NCBI RefSeq assembly: GCF_000826145.2
Contig: NZ_LN651336.1
Span: forward strand, 229,501-293,500
Length of the DNA stretch: 64,000 bases
Direction of reading: 5' to 3'
Source: Sporosarcina koreensis
GTDB taxonomy: Bacteria > Bacillota > Bacilli > Bacillales_A > Planococcaceae
Made by a program: the position numbers and the translations under genes. This document shows, in pieces, positions 1 through 64,000 of this stretch (position 1 is the stretch's first letter; every line of letters starts with the position of its first letter). The notes under the pieces were generated by a model, which saw only the letters and a program-made list of their open reading frames with translations, ran no database searches and was not told the DNA's origin.

Positions 1-124
1 AGACAAAGACGAGCCAGGCCATATGCGCATCACCGAGCGCAAACAGATCAGTCAAATAGATGCAGTATGCAAAAACCAGTGATGCTGCTCCTGTCAGAAG
101 GAATAGTCTATTTTGCAAATTCAT
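1..124 (-). CDS. Membrane protein, N-terminal part only (runs off window)
   Basis: This minus-strand reading frame opens near position 124 and continues past base 1, so only about 41 codons are visible. The peptide begins MNLQNRLFLLTG and then has an alanine/valine/tyrosine-rich hydrophobic stretch typical of a first membrane segment. A GGGAGAG ribosome site ends next to an ATG at 133; a second ATG at 124 has better spacing (9 bases) and is preferred. Family cannot be assigned from this fragment. Confidence 0.45.
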   Translation of the reverse strand, partial: MNLQNRLFLLTGAASLVFAYCIYLTDLFALGDAHMAWLVFV

Positions 125-238
125 CCGAACCATCTCTCCCGTCTTATACCGTACAGTCGTTTCCTCAAGATTACCATTGAGCCGGTTAGGTGACAATGGA
201 CTATTTGAATTTACCGTTGGAGGCCCAGGGCTTCTGCC

Positions 239-796
239 TCATTTCCCCGGAATAGGGGTGATCCTGCCGAGCATGATGGCGTCATGATAACAGCCTTCGA
301 TGAAATAGTGATCCCGGAGCCTGCCTTCCTGTTCGTAACCGTTCTTCGCGAGAATGCGCAGTGAACCAATGTTTGCGTCCACAACTTCCGCCCGCAGCTT
401 ATGGAGTCCCAGCGTGCGGAAGCCGAACCCGCTGACCAGGGCAGCCAGTTCCGTTCCGAAGCCGTTGCCCCAGCTGGACTGTCCGATGACATAGCCGATC
501 TCGGCCTGGTTCGCTTCATCGTCGAAGTTGAAGAGTATGACCGTCCCAATAACAGTCTGACTCGATTTCCTAATAATGGATGAATACAGATGGGTGCCTT
601 CCACTTCACGCCCGATAAGTGTCTGAACGTGTTCTTCGGTCTCTTCGATACTTCCCATCTGTTTCCAGCCGATGAACCGCGAGACCGCTGGGTCGGAGGC
701 GAATGCGTGGACAGCCGGTACATCCTTCATCTCCAGCGGTTTAAATTCGATCAGATCCCCTGAGAGTGCATGGAACTGCTCCTTATGACGATTCAT
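239..796 (-). CDS. GNAT family N-acetyltransferase (RimJ/RimL type)
   Basis: The 185-residue product has the layout of a RimJ/RimL-like acetyltransferase, which moves an acetyl group from acetyl-CoA to an amine. The N-terminal part (LIEFKPLEMKDVPAVHAF) is the usual first strand and helix. The central EIGYVIGQSSWGNGFGTEL is the acetyl-CoA pyrophosphate loop (the Q/RxxGxG/A region, here SSWGNGFG). The C-terminal part, ANIGSLRILAKNGYEQEG, is the conserved N..S..L..K.GF/Y segment. An AGAGGGA site lies 6-8 bases before the ATG. The gene stands alone, just downstream of a terminator. The substrate (protein N-terminus or small molecule) cannot be read from the sequence. Confidence 0.85.
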   Translation of the reverse strand: MNRHKEQFHALSGDLIEFKPLEMKDVPAVHAFASDPAVSRFIGWKQMGSIEETEEHVQTLIGREVEGTHLYSSIIRKSSQTVIGTVILFNFDDEANQAEIGYVIGQSSWGNGFGTELAALVSGFGFRTLGLHKLRAEVVDANIGSLRILAKNGYEQEGRLRDHYFIEGCYHDAIMLGRITPIPGK

Positions 797-851
797 GAAA
801 TCCCTCTTTTCAATATGTATGCGACGTCATTTGCTGCCAAACAAAGTATAG

Positions 852-880
852 CCCCCTTCCGTCATTACGCGAAAGGGGGA
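852..880 (-). terminator. Rho-independent terminator after the gene at 892-1911
   Basis: CCCCCTT and AAGGGGG arms are separated by about 15 bases, a few bases past the stop codon of the 892-1911 gene. On the minus strand the stem is followed by a mixed T-containing stretch (CTATACTTTGTTT), so it is a moderate terminator. The CTATACTTTG just after it may serve the downstream acetyltransferase gene as a promoter element. Confidence 0.5.
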
Positions 881-891
881 TCGTCTTTTTG

Positions 892-1911
892 TTACTCGTT
901 GAGCGGCACATGCTCAGTATCCCCGGTTTCAAGATCCATCCGGAACAGAGAGTAATCGGGCTTGCGGCCCGCAAAGTTGTAGTCGATCATGTAATACAAC
1001 TTACCATCTGCCCCGTACACCGGCCGTGCCGCGTGCTCTTTCTGAAAGGTGAGCTGTTCGTTTTTCATCGTCTTCCAGTTGAAGCCGAACAATTCATATT
1101 CGAAGATCCCGTCATCTCCTGTACCGGCGACCGCCTGATAGACTGCCGTCTCCAAGTCGGGAATCAGCGTGAAGTCATAGACATCGTCCATCTGCATCGG
1201 CATGAAGAGCAGCTTCGGCTGGTCCGGGTGCTCCAACGGTATCTGGAAGATCCGCTGTTTCGTCTCGAACACATCATCGGCTGTCCCGGCACCCGAATCG
1301 TCGTCCATCTGCACAAAGACGCTATGCTCTTTTCCGGACACTTGCAGGGACGCCATATTGTACTTCTTGAAGTCTGTCAGCTTTTTGCGTTCCTGCTGTT
1401 TGATATCGTATTGGTGAATATCGAAATCATGCGGCTGCTCGGCGGCGATCGGTGAATAATTCTCGAAGACATCCGCCTGCAGATAGTACAGCTCATTCGG
1501 CTCTTCTCCGTCCAGTGCCAGTTCCGTAATGATGGCGTCTTCCGTGAACAGGATGTCATCGGTGCCTGCGGCTGTATCCGCTTTATGGACTTCGCTTTTC
1601 ACTGTGCTGCTCCATTGTTTATCGGAACTGACATAATAGACAGTTTTCCCGCCAGGCATGATGACGAGATCCGTGATCGCCCGGTCGGACGGCAGCTGGG
1701 ACGTTTGTTTCAAGTTACCGTCCTTTACGTAAAGTGTCGGCTTCCCTTTTTCGTACGTAACGAATGCGATCGCCCCGTTATCCGAGATATCGTAGATACC
1801 GGTGAGCCCCTGCTGTTTTTCATTATCAGCCACTTGGAAATTGAAACCGAGCAGAATACAGGTCGTTGTGGCAAAGATGATTGCTGCGGCCAGTACGGTG
1901 ATCTTTTTCAT
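892..1911 (-). CDS. Membrane-anchored protein with TolB-like beta-propeller repeats
   Basis: The 339-residue product starts MKKITVLAAAIIFATTTCI, a signal or membrane-anchor sequence, so the rest should lie outside the cell. The body has repeated strands resembling TolB/PD40 blades (NGAIAFVTYEKGKPTLYVKD near 50, PGGKTVYYVSSDKQW near 95). It is acidic and ends HVPLNE. The reading frame is open further upstream, but ATG 1911 is chosen because GGGGAGGTG sits 8 bases before it. This start falls 2 bases beyond the stop of the preceding gene, so the two are translationally close and form an operon with the PadR gene. The function is unknown; a secreted partner or substrate sensor of the HAAS membrane protein is inference. 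Confidence 0.7.
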   Translation of the reverse strand: MKKITVLAAAIIFATTTCILLGFNFQVADNEKQQGLTGIYDISDNGAIAFVTYEKGKPTLYVKDGNLKQTSQLPSDRAITDLVIMPGGKTVYYVSSDKQWSSTVKSEVHKADTAAGTDDILFTEDAIITELALDGEEPNELYYLQADVFENYSPIAAEQPHDFDIHQYDIKQQERKKLTDFKKYNMASLQVSGKEHSVFVQMDDDSGAGTADDVFETKQRIFQIPLEHPDQPKLLFMPMQMDDVYDFTLIPDLETAVYQAVAGTGDDGIFEYELFGFNWKTMKNEQLTFQKEHAARPVYGADGKLYYMIDYNFAGRKPDYSLFRMDLETGDTEHVPLNE

Positions 1912-1913
1912 GA

Positions 1914-2792
1914 TCAGGCACCTCCCCTGACAGTGAAGATCCATAGGCCGAACAAGGCGAACGGCATCAGCAGCTGCAGGGCCGCCATCACCCAGGCGGT
2001 CCGCGGCCGATGCCGCTTCAGCAGCGTCAGCTGCAGTGCGTAAACGGCACCCCAGACGACGAGCGGCACTCCAAGTTTCCAGAGGTCCAGGTAGCCGTCC
2101 GACGCAAAAATCAGATATACCCATAGGAAGAAGAGCGTTCCGCATATGAGCAGCAGTCCCATGAACAGATTGTAATAATGGAGAATCTTCGTCCCGGTCT
2201 GGAGATTGATATCCGTGGCCGGCACATCATAGATCGTCGTCCGGAAAATCAGCACCAGGCCGAGGAGCAGCACGATCGCGTCATAGATGAGGAACACCGT
2301 CGAATATGGCTTTTCAAGGTCCATCGCCAACAGCAGCCCGGCGCCCATGACAGTCAGATGGACAACGAGCAGCGTATTCATGACAGCGCGGCGGTTGAGC
2401 GAGGCGACTGGCCGGAGTATCAGAAATAGCATGGAGGAACTTGTCACGACACCGAGCAGAAGCCAGCCATAATGCATATCCCCCATGACGAACAGCTGGC
2501 TCAGATAGAGACCGTATGTCATGAGAAGCGATGCAATACTGAGCACCAACAGCATCTGCCGGCGATATGGATACATCGCCTGCTGCAATGTTTTACCGAC
2601 ATACTTGCCATCCCCGAAACTTGTCATCGCCATCTGTTCCGCCTCCTTTTCACTGTATCCGTTCCGTTTGTAGTCGGCCGCCGCACATTCCAGGTGGACG
2701 AGCAGCTCCTCGCACAAGTCTTCGCGTTCATCGCGGCTGCAGTCGGTTTCCTGGACAACACTGTCCACGAACCGCTCGAATGACGCATTCAT
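1914..2792 (-). CDS. HAAS/DUF1700-like signalling membrane protein
   Basis: The 292-residue product has two parts. Residues 1-80 form a helical domain (CEELLVHLECAAADYKRNG, then EAEQMAMTSFGDG) that matches the HAAS/DUF1700 or permease-prefix type found next to PadR regulators in Bacillales. The rest holds about six to seven hydrophobic membrane segments. It overlaps the PadR gene by 4 bases (ATGA-type junction), so the genes are co-transcribed and translationally coupled. In related pairs the PadR repressor controls the membrane protein gene. The biochemical role of this family is not established. Confidence 0.75.
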   Translation of the reverse strand: MNASFERFVDSVVQETDCSRDEREDLCEELLVHLECAAADYKRNGYSEKEAEQMAMTSFGDGKYVGKTLQQAMYPYRRQMLLVLSIASLLMTYGLYLSQLFVMGDMHYGWLLLGVVTSSSMLFLILRPVASLNRRAVMNTLLVVHLTVMGAGLLLAMDLEKPYSTVFLIYDAIVLLLGLVLIFRTTIYDVPATDINLQTGTKILHYYNLFMGLLLICGTLFFLWVYLIFASDGYLDLWKLGVPLVVWGAVYALQLTLLKRHRPRTAWVMAALQLLMPFALFGLWIFTVRGGA

Positions 2793-3112
2793 GTGAGACC
2801 TTCCGAACTTTTATGGACGAGTTCGTTCATCCAGTCCCAGTTCTCTTTCTTCACAGCCTGGGCTTTCATCCCTTCGTCTGTAAGTCGGTAATATTTCCGT
2901 CTGCCGCTGTCCGTCTGCTGCCAATAGGACGCCACCCACGCCTTTTTCTCGAGCCGTTTCAATGCGGCATACAGCGTTCCTTCACTCATTTCATACGTGT
3001 CATCACTCAGATCCTTCAGCACTTTGACGATTTCATACCCGTACATATCCCGGCGTGAAATCAGTGACAGGATGAGCAGGTCCACACTACCTTTCATCAT
3101 TTCCTGATCCAT
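2789..3112 (-). CDS. PadR family transcriptional regulator
   Basis: The 107-residue protein is a typical short PadR winged-helix repressor. MKGSVDLLILSLISRRDMYGYEI is the N-terminal helix with the MYGYEI signature, SEGTLYAALKRLEKK is the recognition helix, and GRRKYYRLTDEG is the wing. The C-terminal helix, short in this subfamily, makes the dimer. It is the first gene of a three-gene operon with the HAAS protein and the beta-propeller protein. GAGGTGG precedes the ATG. Two direct copies of a CCTCG..TGCAAGGG element upstream are candidate operators for autoregulation. Its ligand is unknown. Confidence 0.9.
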   Translation of the reverse strand: MDQEMMKGSVDLLILSLISRRDMYGYEIVKVLKDLSDDTYEMSEGTLYAALKRLEKKAWVASYWQQTDSGRRKYYRLTDEGMKAQAVKKENWDWMNELVHKSSEGLT

Positions 3113-3145
3113 GCAACCACCTCGTTCCAGAAGATTATTTCACCA

Positions 3146-3206
3146 CCTCGCATTGCAAGGGTCTGTCTACTTCCAGAATACTGCAGACACCCTCGTAATG
3201 CAAGGG
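3146..3206 (-). promoter_or_regulatory. Paired CCTTGCA-type elements upstream of padR (candidate PadR operators)
   Basis: The 16-base elements at 3146-3161 and 3191-3206 are almost the same (CCTCGCATTGCAAGGG and CCTCGTAATGCAAGGG). Each is an imperfect inverted repeat, CCTTGCA facing GCGAGG on the minus strand. They are 45 bases apart, close to four helical turns, and lie 35-95 bases upstream of the padR start. PadR regulators often bind such dyads at their own promoter; the assignment here is inference. Confidence 0.45.
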
Positions 3207-3222
3207 CCGAATGGAAAATAAA

Positions 3223-3254
3223 CCCGATGTTTTGGGATCACCAAAAACATCGGG
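3223..3254 (-). terminator. Terminator of the ankyrin gene
   Basis: CCCGATGTTTT.GG and CC.AAAAACATCGGG form a 12-13 bp stem around a short loop. On the minus strand it is followed by TTTATTTT. It sits 13 bases past the ankyrin stop codon. Confidence 0.8.
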
Positions 3255-3266
3255 CTTACTTGTGGA

Positions 3267-3854
3267 TTATCCGGCCGCTTCGAGGATGTCCGCAATCTCC
3301 AGGAATCCTTTGTCTTTCGCATGCTGAAGCGGCGTCTTGCCATCGTTATCCGTTATGGACTGATCGGCGCCGTGCTTCAGGAGAAGCTTGACGATTTCCT
3401 GCTGCGGGATTCCGCCATCCCCGAGAACCACGGCTTCCAAAAGCGCCGTCCATCCGAGCCGGTTCACATGGTTCACGTCGACGTCTGTTTCGGTCAGCAG
3501 CACATCCACCATCTCGACGTGTCCGCGCTCGGATGCCGGAATCACAGCCACTCCGCCGTACCGGTTGGTGATCGACGTATCTGCGCCAGCCTCATAAGCA
3601 AGCCGCACGATATCGATGAACCCTTCCGCGCCGGCATACAGGAAGCAGTTGTTCTGCAGGTTATCCTGTATGTCGACGTCTGCGCCCGCGTCAAGCAGCG
3701 CTTTCACTGTCGGTGCATCGTGATTATATGTCGCAATCATCAGCGCGGTCCTGCCGTCGCTGTCCTGCTCATCCAAAGGGACGCTGCGGCCGATCAATTC
3801 CTTGACTTTTTCTGTATCTTCCGCTTTCGCTGCTTCAATAAGTTCAGCTGACAT
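3267..3854 (-). CDS. Ankyrin repeat protein
   Basis: The 195-residue protein consists almost wholly of ankyrin repeats, which are protein-binding helical hairpins. Repeats are visible as DGRTALMIATYNHDAPTVKA (about 34-54), a second around NNCFLYAGAEGFIDIVRLAY, a third around GGVAVIPASERGHVEMVDVL, a fourth from GWTALLEAVVLGD to LLLKHGADQ, and a terminal DGKTPLQHAKDKGFLEIADI. There is no signal peptide, so it is expected in the cytoplasm. GGAGTGATTCG precedes the ATG. It has its own terminator and no close operon partner. The binding partner is unknown. Confidence 0.88.
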   Translation of the reverse strand: MSAELIEAAKAEDTEKVKELIGRSVPLDEQDSDGRTALMIATYNHDAPTVKALLDAGADVDIQDNLQNNCFLYAGAEGFIDIVRLAYEAGADTSITNRYGGVAVIPASERGHVEMVDVLLTETDVDVNHVNRLGWTALLEAVVLGDGGIPQQEIVKLLLKHGADQSITDNDGKTPLQHAKDKGFLEIADILEAAG

Positions 3855-3946
3855 CGAATCACTCCATTCCCTAGTCCATTCCCACTCAGGCGGCCGGTCA
3901 ATCCTGTCTAGTAAGACCCGGAAGCCTTACATACGGAGGTTGCCGT

Positions 3947-5872
3947 TCATAACGCGGTCTTCACCGTCTTCCTGTAATAACCGACTGTCAGGATAGCAAA
4001 GACGAGATAGATGGCGACGTACACGCCCATCGCAATCATCGTCGGGATCCGGATGTCCGACATGAAGATGAACGAAGCGGACTTTACAGCGAAGATGGAA
4101 TGCAGCAGACCGATGGCGAGCGGAAGCCCGAAGACGAAGAGCTGTTTCTTCATGATCCCTTTCATGATTTCCGGGATGCTGAATCCAAGCTGCCGCAACG
4201 TTGTATAGCTCGCTTTCTCCTGTTCCGCTTCCGTCATCTGCTTGAAGTATAGGATACTGCCAGTCGAAATGAGGAATACCAATCCGAGGAACCCGGCAAT
4301 GAAGATCAGTACACCGGTCGATTGCAGGGATTGCTGGTAAGCGGAGTAATAATCATCTCTTTTGCCTTCGCTTGGAATCTTCCCATAGAGTGCATATGCT
4401 TCTTCCAGATCTGACTCACTATTGATCGTGAATACATAGGCTCTTTTAAGTGCCTCCGGATTTCCGCTGAGTACAGAGGACTTGATCATCTTGAATTTCT
4501 CGGCGCTGACCACTAAAGTTTGCTGGAAATCGTACGTGTTGAACGCATTCCCTTCCGCAAACTTTTCAACTTGTATGCCCTCTCGCGCACCGTCCGGCTG
4601 AATTGTCAGCCCAACAGGCACTTCCGTGTTCTTCAGCAGCCAGTAGACCGGTCCGTCAAGTACCGTTCCCGATTGCCGGCCGCTGATGCGGACCGGATGA
4701 CCGGACTCCTCCATCTGCTCAGCATTCACGACACGCAGGGATACCTCCTTATCCAGGAATGTCGCGTTCAATGATTTCTCGTATTCCCCATCGACATACA
4801 ATCCTTCAATTACGGAGGAACGGTATGGAATGCCAGCGCGTTCAAGTTCCGTTTCAAATTGTTTCGCCGCCGCCTCGTCGTTGTCATACATGTAATCGTA
4901 TGGTTGCAGAAGCCGGGTCTCTTTCTCCGCAGAATAGTAGGACGAATACGACGAGGCCAGCATTGTCAGTGTCATGGCGGACAGGACGGTGATGATAGTC
5001 AGCGAGTTTGCGTTCGATTTCATACGGTGCATGAGCGGCGCAATCGACAGACTGTCGGCTACTCCAAGATGACCATTCTTCCCTTTACGTATTTGGTAAA
5101 GCACCCAGCCGATTGTCACACGGAACAGCAGATACGTACCGAGGATGACAGAACCGAGCACCAAAAGCATGTTGACGAACAGCATGGCATTGAGCATCCG
5201 GCCGGACAGCCAGTAACCAAATGAGATAAGGGCGATGCCGGCGATTGCGAGTATGGCAGATACAGCCGTCTTCGGTTTTTTTATGTTCTCTCCGGTTCGG
5301 TCTCCTTTGAACAGGGCGATCAGTGTGCTCCGTCTGACAGCCCATATCATCTGCAGGGAAGTCAGCAGCAGCAGTACGAGGAAAACCAGGACAGTCTGAG
5401 CGACGGCGGCTCCGGAAAACGACAGGGACAGAATCCCTTCCAGTCCGACCAGCCGCATCAGCAGCAGGAGAAAGACCCTGGATACGAGCAATCCGGCACC
5501 AATCCCGATAGCGAGCGCTCCCGTTCCGAGAATCAGGTTTTCGGCGACCAGCATCCGGCTGACAGTAAACTTTGACAGGCCGACCAGCTGATAGAGACCG
5601 ACTTCCCGGCTTCTGCGCTTCAAGAAAATACTGTTCGCATAGAGAACAAATACACCAGCGATGCATAGCAGCAGGATGCCGGCGGCCTTGAACGCCGATG
5701 ACATCTTAAGGGAACCCGAAACCTCGGCTGCCACCATCTGGTCATGCTGCAAGGAAGCGAAAACGAAATAGAGCACCACGCTGACGATCAAAGCGAAAAA
5801 GTACAGATAATAATGCTTCAGATTTTTCCTCATACTGCGGAGGACAAGGTCAAAGAGCGTCAACAGTGTCAC
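3947..5872 (-). CDS. BceB-type ABC transporter permease (peptide antibiotic detoxification)
   Basis: At 641 residues this matches the usual BceB/VraG length (about 640-665). Membrane segments occur near 22-42, 60-80, 108-130 and 155-178. Two more pairs follow before a large extracytoplasmic domain of about 220 residues (roughly 305-525). A C-terminal FtsX-like block of three segments begins near [17 protein letters not shown]. The large loop is the known antibiotic- and lipid-carrier-sensing part of the family. The gene overlaps the ATPase gene by 23 bases. Family members free lipid II-cycle targets from bacitracin, nisin and similar peptides and also signal flux to the partner kinase. The specific drug cannot be told from sequence. 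Confidence 0.9.
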
Positions 5873-6626
5873 CCCCGAGGATTCCCTGGACTTTCAGGAT
5901 TTCCTGGAAAAACTGCTGGCGCGTCCGGTCTCCCCGATACAACTCCGAGTACACTTTACCGTCTTTCAGGAAGACGACCCGGCTGCAGTAGCTCGATGCG
6001 GCTGGATCATGTGTCACCATCATGATCGTCACCTTCCGTTCCCGGTTCACCTGTTCGAGCGTACCCAGCAGCGAAGCCGCCGATTTCGAATCCAAAGCAC
6101 CCGTCGGCTCATCTGCGAAGACGATGGACGGCTCATTGATGAGTGCGCGTGCAGCAGAGGTCCTTTGTTTTTGACCTCCTGAAATCTCAAACGGATATTT
6201 ATCCGCCAAATCCAAAATTCCGAGGATGCGGGCAATCGATTTGAACTGTTCTTCCGCTGCAGCCCGCTTAACTTTTCCTACCGAGATGGGCAAAAGGATA
6301 TTCTCTTTCACGGTCAGCGTATCGAGCAGATTATAATCCTGGAAGATGAACCCGAGCTGGTCACGCCTGAACTGGGCGAGCTTGCGGTCATTCATGGATG
6401 AAACAGGTGCACTGTCGATCGTTATGGCTCCTTCCGTCGGCCGGTCGATGGTTGCCAGCACATTCAGGAGAGTGGTTTTTCCGGCGCCCGACGGTCCCAT
6501 GATGCCGACAAACTCCCCTTCCATTACACGCAAATCGATCCCTTTCAGTACTTGCTGCACCTGTTTGCGGACTCCGAATGATTTCCGGAGGGACTCCGCC
6601 TGAAGCATGGTATGTGAGTGTGTCAT
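5850..6626 (-). CDS. BceA-type ABC transporter ATP-binding protein
   Basis: The 258-residue protein is an MacB/BceA-class ATPase. It shows the Walker A motif GPSGAGKTT (about 44-52), the Q-loop in [16 protein letters not shown], the signature [18 protein letters not shown], Walker [11 protein letters not shown] and the switch histidine in MMVTHDP. It powers the BceB-type permease encoded directly downstream with a 23-base overlap. The roughly 100-base gap upstream separates it from the kinase gene and holds a candidate response-regulator box, so the transporter operon is probably induced by the adjacent two-component system. Confidence 0.93.
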
Positions 6627-6694
6627 AGTATTGCCTCCCTGTTTTCTTATACGTCCACTTTACGTCAGACAAACAGCGGAGTCGTTCGATTCGG

Positions 6695-6709
6695 ATGACA
6701 ATTTGCCAT
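6695..6709 (-). promoter_or_regulatory. Candidate BceR-type box upstream of the ABC transporter operon
   Basis: The 15-base dyad ATGGCAAATTGTCAT (minus strand) has arms ATGRCA/TGTCAT with one mismatch around a 3-base centre. It lies about 70 bases before the ATPase start, in the gap between kinase and transporter genes. BceR-like regulators bind TGACA..TGTCA dyads at such positions. A second partial match (TGTGACGAACTTGTAA, minus strand) lies about 20 bases further upstream. Assignment by position and likeness only. Confidence 0.4.
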
Positions 6710-6726
6710 CCAACCTTACAAGTTCG

Positions 6727-7749
6727 TCACATTCGGGTTGCATCGAATTCGTTTTCAGCAGGAAAGATCATCATCATTTCAGTACCGCCTCGTTCCCTGT
6801 TTCCGCTTCGCAGTCCGACCCCGATTTTCCCGGCAGCCCGGCTCGCCAGGAACAGGCCAAGGCCTGTGGCGGCATTATGGATACGGCCGGCACTGCCCGT
6901 GAACCCCTTGTCGAAAATCCGGGGCTGTTCGTGCGCCGGGATGCCCGGACCTTCATCCAGCACACTCAGCGTCAGACGGCCAGCGGTATCGCGCCCGGTT
7001 TCAATCGTGATCACACCTCCGGCAGGACTGTATTTGACGGCGTTCGTCAACAGCTGACGGATGATGAACCGGCACCATTTCTGATCCGTGACAGTCTGGA
7101 CAGGTGACTCACTGATGTCAACCGCGATGTTGCGCTCCAGACACCAAGGCATCAGATAACGGACTTCTTCTGCTGCCAGTCGGATCACATCCGTATCTCC
7201 CACTGTATAATCCGCTTCAAGAGAAGGCAGCCGTGATATGTACAGCTGCTGGTCGATAAGCAGATGGATCCTGAGCCATGCCGATTCGATCTTTTGGATA
7301 GCAGGTTCTGTCCGGTTAGTGTCAATGACGAGCTTCATCGCTGTCAATGGTGCTTTCACTTCGTGCACCCAGGCAGCCGTATCAGTTTGCTCAATGCTGA
7401 CCGCCTCCTGCAAGTCGGTCAGCTGAATGCGCAAAGAGCGGTCGATCTCCGCCAGCAGCCCGGTCACTACAGACTGCTGGTTGAATTCCGCCGCCGGGAG
7501 CGCTTCCAGCCAGTCGCCGGGCAGATCTTCCGCCAGTGCCTGCAGCTCCCGGTAATAAGCGGTCTCCTTCCGGTACCGCCAACCGAAAAATGCGATGAAT
7601 ACGACGAAGAGCAGACCATTCAAGTACAAGACGGAAATCATGCGCACGGGGAGCCCTGCGTCAAGAAACAGCAGAAGGTCTGTCAGCAGCAGTGCGGCGG
7701 CATACAATCCGATCCAGCTGATCCGGTCTGCAATGTACTCCCTCAGCAT
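6727..7749 (-). CDS. BceS-like intramembrane-sensing histidine kinase
   Basis: The 340-residue kinase has two N-terminal membrane helices (about 12-30 and 36-54) with almost no extracellular loop. This is the hallmark of Bce-type kinases, which read transporter activity rather than the drug. The phospho-acceptor histidine is in WVHEVKAPLTAMKL. The ATP-binding domain shows the N box LLTNAVKYSP, G1 DEGPGIP, and G2 GLGLFLA near the C-terminus. It overlaps the response regulator gene by 7 bases. It should autophosphorylate and pass phosphate to the regulator at 7743-8450 when the transporter is working. Confidence 0.9.
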   Translation of the reverse strand: MLREYIADRISWIGLYAAALLLTDLLLFLDAGLPVRMISVLYLNGLLFVVFIAFFGWRYRKETAYYRELQALAEDLPGDWLEALPAAEFNQQSVVTGLLAEIDRSLRIQLTDLQEAVSIEQTDTAAWVHEVKAPLTAMKLVIDTNRTEPAIQKIESAWLRIHLLIDQQLYISRLPSLEADYTVGDTDVIRLAAEEVRYLMPWCLERNIAVDISESPVQTVTDQKWCRFIIRQLLTNAVKYSPAGGVITIETGRDTAGRLTLSVLDEGPGIPAHEQPRIFDKGFTGSAGRIHNAATGLGLFLASRAAGKIGVGLRSGNRERGGTEMMMIFPAENEFDATRM

Positions 7750-8450
7750 TCCGCCTCACCTTTCAGCGTGACCGCCATATACCCCATTCCTTTTTTCGTG
7801 ACAATCGCTTCCCCCAGGCCAAGTTCGCCAAGTTTCTGCCGAAGGCGGGTGATGTTGACTGTCAGCGTATTATCGTTGACGAACCGCTCATCATCCCAGA
7901 GTTTCCGGATCAGTTCATCACGGGATACGATTTTGTCTGAAGACTTGACGAGCAAAGCTAAAATATAAAGTTCGTTTTTCGTCAGTTCGATTTCCCGGCT
8001 GCCGGATTCGATCATTCCTTTCTTCAGATCGATACTGGCGCCGTTCCAGGAAAGTATATCCGACTGGTCTTCCGTCTCGCTATAGGAATAGGCTCTCCGC
8101 ATGGCCGCTTGGATCTTAGCTAGCAGCACGTCCATATGAAACGGTTTCTGGACATAGTCATCGCCGCCCATATTCATCGCCATAACGATATCCATCGGAT
8201 GATCGCGTGAAGAAAGGAAGATGATCGGCACTTTCGATACGGAACGGATTTCCCGGCACCAATGGAACCCATCATAGGCCGGCAGCTGGATATCCATGAT
8301 GACAAGCTGCGGCTCGGCGGCAGTGAAGCCGGACATCACATCGTGGAAGGAGTCAGGTCCCGCCACCCGGTACGACCACTGTTCCAAGTGCTCCTTCACT
8401 GCGTCGAAAATCGCATGATCATCTTCCACCATATAAATCATTCCGTTCAC
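7743..8450 (-). CDS. BceR-like OmpR-family response regulator
   Basis: The 235-residue protein has a receiver domain with phospho-acceptor Asp in VIMDIQLP, the conserved Ser in IIFLSS and Lys in YVQKPF. An OmpR winged-helix domain follows (LTKNELYILALLV to KKGMGYMAV). The GTG at 8450 is chosen because AGGAGGGGG lies 7 bases before it. An internal ATG at 8441 is the alternative. The start is 2 bases beyond the stop of the preceding gene, so both genes are in one operon. It is expected to activate the ABC transporter operon downstream. Confidence 0.9.
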   Translation of the reverse strand: MNGMIYMVEDDHAIFDAVKEHLEQWSYRVAGPDSFHDVMSGFTAAEPQLVIMDIQLPAYDGFHWCREIRSVSKVPIIFLSSRDHPMDIVMAMNMGGDDYVQKPFHMDVLLAKIQAAMRRAYSYSETEDQSDILSWNGASIDLKKGMIESGSREIELTKNELYILALLVKSSDKIVSRDELIRKLWDDERFVNDNTLTVNITRLRQKLGELGLGEAIVTKKGMGYMAVTLKGEAEC

Positions 8451-8452
8451 GA

Positions 8453-8980
8453 TCAGGCCCCCTCCTGCAGACGGTTGAGCACATGGAGCGTATCCATGAC
8501 GTGCTGCAGGAATACCGGCAGTTCGTTCATGTTCTCTTCGGTCAGCCGTTTCTCGAATACTGCATCGATCGTGTTCAGCAGGCTGCTGCCCTGTTCTCCG
8601 TATGTATAGCTGATCGTCTGACTGAGTGTGATTTCGCCTTCCCATATTGAATTGAGCACCTGCGCAACCGCAGGGCACTCGCTGCCGGGATCTTCGCAGG
8701 CCACTATGAAACGAAGCGCCAGTGTGCACGCCGGCTGGGCGTTCGGCAGTTCCATAATCTCCCCTGCCAGATCCTGTACGCCTGCGCGCAAGATGACTTC
8801 GGATTTCACTTCCGGTTTCCCCGCGAGTGTAAATGCCAGTCCGAATTCACGCGCCAGTTTCGCAAAGTCCATAGTGTCCTTGCGATCCTCAATAATGATC
8901 AGGTTCTCAATCGTCTCATAATCATACAGCTGGTTTTCCAGCGCCACTTTCAAGTTATCGAATATCGTCGGATCGTACAT
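8453..8980 (-). CDS. Unknown protein at the head of the Bce-like operon
   Basis: The 175-residue product is soluble, acidic and helix-rich, with no signal peptide or membrane segment. It contains cysteines in PACTLALRFIVACEDPGSEC but no recognisable zinc or redox motif. It begins MYDPTIFDNLKVALENQLYD. The stop codon lies 2 bases before the response regulator start, so it is co-transcribed with the two-component system. I do not recognise the family. A role as accessory or modulator of the kinase/regulator pair is only a guess from position. Confidence 0.65.
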   Translation of the reverse strand: MYDPTIFDNLKVALENQLYDYETIENLIIIEDRKDTMDFAKLAREFGLAFTLAGKPEVKSEVILRAGVQDLAGEIMELPNAQPACTLALRFIVACEDPGSECPAVAQVLNSIWEGEITLSQTISYTYGEQGSSLLNTIDAVFEKRLTEENMNELPVFLQHVMDTLHVLNRLQEGA

Positions 8981-9006
8981 CGTTCTCCGCTCCTCCTTCT
9001 ATTGGA

Positions 9007-9519
9007 TCAGCTGCCGAACAGCCGGTCGATCCAGAATCGGCGGACGACCGTGCCGTCGTCTTCCGTGAAACTTTCGTCTTCGGCTCCGCCATTGTTCAAA
9101 ATGACTTTCGCAGAGCCCTCGTTGTCCGAGTTGCATGTCACAAGGACACGCTGGATGCCGAGGGCGTCCGTCTTCTTCAATGCTTCCGCAAGCATGCGGG
9201 TCGCATACCCTTTCTTCCTCTCGGACGGCCGCACGCCATAGCCGACATGGCCGCCTACCTGCAGCATATGCTCGTCCAGTTCATGACGGATGTCGATCAT
9301 CCCGACGATCCGTCTGTCGTCATCGATATAGAAGCAGCTTGTGCTCGGCAGCCATCTGCCTGCTCCCGACTCCCGGAATGCCAAGTGCTGTAAATAGTCT
9401 TCATAGGATACATCCGCTTGAAGCTGGAAGATGCTCGGTGTCATCCGTGCATCGTCCCACTCGTTCATATAAGCTTCGTGTTCTTCCTTCCATTCCATGG
9501 ACGGTCTGACAAGCTGCAT
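9007..9519 (-). CDS. GNAT family N-acetyltransferase
   Basis: The 170-residue protein begins MQLVRPSMEWKEEHEAYMNE and resembles GNAT enzymes that acetylate small molecules or proteins. The core has IVGMIDIRHELDEHM, then GHVGYGVRPSERKKGYATRM, where RPSERKKGYA is the acetyl-CoA-binding loop. VLVTCNSDNEGSAKVILNNGG is the conserved C-terminal segment. The frame is open upstream to 9609, but the ATG at 9519 has GGGGGAG 6 bases ahead and is preferred. It stands alone. Substrate unknown. Confidence 0.85.
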   Translation of the reverse strand: MQLVRPSMEWKEEHEAYMNEWDDARMTPSIFQLQADVSYEDYLQHLAFRESGAGRWLPSTSCFYIDDDRRIVGMIDIRHELDEHMLQVGGHVGYGVRPSERKKGYATRMLAEALKKTDALGIQRVLVTCNSDNEGSAKVILNNGGAEDESFTEDDGTVVRRFWIDRLFGS

Positions 9520-9648
9520 AGTTTCTCCCCCTGCTCTTTTCATTACCTGTTTTTTCAGTTCTTTCCCTACAGTGTACCATGTACTTCCGTCCTTCCTGTA
9601 TAGTTCCATACACTTTCATCCATCCTGACAGCAGGAGGTGATGAACAC

Positions 9649-9861
9649 ATGGGCAGCAAAAACAATCCGAAGACGATGAATGAACGGACCCATAATCCTT
9701 TTGATGCGTATCAGAACAAAGACTTGGATGCCACGGCTTCCAACAGCAACAATCCGCTCGATAACGCGGACACGGAATTCGCTCCTGAGTTCGACGCGAA
9801 AGTGAAGAACAAGAACAACAAGACCAATCATGACAAAACCCAGCAATCGAACAAAAATTGA
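9649..9861 (+). CDS. Small hydrophilic Asn/Lys-rich protein
   Basis: The 70-residue protein is strongly hydrophilic: 16 Asn, many Lys and Asp, no Cys or Trp. It is preceded by a very strong AGGAGGTGATG site. The stretch TEFAPEFDAKVKNKNNK recalls the TEFASE..A..V motif of gamma-type small acid-soluble spore proteins and the DxEFSxEL motif of YfhD proteins. The match is too short to decide, and it is not known that this organism sporulates. It is probably an intrinsically disordered cytoplasmic protein. Confidence 0.6.
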   Translation: MGSKNNPKTMNERTHNPFDAYQNKDLDATASNSNNPLDNADTEFAPEFDAKVKNKNNKTNHDKTQQSNKN

Positions 9862-9986
9862 CGGATCCTGAAGGCTGCCATTACCGGACAGACTTCTTTA
9901 TTCGCGCACACATGCCTCAGTCTCATTTCAGGGAAGCAGGACTTTAGACTCGAACTGGCGATAATCGAATCTTTCTTTCTCCCAGC

Positions 9987-10009
9987 ACTGTACACTTACT
10001 ATGTACAGT
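9987..10009. promoter_or_regulatory. Perfect inverted repeat ahead of the Yip1 gene
   Basis: ACTGTACA and TGTACAGT are perfect 8-base arms around a 7-base spacer. The element ends 2 bases before the GGGGAAGGAG ribosome site of the gene at 10028. It could be a repressor operator (TACA..TGTA dyads are used by BlaI/MecI-like and other repressors) or an RNA hairpin controlling translation. No regulator gene is adjacent. Confidence 0.4.
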
Positions 10010-10027
10010 TGGGGAAGGAGAATCTCA

Positions 10028-10651
10028 TTGAATCCATTATTATCGATTTGGGGACGTCCGACAGAGACCATCCATTATGTATTAGCACATAAAAAACTCA
10101 CTTACAGTTTACTGATCCTGGCGCTTGCAGCCGTCACGACTGCACCGTTTTCCGCCATGCAGTTCCTGTTCATGGAGGATTTTCCGATAGCAGGGGTGCT
10201 GTTCATCGCCTATTTCGGAGTGTTGGTGTCGACGGCGGCGGGCTGGTTCATCGGTGCCGGGCTGTATACATGGGTGGGCAAGTGGCTGGGCGGGAAAGGC
10301 ACTTACAAGGAGATGCTCGCCATCATACCGCTCGGGTCACTGCCCATTGTATGGGCGCTGCCGTTTTCCGTGCTGCTCGTCATCTGTTTCATCATCATCC
10401 GGCTGAACGACTCGGCATTTGCCGCTTCCTTCGTGGTCGCCGCCGTGTTCCTCGGTCCGCTCCTCATGTTCGTCTTCATCGGGCTTTCGATCTACGGCAT
10501 GGTCATCTTGTCAAAAGGAATCGGGATCGTCCATCGCTTCTCTGCCTGGAAAGGGTTCGGTACTATCGCGATTATACTCGGTTTTTTCATGGTCCTGTAT
10601 ATCATCTTCATGATTTCCCTGATCATGATCATATTCCCGGCCACCACCTGA
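10028..10651 (+). CDS. Yip1 family membrane protein
   Basis: The 207-residue protein has the Yip1-domain pattern. A short N-terminal part (NPLLSIWGRPTETIHYVL) resembles the W..P..t....... motif of the family and is followed by five hydrophobic segments (about 30-50, 60-85, 105-125, 130-155, 170-195). The TTG start at 10028 has GGGGAAGGAG 7 bases ahead; an in-frame upstream ATG at 10001 lies inside an inverted repeat and lacks a ribosome site. Bacterial Yip1 proteins have no settled function. It is monocistronic with a strong terminator. Confidence 0.8.
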   Translation: MNPLLSIWGRPTETIHYVLAHKKLTYSLLILALAAVTTAPFSAMQFLFMEDFPIAGVLFIAYFGVLVSTAAGWFIGAGLYTWVGKWLGGKGTYKEMLAIIPLGSLPIVWALPFSVLLVICFIIIRLNDSAFAASFVVAAVFLGPLLMFVFIGLSIYGMVILSKGIGIVHRFSAWKGFGTIAIILGFFMVLYIIFMISLIMIIFPATT

Positions 10652-10657
10652 CGATCG

Positions 10658-10691
10658 AAAAAGCATCCGCAGAAAGAAGCGGATGCTTTTT
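10658..10691 (+). terminator. Terminator after the Yip1 gene
   Basis: AAAAAGCATCCGC and GCGGATGCTTTTT pair around an 8-base loop, giving a 13-bp stem with a T-run. Confidence 0.9.
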
Positions 10692-10906
10692 ATATGTGAC
10701 AGTCCCCCGGCCCACCCTCGCGGCCGATGCAAATCAGTGCACGGTAGTGACAATGACAGTCTACTTGTACGGTTGTGACAGTACTGGGCATCAGCTGTCT
10801 GCGGTTTAAGCCGCAAAGCAGGCCCCGCTGCTTTTCGTAAATCCAGCTTTCCCTGCTGGCGGGTCCGCACTCGCCTTTGACATCGGCTGCTACCGACTGT
10901 TGTTCG

Positions 10907-11365
10907 TCATTGCTGAAGGTCGATCGTCCAGTTCATCCCCTGGATCTGCGTATCCATTTCCCGGAATGCTTTCGACAGCTGATCGGCCTGCTTCTGGAGC
11001 GCCCTCACATCGACCGTGCTGACGATCCGGATTTCCGACTGACTGTAGCGGTCGATGTGCTGGGAGGCCTCTTCCACCACTTTCGCCAGCAGCTGCCGCT
11101 GATCGTACAGCTGATCGCGTTCCGTCAGGGCATCGGCAAGCGTCCGTTCTCCGTCATACCGGACTTGGCAGTTCGTCCGATTGATGCGCTTGATGAGGCC
11201 GGTCAGCGCCTGCCGGATCTCCGCCAGTTCCGCCAGCATCGCTGATGGGTCTTCGGCTGGCTCGTCGCCTTCCTGCACTCTCAGATTCATATGGATCCGT
11301 TTTTTCAGCTGCTCGATCCGTTTCTGGTAATCCGCACGCTCAATGAGCGCTTCCGCCAATTTCAT
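10907..11365 (-). CDS. DIP1984 family protein
   Basis: The 152-residue protein matches the DIP1984 family (once named after septicolysin). MKLAEALIERADYQKRIEQL opens the protein, followed by VQEGDEPAEDPSAMLAEL and the conserved LIKRINRTN. It is a long antiparallel helical (coiled-coil) protein and is cytoplasmic. The ATG at 11365 has GGGAGG 8 bases ahead; the longer open frame to 11497 overlaps the next gene and is rejected. The molecular role of the family is not known. Confidence 0.85.
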   Translation of the reverse strand: MKLAEALIERADYQKRIEQLKKRIHMNLRVQEGDEPAEDPSAMLAELAEIRQALTGLIKRINRTNCQVRYDGERTLADALTERDQLYDQRQLLAKVVEEASQHIDRYSQSEIRIVSTVDVRALQKQADQLSKAFREMDTQIQGMNWTIDLQQ

Positions 11366-11450
11366 GGTATCTGCCTCCCTCTCGCAGTCCTGCTGTTCAG
11401 GTATTTCAACATACTCCTTGTATTCTCCTCTTTCTTTCCGGTCAAACACG

Positions 11451-12107
11451 TCACCAGAGAGGCTCTTTGTCGGGATCATCGAGCTGCAGGTCGACATAAT
11501 AAGGAATCAATACAGTCATGAAGATGAAGTACAGCCCGAGGAATACCAGCGTTCCATACAAACTGGCGTCAAACAGATTGGATACCGGAATCAGCAGCGG
11601 GATGAACAGATTGAACAGAGCTGTCTTCCACCGCGATTTCTTCGTCTGGTAATTGGCTGTGCCACAATGTGGGCAGTCCACTTTTTTCCCTCTCCAAAAT
11701 TTCTTCAATGCCAGCCTGCGGCTCCATACTGTCCCGCAATTCGGACAGACCGGCAGTCCTTGCCTCTGCTTCTTCAGGTTCCATTTCAGAAGTGCATACA
11801 CACTTACGAATAGGAGCACGAGCAAGACAGTCTTGACAGAATCATAGCCGAGCAGCTGAATAAGCTGTTCCGTGGTACTCCCGGCAGCTTGATGGGATTT
11901 CGGAGATGAGGGAGACTGCAGGCCGATTCCTGCCAGCACAACCGCCAGAAGGATGGCTGCCACGAGGACTGTCCGATAGCGCCAGACATAAGAGACCCGC
12001 TTTTTGGGCGCCTCCTCCTTTACGCGCCGGATCATCCGCTTCCGGTCATCGTCCGAGAAAGTGATTGTCTCCAATTGCTCCTTGAGCCGCTGTTCAATCG
12101 AATCCAT
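11451..12107 (-). CDS. CXXC-zinc-ribbon membrane protein, probable anti-sigma partner (TIGR04104-like)
   Basis: The 218-residue protein has a cytoplasmic N-terminus (MDSIEQRLKEQLETITFSDD), a membrane segment near 45-62, and another near 92-106. A rubredoxin-like knuckle pair follows (CPNCG near 120 and CPHCG near 144), then two more C-terminal membrane segments. The spacing of the two CXXC motifs and the operon position fit the cxxc_20_cxxc family. The gene overlaps the sigma factor gene by 14 bases, so tight co-expression as an anti-sigma factor is likely but inferred. AGGAGGG precedes the ATG. Confidence 0.75.
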   Translation of the reverse strand: MDSIEQRLKEQLETITFSDDDRKRMIRRVKEEAPKKRVSYVWRYRTVLVAAILLAVVLAGIGLQSPSSPKSHQAAGSTTEQLIQLLGYDSVKTVLLVLLFVSVYALLKWNLKKQRQGLPVCPNCGTVWSRRLALKKFWRGKKVDCPHCGTANYQTKKSRWKTALFNLFIPLLIPVSNLFDASLYGTLVFLGLYFIFMTVLIPYYVDLQLDDPDKEPLW

Positions 12108-12612
12108 GCGAGAATCCCTCCTGTTGTTCCAGTTTGTCTTTCAGCTGACGGCGTGCCCGCTGCAGCCGTGTCCGCACGGTCGCTTCCGGGCAGTCCAGGA
12201 TCTCAGCGATTTCAACAGTCGACCAATCGTCATAGTAATACAGCGCAAGCACTTCACGATACTGTGTTTTCAAAGCAAGCAATGCACTCAGCACATCCTG
12301 GGAAACTTCTTTATCCATAGTAATTGTTTCCGGACTGCGCTGCCTTCCTAAGCTCACCAGACGATCCGTCAGTATCATCCGTGTATGAGCAAAGCTCCGC
12401 AGGTGATCGTGGCTGCGGTTCACTGTCATGCGCACGAGGTACGTTTTCAGCGAACTGCCGTTCCGGAACTGATCCCCATGCTGATAAAATCGGATGAAGA
12501 CATCCTGTACGATATCTTCTGCGGTATTCTGGTTCTTCACGTACACAAAGGCGACGCGAAGCAAATAATCACTATATTCCCCGATCACCTGTTCAATCGT
12601 GCTGCTGTCCAA
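12094..12612 (-). CDS. ECF-type RNA polymerase sigma factor
   Basis: The product has sigma region 2 (YLLRVAFVYVKNQNTAEDIVQDVFIRFY, conserved in core binding and -10 recognition) and region 4 (LPALKTQYREVLALYYYDD-like segment, then STVEIAEILDCPEATVRTRLQRAR), with a short linker as in ECF sigmas. I prefer the TTG at 12612 (173 residues), which has AGGTGAT 7 bases ahead. A TTG at 12678 in the same frame would add 22 residues but lies at the end of a terminator T-run. It is paired with the CXXC membrane protein downstream. The regulon is unknown. Confidence 0.82.
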   Translation of the reverse strand: MDSSTIEQVIGEYSDYLLRVAFVYVKNQNTAEDIVQDVFIRFYQHGDQFRNGSSLKTYLVRMTVNRSHDHLRSFAHTRMILTDRLVSLGRQRSPETITMDKEVSQDVLSALLALKTQYREVLALYYYDDWSTVEIAEILDCPEATVRTRLQRARRQLKDKLEQQEGFSHGFD

Positions 12613-12676
12613 GCCGTGATCACCTGCCTTCTGTTCTATAGACGGAAGCCATTGCGTTTCCGATTCACTTTCCAGC

Positions 12677-12716
12677 AAAAAAACCTGCAGCTCCCGATAT
12701 CTTCAGGAGCTGCAGG
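12677..12716 (-). terminator. Terminator between the lipoprotein gene and the sigma gene
   Basis: CCTGCAGCTCC and GGAGCTGCAGG are perfect 11-base arms around an 11-base loop, followed on the minus strand by seven T. It terminates the lipoprotein transcript and thus isolates the sigma operon, whose promoter must lie downstream of it or depend on readthrough. Confidence 0.9.
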
Positions 12717-12723
12717 CCGATCA

Positions 12724-12969
12724 TCAAGAACACGACGCAGCAGCCATTCCAGTATCACGCTGCTGAATCAGTATATTTTTTTCTGTATCCAGTTTGAATT
12801 CGATCCCCCGGTCATCGAGGCAGTTGATCAGGTAATCTCTCGAGATATCATTCACATTCTTGTGATCCCCGTAGATGATCCATTCATTGTTTTCATCCGC
12901 ACAGGCGCCAAGTGCCAGTATTGCCGCAAGGCACAGTATAGGAAAGACGAGCGTTTTCCTTTTTTGCAT
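12724..12969 (-). CDS. Small lipoprotein, unknown function
   Basis: The 81-residue product has a lipoprotein signal: basic MQKRK, a hydrophobic core, and the lipobox LALGAC with the lipidated Cys near residue 23. The mature part of about 58 residues (ADENNEWIIYGDHKNVNDIS...) has no recognised domain and contains two further cysteines, one in INCLDD and one at the C-terminus. AAGGAG lies about 11 bases before ATG 12969. The longer open frame upstream lacks a ribosome site. It is monocistronic and expected on the outer face of the membrane. Confidence 0.7.
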   Translation of the reverse strand: MQKRKTLVFPILCLAAILALGACADENNEWIIYGDHKNVNDISRDYLINCLDDRGIEFKLDTEKNILIQQRDTGMAAASCS

Positions 12970-13218
12970 CCCTATCATTCTCCTTTTTGCAGGATCTCTC
13001 GAATCTCCTGCGCTGCGGAGCCGGCTTCCTGTTATCCATTTCAGTATAAGGAATGAATGGAATAAAATCCATATGAATTTCCGAACGCACAACCCGGTAA
13101 TATCCCCGCAATCACGGGCTCCGGTGAATCAGGCATTTCCCTTATAGGAATTCGAAGTAGAACGGCGTACGATAATAGGTGAGAAACATTATCAATCATC
13201 TTCTAGGAGGCAACTTAC

Positions 13219-13917
13219 ATGTCAACCATCACACTTGGCCACCACGTCTCTGATATTGTCACGGCAATTCCCCAAAGCGCGGACCTGTTCCGCAGCCTGC
13301 AGATCGATTACTGCTGCGGTGGTAAGATTCCTCTGCAGGAGGCGGCTGTCCAGCGCGGTCTCGAACCGGAAGAGGTCCTCGCTCGAGTCCGGCAGATCGG
13401 CGATAAGCAGGAATACCGGCAGCAGCTGGAGCCTTCGTCGTTCGGTGAAAAGACATTGATCGCCTACATCCAGGAGAAATACCATGCCGGCCTGCGCGAA
13501 GAGCTGCCGCTCCTCGCTCCTTACATCACGAAAGTTGCACGCGTACATGGGGAACATCACCCCCACTTGCTGCGTGTCCAAGAAATCTTCAAACTGCTGC
13601 GCGCAGAACTGATCGATCATACGGATGACGAGGACGAAAATGTCTTCCCGCTCATTCTGGATTATATGCAAGAGCCGACTCCTGCCAAAAAAGAACACCT
13701 TAAGCCGCATGTCACCGAATTGGAGAATGAGCACGACAATGCCGGCCGTCTTCTTCACGAGTTGCGGGAGATCACCGATAACTTCACCCCGCCTGCTGAA
13801 GCGTGTGGAACCTACCGCCTGGTCTATGCGCGGCTTGAGCAGTTCGAGAAGGAAACGTTTGAACATGTCCACTTGGAGAACAATGTCCTGTTCGACCGTG
13901 TCCGTGCAGCCATCTGA
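13219..13917 (+). CDS. Iron-sulfur cluster repair di-iron protein (RIC/ScdA/YtfE)
   Basis: The 232-residue protein has the ScdA N-terminal domain with the CC motif (DYCCGGK near 30-36) and a hemerythrin-like four-helix bundle. Iron-ligand histidines and acids are seen in VHGEHHPHLL, IDHTDDEDENVFP, ENEHDNAGRL and HVHLENNVLF. RIC proteins repair iron-sulfur clusters damaged by nitric oxide or oxidants. CTAGGAGG precedes the ATG. Length agrees with the family (about 220-240). No NsrR- or Fnr-like site was recognised upstream. It stands alone and ends in a strong shared terminator. Confidence 0.93.
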   Translation: MSTITLGHHVSDIVTAIPQSADLFRSLQIDYCCGGKIPLQEAAVQRGLEPEEVLARVRQIGDKQEYRQQLEPSSFGEKTLIAYIQEKYHAGLREELPLLAPYITKVARVHGEHHPHLLRVQEIFKLLRAELIDHTDDEDENVFPLILDYMQEPTPAKKEHLKPHVTELENEHDNAGRLLHELREITDNFTPPAEACGTYRLVYARLEQFEKETFEHVHLENNVLFDRVRAAI

Positions 13918-13956
13918 AAAGACTGCAGCCCGCTGAAATCCGGGCTGCAGTCTTTT
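13917..13956. terminator. Bidirectional terminator between RIC and methyltransferase genes
   Basis: AAAAGACTGCAGCCCG and CGGGCTGCAGTCTTTT form a 16-bp stem around a 7-base loop between two convergent genes. Confidence 0.92.
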
Positions 13957-13962
13957 CACTTA

Positions 13963-14553
13963 TCACTTCCGTCCCGCATACTGGATGACACAGGATAATC
14001 CGTTATGGCCGGTCCCTTCGTGGCGCTCGACTTCCTTCTGTTCGAGCCGGAGGGTTTCCCACTCCCTGAACACGTCGAAGTCGGCCAGGCTGTACAGGTA
14101 GTCCTCTTCTTTCGGCCCGCCTGTTCCATATGCCAGCTGCTCTTTTGCATACACTTCCGTGATGAAGAGTCCGCCCGGTTTCACTGCAGTCCGGACACCT
14201 TCCAGCACACGCGCCCGCAGCTCCGGCGGGAAGTGGCCGAAGACACAGATGACTGCATCGTACTGGTTTTCCGGCCATGCCGCTTCGGCCAGGTCTTTCA
14301 GTTCCGTCGCCAGCTGCACGCCGTTCTCCTTTGCAAGCTGCTGTGCCTTAGCGAGTCCGGATTCCGCGAAATCCCAGATCGTGACCTGGTTGCCATGTCC
14401 TGCAAGATAGACAGCATTGCGGCCTTCCCCTTCAGCAATTGCCAGGATGTCCGGTCCCGGGTTATACAATTTCGCCGCTTCCCGGATGAACTCATTCGGC
14501 TCTTTGCCGAAGACGTATTCGTCTGTGTCAAAACGCGTCTGCCATTTATTCAT
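13963..14553 (-). CDS. Class I SAM-dependent methyltransferase (TehB/thiol methyltransferase-like)
   Basis: The 196-residue protein shows the SAM-binding motif I in DILAIAEGEGRNAVYLAGHG, with the acidic residue of motif II in VTIWDFAESGLAKA. The motif IV region is DAVICVFGHFPPE. The opening MNKWQTRFDTDEYVFGKEPNEFI is typical of TehB-like proteins of this length. The substrate is unknown (tellurite, thiols and other nucleophiles occur in the family). The gene starts 4 bases after the next methyltransferase stop, so the two are in an operon. Confidence 0.87.
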   Translation of the reverse strand: MNKWQTRFDTDEYVFGKEPNEFIREAAKLYNPGPDILAIAEGEGRNAVYLAGHGNQVTIWDFAESGLAKAQQLAKENGVQLATELKDLAEAAWPENQYDAVICVFGHFPPELRARVLEGVRTAVKPGGLFITEVYAKEQLAYGTGGPKEEDYLYSLADFDVFREWETLRLEQKEVERHEGTGHNGLSCVIQYAGRK

Positions 14554-14557
14554 GCGC

Positions 14558-15187
14558 TCACTGCCTTTCTTCTGGAGAAACTCTGTCCGCAGTCATCTTG
14601 CCGTTTTTTCCTTCAATTGCGAGAAACAGCTTGCCATAGTACTCATCCACGCGATCGACTGTAATTTCGACCTTGCGGATCAAGCCGAGTGTGTCACGGT
14701 TCAGCTGGCAGCCGTCACAGACCCTGCTCCACATCGGGTTCAGCCAGTCCTGGAGTTTCCGCAGGACCGGCTGCCGGAGCCGGACGTGTTCGAAAAACAG
14801 GAGTTTGGCACCCTGCCGGCTGACGCGCTGTATCTCCCGTAGGGCTTTTTCAGGGTCCGGAATCGTACAGAATACGAGCGTCGCGACGACCGTGTCGAAC
14901 GTGTCATCCGGAAATGGCAGCTTCTCGGCAGGTGCCGCAGACAGCCGGATCGGCACACGGGCGTCTTGCAGCTTCTTCTCAGCCCGCGCGGCCATTGAAG
15001 GATTGGGTTCAATCGCATCAACCGATACGGCACTTCTATAGAAAGGGAAATTCACGCCTGTCCCGTATCCGATTTCAAGTACCCGTCCGGCAGCTCCTGT
15101 TACGAGTTGTTTCCGTATCCGTTTGAATTCCCCTTCTTCCAGCGGTTTCATCGCTGTGTCGTAGATTGCCGGAAACCATGTCCCCAT
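14558..15187 (-). CDS. Class I SAM-dependent methyltransferase (UbiE/METTL7-like)
   Basis: The 209-residue protein shows SAM-binding motif I VLEIGYGTGVNFPFY, the motif II acid in VDAIEPNPSM, motif IV FDTVVATLVFCTIPDPEKAL and GAKLLFFEHVR. The pattern CTIPDPEKALREIQRV with EHVR is typical of the UbiE/METTL7 branch. It is the first gene of a two-methyltransferase operon. The acceptor substrate is unknown. Confidence 0.87.
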   Translation of the reverse strand: MGTWFPAIYDTAMKPLEEGEFKRIRKQLVTGAAGRVLEIGYGTGVNFPFYRSAVSVDAIEPNPSMAARAEKKLQDARVPIRLSAAPAEKLPFPDDTFDTVVATLVFCTIPDPEKALREIQRVSRQGAKLLFFEHVRLRQPVLRKLQDWLNPMWSRVCDGCQLNRDTLGLIRKVEITVDRVDEYYGKLFLAIEGKNGKMTADRVSPEERQ

Positions 15188-15271
15188 CCAGCCTCTCTCC
15201 TTTTCCTATGCCTGCCTTACGATCCTTGACGTTCATGGATATCGTACCATGGAAAGCACAGAATAAGCGGT

Positions 15272-15721
15272 TCATACGGTTTTCGCATGAAGTTCCCGCC
15301 TGCCGACGAACCGGATGATCATCTCCGCGACAATCAGGCTGTAGACGAAGTGGCTGGCTGTCCAGTAAGCCCAGGCAATCGGATCATCTGCAGCCGGCGG
15401 CAGATCCGTCAGCAGTGTAAGGAAGTACAAAATCCCGCTGCCGATCGTATAGACAGCGATGTAAGGCCACAGTGTATATTCCATTCCGAAAACTTTCAAT
15501 ATGTAATACAGACCAACGACACTGGCAATGCAGAATACAAAATGGAAAGCAAGGCCGAATCCGGGCACATCCTGGAAGACATGGATGATTGGCCAGTAAT
15601 CGACGTTGTAGAGCAGGACATATGCTTGACTGCCAGTCAGTTCATATATGAGCTGCATAAGCGCTGCGAGTACCGCCCCGCTGACGATGCCGATACCGGT
15701 CAGTTGTAGAATTCGTTTCAT
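15272..15721 (-). CDS. Small integral membrane protein (YagU/DUF1440-like)
   Basis: The 149-residue protein has four hydrophobic segments (about 8-28, 52-78, 88-105, 118-140). The first stretch, GIGIVSGAVLAALMQLIYEL, and the conserved DYWPIIHVFQDVPGFGLAFH segment between helices 1 and 2 suggest the YagU-like group; that assignment is tentative. The ATG at 15721 has AAAGGGAG 7 bases ahead; the open frame continues upstream without a ribosome site. It stands alone. Function unknown. Confidence 0.7.
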   Translation of the reverse strand: MKRILQLTGIGIVSGAVLAALMQLIYELTGSQAYVLLYNVDYWPIIHVFQDVPGFGLAFHFVFCIASVVGLYYILKVFGMEYTLWPYIAVYTIGSGILYFLTLLTDLPPAADDPIAWAYWTASHFVYSLIVAEMIIRFVGRRELHAKTV

Positions 15722-15865
15722 CGAAGACTCCCTTTCTGCTGTGGTTTGGTAATCTATTCCCCGTCCGTCTGCATCGGTAAACGGAGGTCCATCTGTTTTC
15801 CGGCATTGCTCGCTTGCCATCTGGCCTTACTTGTGATATAGTAGGGAATAGAAAAATTTTAAATA

Positions 15866-15962
15866 AGGCCGATCTGTATAACCTCGATAATATGGTTCGA
15901 GGGTCTCTACCAGGAACCGTCAAATCCTGATTACAAATTTCTATTTGTAATCGGGATTTTTT
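15866..15962 (+). ncRNA. Adenine-sensing purine riboswitch with intrinsic terminator
   Basis: The aptamer has the purine riboswitch core. P1 strands lie at 15872-15878 and 15932-15938, P2 ACCTCGA/TCGAGGG and P3 CAGGA/TCCTG, with loops TAATATGG and ACCGTCAAA. The core junctions are TATAA, GTCTCTACC and GATTA. The specificity base, the third of GA(T/C)TA at 15931, is T, which in this family means adenine rather than guanine. The terminator stem GATTACAAAT/ATTTGTAATC (15929-15952, then a T-run) uses the J3/1 and P1 strand. Ligand binding should therefore block termination and turn pbuE on, as known for B. subtilis pbuE. Confidence 0.93.
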
Positions 15963-16006
15963 TATTTTCAGAAAACAGACCGGTCCTTGCCTTAGGAGGA
16001 GATTAA

Positions 16007-17203
16007 TTGGATTTTCGTGTACTTCTATTAGCCATCTCCGCGATCACAGTCGGATTGGTGGAGCTTGTGGTCGGCGGTATCTTACCGACCATTGCAGATG
16101 ATCTGGACATCTCGATTGCAACCGCCGGGCAGCTCATTACGATTTTTGCGCTCGTCTATGCAATCGCTGGACCCGTCCTGCTGTCACTCACTGCAAAATT
16201 TGAACGCAAAAAGTTATTCATCATCACCCTGTCCATCTTTTTCGCCGGCAACGTCATGACCGTCCTCAGTCCAAACTTTGCGCTCATGATGACTGCCCGT
16301 GTGATCACTGCCGCCAGTGCCGCACTCGTCATCGTATTGGCGCTGACGATCACAGCCCGCATCGCGCATCCGAGCAAACGGGCGAAAGCGCTTGGCTATA
16401 TCTATATGGGGGTCAGCTCCTCGCTCGTACTCGGCGTACCGATCGGTATCGTCATTACAAATGCATTCGGCTGGAGAACGGTCTTTATCGGCATCGCCGT
16501 CCTTACGATCGGCTCGATCCTGCTGATCAGCAAGTTCTTTGAGAAGATCCCTGCGGGTGAAGTGCAGCCGCTGTCCGAGCAGCTGAAAGCGCTGGCCAAT
16601 AAGAAAATCATCTTTGCGCATCTTGCGACGATGTTCATGCTTGCCGGGCATTATACCGTGTATGCCTACTTCACACCGTTCCTGGAGACGACGATGCATC
16701 TTGCCCCATCCTGGATCAGTGTCTTCTACTTCCTATTCGGCATCGCGGCAGTCGGCGGCGGTGCGTTCGGCGGCAGCCTTGCGTCACGTCTCGGCTCGAA
16801 GAAGAGCATCCTGATCATCCTTGCCGCTTTTTCTGTCAGTCTGTTCATACTGCCGGTCTCTACGAGTTTCATGCCGGTCTTCATCGTCGTCATGATGGCA
16901 TGGGGAGCGTTGAGCTGGGCGCTCGCACCAGCGCAGCAGGATTACATCATCCAGACCGATCCGGCATCCTCGGATATCCATCAGAGTTTCAATAACTCGG
17001 CGCTGCAGGTCGGCATTGCACTCGGCTCCGGTATCGGCGGGATCGCCTTCAGCCATACCGGCAGTGTGACCAGCATGCCGGCGGTCGGGGGATCGATTGT
17101 CATCATCGCCTTCGTCTGTGCCGCCATTTCCCTTTCGATGGCAGTCCGGACACGTCGATCCCGTCAAAACCCCCTTCCCCATGCGAATGAAAGATTGCAT
17201 TGA
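16007..17203 (+). CDS. pbuE: Purine efflux MFS transporter PbuE
   Basis: The 398-residue protein is a 12-helix major facilitator, close in length to B. subtilis PbuE (388). It begins MDFRVLLLAISAITVGLVELVVGGILP and has the MFS loop GYIYMGVSSSLVLGVPIGI, like DHA1-type antiporters. The TTG start at 16007 follows AGGAGGAG by 5 bases. The adenine riboswitch in its leader is the strongest evidence for its identity, because this pairing is characteristic of PbuE. It exports adenine and other purine bases when intracellular adenine is high. It ends in its own terminator. Confidence 0.93.
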   Translation: MDFRVLLLAISAITVGLVELVVGGILPTIADDLDISIATAGQLITIFALVYAIAGPVLLSLTAKFERKKLFIITLSIFFAGNVMTVLSPNFALMMTARVITAASAALVIVLALTITARIAHPSKRAKALGYIYMGVSSSLVLGVPIGIVITNAFGWRTVFIGIAVLTIGSILLISKFFEKIPAGEVQPLSEQLKALANKKIIFAHLATMFMLAGHYTVYAYFTPFLETTMHLAPSWISVFYFLFGIAAVGGGAFGGSLASRLGSKKSILIILAAFSVSLFILPVSTSFMPVFIVVMMAWGALSWALAPAQQDYIIQTDPASSDIHQSFNNSALQVGIALGSGIGGIAFSHTGSVTSMPAVGGSIVIIAFVCAAISLSMAVRTRRSRQNPLPHANERLH

Positions 17204-17245
17204 AAAAACGTGCCGCCCCGGCAGAACAGGGGCGGCACGTTTTTT
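17203..17245. terminator. Terminator after pbuE
   Basis: ACGTGCCGCCCC and GGGGCGGCACGT arms with A-run before and T-run after; strong stem, could act in both directions. Confidence 0.92.
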
Positions 17246-17291
17246 CGTTATCTCCTCGATATACAGAGTCCTTCCCACTCAGATTTTTAAC

Positions 17292-17465
17292 TTAAACTAA
17301 AAAACCTAATCTTTCTAACATCTCACCTGTGACATTCATAGTTATATTATCACTTACCGACTCTGCGATAAAAGCAATCTGCTCATCCCAACTCCCATAT
17401 TAAGAACCTTTTTTGACGACACAGTTTCGCCATTGTATTTTCAATTAAGCCGTTCTATGATGGGT
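17292..17465 (-). pseudogene. Decayed gene remnant in AT-rich gap between pbuE and qoxA
   Basis: This 340-base gap is clearly richer in AT than its neighbours. On the minus strand it encodes ESVSDNITMNVTGEMLERLG and a stop at 17292. One base-shift upstream there is a continuation, YNGETVSSKKVL, interrupted by stops. Together they read like the C-terminal 50-60 residues of a former protein with a frameshift near 17395. I do not recognise the family. The rest of the gap, to 17588, holds only the qoxA leader with a GGGAGGAG ribosome site; no clear promoter was identified. Confidence 0.35.
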
Positions 17466-17588
17466 ATCGCACAAACGTTCTTCCTCATTTAATCCATAAA
17501 TATTTAGTTAATACATTATTTTAAATATTTTAGGATTAAAATAGACAAAGACAAGCAGTTCACTATTTTACTCGGGAGGAGTACTGAT

Positions 17589-18509
17589 ATGAAAAAGAAG
17601 CGGATTGCATTTCTGCTCGTTGCCCTGACGGCTGCTTTGCTTGCCGGATGTGACAACCCACTGCTCATATTCGACCCGAAAGGTCCGCAAGCCCGGACTC
17701 TTTCCAACACAATTCTGTTTTCGATCGTTATCATGGCGGGAATTTTGCTCGTCGTCTACGTACTCTACACAGTCGTCCTGCTTAAGTATCGCGCCTCCAA
17801 GCTGGATGACTCGTACGAACCGCCTCATGAAGAAGGCAACAAGTGGCTCGAAATCATCTGGACAGCGATCCCTGTGGTCATTGTCATCATCCTGTCTGTA
17901 GTGACAGTCTCGACAACAAGCACAGTGGAACAAAAGTCGAAAGTGTATGCCGATCAGAAACCATTAGTGATCTACGCATCGTCTTCGAACTGGAAATGGC
18001 ATTTCAGCTATCCGGAGGAAGGAATCGAGACGGTCAACTATGTGAATTTCCCGGCGAATCGCCCAATCGAGTTCCGTCTCTATTCTTACGGACCGATTAC
18101 AAGCTTCTGGATTCCGCAACTCGCGGGTCAGAAATACGCAATGAGCGACATGGTGACAAAAATCCATATGTCGGCTGATGTACCCGGCTCGTTCATGGGG
18201 AAAAACTCCAACTTCAGCGGGGAAGGTTTCGCCAAGATGGAATTCGAAGCTCAGTCACTGACAGACGAAGATTACAAGGAATGGGTCGCCGATGTAAAAG
18301 CGACTGCTCCTGCACTTACAGAGAAAGAGTTCGACAGTCTGCTCGCAGCCGAACATGTCGGACGGAAAACGTATTCTACAACCCACCTGTCATTCCGTCC
18401 TGCACCTGAAGGCGAACATAGCGGACACCATCATGGATCAGCCGATAATGATGGCCAGAGCGACATGGATATGGACATGGATATGGAGGGACAGCATGAT
18501 GCTCATTAA
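17589..18509 (+). CDS. qoxA: aa3-600 quinol oxidase subunit II
   Basis: The 306-residue protein has a lipoprotein signal with lipobox LLAGC (Cys near 21) and two membrane helices (about 42-65 and 88-110). A cupredoxin-like extracellular domain follows (SSNWKWHFSYPEEGIETVNY, FWIPQLAGQKYAMSD), lacking the CuA cysteines as expected for a quinol oxidase. The C-terminus is unusual: a His/Asp/Met-rich tail (GHHHGSADN, then DMDMDMDM and GQHDAH) that could bind metal. It is the first gene of qoxABCD. The leader contains GGGAGGAG. Confidence 0.95.
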   Translation: MKKKRIAFLLVALTAALLAGCDNPLLIFDPKGPQARTLSNTILFSIVIMAGILLVVYVLYTVVLLKYRASKLDDSYEPPHEEGNKWLEIIWTAIPVVIVIILSVVTVSTTSTVEQKSKVYADQKPLVIYASSSNWKWHFSYPEEGIETVNYVNFPANRPIEFRLYSYGPITSFWIPQLAGQKYAMSDMVTKIHMSADVPGSFMGKNSNFSGEGFAKMEFEAQSLTDEDYKEWVADVKATAPALTEKEFDSLLAAEHVGRKTYSTTHLSFRPAPEGEHSGHHHGSADNDGQSDMDMDMDMEGQHDAH

Positions 18510-18569
18510 GGAAAATTGCTGCATGTACGTCCCCTACGGAATGCCAGCTGACGAAAGGAGCACAACACG

Positions 18570-20519
18570 ATGAAATGGGACGAATTTTTCGTAACCGGAG
18601 AGCCGATGATCTACGCAGCAATGGTAAGTATTGTCGTCGTTTCACTCGCGATTCCGATTGCGCTCACCTACTTTAAAAAGTGGAACTGGCTGTGGACCAA
18701 CTGGCTCACCACTGTCGACCATAAAAAAATCGGTGTCATGTATATTCTCGCCGCCCTCCTCATGCTCTTCCGCGGAGGCGTCGATGCTCTGCTCATGCGG
18801 GCCCAGACAGCAGTTCCGGACAACGGACTGCTCGACGGTCAGCATTACAACGAAATCTTCACCACACACGGGGTCATCATGATCCTCTTCATGGCGATGC
18901 CGTTCATCATCGGGCTGATGAACGTGGTCATCCCTTTGCAGATCGGTGCCCGTGACGTCGCCTTCCCGCGGCTGAACGCCGTCAGCTTCTGGCTGTTCTT
19001 CGCCGGAGCCATGCTCTTCAACATATCGTTCGTCATCGGGGGATCGCCTGATGCAGGCTGGTCTGCGTACTTCCCGCTGGCAAGCCTCGAGTTCAGTCCG
19101 ACGGTAGGAAACAACTATTACTCCATCGCCCTGCAGATTGCCGGGATCGGTACGCTATTGACAGGTATCAACTTCCTCGTGACCATCCTGAAAATGCGCG
19201 CTCCGGGAATGACGCTCATGAAGATGCCGATGTTCACTTGGTCGGTACTGATCACAAACGTGATCATCGTCTTCGCATTCCCTGTCCTGACGGTTGCACT
19301 TGCACTGATGACACTCGACCGCCAGTTCGGAACACAGTTCTTCGCCATGCAGAACGGCGGGATGGACATGCTCTGGGCCAACCTGTTCTGGGTATGGGGT
19401 CATCCTGAAGTATATATCGTCGTACTGCCGGCATTCGGGATCTACAGCGAGATCATCTCAGCGTTCGCACGTAAGAATCTGTACGGCTATAAGTCGATGG
19501 TCGTCAGTATGGTAGCGATCTCCCTGCTGTCGTTCGTCGTATGGGCCCACCACTTCTACACAATGGGTCACGGCGTCATGGTCAACAGCGTCTTCTCCAT
19601 CACGACGATGGCGATCGCCGTACCGACCGGTGTCAAGATATTCAACTGGCTGTTCACCCTCCGGAAAGGGAAAATCAGCTTTACGACGCCGATGCTCTAT
19701 TCTCTGGCGTTCATCCCGATTTTCACAATCGGCGGTGTGACGGGCGTCATGCTCGCCATGGCCAGTGCCGATTATCAATATCATAATACGATGTTCCTGG
19801 TCGCCCACTTCCACTATGTGCTGATCCCGGGTACCGTGTTCGCGGTCATCGCAGGATTCCACTACTGGTTTCCGAAAGTGTTCGGCTTCCGTCTCAACGA
19901 AAAACTGGGGAAATCGGCGTTCTGGTTCATCATCATCAGTTTCAATGTCACGTTCTTCCCGCTCTTCCTGCTGGGTCTGAACGGTATGACTCGCCGGATG
20001 TACACCTATTCGGAGAGCACAGGGTACGGTGCGCTTAACATGCTGTCTATGGTGGGAGCTGTCGGTCTGACGATCGGATTCATCCTCCTGGTGTACAACA
20101 TTTACTGGAGCACCCGTTACATGCCGCGCGACACGGACGGAGATCCTTGGGACGCACGCTCGCTTGAATGGAGTACGCACAGTCCTGTACCGGAGTACAA
20201 CTTTGCGGTCATCCCGAAAGTCAACCGTCTGGATGCTTACTGGTTTGCGAAAAAAGAAGGCAAACCACTGGCGGATACGGCTTACGAACCGATCCATATG
20301 CCGAATAACAGCGGGATGCCGGTTATCATGGGGGCCATCTTCTTCTTCTGGGGCTTCTTCATGGTTTTCAGCTGGTGGATTCCTGCCATCATCACCGGAT
20401 TGGTCATCATCGCACTGATGGCACACCGATCATTCGAAAAAGATCACGGACACTACATTTCTGTTGAAGAAATTGAACGGACAGAAAATGCATATCGAGG
20501 TGAACGACATGAAAATTGA
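18570..20519 (+). CDS. qoxB: aa3-600 quinol oxidase subunit I
   Basis: The 649-residue catalytic subunit is a heme-copper oxidase of the quinol type. It has the heme ligand region NEIFTTHGVIMILFMAMPF, the CuB/Tyr-His region WGHPEVYIVVLPAFGIYSE, the two adjacent CuB histidines in WAHHFYTMG, and the heme ligands in FLVAHFHYVLIPG. Length matches QoxB/CyoB (about 650). It reduces oxygen to water and pumps protons using menaquinol. It lies 60 bases after qoxA and overlaps qoxC by 11 bases. Confidence 0.97.
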   Translation: MKWDEFFVTGEPMIYAAMVSIVVVSLAIPIALTYFKKWNWLWTNWLTTVDHKKIGVMYILAALLMLFRGGVDALLMRAQTAVPDNGLLDGQHYNEIFTTHGVIMILFMAMPFIIGLMNVVIPLQIGARDVAFPRLNAVSFWLFFAGAMLFNISFVIGGSPDAGWSAYFPLASLEFSPTVGNNYYSIALQIAGIGTLLTGINFLVTILKMRAPGMTLMKMPMFTWSVLITNVIIVFAFPVLTVALALMTLDRQFGTQFFAMQNGGMDMLWANLFWVWGHPEVYIVVLPAFGIYSEIISAFARKNLYGYKSMVVSMVAISLLSFVVWAHHFYTMGHGVMVNSVFSITTMAIAVPTGVKIFNWLFTLRKGKISFTTPMLYSLAFIPIFTIGGVTGVMLAMASADYQYHNTMFLVAHFHYVLIPGTVFAVIAGFHYWFPKVFGFRLNEKLGKSAFWFIIISFNVTFFPLFLLGLNGMTRRMYTYSESTGYGALNMLSMVGAVGLTIGFILLVYNIYWSTRYMPRDTDGDPWDARSLEWSTHSPVPEYNFAVIPKVNRLDAYWFAKKEGKPLADTAYEPIHMPNNSGMPVIMGAIFFFWGFFMVFSWWIPAIITGLVIIALMAHRSFEKDHGHYISVEEIERTENAYRGERHEN

Positions 20520-21108
20520 CCACACAGTGCCGATGGAATACAGTACCGATGAGAACAAGATGAAGATCCTCGGATTCTGGATCTTCCTCGGGGCGGAAAT
20601 CGCCCTGTTCTCCACCTTGTTCGCCGTATATTTCACGCTGCAGAGCAATACGAATGTCGGCCCTTCCGCAACCGATCTGTTCCATCTCAGCCCGGTCATG
20701 ATCGAAACGGTCCTCCTGCTGTCCAGCAGTTTCACGATCGGACTTGCCATTCATGCCATGCGGCTCGGCCTGAAAAAGCCGATGCTGACATTTTTCGGGA
20801 TCACCCTTCTGCTGGGTGCCTGCTTCCTCGGCGTGGAAGTGTACGAATTCGTCACCTATGTCAGTGAAGGGGCGACGATTCAGACGAGCGGCTTCCTGTC
20901 CGCCCTGTTCACCCTTCTCGGCACACACGGACTGCACGTCACGTTCGGTCTGCTCTGGGGCGGCGCGATCATTGTACAGATCGCCAAACGCGGCTTCACA
21001 CCGGAAACAGCGAACAAATCCTTCATCTTCTCGCTGTACTGGCACTTCCTGGACGTGGTCTGGATTTTCATCTTCAGCTTCGTCTACCTGAAAGGACTGA
21101 TGGGATGA
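20509..21108 (+). CDS. qoxC: aa3-600 quinol oxidase subunit III
   Basis: The 199-residue protein has five membrane segments and the subunit III signature GFWIFLGAEIALFSTLFAVY near the N-terminus, with GTHGLHVTFGLLWGG and SLYWHFLDVVWIFIF near the C-terminus. The ATG at 20509 follows GAGGTGA by 6 bases; a longer frame to 20464 lies within qoxB and has no ribosome site. It overlaps qoxB by 11 bases and qoxD by 4, so translation is coupled. Confidence 0.96.
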   Translation: MKIDHTVPMEYSTDENKMKILGFWIFLGAEIALFSTLFAVYFTLQSNTNVGPSATDLFHLSPVMIETVLLLSSSFTIGLAIHAMRLGLKKPMLTFFGITLLLGACFLGVEVYEFVTYVSEGATIQTSGFLSALFTLLGTHGLHVTFGLLWGGAIIVQIAKRGFTPETANKSFIFSLYWHFLDVVWIFIFSFVYLKGLMG

Positions 21109-21398
21109 TGAAACAGTTATTTCCCGCCCAGCATGTCATGGGCTTCCTGTTTTCGCTTCTACTGTCCCTCATCGCGCTCGTCGCTGTTCTGTTCGACCTG
21201 TCCTTTGCGGCCGGCATGACGATCCTCGTCGTGACGGCTCTTGTTCAGGCCGGACTCCAGCTGTTCCTGTTCATGCACGTGAAAGAGAATGCAGAAAGCA
21301 AAACGCTGTATATGAATATCATCTATGCGCTGTTCGTCGGACTGGTCACCATCTTCGGCACCCTGTTCGCGATGCAGTGGGGATATATGGTGAAATGA
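21105..21398 (+). CDS. qoxD: aa3-600 quinol oxidase subunit IV
   Basis: The 97-residue protein has three hydrophobic helices (about 10-30, 38-60, 72-92) and the conserved segment ALVQAGLQLFLFMHVKE of CyoD/QoxD proteins. It overlaps qoxC by 4 bases and ends the operon with a terminator. The last 55 codons exist again, damaged, at 22912-23079. Confidence 0.95.
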   Translation: MMKQLFPAQHVMGFLFSLLLSLIALVAVLFDLSFAAGMTILVVTALVQAGLQLFLFMHVKENAESKTLYMNIIYALFVGLVTIFGTLFAMQWGYMVK

Positions 21399-21430
21399 TC
21401 CTCCTGTTCGGCAGGCGGCATATGTACTCA

Positions 21431-21472
21431 CAAGCGCCTATTTCCTTCAATTGGAAATAGGCGCTTGTTTTC
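21431..21472 (+). terminator. Terminator of qoxABCD
   Basis: CAAGCGCCTATTTCC and GGAAATAGGCGCTTG pair around a 7-base loop, followed by TTTTCTT. A related stem follows the qoxD fragment at 23118. Confidence 0.9.
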
Positions 21473-21481
21473 TTCTACTAT

Positions 21482-21547
21482 CTTGGAGTAACTGTCCCGG
21501 TAGTTATTCTGCACATCGGCGATCGGACGGTTCACCGGCAGCTCCCC
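21482..21547 (-). pseudogene. Catalase gene fragment (about 22 codons)
   Basis: The minus strand encodes ELPVNRPIADVQNNYRDSYS, nearly identical to the same stretch of the catalase at 29652-31706, which has NNF instead of NNY. DNA identity with 30510-30572 is about nine in ten bases by eye. No flanking catalase sequence is left. The rest of the gap to 21816 holds no gene that I can support; just before the next gene there is an AATAAGGAG ribosome site. The fragment is a relic of a duplication or of a lost second catalase. Confidence 0.7.
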
Positions 21548-21816
21548 TCAGAATCACTGGCAGCTTGTGTACAATAAGGAATTTCGGTAGACTGTAATCT
21601 ATTACGTTGGCTGGTGGCAGTCCATTCAGCCCATGGAGGTGTATATCGTTGGAGAATCCGTTGCGATTGTCTGATACCGCACGCACTCATGCAAAGCCCG
21701 GAAACGGAAAGGCGATACTTTGCATGGGGCTGACCGATCTGCTTTATCGCTAATCTGCTTTTTAAAAGCCCGGCTTTGCTCCCTTATTCCATTACGCTAA
21801 TAAGGAGCGAGCGAAC

Positions 21817-22083
21817 GTGAACTATGTAAACGCAAAAAAAGTACTGCCGGAGGAACTGCTAGCAGCCATTCAGCAACATATCCAAGGAGAAACGCTGTAC
21901 ATTCCGAAACAACGCGGGGAACGGTTGCGCTGGGGAACCGCCTCCGGCAGCCGGCACACGCTGGATGAACGGAACCGCGAAATTCGGAGACAATTCACGG
22001 AAGGTGAACGGATCGGCGACTTGGCGGCCGCCTATCACCTGTCTGCTGACACCATCAAGAAGATCGTCTATACGAGTAAGTAA
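21817..22083 (+). CDS. CD3324 family protein (Mor/helix-turn-helix-like)
   Basis: The 88-residue protein resembles the CD3324 family. MNYVNAKKVLPEELLAAIQQ opens it, GETLYIPK and RRWG-like RLRWGTASGSR follow, then RNREIRRQFTEGERIGDLAA and a C-terminal helix-turn-helix (YHLSADTIKKIVY). It is probably a DNA-binding protein in the cytoplasm. GTG start with AAGGAG about 9 bases ahead. It lies inside the small island bounded by the duplicated qoxD tail. Target unknown. Confidence 0.75.
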   Translation: MNYVNAKKVLPEELLAAIQQHIQGETLYIPKQRGERLRWGTASGSRHTLDERNREIRRQFTEGERIGDLAAAYHLSADTIKKIVYTSK

Positions 22084-22089
22084 ACGATG

Positions 22090-22134
22090 AAAACCCCTGC
22101 GCAGCCGTCAGACGGTCTTGCGCCAGGGGTTTTG
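22090..22134. terminator. Terminator after the CD3324-family gene
   Basis: AAAACCCCTGCGCA and TGCGCCAGGGGTTTT arms around a 15-base loop, with one mismatch; A-run before and T-run after. Confidence 0.85.
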
Positions 22135-22226
22135 TGCACTAAACAGTTCCTACTTGTTTTCCCGCTAGCCTCCCTGCCGCGGCTCGGGTACACTTACATC
22201 AGAAATAACATAGAGGAGCAGTTCCA

Positions 22227-22877
22227 ATGACAGAGAAATTCATCCGAAACGAACAATATAATTACATCAGCAAACAGGTGGCCGCTATGCGCCAAAGCAC
22301 GAAACCACACTTGACGCCCGCTGTCAGGAATTCAATCATCGCATTGTCCGCGGACCGGATCTTATCCTGCATCCCCGGACTGACGGCGGAACAAGAGAGA
22401 TTGCTGGACTTCACCCCATACAAGACGATTGAAGAATACGACCATGGCCTATCCCGCCTGGCTGCGTATCGTCTTCCATTCCCCGAAGTCACCGATCCGC
22501 AGTTGAAGAAATTATTTCCGAAACGCAAAAAGTTGAAACTGCCGGACCTGACGGAATTTGATTTGGAACAGACGACCTACCTGGGCTGGAACGACAGCCG
22601 GTCGAACCGAAAGTATTTGCTGTATATCCTCGATGGCAGGCTTGAGGGTCTCGAGTGCAGCTATTCCCCGAATATCCTGCATAACACGTGTTCCATCTGC
22701 CATCAGCAAGGGCCTGTCACGCTGGTTACGACCGTGACGAAAGAGCGCAAGGCGAACAATCCCGACTATTACCGGACGATCGGCAACTTCATCTGTACCG
22801 ACAGCATTGCATGCAACCGGGCGATCACAAGTACGGATTACTTGGAAAGACTGTTCAAAGAGGCTCTCCATCGTTAA
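22227..22877 (+). CDS. FusB/FusC-type elongation factor G-binding protein
   Basis: The 216-residue protein matches the FusB family: an N-terminal helical domain (FIRNEQYNYISKQVAAMRQS) and a C-terminal treble-clef zinc finger with CSICHQQGPVTLVT near 156-169 and GNFICTDSIACNRAI near 187-201, giving the four zinc cysteines. FusB-type proteins bind EF-G and help it leave the stalled ribosome, which gives resistance to fusidic acid. Chromosomal relatives are common in Bacillales and need not confer resistance. It lies between terminators within the qoxD-bounded island. Confidence 0.88.
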   Translation: MTEKFIRNEQYNYISKQVAAMRQSTKPHLTPAVRNSIIALSADRILSCIPGLTAEQERLLDFTPYKTIEEYDHGLSRLAAYRLPFPEVTDPQLKKLFPKRKKLKLPDLTEFDLEQTTYLGWNDSRSNRKYLLYILDGRLEGLECSYSPNILHNTCSICHQQGPVTLVTTVTKERKANNPDYYRTIGNFICTDSIACNRAITSTDYLERLFKEALHR

Positions 22878-22911
22878 TAAAAGGGTGCGCTGTGCGCAGT
22901 ACAGTTATGCC

Positions 22912-23079
22912 CCTTGTGGTGACGGCTCTCGTCCAGGCAGGTCTATAACTGTTCCTGTTCATGCACGTGAAAGAGAATGCAGAAAGCAAAACGCTGTATA
23001 TGAATATCCTCTATGCGCTGTTCGTCGGCCTGGTCACCATCTTCGGCACCTTGTTCGCGATGCAGTGGGGCTATATGTA
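22912..23079 (+). pseudogene. Partial duplicate of qoxD (3' half)
   Basis: This stretch is over 90% identical by eye to qoxD 21224-21390, from GTGACGGCTC to GGGGCTATATG. It lacks the first 40 codons. A CAG-to-TAA-like change after QAGL gives an early stop, and the last codons are altered. It is followed by a related terminator at 23118. The two copies are direct repeats flanking the catalase fragment, the CD3324-family gene and the FusB-like gene. Confidence 0.9.
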
Positions 23080-23117
23080 AGGTAATTCCTCTGACCCGTG
23101 CCCGGTTTACACACTCA

Positions 23118-23160
23118 CAAGCGGCCATTTCCACCTAACGGAGATGGCCGCTTGTTTTCT
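23118..23160 (+). terminator. Terminator after the qoxD fragment
   Basis: CAAGCGGCCAT and ATGGCCGCTTG with TTTTCT after; same plan as the genuine qox terminator but with drifted stem bases. Confidence 0.8.
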
Positions 23161-23207
23161 GTTCAAAAACAGTATCAGCTGCTATCCGGCCGCAGAAACG
23201 GATAACA

Positions 23208-23237
23208 AAAATTGTTTTTTTTAATCATCGATATAAT
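23208..23237 (+). promoter_or_regulatory. Promoter-like sequence upstream of the amidohydrolase operon
   Basis: A perfect -10 hexamer TATAAT lies at 23232-23237 in an AT-rich stretch. An AAATTG -35-like hexamer lies about 17 bases upstream. The distance to the truncated GntR start is 31 bases, which fits transcription of the whole amidohydrolase/transporter operon. Confidence 0.5.
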
Positions 23238-23267
23238 AGAGGACAAAAAAGAAATTGAGGTGATCGC

Positions 23268-23390
23268 TTGAAAGACTATTTATCCTTGACGGATCACGTC
23301 TACAATTACATCGTCGAACAGATCAACAGCGGTTCCCTGACCGCTGGACAGAAAATCAATGAAAGCGCCAACATCCTTTGCACGAGCTGA
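23268..23390 (+). pseudogene. Truncated GntR-family regulator gene
   Basis: A TTG start after GAGGTGAT opens a 40-codon frame encoding LTDHVYNYIVEQINSGSLTA and GQKINESANI before a stop at 23388-23390. This is the first helix and turn of a GntR (FadR/FCD) winged-helix domain; the recognition helix and the whole ligand domain are missing. The next gene begins 25 bases later with its own AGGAGG. The regulator was evidently lost by deletion, so the operon may now be unregulated. A tiny functional peptide cannot be excluded. Confidence 0.7.
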
Positions 23391-23414
23391 ACTAACTGCA
23401 GGAGGTCCTTTTTC

Positions 23415-24533
23415 ATGAACGAACACAACTTGGAGCTGGCTGTCCAGCTTCGGCACGAGCTCCATGCCCATCCGGAACTGTCCAACGAAGAGACATGGAC
23501 GAAACAGCATCTTATGTCCTTTTTGAAAACGCATACAACCAATCTGGAATTGATCGACCGCGGCAATTGGTTCTATGCGGCATACCGTTCCGGTGACGGT
23601 AAGCCGAACATCGCATTCCGGGCGGATTTCGACGCTCTTCCAATGGATGAAGTCATCGACCTGCCTTGGGCATCCGAATATCCGGGTAAAGCCCATAAAT
23701 GCGGCCATGACGGGCATTCCTCCACCCTGGCAGCGTTTGCACTTGAAATCGACCAGAACGGTGCGGACCAGAACGTTTTCTTCCTGTTCCAGCCCGCTGA
23801 AGAGACCGGTGACGGCGCCATTCAATGTGTGGATCTTATTGAAGATGAGCAGATAGATGAAATCTATGCTTATCACAATATGAGCGGCCTCCCATTCAAG
23901 ACGGTTGTAGTAAAAGACGGGACGATGATGTGCGCATCCAAAGGGATGACCATCCAACTCGCTGGGTCCCCGGCGCATGCAAGCCAGCCGGAGAACGGGC
24001 AGAACCCGGCACTGGCAATCGCCAATATTATCCGGTCCATAGAAGACTTTACGTCACCTGAACAGAACGAAGGACTTGTACTCTGCACAGTTGTACAGAT
24101 CGATGCCGGCGAGAAGGCGTTCGGCATGTCCGCTTCCAAGGGGACGCTCCGAATGACGATCCGTGCGCTGTATGAAAAGGAACTCGACCGTCTGCAGAGC
24201 AACCTGGAAGATTGTGCAAACCACCAGGCGGAAGAGCATGGACTTGCGGTGTCATTCGAATACCAGGACGAATTCCCGGAAACGGCGAATGCCAAAGAGT
24301 GCTCGGACAAATTCCGGGAAAGCGCCAAGGCCGGGGGGCTGGAAATCCTTGAGCTGCCGGAAGCCTACAGAGGTTCCGAAGACTTCGGCCATCTGTCCAA
24401 ACGAACGAAAGGCGCCTATTGCTTCGTCGGCAATGGGGAGGAGTATCCGAATGTCCATACGAGCGAATATGACTTCCGTGACAAATTGATCGAGACCGGT
24501 GTCCAGCTGTTCAAAGGGGTACTTGCACAATAA
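23415..24533 (+). CDS. M20 family metallo-amidohydrolase (AbgB/HipO-like)
   Basis: The 372-residue protein begins with the amidohydrolase signature RHELHAHPELSNEE. Metal ligands are seen in RADFDALPM, CGHDGHSS and FQPAEETGDGA, with a dimerisation domain around SPAHASQPENG and a C-terminal SEDFGHLS. Members hydrolyse N-acyl amino acids, p-aminobenzoyl-glutamate or similar amides in the cytoplasm. AGGAGG precedes the ATG. It heads an operon with a YfcC-like transporter and a second amidohydrolase, suggesting uptake and deacylation of an acylated amino acid or peptide. Substrate unknown. Confidence 0.9.
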   Translation: MNEHNLELAVQLRHELHAHPELSNEETWTKQHLMSFLKTHTTNLELIDRGNWFYAAYRSGDGKPNIAFRADFDALPMDEVIDLPWASEYPGKAHKCGHDGHSSTLAAFALEIDQNGADQNVFFLFQPAEETGDGAIQCVDLIEDEQIDEIYAYHNMSGLPFKTVVVKDGTMMCASKGMTIQLAGSPAHASQPENGQNPALAIANIIRSIEDFTSPEQNEGLVLCTVVQIDAGEKAFGMSASKGTLRMTIRALYEKELDRLQSNLEDCANHQAEEHGLAVSFEYQDEFPETANAKECSDKFRESAKAGGLEILELPEAYRGSEDFGHLSKRTKGAYCFVGNGEEYPNVHTSEYDFRDKLIETGVQLFKGVLAQ

Positions 24534-24566
24534 CCGATCTATCAAAAAGGGTTTTGGGGAAAAGAG

Positions 24567-25981
24567 ATGTCACAGCCAAAGAAAGAGCGGAAAGGGTTCA
24601 ACTTCCCGCACGTCTATATTATGTTCCTGCTTGTCATGCTGCTTGTCGTCGTCCTGTCTTGGGTTGTGCCGAGCGGGCAATATGAGCGGACGACGGATCC
24701 GGAGACCGGTGTCCAGACACTGAACACGGATGTCTTCCATTATGTGGATCAGCAGAAGCCGATCGGTTTCCTCGACTTTTTCACCGCACTCCACAATGGG
24801 GTGGTACAGTCTGCGGATATCATCGTCATGCTGCTGTTCGCAAGCGGCGCGCTGTATCTTCTGGAGAAATCAGGAGCAATCGCGGCCGGCATCCACAAGC
24901 TGCTGAGAGTCGCACAGGGCAAAGAAAAACTGATCATCGTCGCTTTGCTTACTGTATTCGCGGTCATGGGGACGATCGGCTTCGGGGAAGGCGGCATCCC
25001 GTTCATCCCGCTCGCCATGGCAGTCGTCATGGGAATGGGCTATGACCGGATCACCGCGTTTGCAACCTCCACAGTCGGTCTTGCCTTCGGCTTCACGGCA
25101 GGTGCGGTCAACTTCTATACAACAGGGGTCAGCCAGTCGATTGTCGGACTGCCGATCTACTCAGGTCTGCTGTTCCGTATTATCGCCCTTGTCATCTTCT
25201 TCGCCATCTCAGTCATCTACATACTGCGGTATGCCAACAAGACGAAAATCCATCCTGACAAAAGCATCGTCGCGGATGAGTATGCGGTACAACTGGAGGA
25301 GGCAAAATCGGCTGAATTCGAAGAAGAGCCGTTCACCCTCCCCCGCAAGATTGCGCTCCTCGGCCTCATCGGTGTCCTTGTCGGCAGTGCATACGGGGCT
25401 ATCAAACTCGGCTGGGCGATGCCTGAACTATCTGCAGTCTATGCCATCTATGCGCTGTTCCTCGTCATCATCCTGAGGATGAAGCCGAGTGAAGCAGCAG
25501 CCGACTTCGGTATCGGGGCTTCACGACTGCTGCCGACCGCACTTGCCATCGGGTTCGCCCGATCGGTCATGATCTTCATGACCCAGGCTGAAATCATCGA
25601 TACAGCAGTCCATGCACTCGCAGGCCTGCTGAGCAATACAGGCTCGATCATCACGTTGCTCGCCCTGTTCCTGGTCGTCATCTTCTTCAATTTCTTCGTC
25701 GTCTCAGGAAGCGGGAAAGCGGTCATTCTCATGCCGATCATGGGGCCACTGGGGAAAATACTGGGCATAAACCAGCAAGTCATGGTTCTTGTCTACCAAT
25801 TCGGGGACGGGTTCACGAACTACTTGTGGCCCACATCGGGGGCCTGATGGCTGCGCTCGGCATGTCGAATGTGAACTACGCTGACTGGGTCAAGTTCTCG
25901 TGGAAATTGTTCCTCATCCTGCACTTTGCGGCGTTCCTCCTGATTGTGATCGCGCAGTACATCGGACTCGGACCAAGCTAA
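24567..25981 (+). pseudogene. YfcC-family transporter gene with a C-terminal frameshift
   Basis: Residues 1-426 form a YfcC/DcuC-like carrier: N-terminal helix HVYIMFLLVMLLVVVLSWVV, PSGQYERT, GTIGFGEGGIPFIPLAMAVV and about ten more membrane segments. The frame stops at 25847 after NYLWPTSGA. One frame over, the sequence continues LMAALGMSNVNYADWVKFSW and a last membrane helix to a stop at 25981, as in intact relatives (PTSG.LMAALG). One base is missing in the GGGGGCC run near 25840. It is either a recent mutation or a sequencing error. Its role would be import or exchange of amino acids or peptides for the flanking amidohydrolases. Confidence 0.85.
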
Positions 25982-26003
25982 CAGAACAAAAGGAGAGATC
26001 GAT

Positions 26004-27227
26004 ATGTCTTCAATTTTCAAAGAAATTACACAATTAGAAGGTCAGATCATCAAAGACCGGCGCCATCTTCACCAGCATCCCGAATTAGGCTTCGACCTGC
26101 CGAACACCCGGGACTATGTCCAGAATCGGCTCGATGATCTCGGCATTGCATACAGACAATGCGGCACTCTGCCGGAGGAAATCCGTCAGAAATTTGCCCG
26201 GGCCGGGTTCCCGGAACAGACCGACTGCACCGGTATCTTGGCGGAAATCGGAAGCGGCTCGCCGTGCATCCTGCTCCGCGCCGATATGGATGCACTGCCG
26301 ATCGAGGAAGAGACGGACTCGGCTTTCAAGTCGGCGGCTGCCGGCAAGATGCATGCGTGCGGTCATGATTCCCATACGGCGATGCTCCTTGGAGCGGCGG
26401 CTGTCCTGAAAGAAAGGGAGTCCGAACTGCAGGGGACCGTCAAACTGTTCTTCCAGCCGGGAGAAGAGTGGGGCTACGGCTCCAAGCTGGTGATCGACGA
26501 CAGAGCGCTCGAGAACCCGAAAGTGGACGCGGCGTTCGGCATCCACATCATGCCCGACCAGGAGGCCGGCACGCTGTCCGTCACCAAAGGGACGATCACC
26601 CAGGCAATGGATACGTATATCGTGGACATCCAGGGCAACGGCGGGCACAGTTCCCAGCCGCATAAGACGGTCGATGCCAACATGATCATGACCCAGCTTT
26701 ACACAAGCCTGAACCTGCTGCTTACGCGTGAGGCCGATCCGAAGCAGAACGTCACGTTCTCCGTCGGCTCCATGAGTGGCGGAACTGTCACGAATGTCAT
26801 TCCGGACAAGGCGGTCTTGAGCGGCAATATGCGCAGCTTCGATCAGACAACGCGCGATCATCTGTGCCAGCGGATCCCTGAAATGATCGACCATACCGTT
26901 AAAGCTTGGCGTGGCACTTATACGATCACCGATTTCCACACGCCGACCACCTACAATGACCCTGCGTTTGTCGATTCGATCAGCGGCTCGCTTGCGGATG
27001 TCATGGGAGAGGGAAATATCGTCGACCTCGGAGCTATTAATGGGTCTGAAGATTTTCCATACATTTCACAGGCGGTCCCTTCGGCGTTCGTCATCCTGGG
27101 GACCGGGAAAGAAGGCAATCCGCCTGTCCACAATCCGCGCATGAGCCAGGATGAAAGCATCTTCAAATACGGGGCCGCCCTGCACGCACAAGTCGCTATC
27201 GACTGGCTTCGTTCCCAGAACGTCTGA
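26004..27227 (+). CDS. M20 family metallo-amidohydrolase (second copy)
   Basis: The 407-residue protein has RRHLHQHPELGFDLP, RADMDALPIEEE, HACGHDSHTAML, FFQPGEEWGYGS, the dimerisation segment GNGGHSSQPHKTVDAN and the C-terminal GSEDFPYIS. All metal ligands of the M20D amidohydrolases are present. It is longer than the first copy and shares only family-level likeness with it, so the two probably differ in substrate. AGGAGAG precedes the ATG. It is the third gene of the operon and is followed by a strong terminator. Confidence 0.9.
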   Translation: MSSIFKEITQLEGQIIKDRRHLHQHPELGFDLPNTRDYVQNRLDDLGIAYRQCGTLPEEIRQKFARAGFPEQTDCTGILAEIGSGSPCILLRADMDALPIEEETDSAFKSAAAGKMHACGHDSHTAMLLGAAAVLKERESELQGTVKLFFQPGEEWGYGSKLVIDDRALENPKVDAAFGIHIMPDQEAGTLSVTKGTITQAMDTYIVDIQGNGGHSSQPHKTVDANMIMTQLYTSLNLLLTREADPKQNVTFSVGSMSGGTVTNVIPDKAVLSGNMRSFDQTTRDHLCQRIPEMIDHTVKAWRGTYTITDFHTPTTYNDPAFVDSISGSLADVMGEGNIVDLGAINGSEDFPYISQAVPSAFVILGTGKEGNPPVHNPRMSQDESIFKYGAALHAQVAIDWLRSQNV

Positions 27228-27231
27228 TATG

Positions 27232-27275
27232 ACAAGAAAGCACCGTGTCCAAAACCGGACACGGTGCTTTCTTGT
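27232..27275. terminator. Terminator of the amidohydrolase operon
   Basis: CAAGAAAGCACCGTGTCC and GGACACGGTGCTTTCTTG are perfect 18-base arms around a 6-base loop. Bases 27276-27419 beyond it hold nothing that I recognise. Confidence 0.9.
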
Positions 27276-27419
27276 TGTGAGGGAACCATTCACCCGAACG
27301 CTCTGTTCAGTATTAGACGCCTGCCTCTGTCTTTTTCCGCACAGCATGTTTCTACTGGGATAGAGCCCCTCCTGAAACAGGAAGAGCGGCTTGTCTAAGT
27401 ATCAGGTTATTGCCACAAC

Positions 27420-27596
27420 TCAGTCAAGGAGCCTGTTATTGCTGTCCGTCTCACGAGGTACGCTGCCGTCGCTGCCGGTACGTCTCCCGAGATACCCGTT
27501 CCCTTCACAAATCGAGCATCCATACTGCCAGCCTTCATCGTCCGCCAGCAGCCCGGTTCCTTCACATGCTTTACATGTCATCTCACGGTCGATCAT
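27420..27596 (-). CDS. 58-residue DnaJ-type zinc-finger protein
   Basis: This short gene encodes MIDREMTCKACEGTGLLA, then YGCSICEGNGYLGRRTG and a polar tail. The two CxxCxGxG knuckles (Cys at 8, 11, 27 and 30) are the zinc-binding unit of the DnaJ cysteine-rich domain, here as one isolated pair. AAGGAGG lies 8 bases before ATG 27596, and the frame is free of stops to 27420. It is 13 bases downstream of the aconitase stop codon and probably co-transcribed with it. Its role is unknown; it may bind zinc and a protein partner. Confidence 0.75.
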   Translation of the reverse strand: MIDREMTCKACEGTGLLADDEGWQYGCSICEGNGYLGRRTGSDGSVPRETDSNNRLLD

Positions 27597-27609
27597 TCGT
27601 CCATCCTCC

Positions 27610-29562
27610 TTATGCCTCGATTTTGTTCTGACGCGCTTTCGCCCAGTTGATCATCCCGCCTTCCAGCATGACGTCGATCTGCCGGCCGGACAGCGCATGC
27701 TCAACACGGATTTTGCGGCTGCTTCCTTGGATGCTCACCGTGAATGGCTTGCCTGATTTGACATTTTCCCTCACGTCCGTCATCAGCAGTACATCTCCGT
27801 CACTCAGGAGGTCGTAATCCGCCGGGTCACTGAAAGTGAGCGGCAGGACACCAAAGTTAACTAGGTTCTGCCAGTGGATGCGGGCAAAGTCTTTGGCCAG
27901 CGCCACCCTCAACCCGAGATAGCGGGGGGCCAGCGCAGCATGTTCACGGCTCGACCCTTGTCCATAGTTGTACCCGGCAATAATCGTATGACCATTCGGT
28001 GTCCCTTTGGCACGGGAATAATAAGTGCGATCCACGTTTTCAAATGTGAACTTGCTGATTTCCGGCAAGTTGCTCCGGAACGGCAGCACCCGGGCACCGC
28101 CTGCCAGGATTTCGTCGGTGGAAATATTGTCACCCATCTTGAGCAATACGGGGAGTTCCATGTAATCATGCAGAGGATCCATGTCCGGAATCAGCGCGAT
28201 ATTCGGGCCTTTGTAGAGTTCTACATTCCGCGCTTCCTCGTAAGGCAGAGGCTCTGACAGCAGTTTGGTGTCCACTGTCGGCTCTTCCGGATCCTTGACC
28301 CGCGGATATGGCATGTCAAGGGTCCGCGGGTCTGTGATCACCCCGGTCAGGACAGACGCCGCAGCGGTTTCAGGACTGCAGAGAAAGACACTGTCCTCCA
28401 GTGTCCCGGAACGTCCCGGGAAATTGCGCGGGGTTGTCCGCAAGCTGTTGCGCCCTGTAGCAGGTGCCTGTCCCATGCCGATACAGCCGTTGCAGCCTGC
28501 CTGATGCAGCCGGGCGTCCGCCTGCAGAAGCGAAGCGATATGCCCTTCCTTCACCAGATCCGTCAGCAGCTGCCGGGATGTAGGGTTGATATCAAAGGAT
28601 ACGCCTTCTTTCGCACGCTTCCCTTTGACGATTTCAGCGACGACTGCAAAATCGCGATACCCCGGATTGGCGGAAGATCCGATGTATGACTGGTAGATCG
28701 GTGTCCCCGCGACTTCCGTCACCGGCACGACATTCCCGGGACTGGACGGTTTCGCAACCAGGGGCTCCAATGCCGACAGATCGATCTCTTCGTACAGATC
28801 GTACTCTGCTCCTTCATCCGCCTTCAATTCTGTCCAGTCCTGTTCACGGCCCTGTGTCTTGAGGAAATGCCGGATTTCCTCATCAGACGGGAACACTGTC
28901 GCTGTTGCACCGAGCTCCGCCCCCATGTTGGCGATGACGTGGCGGTCCATGGCACTCAGATGTTCGAGTCCAGGGCCGTAATATTCAATGATCTTGCCCA
29001 CGCCGCCTTTCACGCCATGGCGCCGGAGCATCTCCAGGATCACATCCTTCGCACTCACCCAATCCGGCAGCTGTCCGGACAGACGGACTCCCCATATTTG
29101 CGGCATCTTGATGTATATCGGATTGCCTGCAATCGCCAGCGCCACGTCGAGACCGCCGGCTCCCATCGCAAGCATCCCCATGCAGCCATTCGCGCACGTA
29201 TGGCTGTCCGAGCCAAGCAGTGTTTTCCCAGGCACAGCAAGTCTCTGCATATGGACGGGATGGCTGACCCCATTTCCAGGTCTGCTGTAATAGAGTCCGA
29301 AGCGCTGTGTAGCACTTTGCAGGAACAGGTGATCATCCGCATTCTTGTTGTCGACCTGGATGACATTGTGATCCACATATTGTGCGGACGCTTCCGTCTG
29401 TGCTCGTTTGACACCCATCGCTTCCAGTTCCAGCATGACCATCGTCCCGGTGGCATCCTGCGTCAGTGTCTGGTCGATCTTCAGACCGATTTCACTGCCG
29501 GGTGTCATCTCTCCCGACACTAAATGATTTTCAATCAGTTTCTGTGTGACGTTCAACGGCAT
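27610..29562 (-). CDS. Aconitate hydratase (short, Aquifex-type)
   Basis: The 650-residue protein carries the aconitase iron-sulfur cysteines in SDSHTCANGCMGM and AGCNGCIGMG and the swivel-domain signature GYNYGQGSSREHAALAP. The active-site Arg segment RNFPGR is present. It is about 250 residues shorter than the usual Bacillus CitB (about 900) and matches the Aquifex-type or mitochondrial-like short form. It interconverts citrate and isocitrate in the TCA cycle. GGGAGG precedes the ATG. A small zinc-finger gene follows closely. Confidence 0.92.
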   Translation of the reverse strand: MPLNVTQKLIENHLVSGEMTPGSEIGLKIDQTLTQDATGTMVMLELEAMGVKRAQTEASAQYVDHNVIQVDNKNADDHLFLQSATQRFGLYYSRPGNGVSHPVHMQRLAVPGKTLLGSDSHTCANGCMGMLAMGAGGLDVALAIAGNPIYIKMPQIWGVRLSGQLPDWVSAKDVILEMLRRHGVKGGVGKIIEYYGPGLEHLSAMDRHVIANMGAELGATATVFPSDEEIRHFLKTQGREQDWTELKADEGAEYDLYEEIDLSALEPLVAKPSSPGNVVPVTEVAGTPIYQSYIGSSANPGYRDFAVVAEIVKGKRAKEGVSFDINPTSRQLLTDLVKEGHIASLLQADARLHQAGCNGCIGMGQAPATGRNSLRTTPRNFPGRSGTLEDSVFLCSPETAAASVLTGVITDPRTLDMPYPRVKDPEEPTVDTKLLSEPLPYEEARNVELYKGPNIALIPDMDPLHDYMELPVLLKMGDNISTDEILAGGARVLPFRSNLPEISKFTFENVDRTYYSRAKGTPNGHTIIAGYNYGQGSSREHAALAPRYLGLRVALAKDFARIHWQNLVNFGVLPLTFSDPADYDLLSDGDVLLMTDVRENVKSGKPFTVSIQGSSRKIRVEHALSGRQIDVMLEGGMINWAKARQNKIEA

Positions 29563-29593
29563 TTCGCGTCCTCCCTTTTCTGTTCTTTACAGG

Positions 29594-29635
29594 AAAACAG
29601 GGCAGGCAAGTGCAATTCACAATTGCCTGCCCTGT
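29594..29635 (-). terminator. Terminator of the catalase gene
   Basis: ACAGGGCAGGCAA and TTGCCTGCCCTGT are 13-base arms; on the minus strand TTTTCCTG follows the stem. Confidence 0.85.
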
Positions 29636-29651
29636 CAGGGTCAGTTCACAC

Positions 29652-31706
29652 TCATTTCCGGTTCCAGAAGCGCTGCTGTGCAATCGCTTCGACGAACTGG
29701 TCCGTGAATGCCCCGCTGTCCTTCGCATAGACAACGCCTTCCATGTTGTTCATCTCACTCATTGCGACGTACTGTTCAGCTCCTGCTGCAACTCCGATCG
29801 GCTTCTTGTGCGAGTAGTGCACTCGGACATAATCCATGACATCGGAGTCGAATTTCATCTGCATCGGTGATTTGCCTCCGACCACATAGATGGCATCATA
29901 GAGAGCAGGGTGGACGGCGATGAATGATTTGAGCACTTCCAGTTCGGTTCCGTCGTCCGCTTTCAGCATACCCTGTTTTTCGGAAATAGTTTCAAACAGG
30001 ATGCCGTTTTCCATGAAAGCTTCCAGTGTTTTTTTCACTTCTCTTCCATTGAAGCCTTCTCCAACAAGGACTCCCACTTTCATGGTCTTGGCAGAGTGCG
30101 GTGAATTCAGCTGGCTCAGTGAAGCATATTGGGTATCCACGTCGACGTTCTTGGTTTTGGGCGGTTCCACCCCGATATTCCCAGCGATCAAGGTGGCCAT
30201 TTCCGTATCGACATTCGCCCAGAATTCAACGTTCCGCTGACGCAATTGTTTGTCTTTGACCGCTCCGATGTGGAAACTGAACGATTCCACTAAATCCTGT
30301 TTTTCAGGTATGGACAGGCTGTTCCAGAAGATCCTTGCCTGTGAATAATAATCCTGGAATGAATCACTCGGGTGCTCCCGTGTCACATGGCCTTCGACCT
30401 TCCCTGGGTAATTCTCGTACCCGCCTTCTTCCGGCGCTGTTTCCGACGGTGTGTTATCCGCCAGTGAATTGTTATGGTAGTGGACGGTGTCCGTTTCGAT
30501 ATCATACTTCGAGTAGCTGTCCCGGAAGTTGTTCTGCACATCGGCGATCGGACGGTTCACCGGCAATTCCTCGTAGTTTGCAGTGTTCTGTCGGTAGAGT
30601 TCCGTATCCCGATAGGCGAATGAACGCCCCTGGAGAACCGGATCATTCGAGAATTCAATACCCGGCACAAGGTTGCTCGGATTGAAGGCGGACTGTTCTT
30701 CTTCCGCAAAGAAATTATCCATCAGGCGGTTCAGTGTCATTTTGCCGACAAACTTCGGCGGAATGAGCTCTTCCGGCCATAATTTCGTATCATCCAGAAT
30801 ATCGAAATCATACTTGAATTCGTCCTCCTCAGCGATCATCTGGACACCGAGTTCGTATTCAGGATACGCCCCGTTCTCGATTGCCTGGACGATGTCGCGC
30901 CGATGGAAATCGGGATCCACGCCGCCGATCGCATTGGCTTCATCCAGCATGAGGGAATGGACACCGAGGATCGGTTTCCAGACGAGCCGGAAGAATGTCG
31001 ACTCGCCCTCCTTATTCACGAACCGGAACGTATTGATGGGATAGCCTTCCATCATCCGCCAGCTTCTCGGTCTGCCGCGCATGGACATCAGCCACATCAC
31101 CATATGGGCGGCCTCCGGGTTGTTCACGACATAATCCCAAAAGCTATCATGAGCCACCGTCGCCTGCGGCATATGCGTTTTCGGATTCGGTTTCGCCGCA
31201 TGTGTCACATCCATGAATTTCATGGCGTCCGCGAGCAGGAACACAGGGAACTGGAGGGCCAGCGAGTCGTAGTTCCCTTCCTCCGTATAAAATTTCACTG
31301 CGAAGCCGCGGATATCCACGGCAGTGTCCTTCGATCCCCTGTTGCCGACGAAGTTCGAGAAACGGACGAATACAGGCGTCTTCTTCCCTTTCCCCTGCAG
31401 GAATTTCGCCATCGTATAGTCTTCCATCGACTCGTACAGTTCAAAGTCGCCATAGACGCCGAATCCGCGTGCATGGACGACCTTTTCAGGAATCCGTTCC
31501 CGGTTGAAATGGGACTGCTTCTTATAGAAGTGGAAGTCCTGCATCAGCAGCGGACCCCGCTTCCCTGCACGAAGAGTCTTCTGGTCGTTCGCAGTCTTCA
31601 TGCCGCTTTCGTCGGTCATCGGTTTGTCCGGTCCGGTATTCTGTTTCCGGTACTGTTCCAGCTGTTTGTCCTTGGCATCCATACCATTGTTGTCTTGTTT
31701 CGCCAT
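29652..31706 (-). CDS. katE: Large-subunit (clade 2) catalase with C-terminal flavodoxin-like domain
   Basis: The 684-residue protein is a large monofunctional heme catalase. The essential His is in KVVHARGFGVYG (near 78), the core has FVRFSNFVGNRGSKDTAVDIRGFAVKFY, and the heme-ligand Tyr is in RSFAYRDTELYR. Residues from about 540 on form the DJ-1/PfpI-like domain (MKVGVLVGEGFNGREVKK) found only in the large subunit class. It degrades hydrogen peroxide in the cytoplasm. AGGAGG lies 9 bases before the ATG. A SigB-type promoter upstream suggests general stress control. Confidence 0.95.
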   Translation of the reverse strand: MAKQDNNGMDAKDKQLEQYRKQNTGPDKPMTDESGMKTANDQKTLRAGKRGPLLMQDFHFYKKQSHFNRERIPEKVVHARGFGVYGDFELYESMEDYTMAKFLQGKGKKTPVFVRFSNFVGNRGSKDTAVDIRGFAVKFYTEEGNYDSLALQFPVFLLADAMKFMDVTHAAKPNPKTHMPQATVAHDSFWDYVVNNPEAAHMVMWLMSMRGRPRSWRMMEGYPINTFRFVNKEGESTFFRLVWKPILGVHSLMLDEANAIGGVDPDFHRRDIVQAIENGAYPEYELGVQMIAEEDEFKYDFDILDDTKLWPEELIPPKFVGKMTLNRLMDNFFAEEEQSAFNPSNLVPGIEFSNDPVLQGRSFAYRDTELYRQNTANYEELPVNRPIADVQNNFRDSYSKYDIETDTVHYHNNSLADNTPSETAPEEGGYENYPGKVEGHVTREHPSDSFQDYYSQARIFWNSLSIPEKQDLVESFSFHIGAVKDKQLRQRNVEFWANVDTEMATLIAGNIGVEPPKTKNVDVDTQYASLSQLNSPHSAKTMKVGVLVGEGFNGREVKKTLEAFMENGILFETISEKQGMLKADDGTELEVLKSFIAVHPALYDAIYVVGGKSPMQMKFDSDVMDYVRVHYSHKKPIGVAAGAEQYVAMSEMNNMEGVVYAKDSGAFTDQFVEAIAQQRFWNRK

Positions 31707-31786
31707 TGCTACTCATCCTCCTGTAAGTTGATAGACTTCCGTACAACTGATGCTTATCCAACGGCCATTAGAAACGTTTTCCAACA

Positions 31787-31798
31787 GTAATCGATTAC
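31787..31798. promoter_or_regulatory. 12-base perfect palindrome in the katE leader
   Basis: GTAATCGATTAC is a perfect palindrome just downstream of the putative SigB -10 element and about 80 bases before the katE start. It lies about where transcription should begin, so a protein bound here could block initiation. No known box name is assigned. Confidence 0.35.
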
Positions 31799-31801
31799 CT
31801 G

Positions 31802-31827
31802 TTTCCCTCAAACTATTTCGGATAAAC
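31802..31827 (-). promoter_or_regulatory. SigB-type promoter of katE
   Basis: On the minus strand GTTTAT (31822-31827), a 14-base spacer and GGGAAA (31802-31807) match the SigB pattern GTTTAA-N13-15-GGGWAW. B. subtilis katE is known to be SigB-dependent. The site is about 95 bases upstream of the start codon. Confidence 0.6.
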
Positions 31828-31910
31828 AAATAAATTCAAAGTGTATAACTGCTTTAAAAGACATTACTATTTCATCAGCAGACCGGCAGCGGCTGTTGAA
31901 CGAACGGCAA

Positions 31911-31948
31911 ACAGGCACATGCCTGGATGCCTGGATGCATGTGCCTGT
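31911..31948 (+). other. Strong hairpin immediately upstream of the RCK gene
   Basis: ACAGGCACATGC and GCATGTGCCTGT are perfect 12-base arms. The 14-base loop is a direct repeat of CTGGAT. GATGTGTTTTGATAA follows, and the RCK start codon is 18 bases beyond. It may be an attenuator, a terminator for upstream transcription or a translational control element. Confidence 0.5.
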
Positions 31949-31966
31949 GATGTGTTTTGATAAGAA

Positions 31967-32674
31967 ATGAAGAAACTATCGCAGCACGTTATCATCTGCG
32001 GAGCCGGCAGTGTCGCCCAGCAAGTGTATAAGCAATTGACTGCGGGGGAAAACGACGTAGATATTCTGTTCATCAGCGAGAAAGGCGATGAACTTTCCGA
32101 AATCCTGGGGGATGATGTCCTGCGGCTGATTGCGGACCCGGCAGACAACCGGATTCTTCAGAAGGCACGTCTGACTGAAGCCAGGGCACTGATCGCTGCA
32201 ATGGAGGAAGACTCGCAGAATGTATTCATCACATTGGCAGCGAAATCCCTGAACGGATCGATCGAAGTATCGGCAATCGCTGCACAAGAGGATTCCGGAG
32301 AAATATTGAGAAGAGCCGGAGCGGATCACATTATCATCCCATCCGTCATCGGCGGACGGGAAGCGGCAATGTCCGTGCTGTGCCCTTCTGGTGCCGAATA
32401 TATCAGCGAACTGCTGCAGACGGCATCCGACGCATTCAGTATCGGGGAACTGCCGGTCAATGAATATCCCTATTTAAAAGGGAAAACATTGGAGAAGCTG
32501 CAACTTCATGACCAAGACCAGGTCATCCCGGCTGCCGTCTCACGGGAAGGCCGTCTCGTCAGCAATCCAGGGAATTCGTTCCATCTGCAGACAGAAGACG
32601 TCCTGCTCGTCCTCGGGAAACAGGAAGATATCAGGAATCTTCAGGAAAAACTGCTGGCAGCGGACAGACACTGA
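31967..32674 (+). CDS. Stand-alone RCK (TrkA-N/TrkA-C) potassium channel regulatory protein
   Basis: The 235-residue protein has a Rossmann TrkA-N domain (HVIICGAGSVAQQVYKQL, with the glycine motif GAGSVA) and a TrkA-C domain (LPVNEYPYLKGKTLEKL to VLLVLGKQEDI). It equals the cytoplasmic half of a two-helix potassium channel such as YugO or MthK, but no membrane part is encoded. In-frame stops (TGA TAA) lie just before the ATG and the ribosome site is weak. It may regulate a channel encoded elsewhere, or it may be the remainder of a truncated channel gene. Confidence 0.8.
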   Translation: MKKLSQHVIICGAGSVAQQVYKQLTAGENDVDILFISEKGDELSEILGDDVLRLIADPADNRILQKARLTEARALIAAMEEDSQNVFITLAAKSLNGSIEVSAIAAQEDSGEILRRAGADHIIIPSVIGGREAAMSVLCPSGAEYISELLQTASDAFSIGELPVNEYPYLKGKTLEKLQLHDQDQVIPAAVSREGRLVSNPGNSFHLQTEDVLLVLGKQEDIRNLQEKLLAADRH

Positions 32675-32718
32675 CAGACAAGCCTCCTGTCCCGAAAACG
32701 GGCAGGAGGCTTGTCTGT
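32674..32718. terminator. Bidirectional terminator between RCK and YhfC-type genes
   Basis: ACAGACAAGCCTCCTG and CAGGAGGCTTGTCTGT are perfect 16-base arms, with an inner CCCG/CGGG extension, between two convergent genes. Confidence 0.85.
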
Positions 32719-32741
32719 TGCTCAGGATATTTTGCAGCAGA

Positions 32742-33434
32742 TCACTCTGCTGGATGATCGTTTTCCCCGCCTGGTCTTCTGATTGCAATCCCGGCATAGC
32801 CGGCCAAAAGCAGACCGCCAGCTATGAACACTGTCAGGATGGCTGCCAGCTGATGTGCCGGATGCAGAATGAACGGAAGGAAACCGACCATTGTCACGAT
32901 CGCAGTATGACTGATGACTGCAGCGGCCAAGTACCGCCAGTCCCACCGACGGATGCACTGCAGCATGAGTACAGAGAGTCCGATCTGCATCATCACGATA
33001 CTCAGCTGTTCGACGGATGCGGCTGCATAGACATCCGGATGATGCGGAATGGACGGACTGATAAGAGCACCAACTGCTGGCACCCCGACCAGCAGCAGGG
33101 CTTCCGCACTTCCCTGTCCTGTGCCGAAGAAGACGGCCGACTGCCATGTCTTCCGTTTCAGCAGGAGGAACATCACCAAAAAACGCAGCAATTCTCCCGC
33201 AGCGGCACCTGCTGATCCTATGAGGACCGAGAAGACGGCAGGGTGCCGCATCTGCCAGATCTCCAGCATGCGGCTCCGGCCGAGTAGATGATCGGGCAGA
33301 TGCAGACGGATCACCAGCAGTCCAAGTACATATGTCGAAACACCAAGCAGAAAGACCGGAGCTCTCCTTCTTCCTATAGATATGCCGAACAGGATGAACG
33401 GCAGGACGATGCTTATGATGATCGCTCCGGGCAT
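32742..33434 (-). CDS. YhfC-family intramembrane protease-like protein
   Basis: The protein of about 230 residues has seven to eight membrane segments. GELLRFLVMFLLLKR followed by AVFFGTGQGSAEALLLVG matches the YhfC pattern (E..R helix and G.GHG..EA motif), in which Glu and His are proposed metalloprotease residues. Here the family histidine position reads GQGSAEA, so the second motif is altered. ATG 33434 is 9 bases after GGAAGGGGG; ATG 33443 directly abuts it and is less likely. The role is unknown; relatives are linked to membrane protein or bacteriocin processing. Confidence 0.65.
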   Translation of the reverse strand: MPGAIIISIVLPFILFGISIGRRRAPVFLLGVSTYVLGLLVIRLHLPDHLLGRSRMLEIWQMRHPAVFSVLIGSAGAAAGELLRFLVMFLLLKRKTWQSAVFFGTGQGSAEALLLVGVPAVGALISPSIPHHPDVYAAASVEQLSIVMMQIGLSVLMLQCIRRWDWRYLAAAVISHTAIVTMVGFLPFILHPAHQLAAILTVFIAGGLLLAGYAGIAIRRPGGENDHPAE

Positions 33435-33624
33435 ATCTGCCATCCCCCTTCCAATGACGCTTTTCGTCAGCTGTTATTGTAGCGTATGTCGTCATCCGCT
33501 TGCAGAGGAGACGCATTATGCGCATGTTCCTGCTCGGCCCGCACTTCACCCGATCCACAAGTTCCGCCACGCCGCCCAGTTGCATTCCGGATTGCCATCC
33601 TATATACTGAGCAATATACAAAGG

Positions 33625-33639
33625 AAACTAATTCAGTTT
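33625..33639. promoter_or_regulatory. AAACT-N5-AGTTT dyad upstream of tetR (candidate operator)
   Basis: AAACTAATTCAGTTT is a perfect inverted repeat about 30 bases before the TetR start. The same half-sites, 14 bases apart, recur before the MATE gene (34270-34293). Shared half-sites at the regulator and its neighbour suggest autoregulation and control of the pump by this TetR protein. Confidence 0.45.
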
Positions 33640-33668
33640 AAAAAGTTTACGCACAAGGGGGCTGCCGG

Positions 33669-34229
33669 ATGAGAGAGCGGATCATGAGAGGGTTTTTGGA
33701 AGAAGTGCAGGAGACGAGCATGAAATTCACGATGGACGATCTGGCGAAACGGCTGGGGATCAGCAAGCGCACGCTCTATGAGCATTTTTCATCCAAAGGG
33801 GAGATCCTCGATGCGATCATCGATACGACGCTCCGTGAGTTCGATGAGAAGACCGCCGCCATTCTCGCAGATGACTCCCTTCCTTTATTGGAGAAAATCC
33901 GAAGCGCCATCACCGTTGTGCCGACATATAACGAATTTTACACGAGACAGATTCTCGAGCAGATGAAAAAATCGTTCCCCGACCAATGGCGCCGGGTCGA
34001 TGCTGCCCTCAATGAGTGGGATGAAGTCGAAGAACTCATCCGTCAGGGGATGGCGGAGGGGCTGATCGCCGATCGGAATGTCCCCCTTCTCATGAAGCTG
34101 ATCATTGAAGCTGCGAATGCAACATTGGATAAAAACTTCTTCTTGCGGAATCATATTTCCTCACAGGAAGCGCTCGAGGAAATCGTCGATGTCCTCTTAT
34201 ACGGCATTGCCCGCCAGCCGGACCGCTGA
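33669..34229 (+). CDS. TetR/AcrR family transcriptional regulator
   Basis: The 186-residue protein has an N-terminal helix-turn-helix (MKFTMDDLAKRLGISKRTLYEHFSSKGEILDAI, residues about 18-50) with the usual TLYEHF recognition helix. An all-helical ligand-binding domain follows. It precedes a MATE efflux gene in the same direction, with a terminator in between, so each has its own promoter. It most likely represses the pump gene and itself; the ligand is unknown. AAGGGGG precedes the ATG. Confidence 0.9.
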   Translation: MRERIMRGFLEEVQETSMKFTMDDLAKRLGISKRTLYEHFSSKGEILDAIIDTTLREFDEKTAAILADDSLPLLEKIRSAITVVPTYNEFYTRQILEQMKKSFPDQWRRVDAALNEWDEVEELIRQGMAEGLIADRNVPLLMKLIIEAANATLDKNFFLRNHISSQEALEEIVDVLLYGIARQPDR

Positions 34230-34258
34230 AAAACCGTTGTGCACGCACGGTTTTTCAT
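34229..34258 (+). terminator. Terminator after tetR
   Basis: AAAAACCGT and ACGGTTTTT arms around a 9-base loop, followed by CATTT. Confidence 0.8.
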
Positions 34259-34269
34259 TTGGCCTTTTT

Positions 34270-34293
34270 AAACTATAAAAACAAAAACAGTTT
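34270..34293. promoter_or_regulatory. AAACT-N14-AGTTT dyad upstream of the MATE gene
   Basis: AAACT at 34270-34274 and AGTTT at 34289-34293 flank an A-rich spacer in the leader of the MATE pump gene. The half-sites equal those of the tetR dyad at 33625, but the spacing differs, which weakens the case for a common dimer site. Confidence 0.3.
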
Positions 34294-34382
34294 CCTCGTT
34301 TTACAACTACTTTGAAAGAGAGATGGAATTATGAGGTACGCAATACCGCACGCAATGATCCGGCTTGAAGGGGGTGAGCGCT

Positions 34383-35726
34383 GTGCAGACATCTTCGGTT
34401 CAGCTGAATGACTTGGATACCGCGCCAGTCGGCCGGATCTTCCTCCGTTATCTCATCCCCTCGATGATCGGGATGCTGCTGATGGCCGTCAATATCGTAG
34501 CCGACGGGACCATGGTCGGCAACCGGCTTGGTGCAGCGGCGCTCGCCGGCGTCGGTATTGCAGCGCCCGTCTATTCCATATTCGTTGCGGTCTCTTTATG
34601 GATCGGCATCGGCGCAGCAACGAAGTATTCCGCTGCAATGGGCGCCAAGGAATTGATGGAAGGCCGCCGTATTTTCAGCCATGCACTCGTATCGATCATC
34701 CTGATCACGATCATCATCGGAGTCATAGCCTATTCAGCCCGGACACCGCTCGCCTATCTCCTCGGGGCGAATGCAGAGACCCTGCCGTTCGTCAGTGACT
34801 ACTTGTATGTCATACTGATTTTCGGGGTCATTCTGACTGTTGAGAATATGCTCAGCATCTTCATCCGCAATGACGGCGGTCCGACACTTGCAATGAGCGC
34901 TCTTATTGCAACGTCGGTGCTCAACATCGTGCTGAACTACCTGTTCCTATTCGTCTATGATTTCGGGGTTCAGGGTGCAGCATTTGCGACCATCCTCGCT
35001 TCTGCCTTAGGCATCCTGATCATGTCCCTCCATTTCTTCAAAAAGACCAACAACCTCAAATGGAGACGATTCACATTCGACCGCCGGCTGTTTGCAGCCA
35101 TCGTCCTGATCGGTTTCCCATGTTTCCTGTCGGAAGTCGGCATCTCGGTATTCACGATCTCCCATAATATCGCGTTTGAACGGACTGCAGGAACGGACGG
35201 GGTCGCCGCCTTCGCCATCCTGAATTACGTCCATAATGTGCTGCTCATGCTGTTCCTCGGACTCGGCAGTGCCGTGCAGCCGCTCATCAGCTATTACCGG
35301 GGCGCTAAAAACAATAAGCGGATCCGCAAGACGATGCAGCTGGCGATGGGCACTGCCCTCGGATTGGGAATTGCTGCTCTCCTGGCGGGTCAGTTCGCTG
35401 CAGGCACGCTCGTCTCGCTGTTCGGCGACTTCAGTCCGGCCGTCCGCAGTCTGGCCGTTTCAGGCATCCACCTGTTCTTCCTTGCCTACCTGTTCACCGG
35501 CATGAATTTCGTGATGATGACATATTACCAATCAACCGGGAATGTCCGGATGGCGACCTGGATCACGGCATCACGTGAAATCCTCATCATGCTGCTGTTC
35601 CTCGCCATCCTGCCGCCACTGTTGGGCGTCACTGGCATCTGGCTGGCCATTCCGGCATCCGAGTTCGTTGTATTCCTCGGTGTCTGGCTGGTCCAGCGGA
35701 AAGCTGCAAGTCCAGTGACAACCTAA
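34383..35726 (+). CDS. MATE family multidrug efflux transporter
   Basis: The 447-residue protein has twelve membrane segments in two halves and the MATE features PVGRIFLRYLIPSMIGMLL at the N-terminus and NRLGAAALAGVGIAAPVYSI in helix 2. The mid-protein NDGGPTLAMSALIATSVLNIVLNYLF is typical of the DinF/MepA branch. It exports cationic drugs using sodium or proton gradients. GTG 34383 has a GGGGGTG site about 6 bases ahead; a TTG at 34365 is less likely. The upstream TetR gene probably regulates it. A strong terminator follows. Confidence 0.92.
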   Translation: MQTSSVQLNDLDTAPVGRIFLRYLIPSMIGMLLMAVNIVADGTMVGNRLGAAALAGVGIAAPVYSIFVAVSLWIGIGAATKYSAAMGAKELMEGRRIFSHALVSIILITIIIGVIAYSARTPLAYLLGANAETLPFVSDYLYVILIFGVILTVENMLSIFIRNDGGPTLAMSALIATSVLNIVLNYLFLFVYDFGVQGAAFATILASALGILIMSLHFFKKTNNLKWRRFTFDRRLFAAIVLIGFPCFLSEVGISVFTISHNIAFERTAGTDGVAAFAILNYVHNVLLMLFLGLGSAVQPLISYYRGAKNNKRIRKTMQLAMGTALGLGIAALLAGQFAAGTLVSLFGDFSPAVRSLAVSGIHLFFLAYLFTGMNFVMMTYYQSTGNVRMATWITASREILIMLLFLAILPPLLGVTGIWLAIPASEFVVFLGVWLVQRKAASPVTT

Positions 35727-35729
35727 TGA

Positions 35730-35764
35730 AACCCCCTCCGGTTCACCAGTCCGGAGGGGGTTTT
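35730..35764 (+). terminator. Terminator after the MATE gene
   Basis: AACCCCCTCCGG and CCGGAGGGGGTT arms around a 9-base loop with T-run. Confidence 0.9.
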
Positions 35765-35836
35765 CGCTTACAAATCCCTTTTCTGCAGGAAAGAGGAATG
35801 AGTAATGATTGAAAGGAAAGCGCAGAGAAATCGTAA

Positions 35837-35876
35837 GTTTCCCTTACGCAACTTTTGTTTCCTTCGTGCAACTTTA
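35837..35876. repeat. Two tandem 20-base units (short periodic array)
   Basis: The units at 35837-35856 and 35857-35876 differ at about five positions; both contain GTTTCC and end GCAACTTT. The 20-base period equals that of the longer arrays at 43251 and 60588, but the core differs. It lies in the non-coding gap between the MATE terminator and the CobW pseudogene. Confidence 0.5.
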
Positions 35877-35950
35877 CCTCACCTGCCCCGTACTGTCAAC
35901 CGGAACGGTCACCGCTATTCAATTGTTCCAAGTTACCTGTTTACACCCAT

Positions 35951-36938
35951 TCATACGAATTGAGGTAGGGGGTCCTGCGTTCCGTTCCATCCTGCGGCCA
36001 TCTCCTCCTCCGTTGCGAGACAGTCATCGAGCGACCGTTCGATCGATGCACGGTCCATATCCAGACCGATGAATACCAACTCTGTCTGCCGGTCGCCATG
36101 CTCCTCGTGCCAGCGCTCTGCAAGACCGGGATCATCGAGGATGGCGGCCTGGCGCTCCTCTTCCGGCATAGCCGCCACCCACTGGCCGGCGCCCTGGAAT
36201 ACGATGGAAGCGCCCGCTTGCGACAGAAGACCTGCCATTTCTTGACGGGTCGCAAGCCAGAACAGCCCTTTGGAGCGTATGATCTCACCCGGGAACTTCA
36301 ATAGCCAGTCATGGAAACGCTGCGGATGGAACGGCTTGCGACGCCTGTAGACGAACGACGAAATCCCGTATTCCTCGGTTTCCGGCGCATGCTCCTCGTT
36401 CAGCTCTTTCAGCCATCCCGCTGATCCGCTCGCCTTTTCAAAATCGAACAGCCTCCTGCTCATCAGCCGTTTGCTGTCTGTCCAGCAGCGATTCACCGCT
36501 TTCATAGTCCGTAAAGAACCGGTAAGCATCCACAACAGTGATCATACTGTCCAATCTGCAGTAATCCGAAAGCCGGATTTCCAGCTGCTCATCCTCATAG
36601 GTGAAGGTCTGTGCCACAGGAATCGGTTCGGATATGCCTGTCGATTCAATCACGATGGCATCCAGACTGCCCGCTTCCGCAAGCTTCTTCACTTCAATCA
36701 TCAAATCTTCCCGTAAAGTACAGCAGATGCAGCCGTTCGACAGTTCCACCAGACTTTCTTCCGTGCGGGTAAACCCGTTTTGCTGCACCAGCATGGAATC
36801 GACATTCACTTCACTCATATCATTGACGATGACTGCGATCCTCAATCCCTGCCGGTTTGCCAGCAGATGATTCAGCACAGTTGTTTTTCCCGCCCCCAGG
36901 TAGCCGCTCAGCACAGTCACCGGTATTTGTTCAGCCAA
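35951..36938 (-). pseudogene. CobW/ZagA-type zinc metallochaperone GTPase with internal deletion
   Basis: The first 160 codons (TTG start 36938, GGAGGAAG ahead) give an intact G-domain beginning: [20 protein letters not shown] (Walker A), the metal motif [12 protein letters not shown] and [15 protein letters not shown]. After [13 protein letters not shown] the frame stops. One frame over it resumes at [20 protein letters not shown] and runs to IQDPLPQFV-like sequence ending at 35951. Comparison with intact relatives (about 400 residues) shows that roughly 70 codons, including the NKxD GTP motif, are missing. A Zur-type box lies directly upstream, so the ancestor was a zinc-starvation GTPase. 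Confidence 0.88.
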
Positions 36939-36954
36939 TATGCTTCCTCCTCGT

Positions 36955-36975
36955 AAATCGTAATGGTTACACTTT
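36955..36975 (-). promoter_or_regulatory. Zur-type box upstream of the first CobW gene
   Basis: The 21-base site agrees with the Bacillus Zur consensus (AAATCGTAAT-N-ATTACGATTT) at about 17 of 20 positions: left half AAATCGTAAT perfect, right half drifted. It lies 17 bases upstream of the TTG start. Confidence 0.7.
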
Positions 36976-37123
36976 ACACATGTCTCTTATTTTTGTAAAC
37001 TGTTTTTGCGGATGTTTTTTTGATGCCGTCTGTGCGTAGCTCTCTCCCGTCGCCATGCAGGTCTCATGTACATAAACCGAAACACTGTCCAGCAGCTGGC
37101 GAACAGACATGTAACGCAGTGTG

Positions 37124-37275
37124 CTCATAAAACTGGATTTCCTCTTATTTAAGTGACAGAAGTAATCATAAACCAATAATTCCGCTCGTACTCACGCCAG
37201 AAGTGATCATGCCTTCAGGTTTAAACTCGTAACTTCACACAACGGGCAGCCAGGCATCCGAAGCATCTCGTTCGC
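37124..37275. repeat. Decayed periodic array related to the CTCATAAAC array
   Basis: Copies of the CTCATAAAC core occur in register at 37124 (CTCATAAAA), 37144 (CTTATTTAA), 37165 (ATCATAAAC), 37185 (CTCGTACTC), 37206 (ATCATGCCT) and 37226 (CTCGTAACT), i.e. spacings 20, 21, 20, 21, 20, with CTCGTTCGC 41 bases later at 37267. The phase is the same as in the well-kept array at 43251. This 357-base gap (36977-37333) holds no gene that I can support. An inverted repeat TGTCT-AATC-AGACA lies at 37282-37295, before the second CobW gene. Confidence 0.5.
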
Positions 37276-37333
37276 ATAGTTTGTCTAATCAGACAGTTTG
37301 ACCATCAATAGTAGAATAGGAGTGCATCTGTAC

Positions 37334-38295
37334 ATGCAACAATCGAAAATACCCGTTTACATCTTGAGCGGCTTCCTCGGCAGCGGAAAAACGACGCTGC
37401 TGATGAGGATGCTCGCCCACTGCAAGGAAACCGGCAAAGAGGCCGCCATCATCATGAACGAACTCGGCAAGGAGAACGTGGAAGGGCATCTTTTCGAAAC
37501 CGGCACGATGTACGAACTGCTCGAAGGATGCATCTGCTGCACCATCCAGGATGATCTTCGGGAGACGCTCGAAGAAGTGAGCGCACGGTCTGCAGACAGC
37601 CCGGTCGACGTGCTGTTCATCGAAGGGACGGGTGCCGCAAACCCGATCGATATCCAGGAAGTGCTGTACAGCGAGCCGTATGTCTCAACGTATGAACTGA
37701 TGTCCGTCATCACCGTCGCGGATGCCGCCCAGTTCCTCGAATACCAGAGTCTGTTTGCGAGCACGGGCGAAGTCCGCCGGCTGATTGCCGATCAGCTTGC
37801 GTGCTGCAGCCTGCTGCTGCTGACAAAGACGGACCTGGTCTCGGCTTCCATTTGAAAAAGGTGCGCAGCAAGATTTCGAAGACACCAGGCGGACAGAACC
37901 TTGCCGATGTACCCGCAGCAGATTTCCCGATTGATCGCCTTTTTGAAAAACGTATCCATTCCGTTTTACAATCCAGGGCATCTGACTCTGCTACGGCACA
38001 CCGGCACGGCACACTGCAGGCGATCCGCCTTACGGATATCCCGATCGTTACGAAGAAAGAGCTCCTCGCATGGTGCCGTCATCTGCCGGCCCATGTCGTC
38101 AGAGGAAAAGGGGTTGTCTCGCTTATCGGCAGTTCCGGAGCAGCCGCCCCTTACAGCCTCCAGCTGTCGGGCGGGAAAGCGGTTGTCTCGCCCTTGCCGG
38201 CCGACTGTGGGAAGGAACCGGTCATCATCCTAATCGGACCGTCGCTCGATCGGCAGGAGATCCGTGAATTCTATGAAAAACTCATACACCAGTAA
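37334..38295 (+). pseudogene. Second CobW-family GTPase gene with a frameshift
   Basis: Codons 1-173 encode IPVYILSGFLGSGKTTLLMR (Walker A), LEGCICCTIQDDLRETL (metal motif), EGTGAANPIDIQEVL and LLLLTKTDLVSAS (the NKxD position reads TKTD), then a stop at 37855. The protein continues one frame over from HLKKVRSKISKTPGG through the CobW C-terminal domain (HVVRGKGVVSLIGSSGAA) to 38295. One base change near 37845 separates the halves; sequencing error is possible. The intact protein would be about 320 residues. It is followed 15 bases later by the YcgR-like permease gene, so it belongs to that metal-related operon. Confidence 0.87.
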
Positions 38296-38310
38296 GACAA
38301 GGAGACTCCT

Positions 38311-39294
38311 ATGGCCTTAAAATTGAATTACTTCACGTACCCGCTCATCCTTCTCATCCTGCTCTATTTCTTTGTAGGTGCGGGATTACAGGAAGCGATC
38401 CCGAAAAGCTTGCTGCTCATGAACACGACATTCCTCGGCATCGTGCTGGAAGCGCTGCCGTTCGTGTTCCTCGGCGTCTTCATGTCGGCGCTGATCCAGA
38501 CGTTCGTCTCGGAAGATGCCGTCCGGCGGTCGATCCCGAAAAACGCCTATGCCGCCATCGTGCCCGCCGTCCTCGTGACCGCGATCTTCCCGGTGTGCGA
38601 ATGCGCCATCATCCCGGTCGTACGGCGACTCATGAAGAAAGGAATGCCGCTGCACGTCGGGATGATTTTCTTAGCCGGGGCGCCGACCCTGAACCCGATC
38701 GTGTTCGCCTCGACGTACTTCGCATTCCCGCAAGCACCGGAGATCGCCTACGCCCGCATGGGAATCGCCGCAGTGGTTGCGGCACTGATCGGTCTGCTCG
38801 TCTATGCGTTCTTCAGCGACCGGAGCCAGCTGAAATGGTCGGCGGAGGAATTGGTCGGACAAACGGAACGGGCAGACGGCATCGGCAGGAACGGCTGGCG
38901 CACCGTCCTGTTCCACGCGAGTGACGAATTTTTCGATATGGGGAAATTCCTGCTGATCGGTGCGCTCGTTGCAAGTGCCGTCCAGACATTCTTCAACCGG
39001 AGCGAGCTGCTCGCCCTCTCGCAGAACGACAATCTTTCGCCGCTGCTCATGATGGCATTCGGATTCGTCCTGTCGCTCTGCTCTGAAGCGGATGCCTTTG
39101 TCGCCGCCTCGTTTGCCGGGACGTTCACGACCGGGTCCCTGCTCGCATTCCTGATCTACGGGCCAATCCTCGACATAAAAAGTACAATCATGCTGTTCGG
39201 CTATTTTCGCGCCAAGTTCGTAATCGGCTTCATGGCGATCGTGACAGTTATCGTATACACGATCGTTCTGCTGTATCAGACTTTCTTTTTGTGA
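38311..39294 (+). CDS. YcgR/YraQ-like permease (UPF0718/DUF318)
   Basis: The 327-residue protein has eight membrane helices. VFLGVFMSALIQTFVSE, FPVCECAIIPVVRRL (a Cys-x-Cys-like CEC motif in the membrane) and AGAPTLNPIVFAST are hallmarks of the UPF0718/YraQ permeases. The second half repeats them as FGFVLSLCSEADAFVAASF. It is predicted to transport a metal ion or small solute. It lies between a CobW-type GTPase gene and a TIGR03943 partner gene, the standard arrangement of ycgR-ycgQ. AGGAGA precedes the ATG. Confidence 0.88.
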   Translation: MALKLNYFTYPLILLILLYFFVGAGLQEAIPKSLLLMNTTFLGIVLEALPFVFLGVFMSALIQTFVSEDAVRRSIPKNAYAAIVPAVLVTAIFPVCECAIIPVVRRLMKKGMPLHVGMIFLAGAPTLNPIVFASTYFAFPQAPEIAYARMGIAAVVAALIGLLVYAFFSDRSQLKWSAEELVGQTERADGIGRNGWRTVLFHASDEFFDMGKFLLIGALVASAVQTFFNRSELLALSQNDNLSPLLMMAFGFVLSLCSEADAFVAASFAGTFTTGSLLAFLIYGPILDIKSTIMLFGYFRAKFVIGFMAIVTVIVYTIVLLYQTFFL

Positions 39295-39302
39295 GGTGAA
39301 CT

Positions 39303-40193
39303 ATGGAAACTGCATCGAACTACAGGATCCACGCTCTCTTGCGCGGACTTCTCTTACTGGGATTCTTCGCCCTGCTGCTCCGGCTGCTCGTCACTGGGGA
39401 CATCCTGCTGTACATCGCGCCGAAAATGGTGAAGTTTTCGTATATCGCACTCGCCGTCCTGCTGATCCTCGGTATCATGCAGCTCATCAGGAGCCTGTCT
39501 GCCGATGAGGAGGAGTTATACTGTGACTGCGGATTCTCACACGGTCCGTCTGCAGCACCACTTCAATCGGCGATCATCTACCTGCTGTTCGCCTTGCCTG
39601 TCCTGACAGGTCTCTGGTTCCCGTCCGTCTCCCTCGACAGCTCTATCGCTGCGAAACGAGGGTTCCAGTATCCGTCCGCGGCAAGCGCTCCTGGGAATGG
39701 AGAAGGGATCGCAGCGGACACAGGTCAAACCGTCGATCCCGCTGCAGACGTCCTGCCGGGAGATCCGGCTGCGGATCCATATGAAGCGGCCTATGACGAG
39801 AGTGAATTCGCCATTCTCCGGCAGGAACTGCTGGACGCGGACACGATCGAGATGACGAACGAAAACTATATGGATGTCATGTTCTATCTGAACGATGATC
39901 CAGTCGCATTCGAAGGAAAACAGCTGTCGATGACCGGCTTCGTCTTCAAGGATCCGATCTTCCAGGAGAACCGGTTCGTCATCGCACGGTTCGGTATCAG
40001 CTGCTGTGTGGCGGATGCCGAAGTGTACGGTATCATGTCAGCCGAACCGCCCGCAGCCCCCTTTGCAGAAGATGAATGGCTCGATGTCACGGGTACACTG
40101 ACGACCGTCCAGCATGAAGGCATGACCCTCCCGTTCCTTGAGATGTCGGACCATCAGGTGATCGATCAGCCGGAACTCCCATATGTCTACTGA
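39303..40193 (+). CDS. TIGR03943 family permease subunit (YcgQ-like)
   Basis: The 296-residue protein starts with three to four membrane helices (about 12-32, 40-58, 92-110). An extracytoplasmic domain follows with the conserved YMDVMFYLNDDPVAFEGKQL, GFVFKDP and FVIARFGISCCVADAEVYGI, which is the DUF1980 signature with paired cysteines. These proteins always accompany UPF0718 permeases. The start is 9 bases after the permease stop, so the two are co-transcribed. A metal-related transport role is inferred from CobW and Zur context. Confidence 0.88.
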   Translation: METASNYRIHALLRGLLLLGFFALLLRLLVTGDILLYIAPKMVKFSYIALAVLLILGIMQLIRSLSADEEELYCDCGFSHGPSAAPLQSAIIYLLFALPVLTGLWFPSVSLDSSIAAKRGFQYPSAASAPGNGEGIAADTGQTVDPAADVLPGDPAADPYEAAYDESEFAILRQELLDADTIEMTNENYMDVMFYLNDDPVAFEGKQLSMTGFVFKDPIFQENRFVIARFGISCCVADAEVYGIMSAEPPAAPFAEDEWLDVTGTLTTVQHEGMTLPFLEMSDHQVIDQPELPYVY

Positions 40194-40213
40194 CGAGACC
40201 CGCATACCATATG

Positions 40214-40258
40214 AAAAGCCCCGCCGGCCTGCACAATGCAGGATCCAACGGGGCTTTT
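40214..40258. terminator. Terminator between the YcgQ-like gene and the zinc importer operon
   Basis: AAAAGCCCCG and CGGGGCTTTT enclose an inner CCTGC/GCAGG hairpin; it sits between convergent genes and can work both ways. Confidence 0.85.
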
Positions 40259-40267
40259 CATGGGTGA

Positions 40268-41080
40268 TCACCGCACTATCGACGGCCGCCTGACCTTCTT
40301 CTTGCCAAGCAGGATGAGAGCGATCGCCGCCACCATCCACAACGCGATACTCGCGCCCGGTGGTGTGCCGCCTGTGTAGGAGGTTACAAGCCCAGCGATC
40401 GAACAGAGGATCGACAAGACGCCCGCAGTGACGAATACCAGCCGGAAGCGGCTCGTCAGCTGCATCGCCGCAGCACTCGGCAAGATGATGATCGCTGAGA
40501 CGAGCAGCATGCCGGTCATCGGAATCATCGTGGAGATGAACAGCCCGATGACCGCACTGAACGAAAAGGACAGCCATTTTGTCCGGATCCCCGCTGCCCT
40601 CGCGATGTCCTCGTGCAGCACCATCCTGTACAGGGATCTCTTCGCAACAAGGAAATACAAACCGATGACGCCGGACATGATCAGCAGCGTCACGAGCTGC
40701 TCCTGTGTCACTGTGACGATGGAACCGAACAAATACTGGTTCATCGTCTTCGTGCCGGTCGGCATGACAGTCATCAGACACAGGGCGATGGAAAGCCCTG
40801 CCGCCATCATGATGGCGATGGACACATCCGAATAGCTCCGGTATCGGGTCCGCAAATATTCGATGAGCAAGGCGCCGAGCACGACAACCAGTCCGCTGAT
40901 CCATCCCGGCCGGTCGCCCAGCAGCAGCCCCACCGCAACGCCGGCCAGTGCGATATGGCTCAGCGTATCGGCGATGAGCGATTGGTTCCGCATGATCAGA
41001 AACACGCCGATCAACGGTGAGATCAGGGCGATCAGCAGACTCGCGGCGAGCGCACGCTGCATGAACACTAATTCGAACAT
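40268..41080 (-). CDS. znuB: Zinc ABC transporter permease (ZnuB/AdcB)
   Basis: The 270-residue protein has eight to nine membrane helices and the ABC-3 family pattern: FMQRALAASLLIALISPLIG at the start, DTLSHIALAGVAVGLLLGD, and DIARAAGIRTKWLSF for the ATPase contact. It is the membrane channel for zinc import. It overlaps the ATPase gene by 13 bases and is the last gene of the Zur-controlled operon with znuC and znuA. Confidence 0.93.
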   Translation of the reverse strand: MFELVFMQRALAASLLIALISPLIGVFLIMRNQSLIADTLSHIALAGVAVGLLLGDRPGWISGLVVVLGALLIEYLRTRYRSYSDVSIAIMMAAGLSIALCLMTVMPTGTKTMNQYLFGSIVTVTQEQLVTLLIMSGVIGLYFLVAKRSLYRMVLHEDIARAAGIRTKWLSFSFSAVIGLFISTMIPMTGMLLVSAIIILPSAAAMQLTSRFRLVFVTAGVLSILCSIAGLVTSYTGGTPPGASIALWMVAAIALILLGKKKVRRPSIVR

Positions 41081-41721
41081 ATACAGGTACCTTCTTCCAT
41101 CTGAAGGATCCGGTCGAGGTACGGCTGCAGCTCATCCAGGTGATGGGTGATCATGACGATGGTGACGGCAGGCGTCATCGCTTTCAGCACCTGATAGAAC
41201 TGTTTCCGTGTCTTTTCATCCATTCCCGAGGTTGGTTCGTCCAACAGCAGGATCGACGGCGCAGCCATGAAAGCCCTCGCTGTGCAGGCTTTCTGCCGCT
41301 GACCGCCTGACAGTCTGCCGATCGGCCGGTCTGCCAGCTCCGAAAGTCCGAATTGGCCGATCATTTCAGCGGCCTTGGCTTTGTCTTCTTTCCGGATGCG
41401 CTGAAACCATTTCTTTCGGTCCCAGACACCCGACAGGACGAACTCCCGGACGGTGCTCGGAAAGTCCGGTTCGATGGCCGCGGCATCCTGCGGCAGATAA
41501 CTGACCGCTGACTGGCGCATGCCGAACCGGGAACCGCTCCATGGCACGAGAAGACCGCCGAGCAGCTTGAGGGCTGTCGTCTTTGCGGCCCCATTCTCCC
41601 CCGTGATGACGGTGAACTGTCCGGATGGTATGGAAAACGAAAGATTATCCATGACAGGCTCCGACGTATACCCGAACGTCACGTGCTGAAGCCCGATTGC
41701 TGCTGTACTCATTGCTATCAT
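41068..41721 (-). CDS. znuC: Zinc ABC transporter ATPase (ZnuC/AdcC)
   Basis: The 217-residue ATPase has Walker A TGENGAAKTTALKLL (note GAAKTT rather than the usual GAGKTT/GSGKST), signature GRLSGGQRQKACTARAFM, Walker B SILLLDEPTSGMD and H-loop MITHHLDEL. It is slightly shorter than typical ZnuC proteins. It starts 4 bases after the binding-protein stop and overlaps the permease gene, so the three form one unit. Confidence 0.93.
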   Translation of the reverse strand: MIAMSTAAIGLQHVTFGYTSEPVMDNLSFSIPSGQFTVITGENGAAKTTALKLLGGLLVPWSGSRFGMRQSAVSYLPQDAAAIEPDFPSTVREFVLSGVWDRKKWFQRIRKEDKAKAAEMIGQFGLSELADRPIGRLSGGQRQKACTARAFMAAPSILLLDEPTSGMDEKTRKQFYQVLKAMTPAVTIVMITHHLDELQPYLDRILQMEEGTCICSN

Positions 41722-41724
41722 CCT

Positions 41725-42831
41725 TTATCGGAGAGCTTTCGCCAGCACATGCAGGTTGTCTGACATGACACTGATATAGGTCGCTCCGCTGTTCTGTTCG
41801 TCTTCACTGAGCCCTTCCAGAGTATGGAGGACGGCGGTCTTCGCCTGCAGCTCCGCGGCCAGTGTCTCCGCGACTTTCGATGATGCGTTCTCCTCGAAGA
41901 AGATCGTATGGATATCATGATGCTCTGCGAACTCTTTCAGTTCTTTCAATTTTTTTGCACTCGGTTCATTGTCAGGCGACAGACCGGCGATTGGAACTTG
42001 TGTCAGACCATAATCCGCTGCCACGTACCCGAAAGCTGCGTGCTGGGTGATGATCTCTTTGTTGCTGACGGAAGACAGTGTCTCTTGGTACTCCTTATCA
42101 AGCGCCTTCAATTTCTTCACGAATTCATCTCTGTTCTTCTCATAATCGCTTTTGTGGTCAGGATCAATTTCACCGAGACGGGCAGCGATCGTTTCCACTT
42201 CGGTGATCGCCCGGGCAGGACTCAGCCAGAGATGCGGATCGAAATCATGGTGATGGCCTTCATGCTCATGATCTTCGTCTTCATGGTCGTGCGCCTCACC
42301 TTCATGGGCGCCGGCTTCCTCTCCATGCTCATGACCTTCGCCTTCATGGCTGTGTTCATCACTACCGTGGTCATAATCTTCTCCCTCATGTTCCCGGGCA
42401 TCTCTATCGTGATCATGATCGTCATACTCATGCTCGTGCGCTTCCCCGGTGAATGGCAGCAGCTCGATCCCTTCCGAAGCGTCGATCAGTTCGACGGAGG
42501 ATCCGACCGCCCCCTCAATATCATGGATCCACGTTTCCATATTTTCATTGTTATAGACCAGTGCGTCTGCGTCCTGGATCTCCTTCAGATCTTTCGCCGC
42601 CGGCTCCCAGTCATGCGGTTCCACGGATGCCGGAATCAGCATCGTGACATCGGCATTGTCCCCCACCACTTCTTTCGTGAACTCATACATCGGATAAAAA
42701 CTCGTCACGATCGACAGTTTCGCTTCATGACCTTCATCAACCGCCGCTTTCTGTTTCTCAACGTCCTGCTGGCAGCCTCCGAGGAAGACCGCTCCTGCTG
42801 CAAGTGTCAAAGCTATCCATACTTTATTCAT
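41725..42831 (-). CDS. znuA: Zinc-binding lipoprotein (ZnuA/AdcA)
   Basis: The 368-residue lipoprotein has lipobox LGGC (Cys near 20). The cluster A-I fold shows zinc ligands in SVEPHDWEP, DPHLWLSP, ITQHAAFGYVAADYG and IFFEENASS. Between the first two lies a very long His/Asp/Glu-rich loop (about residues 135-195, with many HEH and HDH units), typical of zinc-specific binding proteins and used to gather zinc. AGGAGAG precedes the ATG. A near-perfect Zur box is about 65 bases upstream. It delivers zinc to ZnuBC at the outer membrane face. Confidence 0.95.
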   Translation of the reverse strand: MNKVWIALTLAAGAVFLGGCQQDVEKQKAAVDEGHEAKLSIVTSFYPMYEFTKEVVGDNADVTMLIPASVEPHDWEPAAKDLKEIQDADALVYNNENMETWIHDIEGAVGSSVELIDASEGIELLPFTGEAHEHEYDDHDHDRDAREHEGEDYDHGSDEHSHEGEGHEHGEEAGAHEGEAHDHEDEDHEHEGHHHDFDPHLWLSPARAITEVETIAARLGEIDPDHKSDYEKNRDEFVKKLKALDKEYQETLSSVSNKEIITQHAAFGYVAADYGLTQVPIAGLSPDNEPSAKKLKELKEFAEHHDIHTIFFEENASSKVAETLAAELQAKTAVLHTLEGLSEDEQNSGATYISVMSDNLHVLAKALR

Positions 42832-42894
42832 CGAACTCTCCTATCTCTTTCCGCTAGTTATGCCTGCTTAAATTTTTTCGCAGTGATAATCAAC

Positions 42895-42915
42895 AAATAG
42901 TAATCATTACGATTT
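42895..42915 (-). promoter_or_regulatory. Zur box of the znuACB operon
   Basis: The site matches the Zur consensus in 19 of 20 positions: AAATAGTAAT, centre C, ATTACGATTT. It lies 64 bases upstream of znuA. Confidence 0.9.
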
Positions 42916-42961
42916 AAAAAATGTTAAAATTTTTAATCGGTACTAAAGATCTTCATTCTCC

Positions 42962-43111
42962 CTATTTAGTCTCCCGGTGCAAGGTCACCCGGCGGAGTCG
43001 CGGACAATACTTCTTCAGCTCAATCCGCTCAGGATTCGTCCTCTTGTTTTTCGTCGTTATGTAATTACGGTCCCCTGTTTCCGTGCACGCCAGCGTAATA
43101 TTCACTCTCAC
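42962..43111 (-). CDS. rpmG: 50S ribosomal protein L33, zinc-independent form
   Basis: The 49-residue protein reads [20 protein letters not shown] and [17 protein letters not shown]. The normal zinc form has two CxxC pairs; here each pair has only one cysteine (LACTET and KYCPRL), which is the C-minus form. GTG start with AAGGAGGTG 6 bases ahead. A Zur-type box 43 bases upstream indicates expression under zinc starvation, when it would replace the zinc-binding L33 in the large ribosomal subunit and spare zinc. It is upstream of znuA in the same direction. Confidence 0.93.
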
Positions 43112-43153
43112 TATGAACACCTCCTTAGTTGCAATGTCTACGATTTTAGATGA

Positions 43154-43174
43154 TAACCGTAATGATTACGATTG
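43154..43174 (-). promoter_or_regulatory. Zur-type box of rpmG
   Basis: About 17-18 of 20 consensus positions match, with the central CGTAAT-G-ATTACG dyad perfect. It lies 43 bases upstream of the rpmG start. Confidence 0.82.
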
Positions 43175-43250
43175 TCAACGATTTTTTTCTTACATACTTT
43201 GATGAGCTGGTCCGTACTGAGTTCCTCTGCCAGCCGGAAGGATCAGTTTG

Positions 43251-43382
43251 CTCATAAACCTTGGCGTTCCGCTCATAAACTGCACAAAGTGCCCATAAAA
43301 GCTCTCCCTTCGCTCATAAACTTGCAATAGTGCTCATAAAACCAGAATTCCGCTCATAAACCACCCTCCAGCGCTCATAACT
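43251..43382. repeat. Periodic array: seven CTCATAAAC cores every 20-21 bases
   Basis: The core starts at 43251, 43272, 43292 (CCCATAAAA), 43313, 43333, 43353 and 43374, so spacings are 21, 20, 21, 20, 20, 21 (mean 20.5, two helical turns). A G precedes six of the cores (GCTCATAAA). The 11-12 bases between the cores are not conserved. On the other strand the core is GTTTATGAG. The 423-base gap 43176-43598 holds no supported gene; to the right of the array only a terminator is seen. Confidence 0.9.
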
Positions 43383-43541
43383 TCACAAATCCTTCCTCGC
43401 CAGGCCTCATCCAATACATAGGAAGAACGCAGAGTGACCGGCCTGTCCCCATTTTGATGAACCAGCCGGACAGCCTCCCGATCCACAGCAAAACCAATGG
43501 AACCGGAGAAAACCTGTACGTAAACATTGTCAGGAACACAT

Positions 43542-43569
43542 AAAAAAAACGCACGGCGGCCGCTGTGCG
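43542..43569 (-). terminator. Terminator of the gene at 43599-43838
   Basis: CGCACAGCGG and CCGCCGTGCG stem on the minus strand followed by eight T. Confidence 0.9.
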
Positions 43570-43598
43570 TTCTTGTTTTCAATAGATGACCGACTTTA

Positions 43599-43838
43599 TC
43601 ACTTCACCGAGTCGACCGCCTGTTTTGCCTGCAGCAATGTCAGCCCGAACTCCTGCCGAAGAATTTTGACTGTCTCGATGTCGGAGGCAGTCTCGCGGGT
43701 CTCCCGGGCATACGCCTGGATCCGTTTCCGCTCTTCGGGGTCCAAGGAGGTGAATGGCTTCATATCACCGTCCCCTTTGTTTCTGAGCATGATGAACAAC
43801 ACCAGCAGAATGAGCAGCGCTGTAATTCCCGAAGACAT
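43599..43838 (-). CDS. Small membrane protein with L7/L12-like C-terminal helix-turn
   Basis: The 79-residue protein has one N-terminal membrane helix (GITALLILLVLFIML), a basic/acidic linker (DPEERKRIQAYARETRETAS), and the C-terminal ETVKILRQEFGLTLLQAKQA. That last part resembles the ribosomal L7/L12 C-terminal motif (IK.VRE.TGLGLKEAK..V). GGGAGGTG lies 6 bases ahead of the ATG. It is monocistronic. Its role is unknown; the motif may recruit a translation-factor-like partner to the membrane, which is speculation. Confidence 0.75.
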   Translation of the reverse strand: MSSGITALLILLVLFIMLRNKGDGDMKPFTSLDPEERKRIQAYARETRETASDIETVKILRQEFGLTLLQAKQAVDSVK

Positions 43839-44078
43839 CCTCTCACCTCCCTCGCTTTAGAATTCATCCTCCTCATGCTATCACACTTTTTCCTGACCAC
43901 CTGTTCAAAAGGTTCAAGGCTGCGCTCACCGGAGGTTTTTTGGTTATCCTGCCTTGTCGGCTTACAGTGAGCATCCTCCACCCCCAGCCAGCGATGCACA
44001 GAATCCACGTGTTGATTAAAATATTTCCAGCCGGGCATATTGGCAAGGAATGATAAGCATGACGAAGGAGCGATCACT

Positions 44079-44576
44079 TTGGTATCCCATAACTCAAACA
44101 CCCGTCTTCCTCAAAATCTCCGGCAACGGGACATGTGTGCTGCGCGCAACCTGTGGTCCGGTCTGCTGTTCGGGGTCGGAGCAGCCGCCTTTGTCGATGA
44201 GACCGTTTTTCACCAGTTGCTGCGCTGGCATCATTTCTACGATAAGTCGACCACGGATGTCGGTTTGATCTCTGATGGGCTGTTCCATGCGTTCAGCTGG
44301 TTTGCAACGATTGGCGGACTTTTCATCTTTGCCGACCTGCGGCGGCGCAGCGCCCTCCGTCTTCCCAGATGGTGGAGCGGGGTTCTTCTTGGAAGCGGGA
44401 TGTTTCAGCTCTACGATGGCACAGTCCAGCACAAACTTATGCGCCTCCATCAAATCCGGTATGTCGACAACTTGGCCGTCTACGATTGGATATGGAACCT
44501 GATTGCCGTTCTTCTTATAGTCGCTGGTCTGTTGCTGGCATACCGCACCCGAAAGGACACGCTCCATGAAGAATGA
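44079..44576 (+). CDS. DUF2243 membrane protein
   Basis: The 165-residue protein has four membrane helices and matches DUF2243: NLWSGLLFGVGAAAFVDETVFHQLLRWHHFYD, SDGLFHAFSWFATIGGLFI, and MFQLYDGTVQHKLMRLHQIR. Conserved His residues (FHQLL..HHFYD, QHKLMRLHQI) in or near the membrane suggest metal or heme contact. TTG 44079 has AAGGAG 7 bases ahead; an upstream ATG in frame lacks one. It overlaps the CtaG gene by 11 bases. This DUF2243-CtaG pair is common and suggests a role in copper or oxidase assembly. Confidence 0.87.
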   Translation: MVSHNSNTRLPQNLRQRDMCAARNLWSGLLFGVGAAAFVDETVFHQLLRWHHFYDKSTTDVGLISDGLFHAFSWFATIGGLFIFADLRRRSALRLPRWWSGVLLGSGMFQLYDGTVQHKLMRLHQIRYVDNLAVYDWIWNLIAVLLIVAGLLLAYRTRKDTLHEE

Positions 44577-45393
44577 CCATCTTGTTCACCATCTTCCGGC
44601 TTCAGGCGATCCGGCTGTTACGCTGGGCGGCTTTTCTCAACCTCTTCTGGCCCTGCTGTTCGCAACAGCCATCATTCTCTATATTGTCGCCGCAAAACAG
44701 ACGGGCCGACATTACAGGAGGTGGCCGGTCTCCCGTGTGATTTACTGGATTGCAGGAGTTCTTTTTGCATGGCTGTCAGTTGCAGGGCCTGTCGCTGACC
44801 GGGCTCATACCGACTTCACTGCGCATATGGTCGGCCACCTCTTCCTGGGGATGCTATCTCCTTTGCTCCTTGTGCTGGCGGCTCCCATGACTCTCATGCT
44901 GCGGACTCTTCCCACGGAAGCGGCACGCAGGCTCACCCGTCTGCTGAAATGCCGGTTTTCCCGACTGGTGACACATCCTGTCACGGCAGCCATCCTCAAC
45001 TTGGGAGGTCTGTGGCTGCTCTATACTAGTGATCTTTATTCACTGATGCACACATACCCGTCCCTTTACTTGCTTATCCATTTCCATGTGTTCGCAGCGG
45101 GATATGTGTTCACGGTATCCATGCTCTATGTCGACCCGTCTCCCCATCCGCACTCCTATCAGTTACGTTCAGCCGTACTGCTAGTCTTTCTGGCAGGTCA
45201 TGCGATTCTGTCGAAGTTCATCTATGCACACCCGCCAGCCGGCGTTCCGGCAGAACAGGCCCAAGCCGGAGGACTGGTTATGTATTATGGCGGCGATGCC
45301 ATCGACGCTTTTCTTATCTTTTTCCTTTGTCTCCAATGGTACCGCTCTGTCCGCCCACGGCAAAAAGGCGGCCGGAAACTCCGGCAATCCTAA
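44566..45393 (+). CDS. CtaG-type cytochrome c oxidase assembly membrane protein
   Basis: The 275-residue protein has seven membrane helices and the caa3_CtaG features: DFTAHMVGHLFLGMLSPLLLVLAAP with two membrane His residues, LYLLIHFHVFAAGYVF, and VFLAGHAILSKFIYAH. These His pairs are thought to handle copper for the CuB centre of terminal oxidases. It overlaps the DUF2243 gene by 11 bases, so the pair is translationally coupled. The quinol oxidase at 17.6 kb is one possible client. Confidence 0.88.
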   Translation: MKNDHLVHHLPASGDPAVTLGGFSQPLLALLFATAIILYIVAAKQTGRHYRRWPVSRVIYWIAGVLFAWLSVAGPVADRAHTDFTAHMVGHLFLGMLSPLLLVLAAPMTLMLRTLPTEAARRLTRLLKCRFSRLVTHPVTAAILNLGGLWLLYTSDLYSLMHTYPSLYLLIHFHVFAAGYVFTVSMLYVDPSPHPHSYQLRSAVLLVFLAGHAILSKFIYAHPPAGVPAEQAQAGGLVMYYGGDAIDAFLIFFLCLQWYRSVRPRQKGGRKLRQS

Positions 45394-45444
45394 CTGGTTC
45401 CGGTCATTCACCGCCTATGATTGCAGGAGCTTCAGCCGCAGCAT

Positions 45445-45798
45445 TCAAGCTTCCCTCAGTATCTTCTCCATCTTCTTGCCTTTCGCCAATTCATCGATCA
45501 GCTTATCCATATAGCGGATCTCCTGCATGACCGGTTCTTCGATGTCTTCCACACGCACTCCGCAGATGACGCCTTTCACGAGGCGCCGGGCCGGGTTCAG
45601 TGCAGGGGCTTGTTCGAAGAAAGTCTCGAAATCGGTTTTGTCTGCAAGCACTTTGCTGAATCCTTCCTCCGTGAAGCCCGTCAGCCAGTGGATGATCGTA
45701 TCGACCTCTTCCTTCGTCCGGCCTTTTCGCTCCGCTTTCGCGATATATAATGGATACACGTCCGCAACCGGCATCGTATAGATCTTATGCTTCGTCAT
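45445..45798 (-). CDS. DUF2200 family protein
   Basis: The 117-residue protein is a typical DUF2200 member. [32 protein letters not shown] and IIHWLTGF cover the first half, then [49 protein letters not shown]. It is soluble and cytoplasmic; the fold resembles the MmcQ/YjbR-like helical proteins but the role is unknown. GGGAGAG lies 6 bases before the ATG. It is downstream of an XRE regulator gene on the same strand. Confidence 0.88.
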
Positions 45799-45813
45799 CA
45801 GATTCTCTCCCTG

Positions 45814-46398
45814 TTAAACGTTCTGGTAAAACAGACCGTGCTCTGTACAAAATGACAATAACATGCCGTGCCGGCGGTTTGCAATTCTGGCTTGCAGCGC
45901 CCATTCCGGATACTGTTTGAACACTTGGATCTGGTCTCCTGTCGCGAATGCGACAAATGAAATCGAATGGTCTTTGTACATAGGATGATTACTGGAGACA
46001 TATAACTCCCCGTCGATCTTTTCACAGATCATCATGTGCTCTCCTGCCGCTTTCCCGGCTGTCAGCGGATCCAGTTTCCGGCCGCAGCATGCCACCGATG
46101 CACTGCCCGTGCATACGGAAATATTACCGCACGACGGACATACAAAATAGTTTGTTTTTTTCATATTGCCTCCTGTGAGATCACCGGCGTCCAATCCGCC
46201 GGCCAGAATGTCTTCGATGTGCACACCAAGAAGGAAGGACAGCTCAGGCAGCAAGGACACGTCCGGATATCCTGCACCCCGCTCCCACTTGGAGACGGTG
46301 CGGTCGGACACCTGCAGCCGATCCGCCAGGTCTTTCTGTGTCCATCCTTTTTCCCTGCGCATCTGCTGGATTATACTGCCCGTCTTTTCCATATCCAT
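45814..46398 (-). CDS. XRE-family regulator with desulfoferrodoxin-like zinc-ribbon domain
   Basis: The 194-residue protein has an N-terminal helix-turn-helix (IIQQMRREKGWTQKDLADRLQVSDRTVSKWERG). A metal-ribbon segment follows (FVCPSCGNISVCTGS, then VACCGRKLDPL, about 86-112). The C-terminal beta domain (VSSNHPMYKDHSISFVAFAT) resembles desulfoferrodoxin/neelaredoxin-like sequence. Such fusions occur in Firmicutes XRE proteins; the ribbon may sense redox or metal. Its gene lies upstream of DUF2200 with a 15-base gap, so they are probably co-expressed. Target genes unknown. Confidence 0.85.
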   Translation of the reverse strand: MDMEKTGSIIQQMRREKGWTQKDLADRLQVSDRTVSKWERGAGYPDVSLLPELSFLLGVHIEDILAGGLDAGDLTGGNMKKTNYFVCPSCGNISVCTGSASVACCGRKLDPLTAGKAAGEHMMICEKIDGELYVSSNHPMYKDHSISFVAFATGDQIQVFKQYPEWALQARIANRRHGMLLSFCTEHGLFYQNV

Positions 46399-46450
46399 CT
46401 CTCATCGTCCCCTTCCTGATGAACTTATCGTACACCGCAGACAGTCCTCT

Positions 46451-47014
46451 TCACAACAAACGTTCCGTAGAGTCGGCTTCCCACTCTTCCCGCAGGATGC
46501 CCATCCGGATCGAATCATAATAGGCCCCGTCATGGAACCGGACATTCCGCATGCGCCCTTCGAGCTGCATGCCGAGTTTCTCGCCGACCCGCATCATCCG
46601 GTGATTGCCGGACCATGTCGTCAGGCCTACACGAGGCACCGGCAGTGTCGTGAAAATATGAGCGATCCACATCGTCAATGCCCTCGTTCCGACTCCTTTG
46701 TTCCAATTACTTCCTTCATGGATGGCGATGCCTGTCTCCAGCCAGATTTGTGTGGTGTCCTCAAAATAATAGGACACGATTCCCCAGACGACTCCTTCTG
46801 CCTCGATCACCCACATCTCCTCGCAGCCGACCCAGCCGGGTGCTGTCTCCATGAATTCACCGAGAGGCTTTGCATGATGAGGAAAGTAAGGCGCATCCCA
46901 CTGCTTCCACTCCGGCGATTCTTCTTTGTAGATCAATTCCCATAACCGCGGCAGATCCCGCTGCTCGATCGGCCGGATCACCAATTCTTCATCTCTGTAC
47001 ATACTGTTCCCCAT
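46451..47014 (-). CDS. GNAT family N-acetyltransferase
   Basis: The 187-residue protein is a RimJ/RimL- or SpeG-like acetyltransferase: LVIRPIEQRDLPRLWELIYKEESPEWKQWDAPYF opens it, LETGIAIHEGSNWNKGVGTRAL carries the acetyl-CoA loop, and NHRMMRVGEKLGMQLEGRMR is the C-terminal motif. Similar proteins are often annotated as acetyltransferases in Bacillus with the WDAPYF segment. ATG 47014 has GGAAGGA about 10 bases ahead; 47002 is an alternative. It stands alone. Substrate unknown. Confidence 0.87.
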   Translation of the reverse strand: MGNSMYRDEELVIRPIEQRDLPRLWELIYKEESPEWKQWDAPYFPHHAKPLGEFMETAPGWVGCEEMWVIEAEGVVWGIVSYYFEDTTQIWLETGIAIHEGSNWNKGVGTRALTMWIAHIFTTLPVPRVGLTTWSGNHRMMRVGEKLGMQLEGRMRNVRFHDGAYYDSIRMGILREEWEADSTERLL

Positions 47015-47073
47015 TCCCTCAGTTTCCTTCCATCCTACCATACAATTCGGTGAATAAGGCGAGACATAGAAAT

Positions 47074-47100
47074 CCCTGCGGCAAATGGTCTGCCACAGGG
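47074..47100 (-). terminator. Terminator of the YibE/YibF operon
   Basis: CCCTGTGGCA and TGCCGCAGGG pair with one mismatch on the minus strand, followed by ATTTCTAT. Confidence 0.65.
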
Positions 47101-47120
47101 TTCCGCTCCATAATACGAGT

Positions 47121-47882
47121 TCACTTTCCGGACTTCCTAACGAGATACGCAGCACTCATCCAGGACGAAACCGGAATCACGAGCGCGACACCGATCCCCG
47201 CGCTGAAGACGAGCAGCACCTCCGAGCTGAACACTTTCGCATTGACGATCTCCCCGAGGTTGTACTGCAGATCCTTGAACCAGATGAGCAGGCCGAGATA
47301 GCCGCCAAAGAACGCGAAGAATAGCGTATTTGTATCCGTCCCAAGAATATCCCGGCCGACTTCCATTCCGGAAGCCGCCAATTCATCGCGGCTCATGAGC
47401 GGATTGCGCCGGTGCATCTCCTGCATGGTCGACGTGATCGAAATCGCGACGTCGAGAATCGCTCCGATCGTACTGATGATCACGACGGACGCTCCGATCT
47501 TCACGAAGTCGACGCCGACATATAAGGAGAAGCCACTCAGGGAATCGGCCTCCTCCTCACCGAAGCCCTGGATCATCAGCGCTTCTGACAGGTAGACGAT
47601 GAACAGCAGCAGGACACTGATGACGAGCATCGTTGAGATGAATGCGATCACCGTTTTGCTGTTCACCTGATTGATGTAAAACAAGCCGATGCAGCAGACG
47701 AGGATGCTTGCGATAAATGTGATGATGATCGGATTGACAGACGGATTCGTCATGAAGAACAGCATGAAGAACAGCACGCCGAAATTCAGGAACAGAGCGA
47801 AGAACGACCGCAATCCGCTCGATCCGCCGACCCACACCATGACCAGCAGCAGAACCGCCCCAAGAAGTATGATGACATTCAC
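47121..47882 (-). CDS. YibE/F family membrane protein (YibF-like)
   Basis: The 253-residue protein has six to seven membrane helices. GAILDVAISITSTMQEMHRRNP, SGMEVGRDILGTDTNTLFFAFFGGYLGLLIWF is the conserved YibE/F core. It overlaps the larger YibE-like gene by 4 bases (ATGA), so the two subunits are made together. The family is predicted to be a membrane transporter or permease of unknown substrate. Confidence 0.88.
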   Translation of the reverse strand: MNVIILLGAVLLLVMVWVGGSSGLRSFFALFLNFGVLFFMLFFMTNPSVNPIIITFIASILVCCIGLFYINQVNSKTVIAFISTMLVISVLLLFIVYLSEALMIQGFGEEEADSLSGFSLYVGVDFVKIGASVVIISTIGAILDVAISITSTMQEMHRRNPLMSRDELAASGMEVGRDILGTDTNTLFFAFFGGYLGLLIWFKDLQYNLGEIVNAKVFSSEVLLVFSAGIGVALVIPVSSWMSAAYLVRKSGK

Positions 47883-49018
47883 AGCGCCGCCCTCCTTCTT
47901 CGGATGAAGTACAGGACCGTGTAAAGGGTGATTGGAATGGACAGGACGATACCGATGCCGCCAGTCAGCGCCCGTGCGACTTCAAGCGACAGGTTCATCG
48001 GCAGTGCGAAACTCAGAGAGGATGCATTCCGCAAGTACAGCAGGAGCATCGGCAGTGAACCGGTCAGATACGCAAAGAACAGGATGCTTGTGATCGTGCC
48101 CATGATGTCTTTCCCGATATCCAGTCCTGACATCTTCAGTTCATGCATCGGGATATCCGGATTACGGTGCTGCAGCGCGAACAGCGACGACGAAATCGTG
48201 ATTGCCGTATCCATGATCGCCCCGAGCGAGCCAATGAACAGACCTGCGAAGAATACGGTCCTATATGGACGTGTCAGGAATTGCATCTCTTCATATCGGA
48301 GCCCCTTACCGTCCATCAGCCAGATGACGGCGGCCGCGATAGCGAGCGATATCGCGGTCGCGATCAAGGTAGCGATGATGGCCGCATAGGTCTTTTCATT
48401 GAATCCGCTCACCAGCAGCAGCGACACGACAGTGAACAGCACAGCACAGACGCCGGCGATGATCAGCAGACCTTTCGGGAAATGATCGGTGTACAGTTCC
48501 AGGGCCACCGTCAAGATGAGGACATTCGCCGCAAAACTGACGAGGGCGAGCATCCCTTTCCGGCGGCCGATCGCAAGCAAAGTGAGCACGAACAGCCACG
48601 CGATGAGAACGACATACCCATCCCGTTTCAGATCGATCACTTGTCCGGTCAGCAGCCCGTCCGCCGTCCGGTCCTTGCCGATCGTCAGGAACACCCGGTT
48701 CCCGACTTCATATTGCTGGTCATAGACGCCCGAGTGGGAATAGATGTTTTTCAATGCGATCCACTCACCCTTGTGCTCACCATTCCGCACTTCTGCGACG
48801 AGCTGCTGCGTCACGAGGGTGTCCCGGTTGCCATGCTCGTCCGTGACAGCTTCCCGACCTGCGTCGTGCGTCTTGACGATCAGACCGATCGGCCTGTCGT
48901 ACAGAGATTCGTTATGGTGCACCGCAAACAGCGAACCGACGAACAGCACCGCAAGCACTGCGTACAGCCAGACCGCCTGTCGCCCGAGCACCAGTTTTTT
49001 CAGAGTAAACCCATTCAT
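47879..49018 (-). CDS. YibE/F family membrane protein (YibE-like)
   Basis: The 379-residue protein has an N-terminal membrane anchor (about 10-25) and an extracytoplasmic OB-like domain (YEVGNRVFLTIGKDRTADG). The YibE/F membrane core follows (SLGAIMDTAITISSSLFALQ, SGLDIGKDIMGTITSILFFAYLTGSLP). GGAGG lies 7 bases before ATG 49018; the frame is open to a TTG at 49024. It is the first gene of the two-gene operon. Both proteins share the core, so they likely form a heteromeric permease. Substrate unknown. Confidence 0.88.
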   Translation of the reverse strand: MNGFTLKKLVLGRQAVWLYAVLAVLFVGSLFAVHHNESLYDRPIGLIVKTHDAGREAVTDEHGNRDTLVTQQLVAEVRNGEHKGEWIALKNIYSHSGVYDQQYEVGNRVFLTIGKDRTADGLLTGQVIDLKRDGYVVLIAWLFVLTLLAIGRRKGMLALVSFAANVLILTVALELYTDHFPKGLLIIAGVCAVLFTVVSLLLVSGFNEKTYAAIIATLIATAISLAIAAAVIWLMDGKGLRYEEMQFLTRPYRTVFFAGLFIGSLGAIMDTAITISSSLFALQHRNPDIPMHELKMSGLDIGKDIMGTITSILFFAYLTGSLPMLLLYLRNASSLSFALPMNLSLEVARALTGGIGIVLSIPITLYTVLYFIRRRRAAL

Positions 49019-49152
49019 GTACAATCCTCCAGAAGGTGATCCGGAGAACCGACCGGGATCACCAATACCATTTTCGTTTCTCTATCGTACCATGAAATCA
49101 TATTGTCTTTTTCCTCGGGAGAATCTTCAGCTGCAATTTGTCAAATTCCCAC

Positions 49153-49174
49153 AACAACTGGTAAACTAGTTGTT
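49153..49174. promoter_or_regulatory. AACAACT-N8-AGTTGTT dyad before the coiled-coil gene
   Basis: Perfect 7-base arms at 49153-49159 and 49168-49174 lie 22 bases before the start codon at 49196. Position suggests an operator over or just past the promoter. No regulator is adjacent. Confidence 0.4.
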
Positions 49175-49195
49175 ATCGTGATTGGAGGAGTAGCT

Positions 49196-49825
49196 ATGAC
49201 GGCACCCCAGATGATGTCGGTCCACAGAGCACTGGCAGAACTGAAGACATTGAACGACCGGATCGAAAAAGCGGTCCGGGATGCGGAATTCATCGCAACG
49301 GATCGGAAATCCGCTGAAAAGGTGAACGGACTCCCGATCGAGGAATTCGAGAAGACCCTGCAGGGCGGGTTCGACAAAGCTGTCTCCCTCATCGAGCGGC
49401 GCAACCGCCTGAAGGAAGCGATCGTGCAGTCGAACGCCACCACGGAAGTGACAGTCGGCGGTGAAACGATGACGGTCGCCAAAGCGATCGAGCGGAAGAC
49501 GTCGATCCAGCTGGAGGAGGACCTTCTGGCAGCGATGATCGCGAAACGGCGTCAGGCTGTGAACCGGCTGACGATGGAGAACGATACATTGCCGCAGCGG
49601 CTCGAGGCCTACTTGGCAGAAATTCTCGGAAAGAAAGAGACTGCCAAGAAAGAGGAAGTCGACCTGCATACGAAGGCGTTCCTCGCACGGAATGAGTTCA
49701 TGCTCATCGATCCGCTCCATCTCAGCAAACGGATCGATGAACTGGAAGAACGCATTTCAGCTTTCAAGACGGACGTCGACGCCGTCCTCTCCGAGTCGAA
49801 CGCGATCACACAAATCACCATCTGA
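49196..49825 (+). CDS. Coiled-coil protein of unknown function
   Basis: The 209-residue protein is almost entirely charged helix: HRALAELKTLNDRIEKAVRD near the N-terminus and SKRIDELEERISAFKTDVDA near the C-terminus. It has no signal peptide, membrane segment or cysteine. The layout resembles DIP1984-like proteins and small phage structural proteins, but no family can be claimed. ATG 49196 has GGAGGAG 5-6 bases ahead; the frame is open further upstream without a ribosome site. It stands alone with a dyad in its leader. Confidence 0.72.
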   Translation: MTAPQMMSVHRALAELKTLNDRIEKAVRDAEFIATDRKSAEKVNGLPIEEFEKTLQGGFDKAVSLIERRNRLKEAIVQSNATTEVTVGGETMTVAKAIERKTSIQLEEDLLAAMIAKRRQAVNRLTMENDTLPQRLEAYLAEILGKKETAKKEEVDLHTKAFLARNEFMLIDPLHLSKRIDELEERISAFKTDVDAVLSESNAITQITI

Positions 49826-49952
49826 TCTGTTGTCCTGCATGGATACCTGAAAACGGCAACCACAAGACCCTTCGTTTACCGGAGTTTGTTTGGGACAATA
49901 AGCAAAACCGGCCAACTTACACTTATGATTCTAATGAATAGTTGAAGAGAAC

Positions 49953-50017
49953 TGAAAGCTCAGCGCTTACAGCTCAAAGCTGTAAATCTTACGTATCAAA
50001 GTTCTTACACTGTAAAG
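49953..50017. repeat. Weak periodic repeat with AAAG(C/T)T cores
   Basis: TGAAAGCTC at 49953, TCAAAGCTG at 49974 and TCAAAGTTC at 49996 are 21 and 22 bases apart, each followed by a CTTAC or GTAA element. TTACAGCT/AGCTGTAA also forms a perfect dyad here. The gap 49826-50208 otherwise holds only a terminator. Confidence 0.35.
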
Positions 50018-50120
50018 TTCAACCGATAACGCACAACGCTCTTTCAAATCTTGGACAGACAGTTGCGGGGTTCTTGTGCCGCCCGCCGTTTCCTGCCAAG
50101 CTGGGTAGCCTGTGCATCCG

Positions 50121-50152
50121 AAAAAGCCGATGGATCTCCCATCGGCTTTTTT
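50121..50152. terminator. Terminator of the pnuC-nadR-nudix operon
   Basis: AAAAAGCCGATGG and CCATCGGCTTTTTT arms around a short loop, usable in both directions. Confidence 0.88.
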
Positions 50153-50208
50153 GCATATCTCGCTGGCGCCCATCGCTGATTCCGTATGACCTATACGGTC
50201 CACTCCAT

Positions 50209-51126
50209 TCACTTCCAACGGTCCGGCACCCAGGCTGGATTGTAGCGGTACAGTTTCGATGGTCGGTAGGCGCCCGTCGTGACCTCCTTGCCTGTGTCGA
50301 GCACCATCTCCTCGGCATACCGTCGGAACTGGACTTTGTTCAGCGGGCGGCCGAGGATCACTTCGTAGACCTGCTGGAGATCCGGCAGGGTGAACTCCTC
50401 CGCGACGAGGTTGAACGCGATGTTGGTATAGTTCACCTTGCCGCGCAGCCGTTCGAGCGAGTACAGGATGATTTCCGCGTGGTCGAAAGCAAGGCCGTCC
50501 CGTTCCGTGATCGTTACGGACGTCTGCGTATTCGTCCCCTGCGTCACCGTCACCCGTTCCAATCCGGCACGGACCACCGTCTCCCCGGATGTCAGTTCCA
50601 AGCGGATCTGTTCCGTGCGGCGGGCCGTGCCGCCAAGCACTTCATCGTGCGTATCCAGCACCGTATCCCGAACGGTGAACCAGGCAACCTCCTCCGCATC
50701 ATCCCCCGCCTGCAAAGAAGGCAGCCGGCTCTGGTCGACGAGCGCCAGATAGCTGACGCTGACGATCCGCATCCGGGGGTCCCGGTCCACCGCACTCCAT
50801 GTATAGAGCTGTTCGGCGTAGATCCCTTCGACGCCGGTCTCCTCCTTCAGCTCCCGGCGGACCGCTGTGTCGAGATCCTCATCAATGCCCATGAAGCCGC
50901 CGGCAAGCGCCCAGTCCCCCTTATACGGATGACCGCCCCGCCGGATCAGCAGCAGCTGCAGCTCCTTCGCCGCCTTCTTCCGCCGGTCCTGCACCGTATC
51001 CGTCGCCACGGTGAAGATGGCCATATCTGTCGTGATCGACGGCTTTTCGTACCGGTCCTTCTCCGTCTTCCTGTATTGTTCGATGAACTCCTGCTCCCCG
51101 AGTTTCCGCAGTTCCTGCTCCTCCAC
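50209..51126 (-). CDS. NUDIX hydrolase with NrtR-like winged-helix domain
   Basis: The 305-residue protein has an N-terminal NUDIX domain with the box GGFMGIDEDLDTAVRRELKE-ETGV (about 75-98). A C-terminal winged helix (VAEEFTLPDLQQVYEVILGRPLNKVQFRR) matches NrtR-type NAD regulators or ADP-ribose pyrophosphatases. GTG 51126 has GAGGG 7 bases ahead; a GTG at 51180 in the same frame lacks a site. It lies downstream of nadR and pnuC, so a role in NAD metabolism, as repressor sensing ADP-ribose or as hydrolase, is likely. Confidence 0.85.
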   Translation of the reverse strand: MEEQELRKLGEQEFIEQYRKTEKDRYEKPSITTDMAIFTVATDTVQDRRKKAAKELQLLLIRRGGHPYKGDWALAGGFMGIDEDLDTAVRRELKEETGVEGIYAEQLYTWSAVDRDPRMRIVSVSYLALVDQSRLPSLQAGDDAEEVAWFTVRDTVLDTHDEVLGGTARRTEQIRLELTSGETVVRAGLERVTVTQGTNTQTSVTITERDGLAFDHAEIILYSLERLRGKVNYTNIAFNLVAEEFTLPDLQQVYEVILGRPLNKVQFRRYAEEMVLDTGKEVTTGAYRPSKLYRYNPAWVPDRWK

Positions 51127-51216
51127 AATGACACCCTCTTCCGATTTGTCGATGTAGTCGTATTCTACGCATTCCGGCACGGGAAGACAAGCGGGTGTCA
51201 GCGGACGGGGTGCGCC

Positions 51217-52248
51217 TCAATGCCGCAGCAGCTCCGTGATTTCCGCGATCGCCTGGTCCAGCCGCGCCTCGTAATCGCCGCCGATGCTGACATACGGGAT
51301 GCCCCGCTCGTCGAACATCCGCTTCAGCGTGCGGTTTGTCTCTTCCCGGACGGCCGGATCACTGAACGTCCGGAAGCCGTCCGCCACCCAGTCGACATCC
51401 GGTTCGAGATACAGGTACAGGTCGTACGCCTGCGAACCGATCACCCCTTCGATGAAGTCCAGTTCGCGGCCGAAATACATCTTGGCATAGTATTGGGAAA
51501 CGACCGCCTCGCTGTCAGTGAACAGCAGTTTATTCGCCTTCTTCAGCTTTTGGAACTCGAGATGCTTATGGCCGTAGACGATCTCCTGGTAATGCTCTTC
51601 CGTCAGCAGGGAGCTGCCGTCACCGACCGCTTCGCTCACCGTGCGCCCGTACTCCTCGACGTATTCCGTGCCGAACAGCGACGCAAGATTGCGGGTCAGT
51701 GTGGACTTCCCGCACGACTCGACGCCGACGATGGCGATCCGCTTCGTGAAATACGGCCGTGCCGCTTCCGGGATCATGTCCCAGTTCGCATACACCCCTT
51801 CGTTCCGGATTTTCGTTGCACTGATCGGGAAGATCGTGCGGGCCTCATCGATGACAACATGCTGGACGTCTTCCCCGTAGATCTGCCGGAACCAATGATC
51901 GTAGGCGTGCTCCGAGCTGAAGATGTGGGTGATGTTTTCCGGGATCGCGTCGATCATGCGCCGTCCCCCCTCGAGCCACATATGGGTTTCATCCACCCAA
52001 GGCGGGTCTTCCACCGCGATCACCTGCACGTTCGGCATCCCTTTCACACTCGTCATGATCCATTGCTGCCGGCGGCGGTAGTCGATATAGCCGAGGCCCG
52101 CCTCCGCGCACAGCCTCCGGTCCCGCTCTTCGTCGTAGCTGACGACGACATACAGCGTATCCACCTGCGCCGCTGCTTTGGTGATCGCATACAAATGACC
52201 TTTATGGAACGGGATGAACTTCCCGCCGTAATGTCCGACCTTTTTCAT
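51217..52248 (-). CDS. nadR: NadR-type NMN adenylyltransferase / ribosylnicotinamide kinase
   Basis: The 343-residue protein has an N-terminal nucleotidyltransferase domain with GGKFIPFHKGHLYAI (the HxGH-like KGH motif) and ISATKIRNEG. A C-terminal kinase domain with P-loop GVESCGKSTLTRNL (about 172-185) follows. The N-terminal DNA-binding domain of enterobacterial NadR is absent. It phosphorylates nicotinamide riboside to NMN and adenylates NMN to NAD. ATG 52248 overlaps pnuC by 4 bases, coupling uptake and phosphorylation. Confidence 0.93.
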   Translation of the reverse strand: MKKVGHYGGKFIPFHKGHLYAITKAAAQVDTLYVVVSYDEERDRRLCAEAGLGYIDYRRRQQWIMTSVKGMPNVQVIAVEDPPWVDETHMWLEGGRRMIDAIPENITHIFSSEHAYDHWFRQIYGEDVQHVVIDEARTIFPISATKIRNEGVYANWDMIPEAARPYFTKRIAIVGVESCGKSTLTRNLASLFGTEYVEEYGRTVSEAVGDGSSLLTEEHYQEIVYGHKHLEFQKLKKANKLLFTDSEAVVSQYYAKMYFGRELDFIEGVIGSQAYDLYLYLEPDVDWVADGFRTFSDPAVREETNRTLKRMFDERGIPYVSIGGDYEARLDQAIAEITELLRH

Positions 52249-52970
52249 GCTGCGACACTCCCTTCCGCTTTCTGGACTTTCGATAACAGGATCCAGTTCA
52301 CATAGCCGTAGATCGAGTTCACGAGGAACGCGGTCCACATGATGACCATGTTCCAGTCATTGCCGCCTGTCTGCACGAGGGTCACGACCCACAGCGTGAT
52401 CGTCAGCACATTGACGAGGATCCAGATGACCCACTGTTCCGCATAGCGCTGCACCATCAGAATCTGCGCGATGACGGACAGGACGACCGCCATGCTGTCG
52501 ATCCGCACCTGCTGCGCGGACAGCACCTTCAGCAGTTCTGCATACAGCAGCGCCCCCACTGCGAACGACCCGATGACGATCAGCCAGCCTTTTGGTGTCA
52601 GCCGTTTCACATAGACGTCCTCGCCGCGCTCCGACTCCTCTTTCTTCTTCGCATGCCGCATCCAGAGCCAGATGCCGATGAACTGCGTCGGGAAGTAGAA
52701 CGCCCAGTTCAGCATCGCCTCCCCATACAATCCGTAGCCGAATGCGATATAGCCGTAGGTCGCCGTCTGCACGACCCCGAACGCATAGTTGGACACTTTC
52801 CCCTTCGCGACAAGCACCACGCAGAGCATCCCCGCGATCGAACTCACGAGTCCGAGCAGCGTATCCTCGAATGCGAAATACAAATACACCGTCACCGCCG
52901 TGAATACGGCGATCCACCCTTTTTCAAACCCGGTCCATTGCGCCAGATACCCTTTCAGCCGTCCTTCCAT
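52245..52970 (-). CDS. pnuC: PnuC-type nicotinamide riboside transporter
   Basis: The 241-residue protein has seven membrane helices and PnuC signatures: VVLVAKGKVSNYAFGVVQTATYGYIAFGYGLYGEAMLNW and FYFPTQFIGIWLW. It is a facilitator for nicotinamide riboside, driven by phosphorylation through NadR. ATG 52970 has AGGGG about 8 bases ahead; a GTG at 52979 lies within the ribosome site. It is first in the pnuC-nadR-nudix operon. ACTTAGT elements upstream are candidate control sites. Confidence 0.93.
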   Translation of the reverse strand: MEGRLKGYLAQWTGFEKGWIAVFTAVTVYLYFAFEDTLLGLVSSIAGMLCVVLVAKGKVSNYAFGVVQTATYGYIAFGYGLYGEAMLNWAFYFPTQFIGIWLWMRHAKKKEESERGEDVYVKRLTPKGWLIVIGSFAVGALLYAELLKVLSAQQVRIDSMAVVLSVIAQILMVQRYAEQWVIWILVNVLTITLWVVTLVQTGGNDWNMVIMWTAFLVNSIYGYVNWILLSKVQKAEGSVAA

Positions 52971-52982
52971 CTCGCCCACCCC

Positions 52983-53030
52983 TTTTACTTAGTTTTATTT
53001 TGTTTCTAACTTTTTACTTAGTATAAATTA
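52983..53030 (-). promoter_or_regulatory. Two TTTTACTTAGT elements upstream of pnuC (candidate NrtR sites)
   Basis: TTTTACTTAGTTTTATTT at 52983 and TTTTACTTAGTATAAATT at 53012 are direct repeats 29 bases apart, each with the near-palindrome TACTTAGTA. On the minus strand the second contains TATACT, a good -10. They lie 15-60 bases before pnuC, so a repressor bound here would block transcription; the NUDIX/winged-helix protein of the operon is the natural candidate. Confidence 0.5.
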
Positions 53031-53231
53031 TTATCTATGTAGTTGTCAAGAGCAGAATGGAATTTGTACACCCCTCAAAAAACGGCAGTAACCGGGGGAA
53101 GTTGCGGGGAACGACTGGTGTACCTATGTAAAGAATCCCTGCTCGCCAAAAAGTAATAAACATACACACCAACGTCCCGGTCTCTTCTGCTTTTCATAAC
53201 TGATCGCCGACTGACACTGCAAAGCCTCCAC

Positions 53232-53275
53232 TTGACGAGCCTTTCTAGAAAACCTTATACTTACTTATAGTAAGT
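53232..53275 (+). promoter_or_regulatory. Promoter with overlapping operator of the CatE-like gene
   Basis: TTGACG (53232-53237), an 18-base spacer and TATACT (53256-53261) form a good vegetative promoter. The perfect dyad ACTTAC-TTATA-GTAAGT at 53259-53275 overlaps the -10 and start region. In B. subtilis, catE-like genes are repressed by DUF24/MarR proteins binding such dyads; the regulator is not encoded here. Confidence 0.65.
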
Positions 53276-53320
53276 TTTCAGTGTGAAACAGTACAAGACT
53301 GCTACTCAGGAGATGATTCC

Positions 53321-54169
53321 ATGAACTTCCATAACGCGCCTGTAACATATGTCGACCACGTTGCCTTGAAGGTCCAGGACATTTCGCGTTCCCTGACCTT
53401 CTATCAACAAGTACTTGGCTTTCAAGTGATGAGCCGGACCCCTGCCAAAGCTTTCTTGACTGCAGATGGGGAGAATGTGTTACTCACCATTGAACAGCCT
53501 GATCAAACAACCCCCAAACAGGCAGGCACGACCGGCTTATATCACATTGCTCTGCTGCTTCCGGCACGCGCGGATTTGTCTGCTTTCGTCCGTCACTTGG
53601 ACTCGCTCGGCATTCACTTCGGGGCCGCCGATCATCTTGTCAGCGAAGCGATCTACCTTCCGGATCCCGACGGCAATGGCATTGAAGTATACATCGATCG
53701 CGATCCGTCGTCGTGGTTATGGAATGACGGGTCTGTTGCCATGACAACAGACCCGCTGTCGTTCACAAGTTTGCTTGCTGAACCGACCCGATCATGGGAA
53801 GGTCTCCCTGAAGACACGGTCATGGGACACATCCATTTACACGTGTCCGACCTTGGACGAGCAGAGCAATTTTACTGCCAAGGTCTCGGTTTCAACCTCG
53901 TCAACCGATTTGGAGCAGAGGCGTTATTCCTCTCGGACCGCAATTACCATCACCATATCGCGGTCAACACCTGGGCCGGGAAGGGAGCGCCTGCACCTTC
54001 CGCAACAAGTGCGGGACTCCTATCGTTTTCGATCCGCTATCCCGACGAACGCACAAGACAAGAAGTGATTTGCCAGTTGGAAGCCATTGGTGCGCCGGTA
54101 GTTGAGGATGAGGCTATGTATATGACTCAAGATCCTTCCGGGAATGCCATCCAGCTGGTACTCGACTAA
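53321..54169 (+). CDS. CatE-like ring-cleaving dioxygenase (VOC family)
   Basis: The 282-residue protein has two vicinal-oxygen-chelate modules: VDHVALKVQDISRSLTFYQQVLGF with DPDGNGIEVYID, then MGHIHLHVSDLGRAEQFYCQGLGF, HHHIAVNTWAG and DPSGNAIQLVLD. Length and layout equal B. subtilis CatE (catechol 2,3-dioxygenase). In extradiol enzymes the iron ligands are two His and a Glu in the second module; here the Glu position appears as Gln (AIQLV), so activity is uncertain. AGGAGATG precedes the ATG. It is probably induced by catechols or quinones through the operator upstream. Confidence 0.87.
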   Translation: MNFHNAPVTYVDHVALKVQDISRSLTFYQQVLGFQVMSRTPAKAFLTADGENVLLTIEQPDQTTPKQAGTTGLYHIALLLPARADLSAFVRHLDSLGIHFGAADHLVSEAIYLPDPDGNGIEVYIDRDPSSWLWNDGSVAMTTDPLSFTSLLAEPTRSWEGLPEDTVMGHIHLHVSDLGRAEQFYCQGLGFNLVNRFGAEALFLSDRNYHHHIAVNTWAGKGAPAPSATSAGLLSFSIRYPDERTRQEVICQLEAIGAPVVEDEAMYMTQDPSGNAIQLVLD

Positions 54170-54198
54170 CCGGCAGAGGGCCCGGTTCGGCTCCAGAC

Positions 54199-54463
54199 AT
54201 GGAAACCGATGAAATCGGCGGTCATATGAAAGAACTGATGCAGGGAGCGGACATCGTCATCGACTGCGTCGGCATGGATGGCAAGAAAAACGTCTATGGA
54301 AAAATCGGACAGAACATGCAGCTCCTGCTTGATCAGGTAGCATCCGGCCAATTCGACCCGACTGATATCATCACCTCTATCGAAGCCCCATGAAGCCACA
54401 GAGGCGTATCAGAAGTTCCATGACCATGAAGACGGATCCAACAAAATCATTCTCAAACTGTGA
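54199..54463 (+). pseudogene. Remnant of a zinc-dependent alcohol/formaldehyde dehydrogenase
   Basis: The frame encodes MKELMQGADIVIDCVGMDGK and later QVASGQFDPTDIITSIEAP, then a stop. One frame over it continues HEATEAYQKFHDHEDGSNKI and ends KLIL-type at 54463. This is the C-terminal third of a medium-chain dehydrogenase, with an internal deletion between the two first segments and a frameshift near 54390. No start signal or N-terminal half exists. Confidence 0.8.
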
Positions 54464-54511
54464 ATGTACTGTTGCTCGGAAAGCGGTACCTTTGGATGAT
54501 ACGGATAAATA

Positions 54512-54552
54512 AGAAAGAGACAGGGCGAAGTTGCAGACCTGTCTCTTTCTGG
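54512..54552. terminator. Terminator between the ADH remnant and the reductase gene
   Basis: AGAAAGAGACAGG and CCTGTCTCTTTCT are perfect 13-base arms between convergent units. Confidence 0.88.
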
Positions 54553-54634
54553 TTAGTATTCAGTTTGTCCGTCCGCTGTCTCTTCCAGGCACTGTTTTAT
54601 ATGACCCGGAAGCAGTGAAGCTTCCTTCAGCCAG

Positions 54635-55351
54635 TTACACCTTGAGCTTCTCAGGGAAAAACTCATCCAGCTGCTGTTCATGCTTATCAAGCATGATCTG
54701 TTCCGGTTCGATGCCCTGTCCGCGCAGCACGTCGATTGTCTGTGCCAGGAATTCGTCGCTGCCGACGACATAGAACAGTCCATCTTTGTCCGCTGCAAGT
54801 TTTTTGGCTTCCTCATAATACTCTGTTCGGCTGCCGACGAACTGTGCCGTGAACTTCTTATCCGGGGCTGATCTGAATACAGCAGGGAATAAAAAGTCTT
54901 TTGAGGAGTCGACATTCAAGGAATGGATCTGATTCACCCCATCTGCCTTCTGCAGGTAATCCAGTACAAGCGGCCGGAATGTTGCCAATCCAACCCCTGC
55001 CGAAAGAAGGTACACATTCTTCCCTTCCCGTTTCAGCGGAACGTTGGAATGTGTTTTGAAGATCGCCACTTCCTGGCCGACTTGCATATTCCGCAAAATC
55101 GACTTGAATTCGGAACACTGCTCCCGGATGCGTGTCGTGATGCCAATCGAGTTTTCATGCGGCAGCGTGGAAATGGACATGTGCCGGATCAGGCTGCGGT
55201 TCGGTTTGTCTTCGGCATTGAAGCCCTCCAGTGCGAAATGCGTATGGGACCCCTCTTCCCAAACAAAGCCTTCCGGACAGTCGAGCATGTATGTTCTGAC
55301 CTCAGGTGTCTCTTCGATGATCTGATTGATTTTCGTCCAATGGATCTGCAT
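54635..55351 (-). CDS. Ferredoxin reductase-type FAD/NAD(P)H oxidoreductase
   Basis: The 238-residue protein has an FAD-binding barrel and a nucleotide-binding domain. RHMSISTLPHENSIGITTRI is the flavin-binding segment (R.hS.ST in place of RxYS), VYLLSAGVGLATFRPLVLDY is the NAD(P) glycine motif and LFYVVGSDEFLAQTIDVL is the C-terminal motif. There is no iron-sulfur domain. A perfect-looking Fur box lies 53 bases upstream, and ferric-siderophore genes follow, so it probably reduces ferric iron or siderophore complexes. GGGGAATG precedes the ATG. Confidence 0.85.
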   Translation of the reverse strand: MQIHWTKINQIIEETPEVRTYMLDCPEGFVWEEGSHTHFALEGFNAEDKPNRSLIRHMSISTLPHENSIGITTRIREQCSEFKSILRNMQVGQEVAIFKTHSNVPLKREGKNVYLLSAGVGLATFRPLVLDYLQKADGVNQIHSLNVDSSKDFLFPAVFRSAPDKKFTAQFVGSRTEYYEEAKKLAADKDGLFYVVGSDEFLAQTIDVLRGQGIEPEQIMLDKHEQQLDEFFPEKLKV

Positions 55352-55403
55352 GAATCATTCCCCTTTTCTCCATCTAGTCGCTTCACGCCTCAATATACAT
55401 TAA

Positions 55404-55420
55404 TTGATAACGATTATCAA
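55404..55420 (-). promoter_or_regulatory. Fur box upstream of the reductase gene
   Basis: TTGATAACGATTATCAA is a near-perfect match to the Fur core TGATAATNATTATCA, 53 bases before the start codon. Confidence 0.88.
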
Positions 55421-55494
55421 TGAAAGAATGGGAACAGTTCGTCAACTTCAAAGAATAAAGGTCCCTTCAAGCGGCAGGCATACAACAAGAGAAG

Positions 55495-55523
55495 CACGGC
55501 AGCAGACGTCTCGCGGCTGCCGT
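55495..55523 (-). terminator. Possible terminator of the siderophore uptake operon
   Basis: CACGGCAGC and GCTGCCGTG arms with an 11-base loop lie about 105 bases past the last permease stop; the T-run is poor, so this is tentative. The rest of 55424-55627 holds nothing that I recognise. Confidence 0.45.
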
Positions 55524-55627
55524 GTCTCCGTTTCAACTGTTCCCAATGATGCATCCGCAGTCACCGGACACCATAGTTTACTGGCAGTTCCAATTGACTC
55601 TATAGTAATGGGCCACTTTGAAATCTG

Positions 55628-56650
55628 TTACCTCACCTTCCCGCGGATCAGCAAGACGATGAAATACGGGACGCCGATGATGGCGATCACCACTTCGAGC
55701 GGAATTTCCCGGGACGCAATGGTATGGCCGAGATGATCCGCGATCAGGACGAGCAGCATGCCGATCAGACCGCTGAGCGGCAGGATGGCCCGGTAGGTGC
55801 TGCGGGTCAGCTGCCTCGCGATATGCGGGGCGATCAGACCGACGAACGCCACATTGCCGCTGATCGAGACACACGCACTGACGATGCCGACACTGGCCAG
55901 CAGCAGGAGCAGGTTTTCCCGGTTGACGTGCACCCCGAGACCGAGCGATGCCTGATTGCCGAGCTGCAGGATATCGAGCGTGTACCCTTTCCAGATGATG
56001 ACCGGTACAAGCAGCAGAAGCCACGGCACGACAGACAATATGTACGGCCAGTTCGCCTGGTACAGGCTCCCGTTCAGCCAGAAGGCCGCTTTCTGGAAAT
56101 CGTCCGGATCCATCTTCAGCGACAGGAACATCGAAATCGATCCGAACCCGGCGGAGATTGCGATCCCCATGAGGATGAACCGCTGGATATCGAGACGACC
56201 ATTTCGCCACGCAAGCGTCAAAATGAGGAAGCTCGACAGCAGCCCGCCGGCCCACCCGAACAGCGGACGGATGAACAGGCTGGTCCAGCTTTCTGCATCG
56301 ACCGATGACTGGAAAAAGAAGATGTACACCATGATGCCCGCACCGGCGCCTGCCGTGATCCCGATGATACCCGGATCGGCCAGGCCGTTCTTCGTGAGCC
56401 CCTGGACGGCGGCCCCCGCAATCGCAAGTCCGAAGCCGACGACGAGCGCCATCACGATGCGCGGCAGCCGGTATTCGAAGATGATCGTCTGATTGACCGG
56501 ATCATCGCCCTGTCCTGCCAGCGTCCGGAACACCTCACCGACGGACAGATCGAAACTGCCGTTGGTGATGACCCAATAGAAGGCCAGCAGCAGGAGGGCG
56601 GCCACTCCGGCGAACGGCAGAAGGGCGGCTGTCCTGGATTTATCAAACAC
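55628..56650 (-). CDS. FecCD-family iron-siderophore ABC permease (second subunit)
   Basis: The 340-residue protein has about ten membrane helices. LPRIVMALVVGFGLAIAGAAVQGLTKNGLADPGIIG and GNVAFVGLIAPHIARQL are the FecCD landmarks. The GTG start at 56650 overlaps the previous permease gene by 8 bases. With the first permease it forms the heterodimeric channel for a ferric siderophore. No ATPase gene follows. Confidence 0.93.
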   Translation of the reverse strand: MFDKSRTAALLPFAGVAALLLLAFYWVITNGSFDLSVGEVFRTLAGQGDDPVNQTIIFEYRLPRIVMALVVGFGLAIAGAAVQGLTKNGLADPGIIGITAGAGAGIMVYIFFFQSSVDAESWTSLFIRPLFGWAGGLLSSFLILTLAWRNGRLDIQRFILMGIAISAGFGSISMFLSLKMDPDDFQKAAFWLNGSLYQANWPYILSVVPWLLLLVPVIIWKGYTLDILQLGNQASLGLGVHVNRENLLLLLASVGIVSACVSISGNVAFVGLIAPHIARQLTRSTYRAILPLSGLIGMLLVLIADHLGHTIASREIPLEVVIAIIGVPYFIVLLIRGKVR

Positions 56651-57641
56651 CTTGGGTCCCCCCTTTCCGGTGGATCAGATACATGAAGAAAGGGATACAG
56701 AGAATCGTGATCACAAGCGAAACCGGCGTTTCATACGGATGGTTGACGAACCGGCTCAGCAGGTCGGCGTAGCATAGGAACACCGCGCCGAGCATGGCGG
56801 AACACGGGATGATCCAGCGGTAGTCATGCCCGACGAGGAAGCGTGTGATATGGGGCACGACAAGCCCGATGAATGAAATGCTCCCTGCAAGCGCGACACT
56901 GGCCCCTGTCATGAGGGCCACCGAGACGATCGACAGTGTCATGATCAGCTGCCGCCGTACGCCGAGACCGACCGCCGTTTCTTCCCCGAGACTGAGAATC
57001 GTGATCGATTTCGACAGCAGCAGGGCAAGGACAAACCCTGTGACGATGAACGGCAGTCCCAGCTTCAGCTGGTCAAAATCGAATTTATCCAGACGGGCGT
57101 TGTACCAGAAGCTCAAGTTCTGCGCTTTGCCGAAATAGATGCCGAGCCCTGTCGCGACACTGCCGAACAGTGTGCCGGACACGAGTCCGATGATGGCGAG
57201 GCGTACCGGCTGGAACCCATGGGGCACGAGCCGGGCAATGCCGAAGACGATCAGCAGCGACACGATCGAGCCGAGGAAGGACAGCACGAACAGTTCCGTC
57301 CGGCTGCTCGACCAGAACACCATCCCGACCGTCACGAACAGCACGGATCCTTCGGTGACACCGAGGATCGACGGCGCCGCCAGGTAATTCCTCGTCACGC
57401 CCTGCATGACGGCACCCGACACCGACAGCAGCGCCCCGATCAGCATCGAACCGAGCGCACGCGGCAGTCTCGATGACAGGACGATCTGGTCCTCCATGAC
57501 GGATGGATCATACTTGACGAGCGCATGTACAAGGTCCGCCAAGGCGATGTCGGCGGATCCATAGCGCAAGGACAGCAGCAGCCCCGCAGCAAGCAGGACG
57601 GGGCCCGCCAGCAGGATCAGCGTGGGATTCCTGCCGGTCAT
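56643..57641 (-). CDS. FecCD-family iron-siderophore ABC permease (first subunit)
   Basis: The 332-residue protein has the same fold and signature: RLPRALGSMLIGALLSVSGAVMQGVTRNYLAAPSILG and GSISFIGLVVPHITRFLVG. It overlaps the binding-protein gene by 4 bases and the second permease by 8, so the three are one Fur-controlled operon. Confidence 0.93.
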   Translation of the reverse strand: MTGRNPTLILLAGPVLLAAGLLLSLRYGSADIALADLVHALVKYDPSVMEDQIVLSSRLPRALGSMLIGALLSVSGAVMQGVTRNYLAAPSILGVTEGSVLFVTVGMVFWSSSRTELFVLSFLGSIVSLLIVFGIARLVPHGFQPVRLAIIGLVSGTLFGSVATGLGIYFGKAQNLSFWYNARLDKFDFDQLKLGLPFIVTGFVLALLLSKSITILSLGEETAVGLGVRRQLIMTLSIVSVALMTGASVALAGSISFIGLVVPHITRFLVGHDYRWIIPCSAMLGAVFLCYADLLSRFVNHPYETPVSLVITILCIPFFMYLIHRKGGTQGV

Positions 57642-58597
57642 TTCAGCAGGTCAGCCGTCGCTTTCTCGAGGAACAGCTGCTTGCTCAAATACGGCACGCC
57701 GAACAGATCGGGATGCACCGGATTGACAAATACGTGATCTTCCTTGACAGCGGTGATTTCGTTCCACAGCGGCTTCTTTGCGAGATCATCGATCGCTTTC
57801 AGATCATCCACCGGCGTCAGGACGAACAGGTAATCCGGATTCTCCTGGGCCAGTTTCTCGAGAGGGATCTCGTCACGGCGGTCGATGTCCTTGATGACGT
57901 CCGGCACTTGGAAACCGAGTCCGTCATACAGGGTCTGATTGTAGGTGATCGTCTCATCATACCCGCTGATCCCCCACTCCGAACTGATCCGCAAATACAT
58001 CACTTTCTTGTCGGCAAGGCCCGCTTCCTCCACTTTCTTGCGAGATTCCGCCGCCTTCTCTTCATAGGCTTTCACAGCCGCTTCGGCTTCGGCTTCCTTC
58101 CCGACGATGGCGCCGATCGTCCGGATCGTTTCCGCAGAATCATTGCCGCCCACGGAGACAGGGATGGTCGGAGCGATCTTCTCGAACGCTTTCAGATCGG
58201 CAGGCTCCATCCGGGCCGTTGCGAGGATCAGATCCGGCTGCAGTTTCAGCAGCTGTTCCTTGTCGGGTTCATACCCGCCGTCGATCCATTCCACATCGGT
58301 CAGTGTCTTCTGCACTTCCTCCGGAGGATCATCCAGATAGATCCCGTCCGCCACCGCATACGGTTTGACGCCGAGCAAGGTCATCTCTTCGATCGGTTCC
58401 ACGGTCGACACAAAGATCCTCTTCGGCTCAGCAGGCACTTCATAGGTCTTCCCGAGATATGTAATCTCCTTCGTTGCGCTCTCTTCTTTCTGAGCAGTTT
58501 CTTTCTCAGTACTGTTGCCTGCATCTGTCTTCCCGCACCCGGATGCCAGCAGTCCGACGGCCAGCACAGCGGACAGGAAAGTTGTATATTTCTTCAT
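57638..58597 (-). CDS. Siderophore-binding lipoprotein
   Basis: The 319-residue lipoprotein has lipobox LLASGC (Cys near 21), an acidic linker and the cluster A-II fold: EPKRIFVSTVEPIEEMTLLG, LQPDLILATARMEPADLKAF and a long backbone helix. It captures a ferric siderophore outside the cell; YclQ- or FpiA-like proteins are similar in layout. ATG 58597 has GGAGGAG 5 bases ahead; the upstream open frame covers the Fur box and is rejected. First gene of the operon. Confidence 0.92.
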   Translation of the reverse strand: MKKYTTFLSAVLAVGLLASGCGKTDAGNSTEKETAQKEESATKEITYLGKTYEVPAEPKRIFVSTVEPIEEMTLLGVKPYAVADGIYLDDPPEEVQKTLTDVEWIDGGYEPDKEQLLKLQPDLILATARMEPADLKAFEKIAPTIPVSVGGNDSAETIRTIGAIVGKEAEAEAAVKAYEEKAAESRKKVEEAGLADKKVMYLRISSEWGISGYDETITYNQTLYDGLGFQVPDVIKDIDRRDEIPLEKLAQENPDYLFVLTPVDDLKAIDDLAKKPLWNEITAVKEDHVFVNPVHPDLFGVPYLSKQLFLEKATADLLK

Positions 58598-58610
58598 TGC
58601 TTCTCCTCCT

Positions 58611-58631
58611 AATTGAAAATGATTATCAATA
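58611..58631 (-). promoter_or_regulatory. Fur box of the siderophore uptake operon
   Basis: ATTGAAAATGATTATCAAT agrees with the Fur consensus in all but one or two bases; it lies 14 bases before the lipoprotein start and within 90 bases of the divergent serine hydrolase start, which it may also affect. Confidence 0.85.
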
Positions 58632-58698
58632 TCAGGTATAGTGTATACTAGAGAAAGTTGAAAAGTAAAGACTATTTTAAAAAGGAGTGAATGGCGCA

Positions 58699-59757
58699 TT
58701 GAAAACAACTGACAAACTTGATGTATTGGCAGAACTGATGGAGGAGCATGGATTTCACGGGAATATTCTCGTCGCTCATCAAGAGGAGGTCGTGCGCTCC
58801 GTCTCCAGGGGATACGCGGACTACCGGAAGAACGAGCCGCTGGACAGCGACTCGCTGTTCGAGCTCGCCTCCGTCTCGAAACCGATGACGGCGATGGGCA
58901 TCCTGCTGCTGGCGGAGCGCGGAAGTCTGTCGCTTGAGGACCTGGCCGATGACTGGCTCCCCGGCTTCCCGTACCCTTGCATCACCATCCGCCAGCTGCT
59001 GACCCATACGTCCGGACTGCCGGACTACATGGACCTGTTCGAAGCGCACTGGGATATGGACCTGATCGCTGTGAATTCGGATGTCCTCGCGCTGCTGAAC
59101 ACCTACCGTCCGGACGCCGGCTTTCCGCCCGGCGCGAAATACCAGTACAGCAACACCGGCTACGTCTGCCTTGCGGAGATCATCACCCGCGCATCCGGCA
59201 TGCCGTATGCCGAATTCCTCGGCAGCGCACTGTTCGCGCCCGCCGGTATGACGCGGACGAAAGTCATGAACCGCCGGTACCGGCCCGAGCCGACCGATAA
59301 TTTCGCGCTCGGCTGGATTGCGGAACAGACGGAAGACAGGACCGCCTATCATCTGCCGGAAGAACTGCCCGAGTACCGGTTCGTCCAGTATCTCGACGGC
59401 ATCCAGGGGGACGGCATGACCCATTCCACGGTGACCGATCTACTGCAGCTGGACCGGTCATTGAGCGCCGGCACCCTTCTCAGCAAGGAATCCATGGACC
59501 TCATGCAGACCCCTTCCCGCACCGCAGACGGGATCGACAACGGGTATGGCTGCGGCTGGATCCTCGGAAACGTGCCGAACGCTGGCCGGAAGGTGTACCA
59601 CAGCGGCGGCTGGCCCGGCTACTCGACCATGTTCTGCCGCTACCCGGACGCCGAAGCCTGTATCATCGTCCTGTCCAATCTGGAACCGGCCGACCGCAGC
59701 GTACATACAGGGGTCGAAGCGATCGTCGAAGAAATTGAGCATCATCTGTTTTCGTGA
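58699..59757 (+). CDS. Serine hydrolase (class C beta-lactamase / PBP4*-like)
   Basis: The 352-residue protein has the active-site motif SVSK (in LFELASVSKPMTAMG), the second motif YSN in KYQYSNTGYVCLAE, and HSGG in the KTG position (VYHSGGWPGYSTMF). There is no signal peptide, so it is expected in the cytoplasm, unlike secreted penicillin-binding proteins. Members hydrolyse esters, D-amino acid peptides or amides. TTG 58699 has AAAGGAG about 11 bases ahead; a GTG at 58687 overlaps that site. It is divergent from the siderophore operon. Confidence 0.9.
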   Translation: MKTTDKLDVLAELMEEHGFHGNILVAHQEEVVRSVSRGYADYRKNEPLDSDSLFELASVSKPMTAMGILLLAERGSLSLEDLADDWLPGFPYPCITIRQLLTHTSGLPDYMDLFEAHWDMDLIAVNSDVLALLNTYRPDAGFPPGAKYQYSNTGYVCLAEIITRASGMPYAEFLGSALFAPAGMTRTKVMNRRYRPEPTDNFALGWIAEQTEDRTAYHLPEELPEYRFVQYLDGIQGDGMTHSTVTDLLQLDRSLSAGTLLSKESMDLMQTPSRTADGIDNGYGCGWILGNVPNAGRKVYHSGGWPGYSTMFCRYPDAEACIIVLSNLEPADRSVHTGVEAIVEEIEHHLFS

Positions 59758-59813
59758 CGATCCCTCCTATCGTCCGGGCCTGGCAGTGATACACTCAAAA
59801 AAGGGTGTCAAAA

Positions 59814-60002
59814 TTGCAAAAAACGAAACGGTTCGTTACAGGGTTCCTCATCACACTGCTGGTACTGTTTCTGACCCTGTCGCTCGTCACGGACAACTGG
59901 AAGTTCCTGCTGTTCAGCATCGTCCCGATCGCCATCGGATTCACCTTGATGGTGTCGGTCACAAGCAGACAGGGCCGAGGCCGACAAATCGGAAGACAAT
60001 AA
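59814..60002 (+). CDS. Small two-helix membrane protein
   Basis: The 62-residue protein starts LQKTKRFVTGFLITLLVLFL-type sequence and has two membrane helices (about 8-25 and 30-48), then a basic tail SRQGRGRQIGRQ. The TTG at 59814 follows AAAGGGTG by 7 bases; a GTG at 59805 in frame lies within that site. It is 57 bases after the serine hydrolase stop and may be co-transcribed. Function unknown. Confidence 0.6.
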   Translation: MQKTKRFVTGFLITLLVLFLTLSLVTDNWKFLLFSIVPIAIGFTLMVSVTSRQGRGRQIGRQ

Positions 60003-60004
60003 AA

Positions 60005-60040
60005 AAAGAGGCATGGCAGCAATCGCTGTCATGCCTCTTT
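60005..60040. terminator. Bidirectional terminator before the DoxX gene
   Basis: AAAGAGGCATGGCAGC and GCTGTCATGCCTCTTT arms with one mismatch and a 4-base loop, between convergent genes. Confidence 0.9.
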
Positions 60041-60044
60041 CGAT

Positions 60045-60401
60045 TCACTTCACTTTCCGTACAACGAGCACCCACCAGATCAGGACGAACTGGAGGGGCA
60101 GACGCAGCCAGAGGGCGGCCGGAGGCAAGTCGAACTTCTCCGGCACGAGGGCCATATAGATGTTGACCGGGAATACGAGTACCAGAAACACAGCAATCCA
60201 TATCCCTGCCGGCCGGCGTGACCGCTTCCACAGCAGCGCGAGCGCGAGGAGAATTTCCACGATGCCTGACGCATAGACGATGGCCGGCCGGAACGGCACC
60301 CATTCGGGTATCGCCTGGATGAAGAACGAATCGAGCAGGAAATGCCCGATCCCGGCACCCGCGAAAAGCAGGCAGAATAGGTACAGCAAAATTCGTTTCA
60401 T
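60045..60401 (-). CDS. DoxX family membrane protein
   Basis: The 118-residue protein has four membrane helices. GAGIGHFLLDSFFIQAIPEWVPFRPAIVYASGIVEILLALALL is the DoxX/MAUG-like pattern (GIGHF, P.W.P, G..E...A). Members of the family take part in quinone-, thiol- or oxidative-stress complexes, and some are CatD-like. GGGAGG precedes the ATG. It stands alone between two terminator or array regions. Confidence 0.87.
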   Translation of the reverse strand: MKRILLYLFCLLFAGAGIGHFLLDSFFIQAIPEWVPFRPAIVYASGIVEILLALALLWKRSRRPAGIWIAVFLVLVFPVNIYMALVPEKFDLPPAALWLRLPLQFVLIWWVLVVRKVK

Positions 60402-60566
60402 AAGGGCCTCCCAGTCTCCATCCGATATCTTCCTTTGCCTTTAGTATACCACGCTGACAAATTCGGAAACCGAGTGGGAGCCGCACGAGATCGGCTGGCT
60501 TCGCAACGCACAAGTATGAACAGCTCCGAAGCTGCGTGCTGCCTATGCACGATCCTTCCGACAAGC

Positions 60567-60713
60567 TTTCGGGTCTCCACAAGGGCATATCGGACATTTG
60601 GTGTGAAGTATCGGACAGTTTCTGTGAAGTATCGGACAGTTGCTCAGACATATCGGACAAAATGTGTGAAGTATCGGACACTTCGCCGAATTTATCGGCA
60701 TCCAGTCACAATT
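60567..60713. repeat. Periodic array: six TATCGGACA cores at exact 21-base spacing
   Basis: The core starts at 60588, 60609, 60630, 60651, 60672 and 60693 (the last as TATCGGCAT), all exactly 21 apart, with a degenerate TTTCGGGTC in register at 60567. Between cores a GTGTGAAG or CTGTGAAG segment recurs in three units. Because 21 is a multiple of three, every frame shows a seven-residue repeat (for example LSDTSQK or KYRTVSV), which is an artefact. The gap 60402-60887 holds no supported gene. Confidence 0.92.
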
Positions 60714-60835
60714 TAAGGGCGAATCTGCACAGAGAATGCCTTATCGCCCTGGGAATTGGCAGGATCCTGTCGACACAACCAGGCGCTTGATCGTATACCG
60801 GTCATCCGTCATCGAGGTGCTGCGCCGGCAACAGA

Positions 60836-60868
60836 AAAGGGTATCCGGAATAAGCCGGATACCCCTTC
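60836..60868 (-). terminator. Terminator of the namZ gene
   Basis: GGGTATCCGG and CCGGATACCC pair around a 6-base loop; on the minus strand TTTTCTGTTG follows. Confidence 0.85.
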
Positions 60869-60887
60869 TTAATACGCGATTCTGTTC

Positions 60888-62147
60888 TCAATAGAGCAGA
60901 TACTGTTTCCGCACTTTCTTGAACTGCTTCAGCTCTTTCTCCCACCGTTTCTGCATCTCTTCGACCGTCATCCCCTGCTCGATCCCTTCGCGGACCCAGC
61001 CGTTGCCGATCAGTTTGTCGAAGAACGGGGTGAGCTGGACTTGCTCCGGATACAGATCCTTCAGCGTCTTCACGATATGAAGGCCCGTGACGACCGGATC
61101 ATACTTGTCGTAATCGGTGATATGGACCTGGATGCCGTGCGACAGTTTGCCGCTGTGCTTCGAGAACGTCGGTGTGAACGACGCCGCGCGGAATTGGACG
61201 CCCGGCAGGTTCAGCTGATTCAGCTGATGGACGAGCTGCGGGCTGCTGACGAACGGCGCGCCGATCAGCTCGAACGGTTTCGTCGTGCCGCGTCCTTCCG
61301 ATACGTTCGTCCCTTCGATCAAGGCAGCACCCGGATAGGCGAACGCCGTATCGAGTGTTGGCATGTTTGGCGACGGCAGGACGAACGGTAATCCTGTCTT
61401 GCTGAAATCGTCTTCCCGGTCCCATCCTTTCATCTTGACGACCTTCAGATCCGCGCTGATGCCGAATTCCTTGTTGAACAACTGCGCAAGCTCCCCGACC
61501 GTCATGCCGTGACGCAGTGGAATCGGGTACTGGCCGACGAACGAGGCGAATTCCGGATCGAGCACCGGCCCTTCGACCTTCTCCCCGCCGAGCGGATTCG
61601 GACGGTCGAGGACGATGAACGGAATCGCTTTTTCCTTCGCTGCCTCCATCGACAGTGCCATCGTGTAGATATACGTATAGAAACGGGTGCCGACGTCCTG
61701 GATATCGAACACAAGCGCATCGATGCCGTCCAGCATCTCAGGCGTCGGTTTCCGCGTCTTGCCATACAGGCTGTAGACCGGGAGTCCGGTCACTTCATCG
61801 ATGTAATACTCGACGTAGGCGCCCGCCTGCGCATCGCCGCGCACGCCATGCTCCGGACCGTACAACGCTTTCAGCTCGATGTCCGGATCATTGTTCAGCA
61901 GATCGACGACACTGTTCAGGCTGCTGTCCACGCCGGTCGGATTGGTGATCAATCCGACCCGCTTGCCTTTCAGCAGCTTCTTCTCTTTTTTCAGCAGCAC
62001 TTCCGCACCGACCGTCACCGTCTGCCCGCCTTTGCCATGCCCTTTGTGCTTCTTGCTGCCGTTCCAGTACTGGTTATCCGCCAGTGCGGCTGTGCACGTC
62101 GTCATGATCAGCAGTGCTGTCAGCACCATCATCATCCACTTTTTCAT
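60888..62147 (-). CDS. namZ: Exo-beta-N-acetylmuramidase NamZ (DUF1343, YbbC-like)
   Basis: The 419-residue protein has a signal peptide (MKKWMMMVLTALLIMTTCTAALA), a basic linker, then the DUF1343 domain: GKRVGLITNPTGVDSSLNSVVDLL, LYGPEHGVRGDAQAG, DALVFDIQDVGTRFYTYIYTM, and DRPNPLGGEKVEGPVLD. It removes terminal N-acetylmuramic acid from peptidoglycan fragments outside the cell. ATG 62147 has GGGAG about 8 bases ahead. It lies 13 bases after the nagZ stop, and NagZ-NamZ act in sequence in cell-wall recycling. Confidence 0.93.
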   Translation of the reverse strand: MKKWMMMVLTALLIMTTCTAALADNQYWNGSKKHKGHGKGGQTVTVGAEVLLKKEKKLLKGKRVGLITNPTGVDSSLNSVVDLLNNDPDIELKALYGPEHGVRGDAQAGAYVEYYIDEVTGLPVYSLYGKTRKPTPEMLDGIDALVFDIQDVGTRFYTYIYTMALSMEAAKEKAIPFIVLDRPNPLGGEKVEGPVLDPEFASFVGQYPIPLRHGMTVGELAQLFNKEFGISADLKVVKMKGWDREDDFSKTGLPFVLPSPNMPTLDTAFAYPGAALIEGTNVSEGRGTTKPFELIGAPFVSSPQLVHQLNQLNLPGVQFRAASFTPTFSKHSGKLSHGIQVHITDYDKYDPVVTGLHIVKTLKDLYPEQVQLTPFFDKLIGNGWVREGIEQGMTVEEMQKRWEKELKQFKKVRKQYLLY

Positions 62148-62160
62148 CGTACCGCTCCCT

Positions 62161-64000
62161 TCAGTTGTCATACGTCAGTCCATGGCCGAACGGATACAGC
62201 GTCCCGCCCGACGGATCCGGAATCGTCACCGGCAGTTTGCCCTGTGGTGAGATCTCACCGAATATGGCGGATGCGGCCGCGTCAAAGCTCGCCGAACGGA
62301 AACTGTACTGCGCGAGATACGCGTCGACTTCCGGATACGCCATGATGTCATACGGGTTCCGCACGCCGACCGCGATGACCGGCACGTCCGTCTTGGCCAT
62401 CAATCCATTCACCATCTGCATCTGCGGATGGGATGGCGCACGGCCCGCCACCGTTGAAGTTGTCGTGCCTGCGATGATGGCGGACACGTCCGCAAGCTGT
62501 GCATATTGCTCATCCGTCAGCGGTTCCCCTGTCTTGATGAGCACCGTGTTGGTATGGCGCTTCTTCACAGAGGTGTATAGATCATCGATATACGAACTGC
62601 CGACAACCGCGATCTTGTCCGTCGCTTCAGGCACAAGCGGCAAGACCGACTCATTCTTTACAAGCGTCACGGATTTCTCCGCCACCTCCCGCTCGACCTG
62701 CTTATGCGCATCGGAACCGACTGTCTTTTCAGCGTTGGCGATCACTGATTCGATCGGTGCCGGCAATTCTTCCTTCACGATACCGCGTTTCAGTTTGAGT
62801 GACAGAATCCGCTCCACGGACTGCTCGATGCGCTGCTCCGAAATGTCACCGGAACGTACAGCGCCCAACAGACCGTCCGCAACACTTTCCAATCCGACTG
62901 GCATGAGGACGAGATCCGTACCTGCCTGTACTGCACGGATGACTGCATCGACCGGTCCGAAGTGTTCGACGATGGCTCCCATATTGAGGGCATCCGTCGT
63001 GATCAGTCCTTCATATCCCATCTCCTCGCGCATCAGTTCCGTCAGTACTTTGTGCGAAAGTGTCGCCGGCAGGGTGATCTCCGTGCCGTCCTTCTTCGAG
63101 ATCACCGTCGTGCCGTCTATCTTCGGGAACGTCACGTGCGCTGTCATGATCGCATCGACTCCCGCATCCATCGCCTGCTGGAATGGATACAGCTCGACCT
63201 GTTTCAGCCGTTCCTTGTCATACGGTACTTCTGGAAGTCCGAGGTGGGAGTCGACTGCCGTATCCCCGTGGCCCGGGAAGTGCTTCGCCGTCCCGGATGT
63301 CCCGGTTCCCTGAAGGCCGTTCGTGTAAGCAACCCCGAGCTTGGCCGTAAGTTCCGGATCCTCGCTGAACGAACGGACGCCGATGACCGGATTGTCCGGG
63401 TTATTGTTGATATCGAACGATGGGGCGAAGTTCATGTTGATGCCGAGTGCATGCAGTTCCTCACCGATCGCCTGACCGACCTGGTGTGCAAGCTCTTCAC
63501 TGCGCGCTGCACCGAGTGCCATGTTGCCCGGCATATCCGTCCCGGACTGGAGACGCGTCACGATGCCGCCTTCCTGGTCGATCGACATGAGGAGGCCGTA
63601 TTTTTCGGAAGCCTTCTGATAATCCGCGACCAGTCTTGCGGTCTGCTCCGTCGTTACGACATTCTCGCGGAAGAGGATCACACCGCCAAGATGATGTTTC
63701 TTGACAAGTGCTTCGATTTCCGGCGTCAGTTCGGTGACATTCTTGCCGTTCATTGTCCGGAAATCAGGCATGAGCATCTGCCCGACTTTCTCTTCCAGCG
63801 TCATGCCGCGGATTGCGTTCGGCACGAGGTCATACTGCTTGCCGTGCATCTTCTTCACTTCGTACGACAGCGAGAATTTCCCGTGTTGCTTGCCTGAGTT
63901 TTTCACCGGCTTTGCGATGACGAGGACCCGGTCCGTCAGCCGCCCGTCCCGCACCAGAATCGTCGAAGCGCCGGGTTTTCCGGTCATCTTGACAACGCCG
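62161..64000 (-). CDS. nagZ: Beta-N-acetylglucosaminidase NagZ-like (GH3), 5' end outside window
   Basis: More than 610 residues are visible and the frame continues past base 64000 (GVVKMTGKPGAST reads through), so the start lies outside the window. The GH3 domain has QEGGIVTRLQ, KHFPGHGDTAVDSHLGLP with the His-Asp catalytic loop of NagZ, and the nucleophile Asp in LITTDALNM. A second C-terminal alpha/beta domain ends DPSGGTLYPFGHGLTYDN, as in B. subtilis NagZ. The region before about residue 55 may be part of an N-terminal extracellular domain. It removes GlcNAc from muropeptides before NamZ acts. Confidence 0.93.
   Translation of the reverse strand, partial: GVVKMTGKPGASTILVRDGRLTDRVLVIAKPVKNSGKQHGKFSLSYEVKKMHGKQYDLVPNAIRGMTLEEKVGQMLMPDFRTMNGKNVTELTPEIEALVKKHHLGGVILFRENVVTTEQTARLVADYQKASEKYGLLMSIDQEGGIVTRLQSGTDMPGNMALGAARSEELAHQVGQAIGEELHALGINMNFAPSFDINNNPDNPVIGVRSFSEDPELTAKLGVAYTNGLQGTGTSGTAKHFPGHGDTAVDSHLGLPEVPYDKERLKQVELYPFQQAMDAGVDAIMTAHVTFPKIDGTTVISKKDGTEITLPATLSHKVLTELMREEMGYEGLITTDALNMGAIVEHFGPVDAVIRAVQAGTDLVLMPVGLESVADGLLGAVRSGDISEQRIEQSVERILSLKLKRGIVKEELPAPIESVIANAEKTVGSDAHKQVEREVAEKSVTLVKNESVLPLVPEATDKIAVVGSSYIDDLYTSVKKRHTNTVLIKTGEPLTDEQYAQLADVSAIIAGTTTSTVAGRAPSHPQMQMVNGLMAKTDVPVIAVGVRNPYDIMAYPEVDAYLAQYSFRSASFDAAASAIFGEISPQGKLPVTIPDPSGGTLYPFGHGLTYDN

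Follow-up and report, generated by a model that had tools for sequence, protein, structure and literature searches.

Intergenic arrays of short cores spaced two helical turns apart in Sporosarcina koreensis and other Planococcaceae

Introduction

Several kinds of short repeated DNA element invite comparison with the arrays described here. Enterobacterial BIMEs are built from palindromes in alternating orientation that are bound by gyrase or IHF, plasmid iterons are direct repeats of about 19-22 bp that are bound on one face of the helix, and DNA uptake sequences occur singly or as inverted pairs in many intergenic copies with lineage-specific dialects. Other families are tied to transposase genes: in the available parts of the work of Di Nocera et al. 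(2013, PMC3733652), REPs are described as palindromes of 20-40 bp and TIRtrons as RAYT-like genes flanked by long inverted repeats, while the available parts of PMC6006769 attribute HTH-like C-terminal domains to RAYT subclass 2.1, the subclass matched in the present case. Those parts of the two sources make no mention of attached two-turn arrays. A literature search for such arrays returned no description among the matches listed, and the listed publications containing the 9-mer core discussed below were, by title, not about repeats of this kind.

Here, we analyse an array in a 64,000-nucleotide stretch (the window) of the 2.91-Mb draft genome of S. koreensis (G000), compare it with a second strain of the same species (G226) and follow its relatives through the family and beyond. 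Beyond what a preliminary description of the window had claimed, the analysis revealed constraint on the cores, a conserved terminus and, in one related genome (G210), fusion to half of a RAYT-linked palindrome.

Results

Structure of the array in the window

The array lies between two predicted genes and consists of five cores followed by a terminal unit. The features of the window to which we refer are:

60588..60715, + strand: element of five TATCGGACA cores at 21 bp plus terminal unit, from sequence and motif scan
60588..60596, + strand: core 1, TATCGGACA, exact
60609..60617, + strand: core 2, TATCGGACA, exact
60630..60638, + strand: core 3, TATCGGACA, exact
60651..60659, + strand: core 4, TATCGGACA, exact
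60672..60680, + strand: core 5, TATCGGACA, exact
60693..60715, + strand: terminal unit TATCGGCATCCAGTCACAATTTA (G000:C3:290193-290215), one mismatch to the pattern
60045..60401, - strand: neighbouring gene, ORF of 118 aa, 5' end towards the array
60888..62171, - strand: neighbouring gene, ORF of 427 aa, 3' end towards the array
60836..60870, - strand: terminator-like hairpin of the 60888-62171 gene, seen by eye between gene and array
43250..43381, + strand: second two-turn array, core GCTCATAAA, spacings 20 or 21, from motif scan

The preliminary description had counted six exact cores at a 21-base spacing; all spacings are indeed 21 bp, but the exact cores number five. Position 60693, in phase with the cores, carries TATCGGCAT, the start of the terminal unit, and position 60567 carries TTTCGGGTC, a weak core match. 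The 12-nt linkers are, in order, TTTGGTGTGAAG, GTTTCTGTGAAG, GTTGCTCAGACA, AAATGTGTGAAG and CTTCGCCGAATT, three of the five containing TGTGAAG. Within the 64-kb window the 9-mer TATCGGACA was found six times against 0.46 expected, the sixth copy being located outside the array at 11970 on the minus strand, and none of 300 windows simulated from a first-order Markov model contained any 9-mer in four equally spaced copies.

The array at 43250-43381, to which the preliminary description had ascribed the same period, is real and likewise two-turn, with seven GCTCATAAA-like cores, of which five are exact and two carry a single mismatch; its spacing, however, is not exactly 21, running 21, 20, 21, 20, 20 and 21 in order. 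Cores with CTCATA or GCTCA recur among the sampled relatives. A further period-21 repeat at 42256-42348 of the window resembles true coding sequence, namely a His-rich stretch of a minus-strand gene predicted to be lipoprotein-like.

Copies in the Sporosarcina koreensis genome

The draft genome holds about 70 elements of the window-array type. Pairs of the form TATCGGACA-N12-TATCGGACA occur 203 times (147 on the plus and 56 on the minus strand; reversed control 0), and the terminal unit, conserved across the genome as TATCGGCATCCRGRCACAATTCA, is matched 69 times with at most three mismatches (control 0). Further copies, on whose existence the preliminary description had staked its reading, are thus abundant. 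The stretches fetched from this genome contain 68 elements with at least three units, usually in the form of five cores plus terminal unit (six in-phase units in 41/68, five in 18/68), which occur singly or as pairs or triplets with a conserved spacer and in their majority lie within C4:1.26-1.54 Mb. A profile of 319 units gave 1.67-2.0 bits at core positions and 0.02-1.43 bits at linker positions. The second strain, G226, carries 162 core pairs and 62 terminal units.

Two details of the arrangement were observed in passing. At four loci (L031, L036, L037, L044) the spacer that joins paired arrays is conserved, with a length of roughly 85-105 bp and the sequence GGCTTGTGCTCGC...CGCTCGTTT...ACAAGCC, and some arrays show a 42-bp higher-order repeat with two alternating linker types (L221 7551-7898; G000:C4:1463226-1463444).

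Core and linker divergence between two strains

Alignment of 240 kb of G000 with 220 kb of G226 revealed that cores are far more conserved than linkers between these two strains, in the one region compared. In blocks of less than 95% identity, cores differed at 32/717 sites (4.5%) and linkers at 307/930 (33%) when annotated on G000, and at 29/662 and 290/870, respectively, when annotated on G226; in blocks of at least 95% identity either annotation gave 3/603 for cores and 22/804 for linkers. As second codon positions in the same low-identity blocks differed by 4.9% and third positions by 28.9%, core divergence is comparable to that of protein-changing sites, and linker divergence is no lower than that of silent ones. 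Per-position divergence rises from 0.06 to 0.35 between unit positions 9 and 10, the loosest core sites being positions 7 (0.10) and 9 (0.06). Neighbouring arrays have linkers in common, and local copying can therefore blur orthology in this comparison.

Genomic position and stability

Gene contexts in G000 were taken from a simple gene caller. Of 45 array loci, 43 were placed between two predicted genes and two overlapped a predicted gene, so that the question raised in the preliminary description, whether such arrays are always intergenic, can be answered as nearly, although not strictly. Convergent, divergent and tandem contexts number 13, 11 and 19 and are similar to the background (58, 65 and 149), and the distance to a 3' gene end is 56-154 bp in 39/45 cases; arrays hence occupy the space between terminator and promoter irrespective of gene direction.

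Several other explanations of the placement were considered and dropped. A GC-skew flip near C4:1.56 Mb had suggested an origin or terminus marker, but dnaA lies elsewhere; since it is located at 2.397 Mb in G226, where the dense array cluster extends over about 1.74-1.95 Mb, the cluster coincides with neither origin nor terminus. Polar orientation was rejected as well, because blocks of one orientation exist, yet a single arm contains both orientations, and no recurring neighbour gene of the arrays was apparent by eye.

In the aligned region, both flanks could be located in G226 for 22 of the 28 G000 array loci, and none of these 22 is a clean empty site. Two of the G000 loci have 79-87 bp between the flanks in G226 and no exact core pair there. 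The array of the window is absent from G226; as one neighbouring gene also differs, this locus does not represent a clean empty site either. The two strains are about 83% identical between G000:C4:1406000-1490000 and G226:C1:1790000-1880000, as compared with about 97% outside, and several whole operons in this region are present in only one of them.

Core dialects and period across the family

Exact TATCGGACA pairs were detected in 5/261 genomes of the family (control: single matches in two). Among the matches listed, TATCGGACA arrays also occur in named Fredinandcohnia, Ornithinibacillus and several Bacillus and Ureibacillus records, while several listed records of other phyla contain only isolated pairs or unrelated-looking repeats. 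The pattern of four ATCGG at 21-bp steps identified arrays in 56/261 family genomes, many with a core of their own, e.g. AATCGGCCA, TTTATCGGAA, TATCGGCGATT or AATCGGTCTCTTA; these lineage-specific cores have ATCGG in common. Linkers are shared between G233 and Ureibacillus acetophenoni, which makes Planococcaceae the probable identity of the family. The reversed control matched 22/261 family genomes, up to 33 times, and these matches are probably further array classes with other cores; GGCTA at 21-bp steps gave 8 to 33 matches in four genomes (G218, G161, G198, G235). The preliminary description had looked to Bacillales as a whole, which proved too wide: ATCGG arrays were found in 0/269 sampled Bacilli genomes outside the family, although the named records mentioned above contain TATCGGACA arrays.

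A survey that used no motif sampled 20 family genomes in 40 stretches of 20 kb (800 kb in total) and returned 24 arrays. The period was 20 or 21 in 20 of them and 40 in one; three of the 20 are inside open frames of at least 200 codons and could be coding. The corresponding outgroup survey of 757 kb (20 genomes from 19 other Bacilli families; one 2.7-kb stretch consisting of N) returned two arrays, with periods 26 and 52, and 4 Mb of shuffled sequence one array locus. At three looser settings with frames of at least 150 codons removed, 17/19, 17/18 and 15/16 family arrays had a period of 20 or 21, against 0/4, 0/2 and 0/1 in the other families. Within the family, the same 20-21 bp period is hence combined with unrelated cores, in agreement with the proposal made for the window of one kind of two-turn element with several sequence classes.

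Outside the family, Fredinandcohnia and Bacillus sp. REN16 (L066, L113, L065) have tandem arrays in which a terminator-like hairpin (GCCTTCCGG...CCGGAAGGC) is repeated along with the array. A long array of Ornithinibacillus caprae (L083 5042-5556) lies between two same-strand genes, which we take to be neighbouring genes of the purine pathway, and may for this reason be situated inside an operon.

A RAYT-type transposase gene and its palindrome

G000 and G226 each possess a single Y1_Tnp gene, adjoined by a gene that is presumably comM. The best match of the G000 protein is the NCBIfam REP-associated tyrosine transposase (REP_Tyr_transpos) at 74.7 bits, below the cut-off of 80. A DnaA-like HTH on the transposase was considered and rejected, as Y1_Tnp is the only Pfam match of the G000 protein; for the G226 protein Pfam gives one Y1_Tnp and a sub-threshold TROVE match. 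In both strains the gene is surrounded by copies of a palindrome about 70 bp long. Matches to the palindrome arm concentrate within C4:1.50-1.55 Mb in G000 (9/15) and within 1.89-1.94 Mb in G226 (14/17), and in the latter strain 39/62 element ends fall within 200 kb of the Y1_Tnp gene, a span that makes up 13% of the genome.

In G210, array and palindrome are physically joined. This genome has 95 palindrome-arm matches, 43 of which lie on the 61.7-kb contig C12 that carries its single Y1_Tnp gene, and a palindrome with 30/36 positions paired begins about 10 bp past the stop of this gene. In 9/15 G210 arrays, the palindrome arm is found exactly 23 bp beyond the last ATCGG, and the arm was matched at 27 or more of 34 positions in 7 of 11 G210 arrays shown. 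The array end GACACNATTC is the left half of the palindrome centre. G210 contains a fixed junction between the array and half of the palindrome adjoining a RAYT-type Y1 transposase gene.

At the threshold used, the right palindrome arm was found downstream of 0/60 scored elements in G000 and 0/37 in G226; a resemblance noted by eye at G000 C4:1506833 is below this threshold. The arrays of Fredinandcohnia and Ornithinibacillus lack this palindrome, and tblastn at 1e-5 detected no RAYT-like gene in the fetched Bacillaceae loci (8-kb pieces), the only matches being those of G000 and G226. Across the genus, Y1_Tnp is present in 16/22 genomes with ATCGG arrays and in 35/46 without, i.e. there is no association, and G190, with 76 array matches, yields none to Y1_Tnp.

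Discussion

We lean towards the view that the array is a non-coding dispersed element whose five 9-bp cores offer a DNA-binding protein a row of sites along one helical face. According to this reading, a protein would bind the cores, probably cooperatively along one DNA face; the elements would have spread through the genome by being copied within a RAYT-linked repeat, the G000 copies would later have lost the right palindrome arm, and the host may gain from the arrays, e.g. in chromosome organisation, beyond tolerating them.

The period of 21, a multiple of 3, raises the alternative of a translated heptad-repeat protein, and two minus-strand frames are indeed open in 66/68 and 65/68 G000 elements (stops in 2 and 3, respectively). 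The remaining four frames, however, contain stops in 15-60 of the 68, and a 60-residue heptad piece from one frame, compared with about 5.8 billion proteins, yielded one candidate and no homologue at E 0.01. Since spacings of 19, 20 and 22 occur inside arrays of other genera and whole array classes have period 20, what is preserved is not a reading frame, and linker divergence rates between G000 and G226 show no triplet pattern. The array thus displays no conserved reading frame of the kind expected of a heptad-protein gene, which we regard as an extremely improbable explanation; the seven-residue repeats that the preliminary description had seen in all frames are present in several, and its assignment of the array to intergenic, non-gene DNA is borne out. 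That the arrays act as an RNA element, i.e. a leader, tail or structured RNA, is very improbable: lying near gene ends, they could belong to 3' tails where no terminator intervenes, but the window array is preceded by the terminator-like hairpin, in 14/19 tandem contexts the arrays run opposite to the upstream gene, linker hairpins are not in excess (four-pair stems 15.2% versus 15.8% in column-shuffled linkers) and window positions 40000-64000 have no Rfam match. Operators of an ordinary transcription factor regulating the neighbouring genes would be in keeping with direct repeats two turns apart, which fit cooperative regulators, and with the 11/43 loci between divergent genes; we nevertheless consider them quite improbable, as arrays are not enriched upstream of genes, most lie just past gene ends and the neighbouring genes appear unrelated by eye.

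Two further alternatives concern the mobility of the DNA. Gene cassettes could be exchanged at array boundaries, either by homologous recombination of one array with another or by a dedicated enzyme: at eight array loci G000 and G226 differ by 1.8-7.6 kb beside the array, with arrays on both sides in three, long runs of arrays share one orientation, and the surrounding region has the reduced identity noted above. Five of the eight differences, however, have an array at just one of their two sides, some synteny breaks are away from arrays, and at the kb-scale differences compared the array linkers differ between strains, so that a recent hybrid junction is not visible. Because most intergenic space in this region contains arrays, coincidence of arrays and breakpoints is likely in any case, and exchange points are an improbable explanation. 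The arrays might instead be a selfish or neutral interspersed repeat, passengers devoid of host function whose cores are identical through recent copying. Dispersed homologous copies with a common end, the sporadic distribution (56/261 genomes), the free intergenic location regardless of gene direction and the linkers shared by neighbouring arrays all accord with such a repeat. Recent copying, however, would keep cores and linkers alike, whereas orthologous linkers have diverged by about a third and cores have not, and no clean empty site was encountered among the loci with both flanks located (22/28); we therefore judge this alternative unlikely.

Extending the protein-bound reading to the family, we put forward tentatively, as possible rather than probable, that chromosome-wide two-turn arrays of the Planococcaceae type combine unrelated cores with one helical period, each class being maintained by selection and recognised by an array-binding protein of its own, and that they constitute an addressing system whose dialect is rewritten between species via RAYT-linked palindrome copying. 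If a protein reads the arrays, the whole family would possess a chromosome-scale DNA-binding system that genome annotation either misses or logs as spurious short proteins. As core dialects differ between close relatives, such a system would allow a binding specificity and hundreds of sites to be watched changing together. The G210 junction links the arrays to RAYT transposases, whose usefulness to the host has long been in question, and this link could be tested in a few strains.

Among the described systems, DNA uptake sequences resemble the arrays in that a short word recurs at many intergenic places in lineage-specific dialects, but occur singly or as inverted pairs, as opposed to phased rows of five. 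Plasmid iterons likewise are direct repeats near 19-22 bp bound on one helix face, a binding that would here be of the same kind; they belong, however, to one origin locus, as against some 70 chromosomal places with no replication gene beside the arrays, and an initiator gene with a nearby origin is missing from the picture, dnaA of G226 being at 2.397 Mb and the cluster at about 1.74-1.95 Mb. No attC-like hairpin, a feature of integron cassettes, was recognised in the elements by eye. BIMEs share the mosaic build and the position between transcription units, singly or in tandem with a conserved spacer, but are made of palindromes in alternating orientation. TIRtrons/TIRYTs, as described in the available parts of PMC3733652, offer a RAYT-like gene flanked by a self-complementary repeat family, which corresponds to the 70-bp palindrome here; such flanking of the gene by an inverted repeat dispersed as a family is seen for the G210 palindrome (one flank read closely) and not for the array, and those parts include neither an attached direct-repeat array nor Bacilli. 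REPs and REPtrons differ in that their conserved part is a hairpin, whereas the cores are direct repeats two turns apart with linkers that have no excess of hairpins, and in that the occurrence of RAYT is not associated with that of arrays across the genus; no GTAG or CGTC end tag was noticed by eye in the 68 G000 elements. With REPs and REPtrons the arrays nonetheless share a short, non-coding, extragenic element in many copies, which cluster close to a single-copy Y1 transposase gene and, in G210, are fused to half of the palindrome that adjoins this gene.
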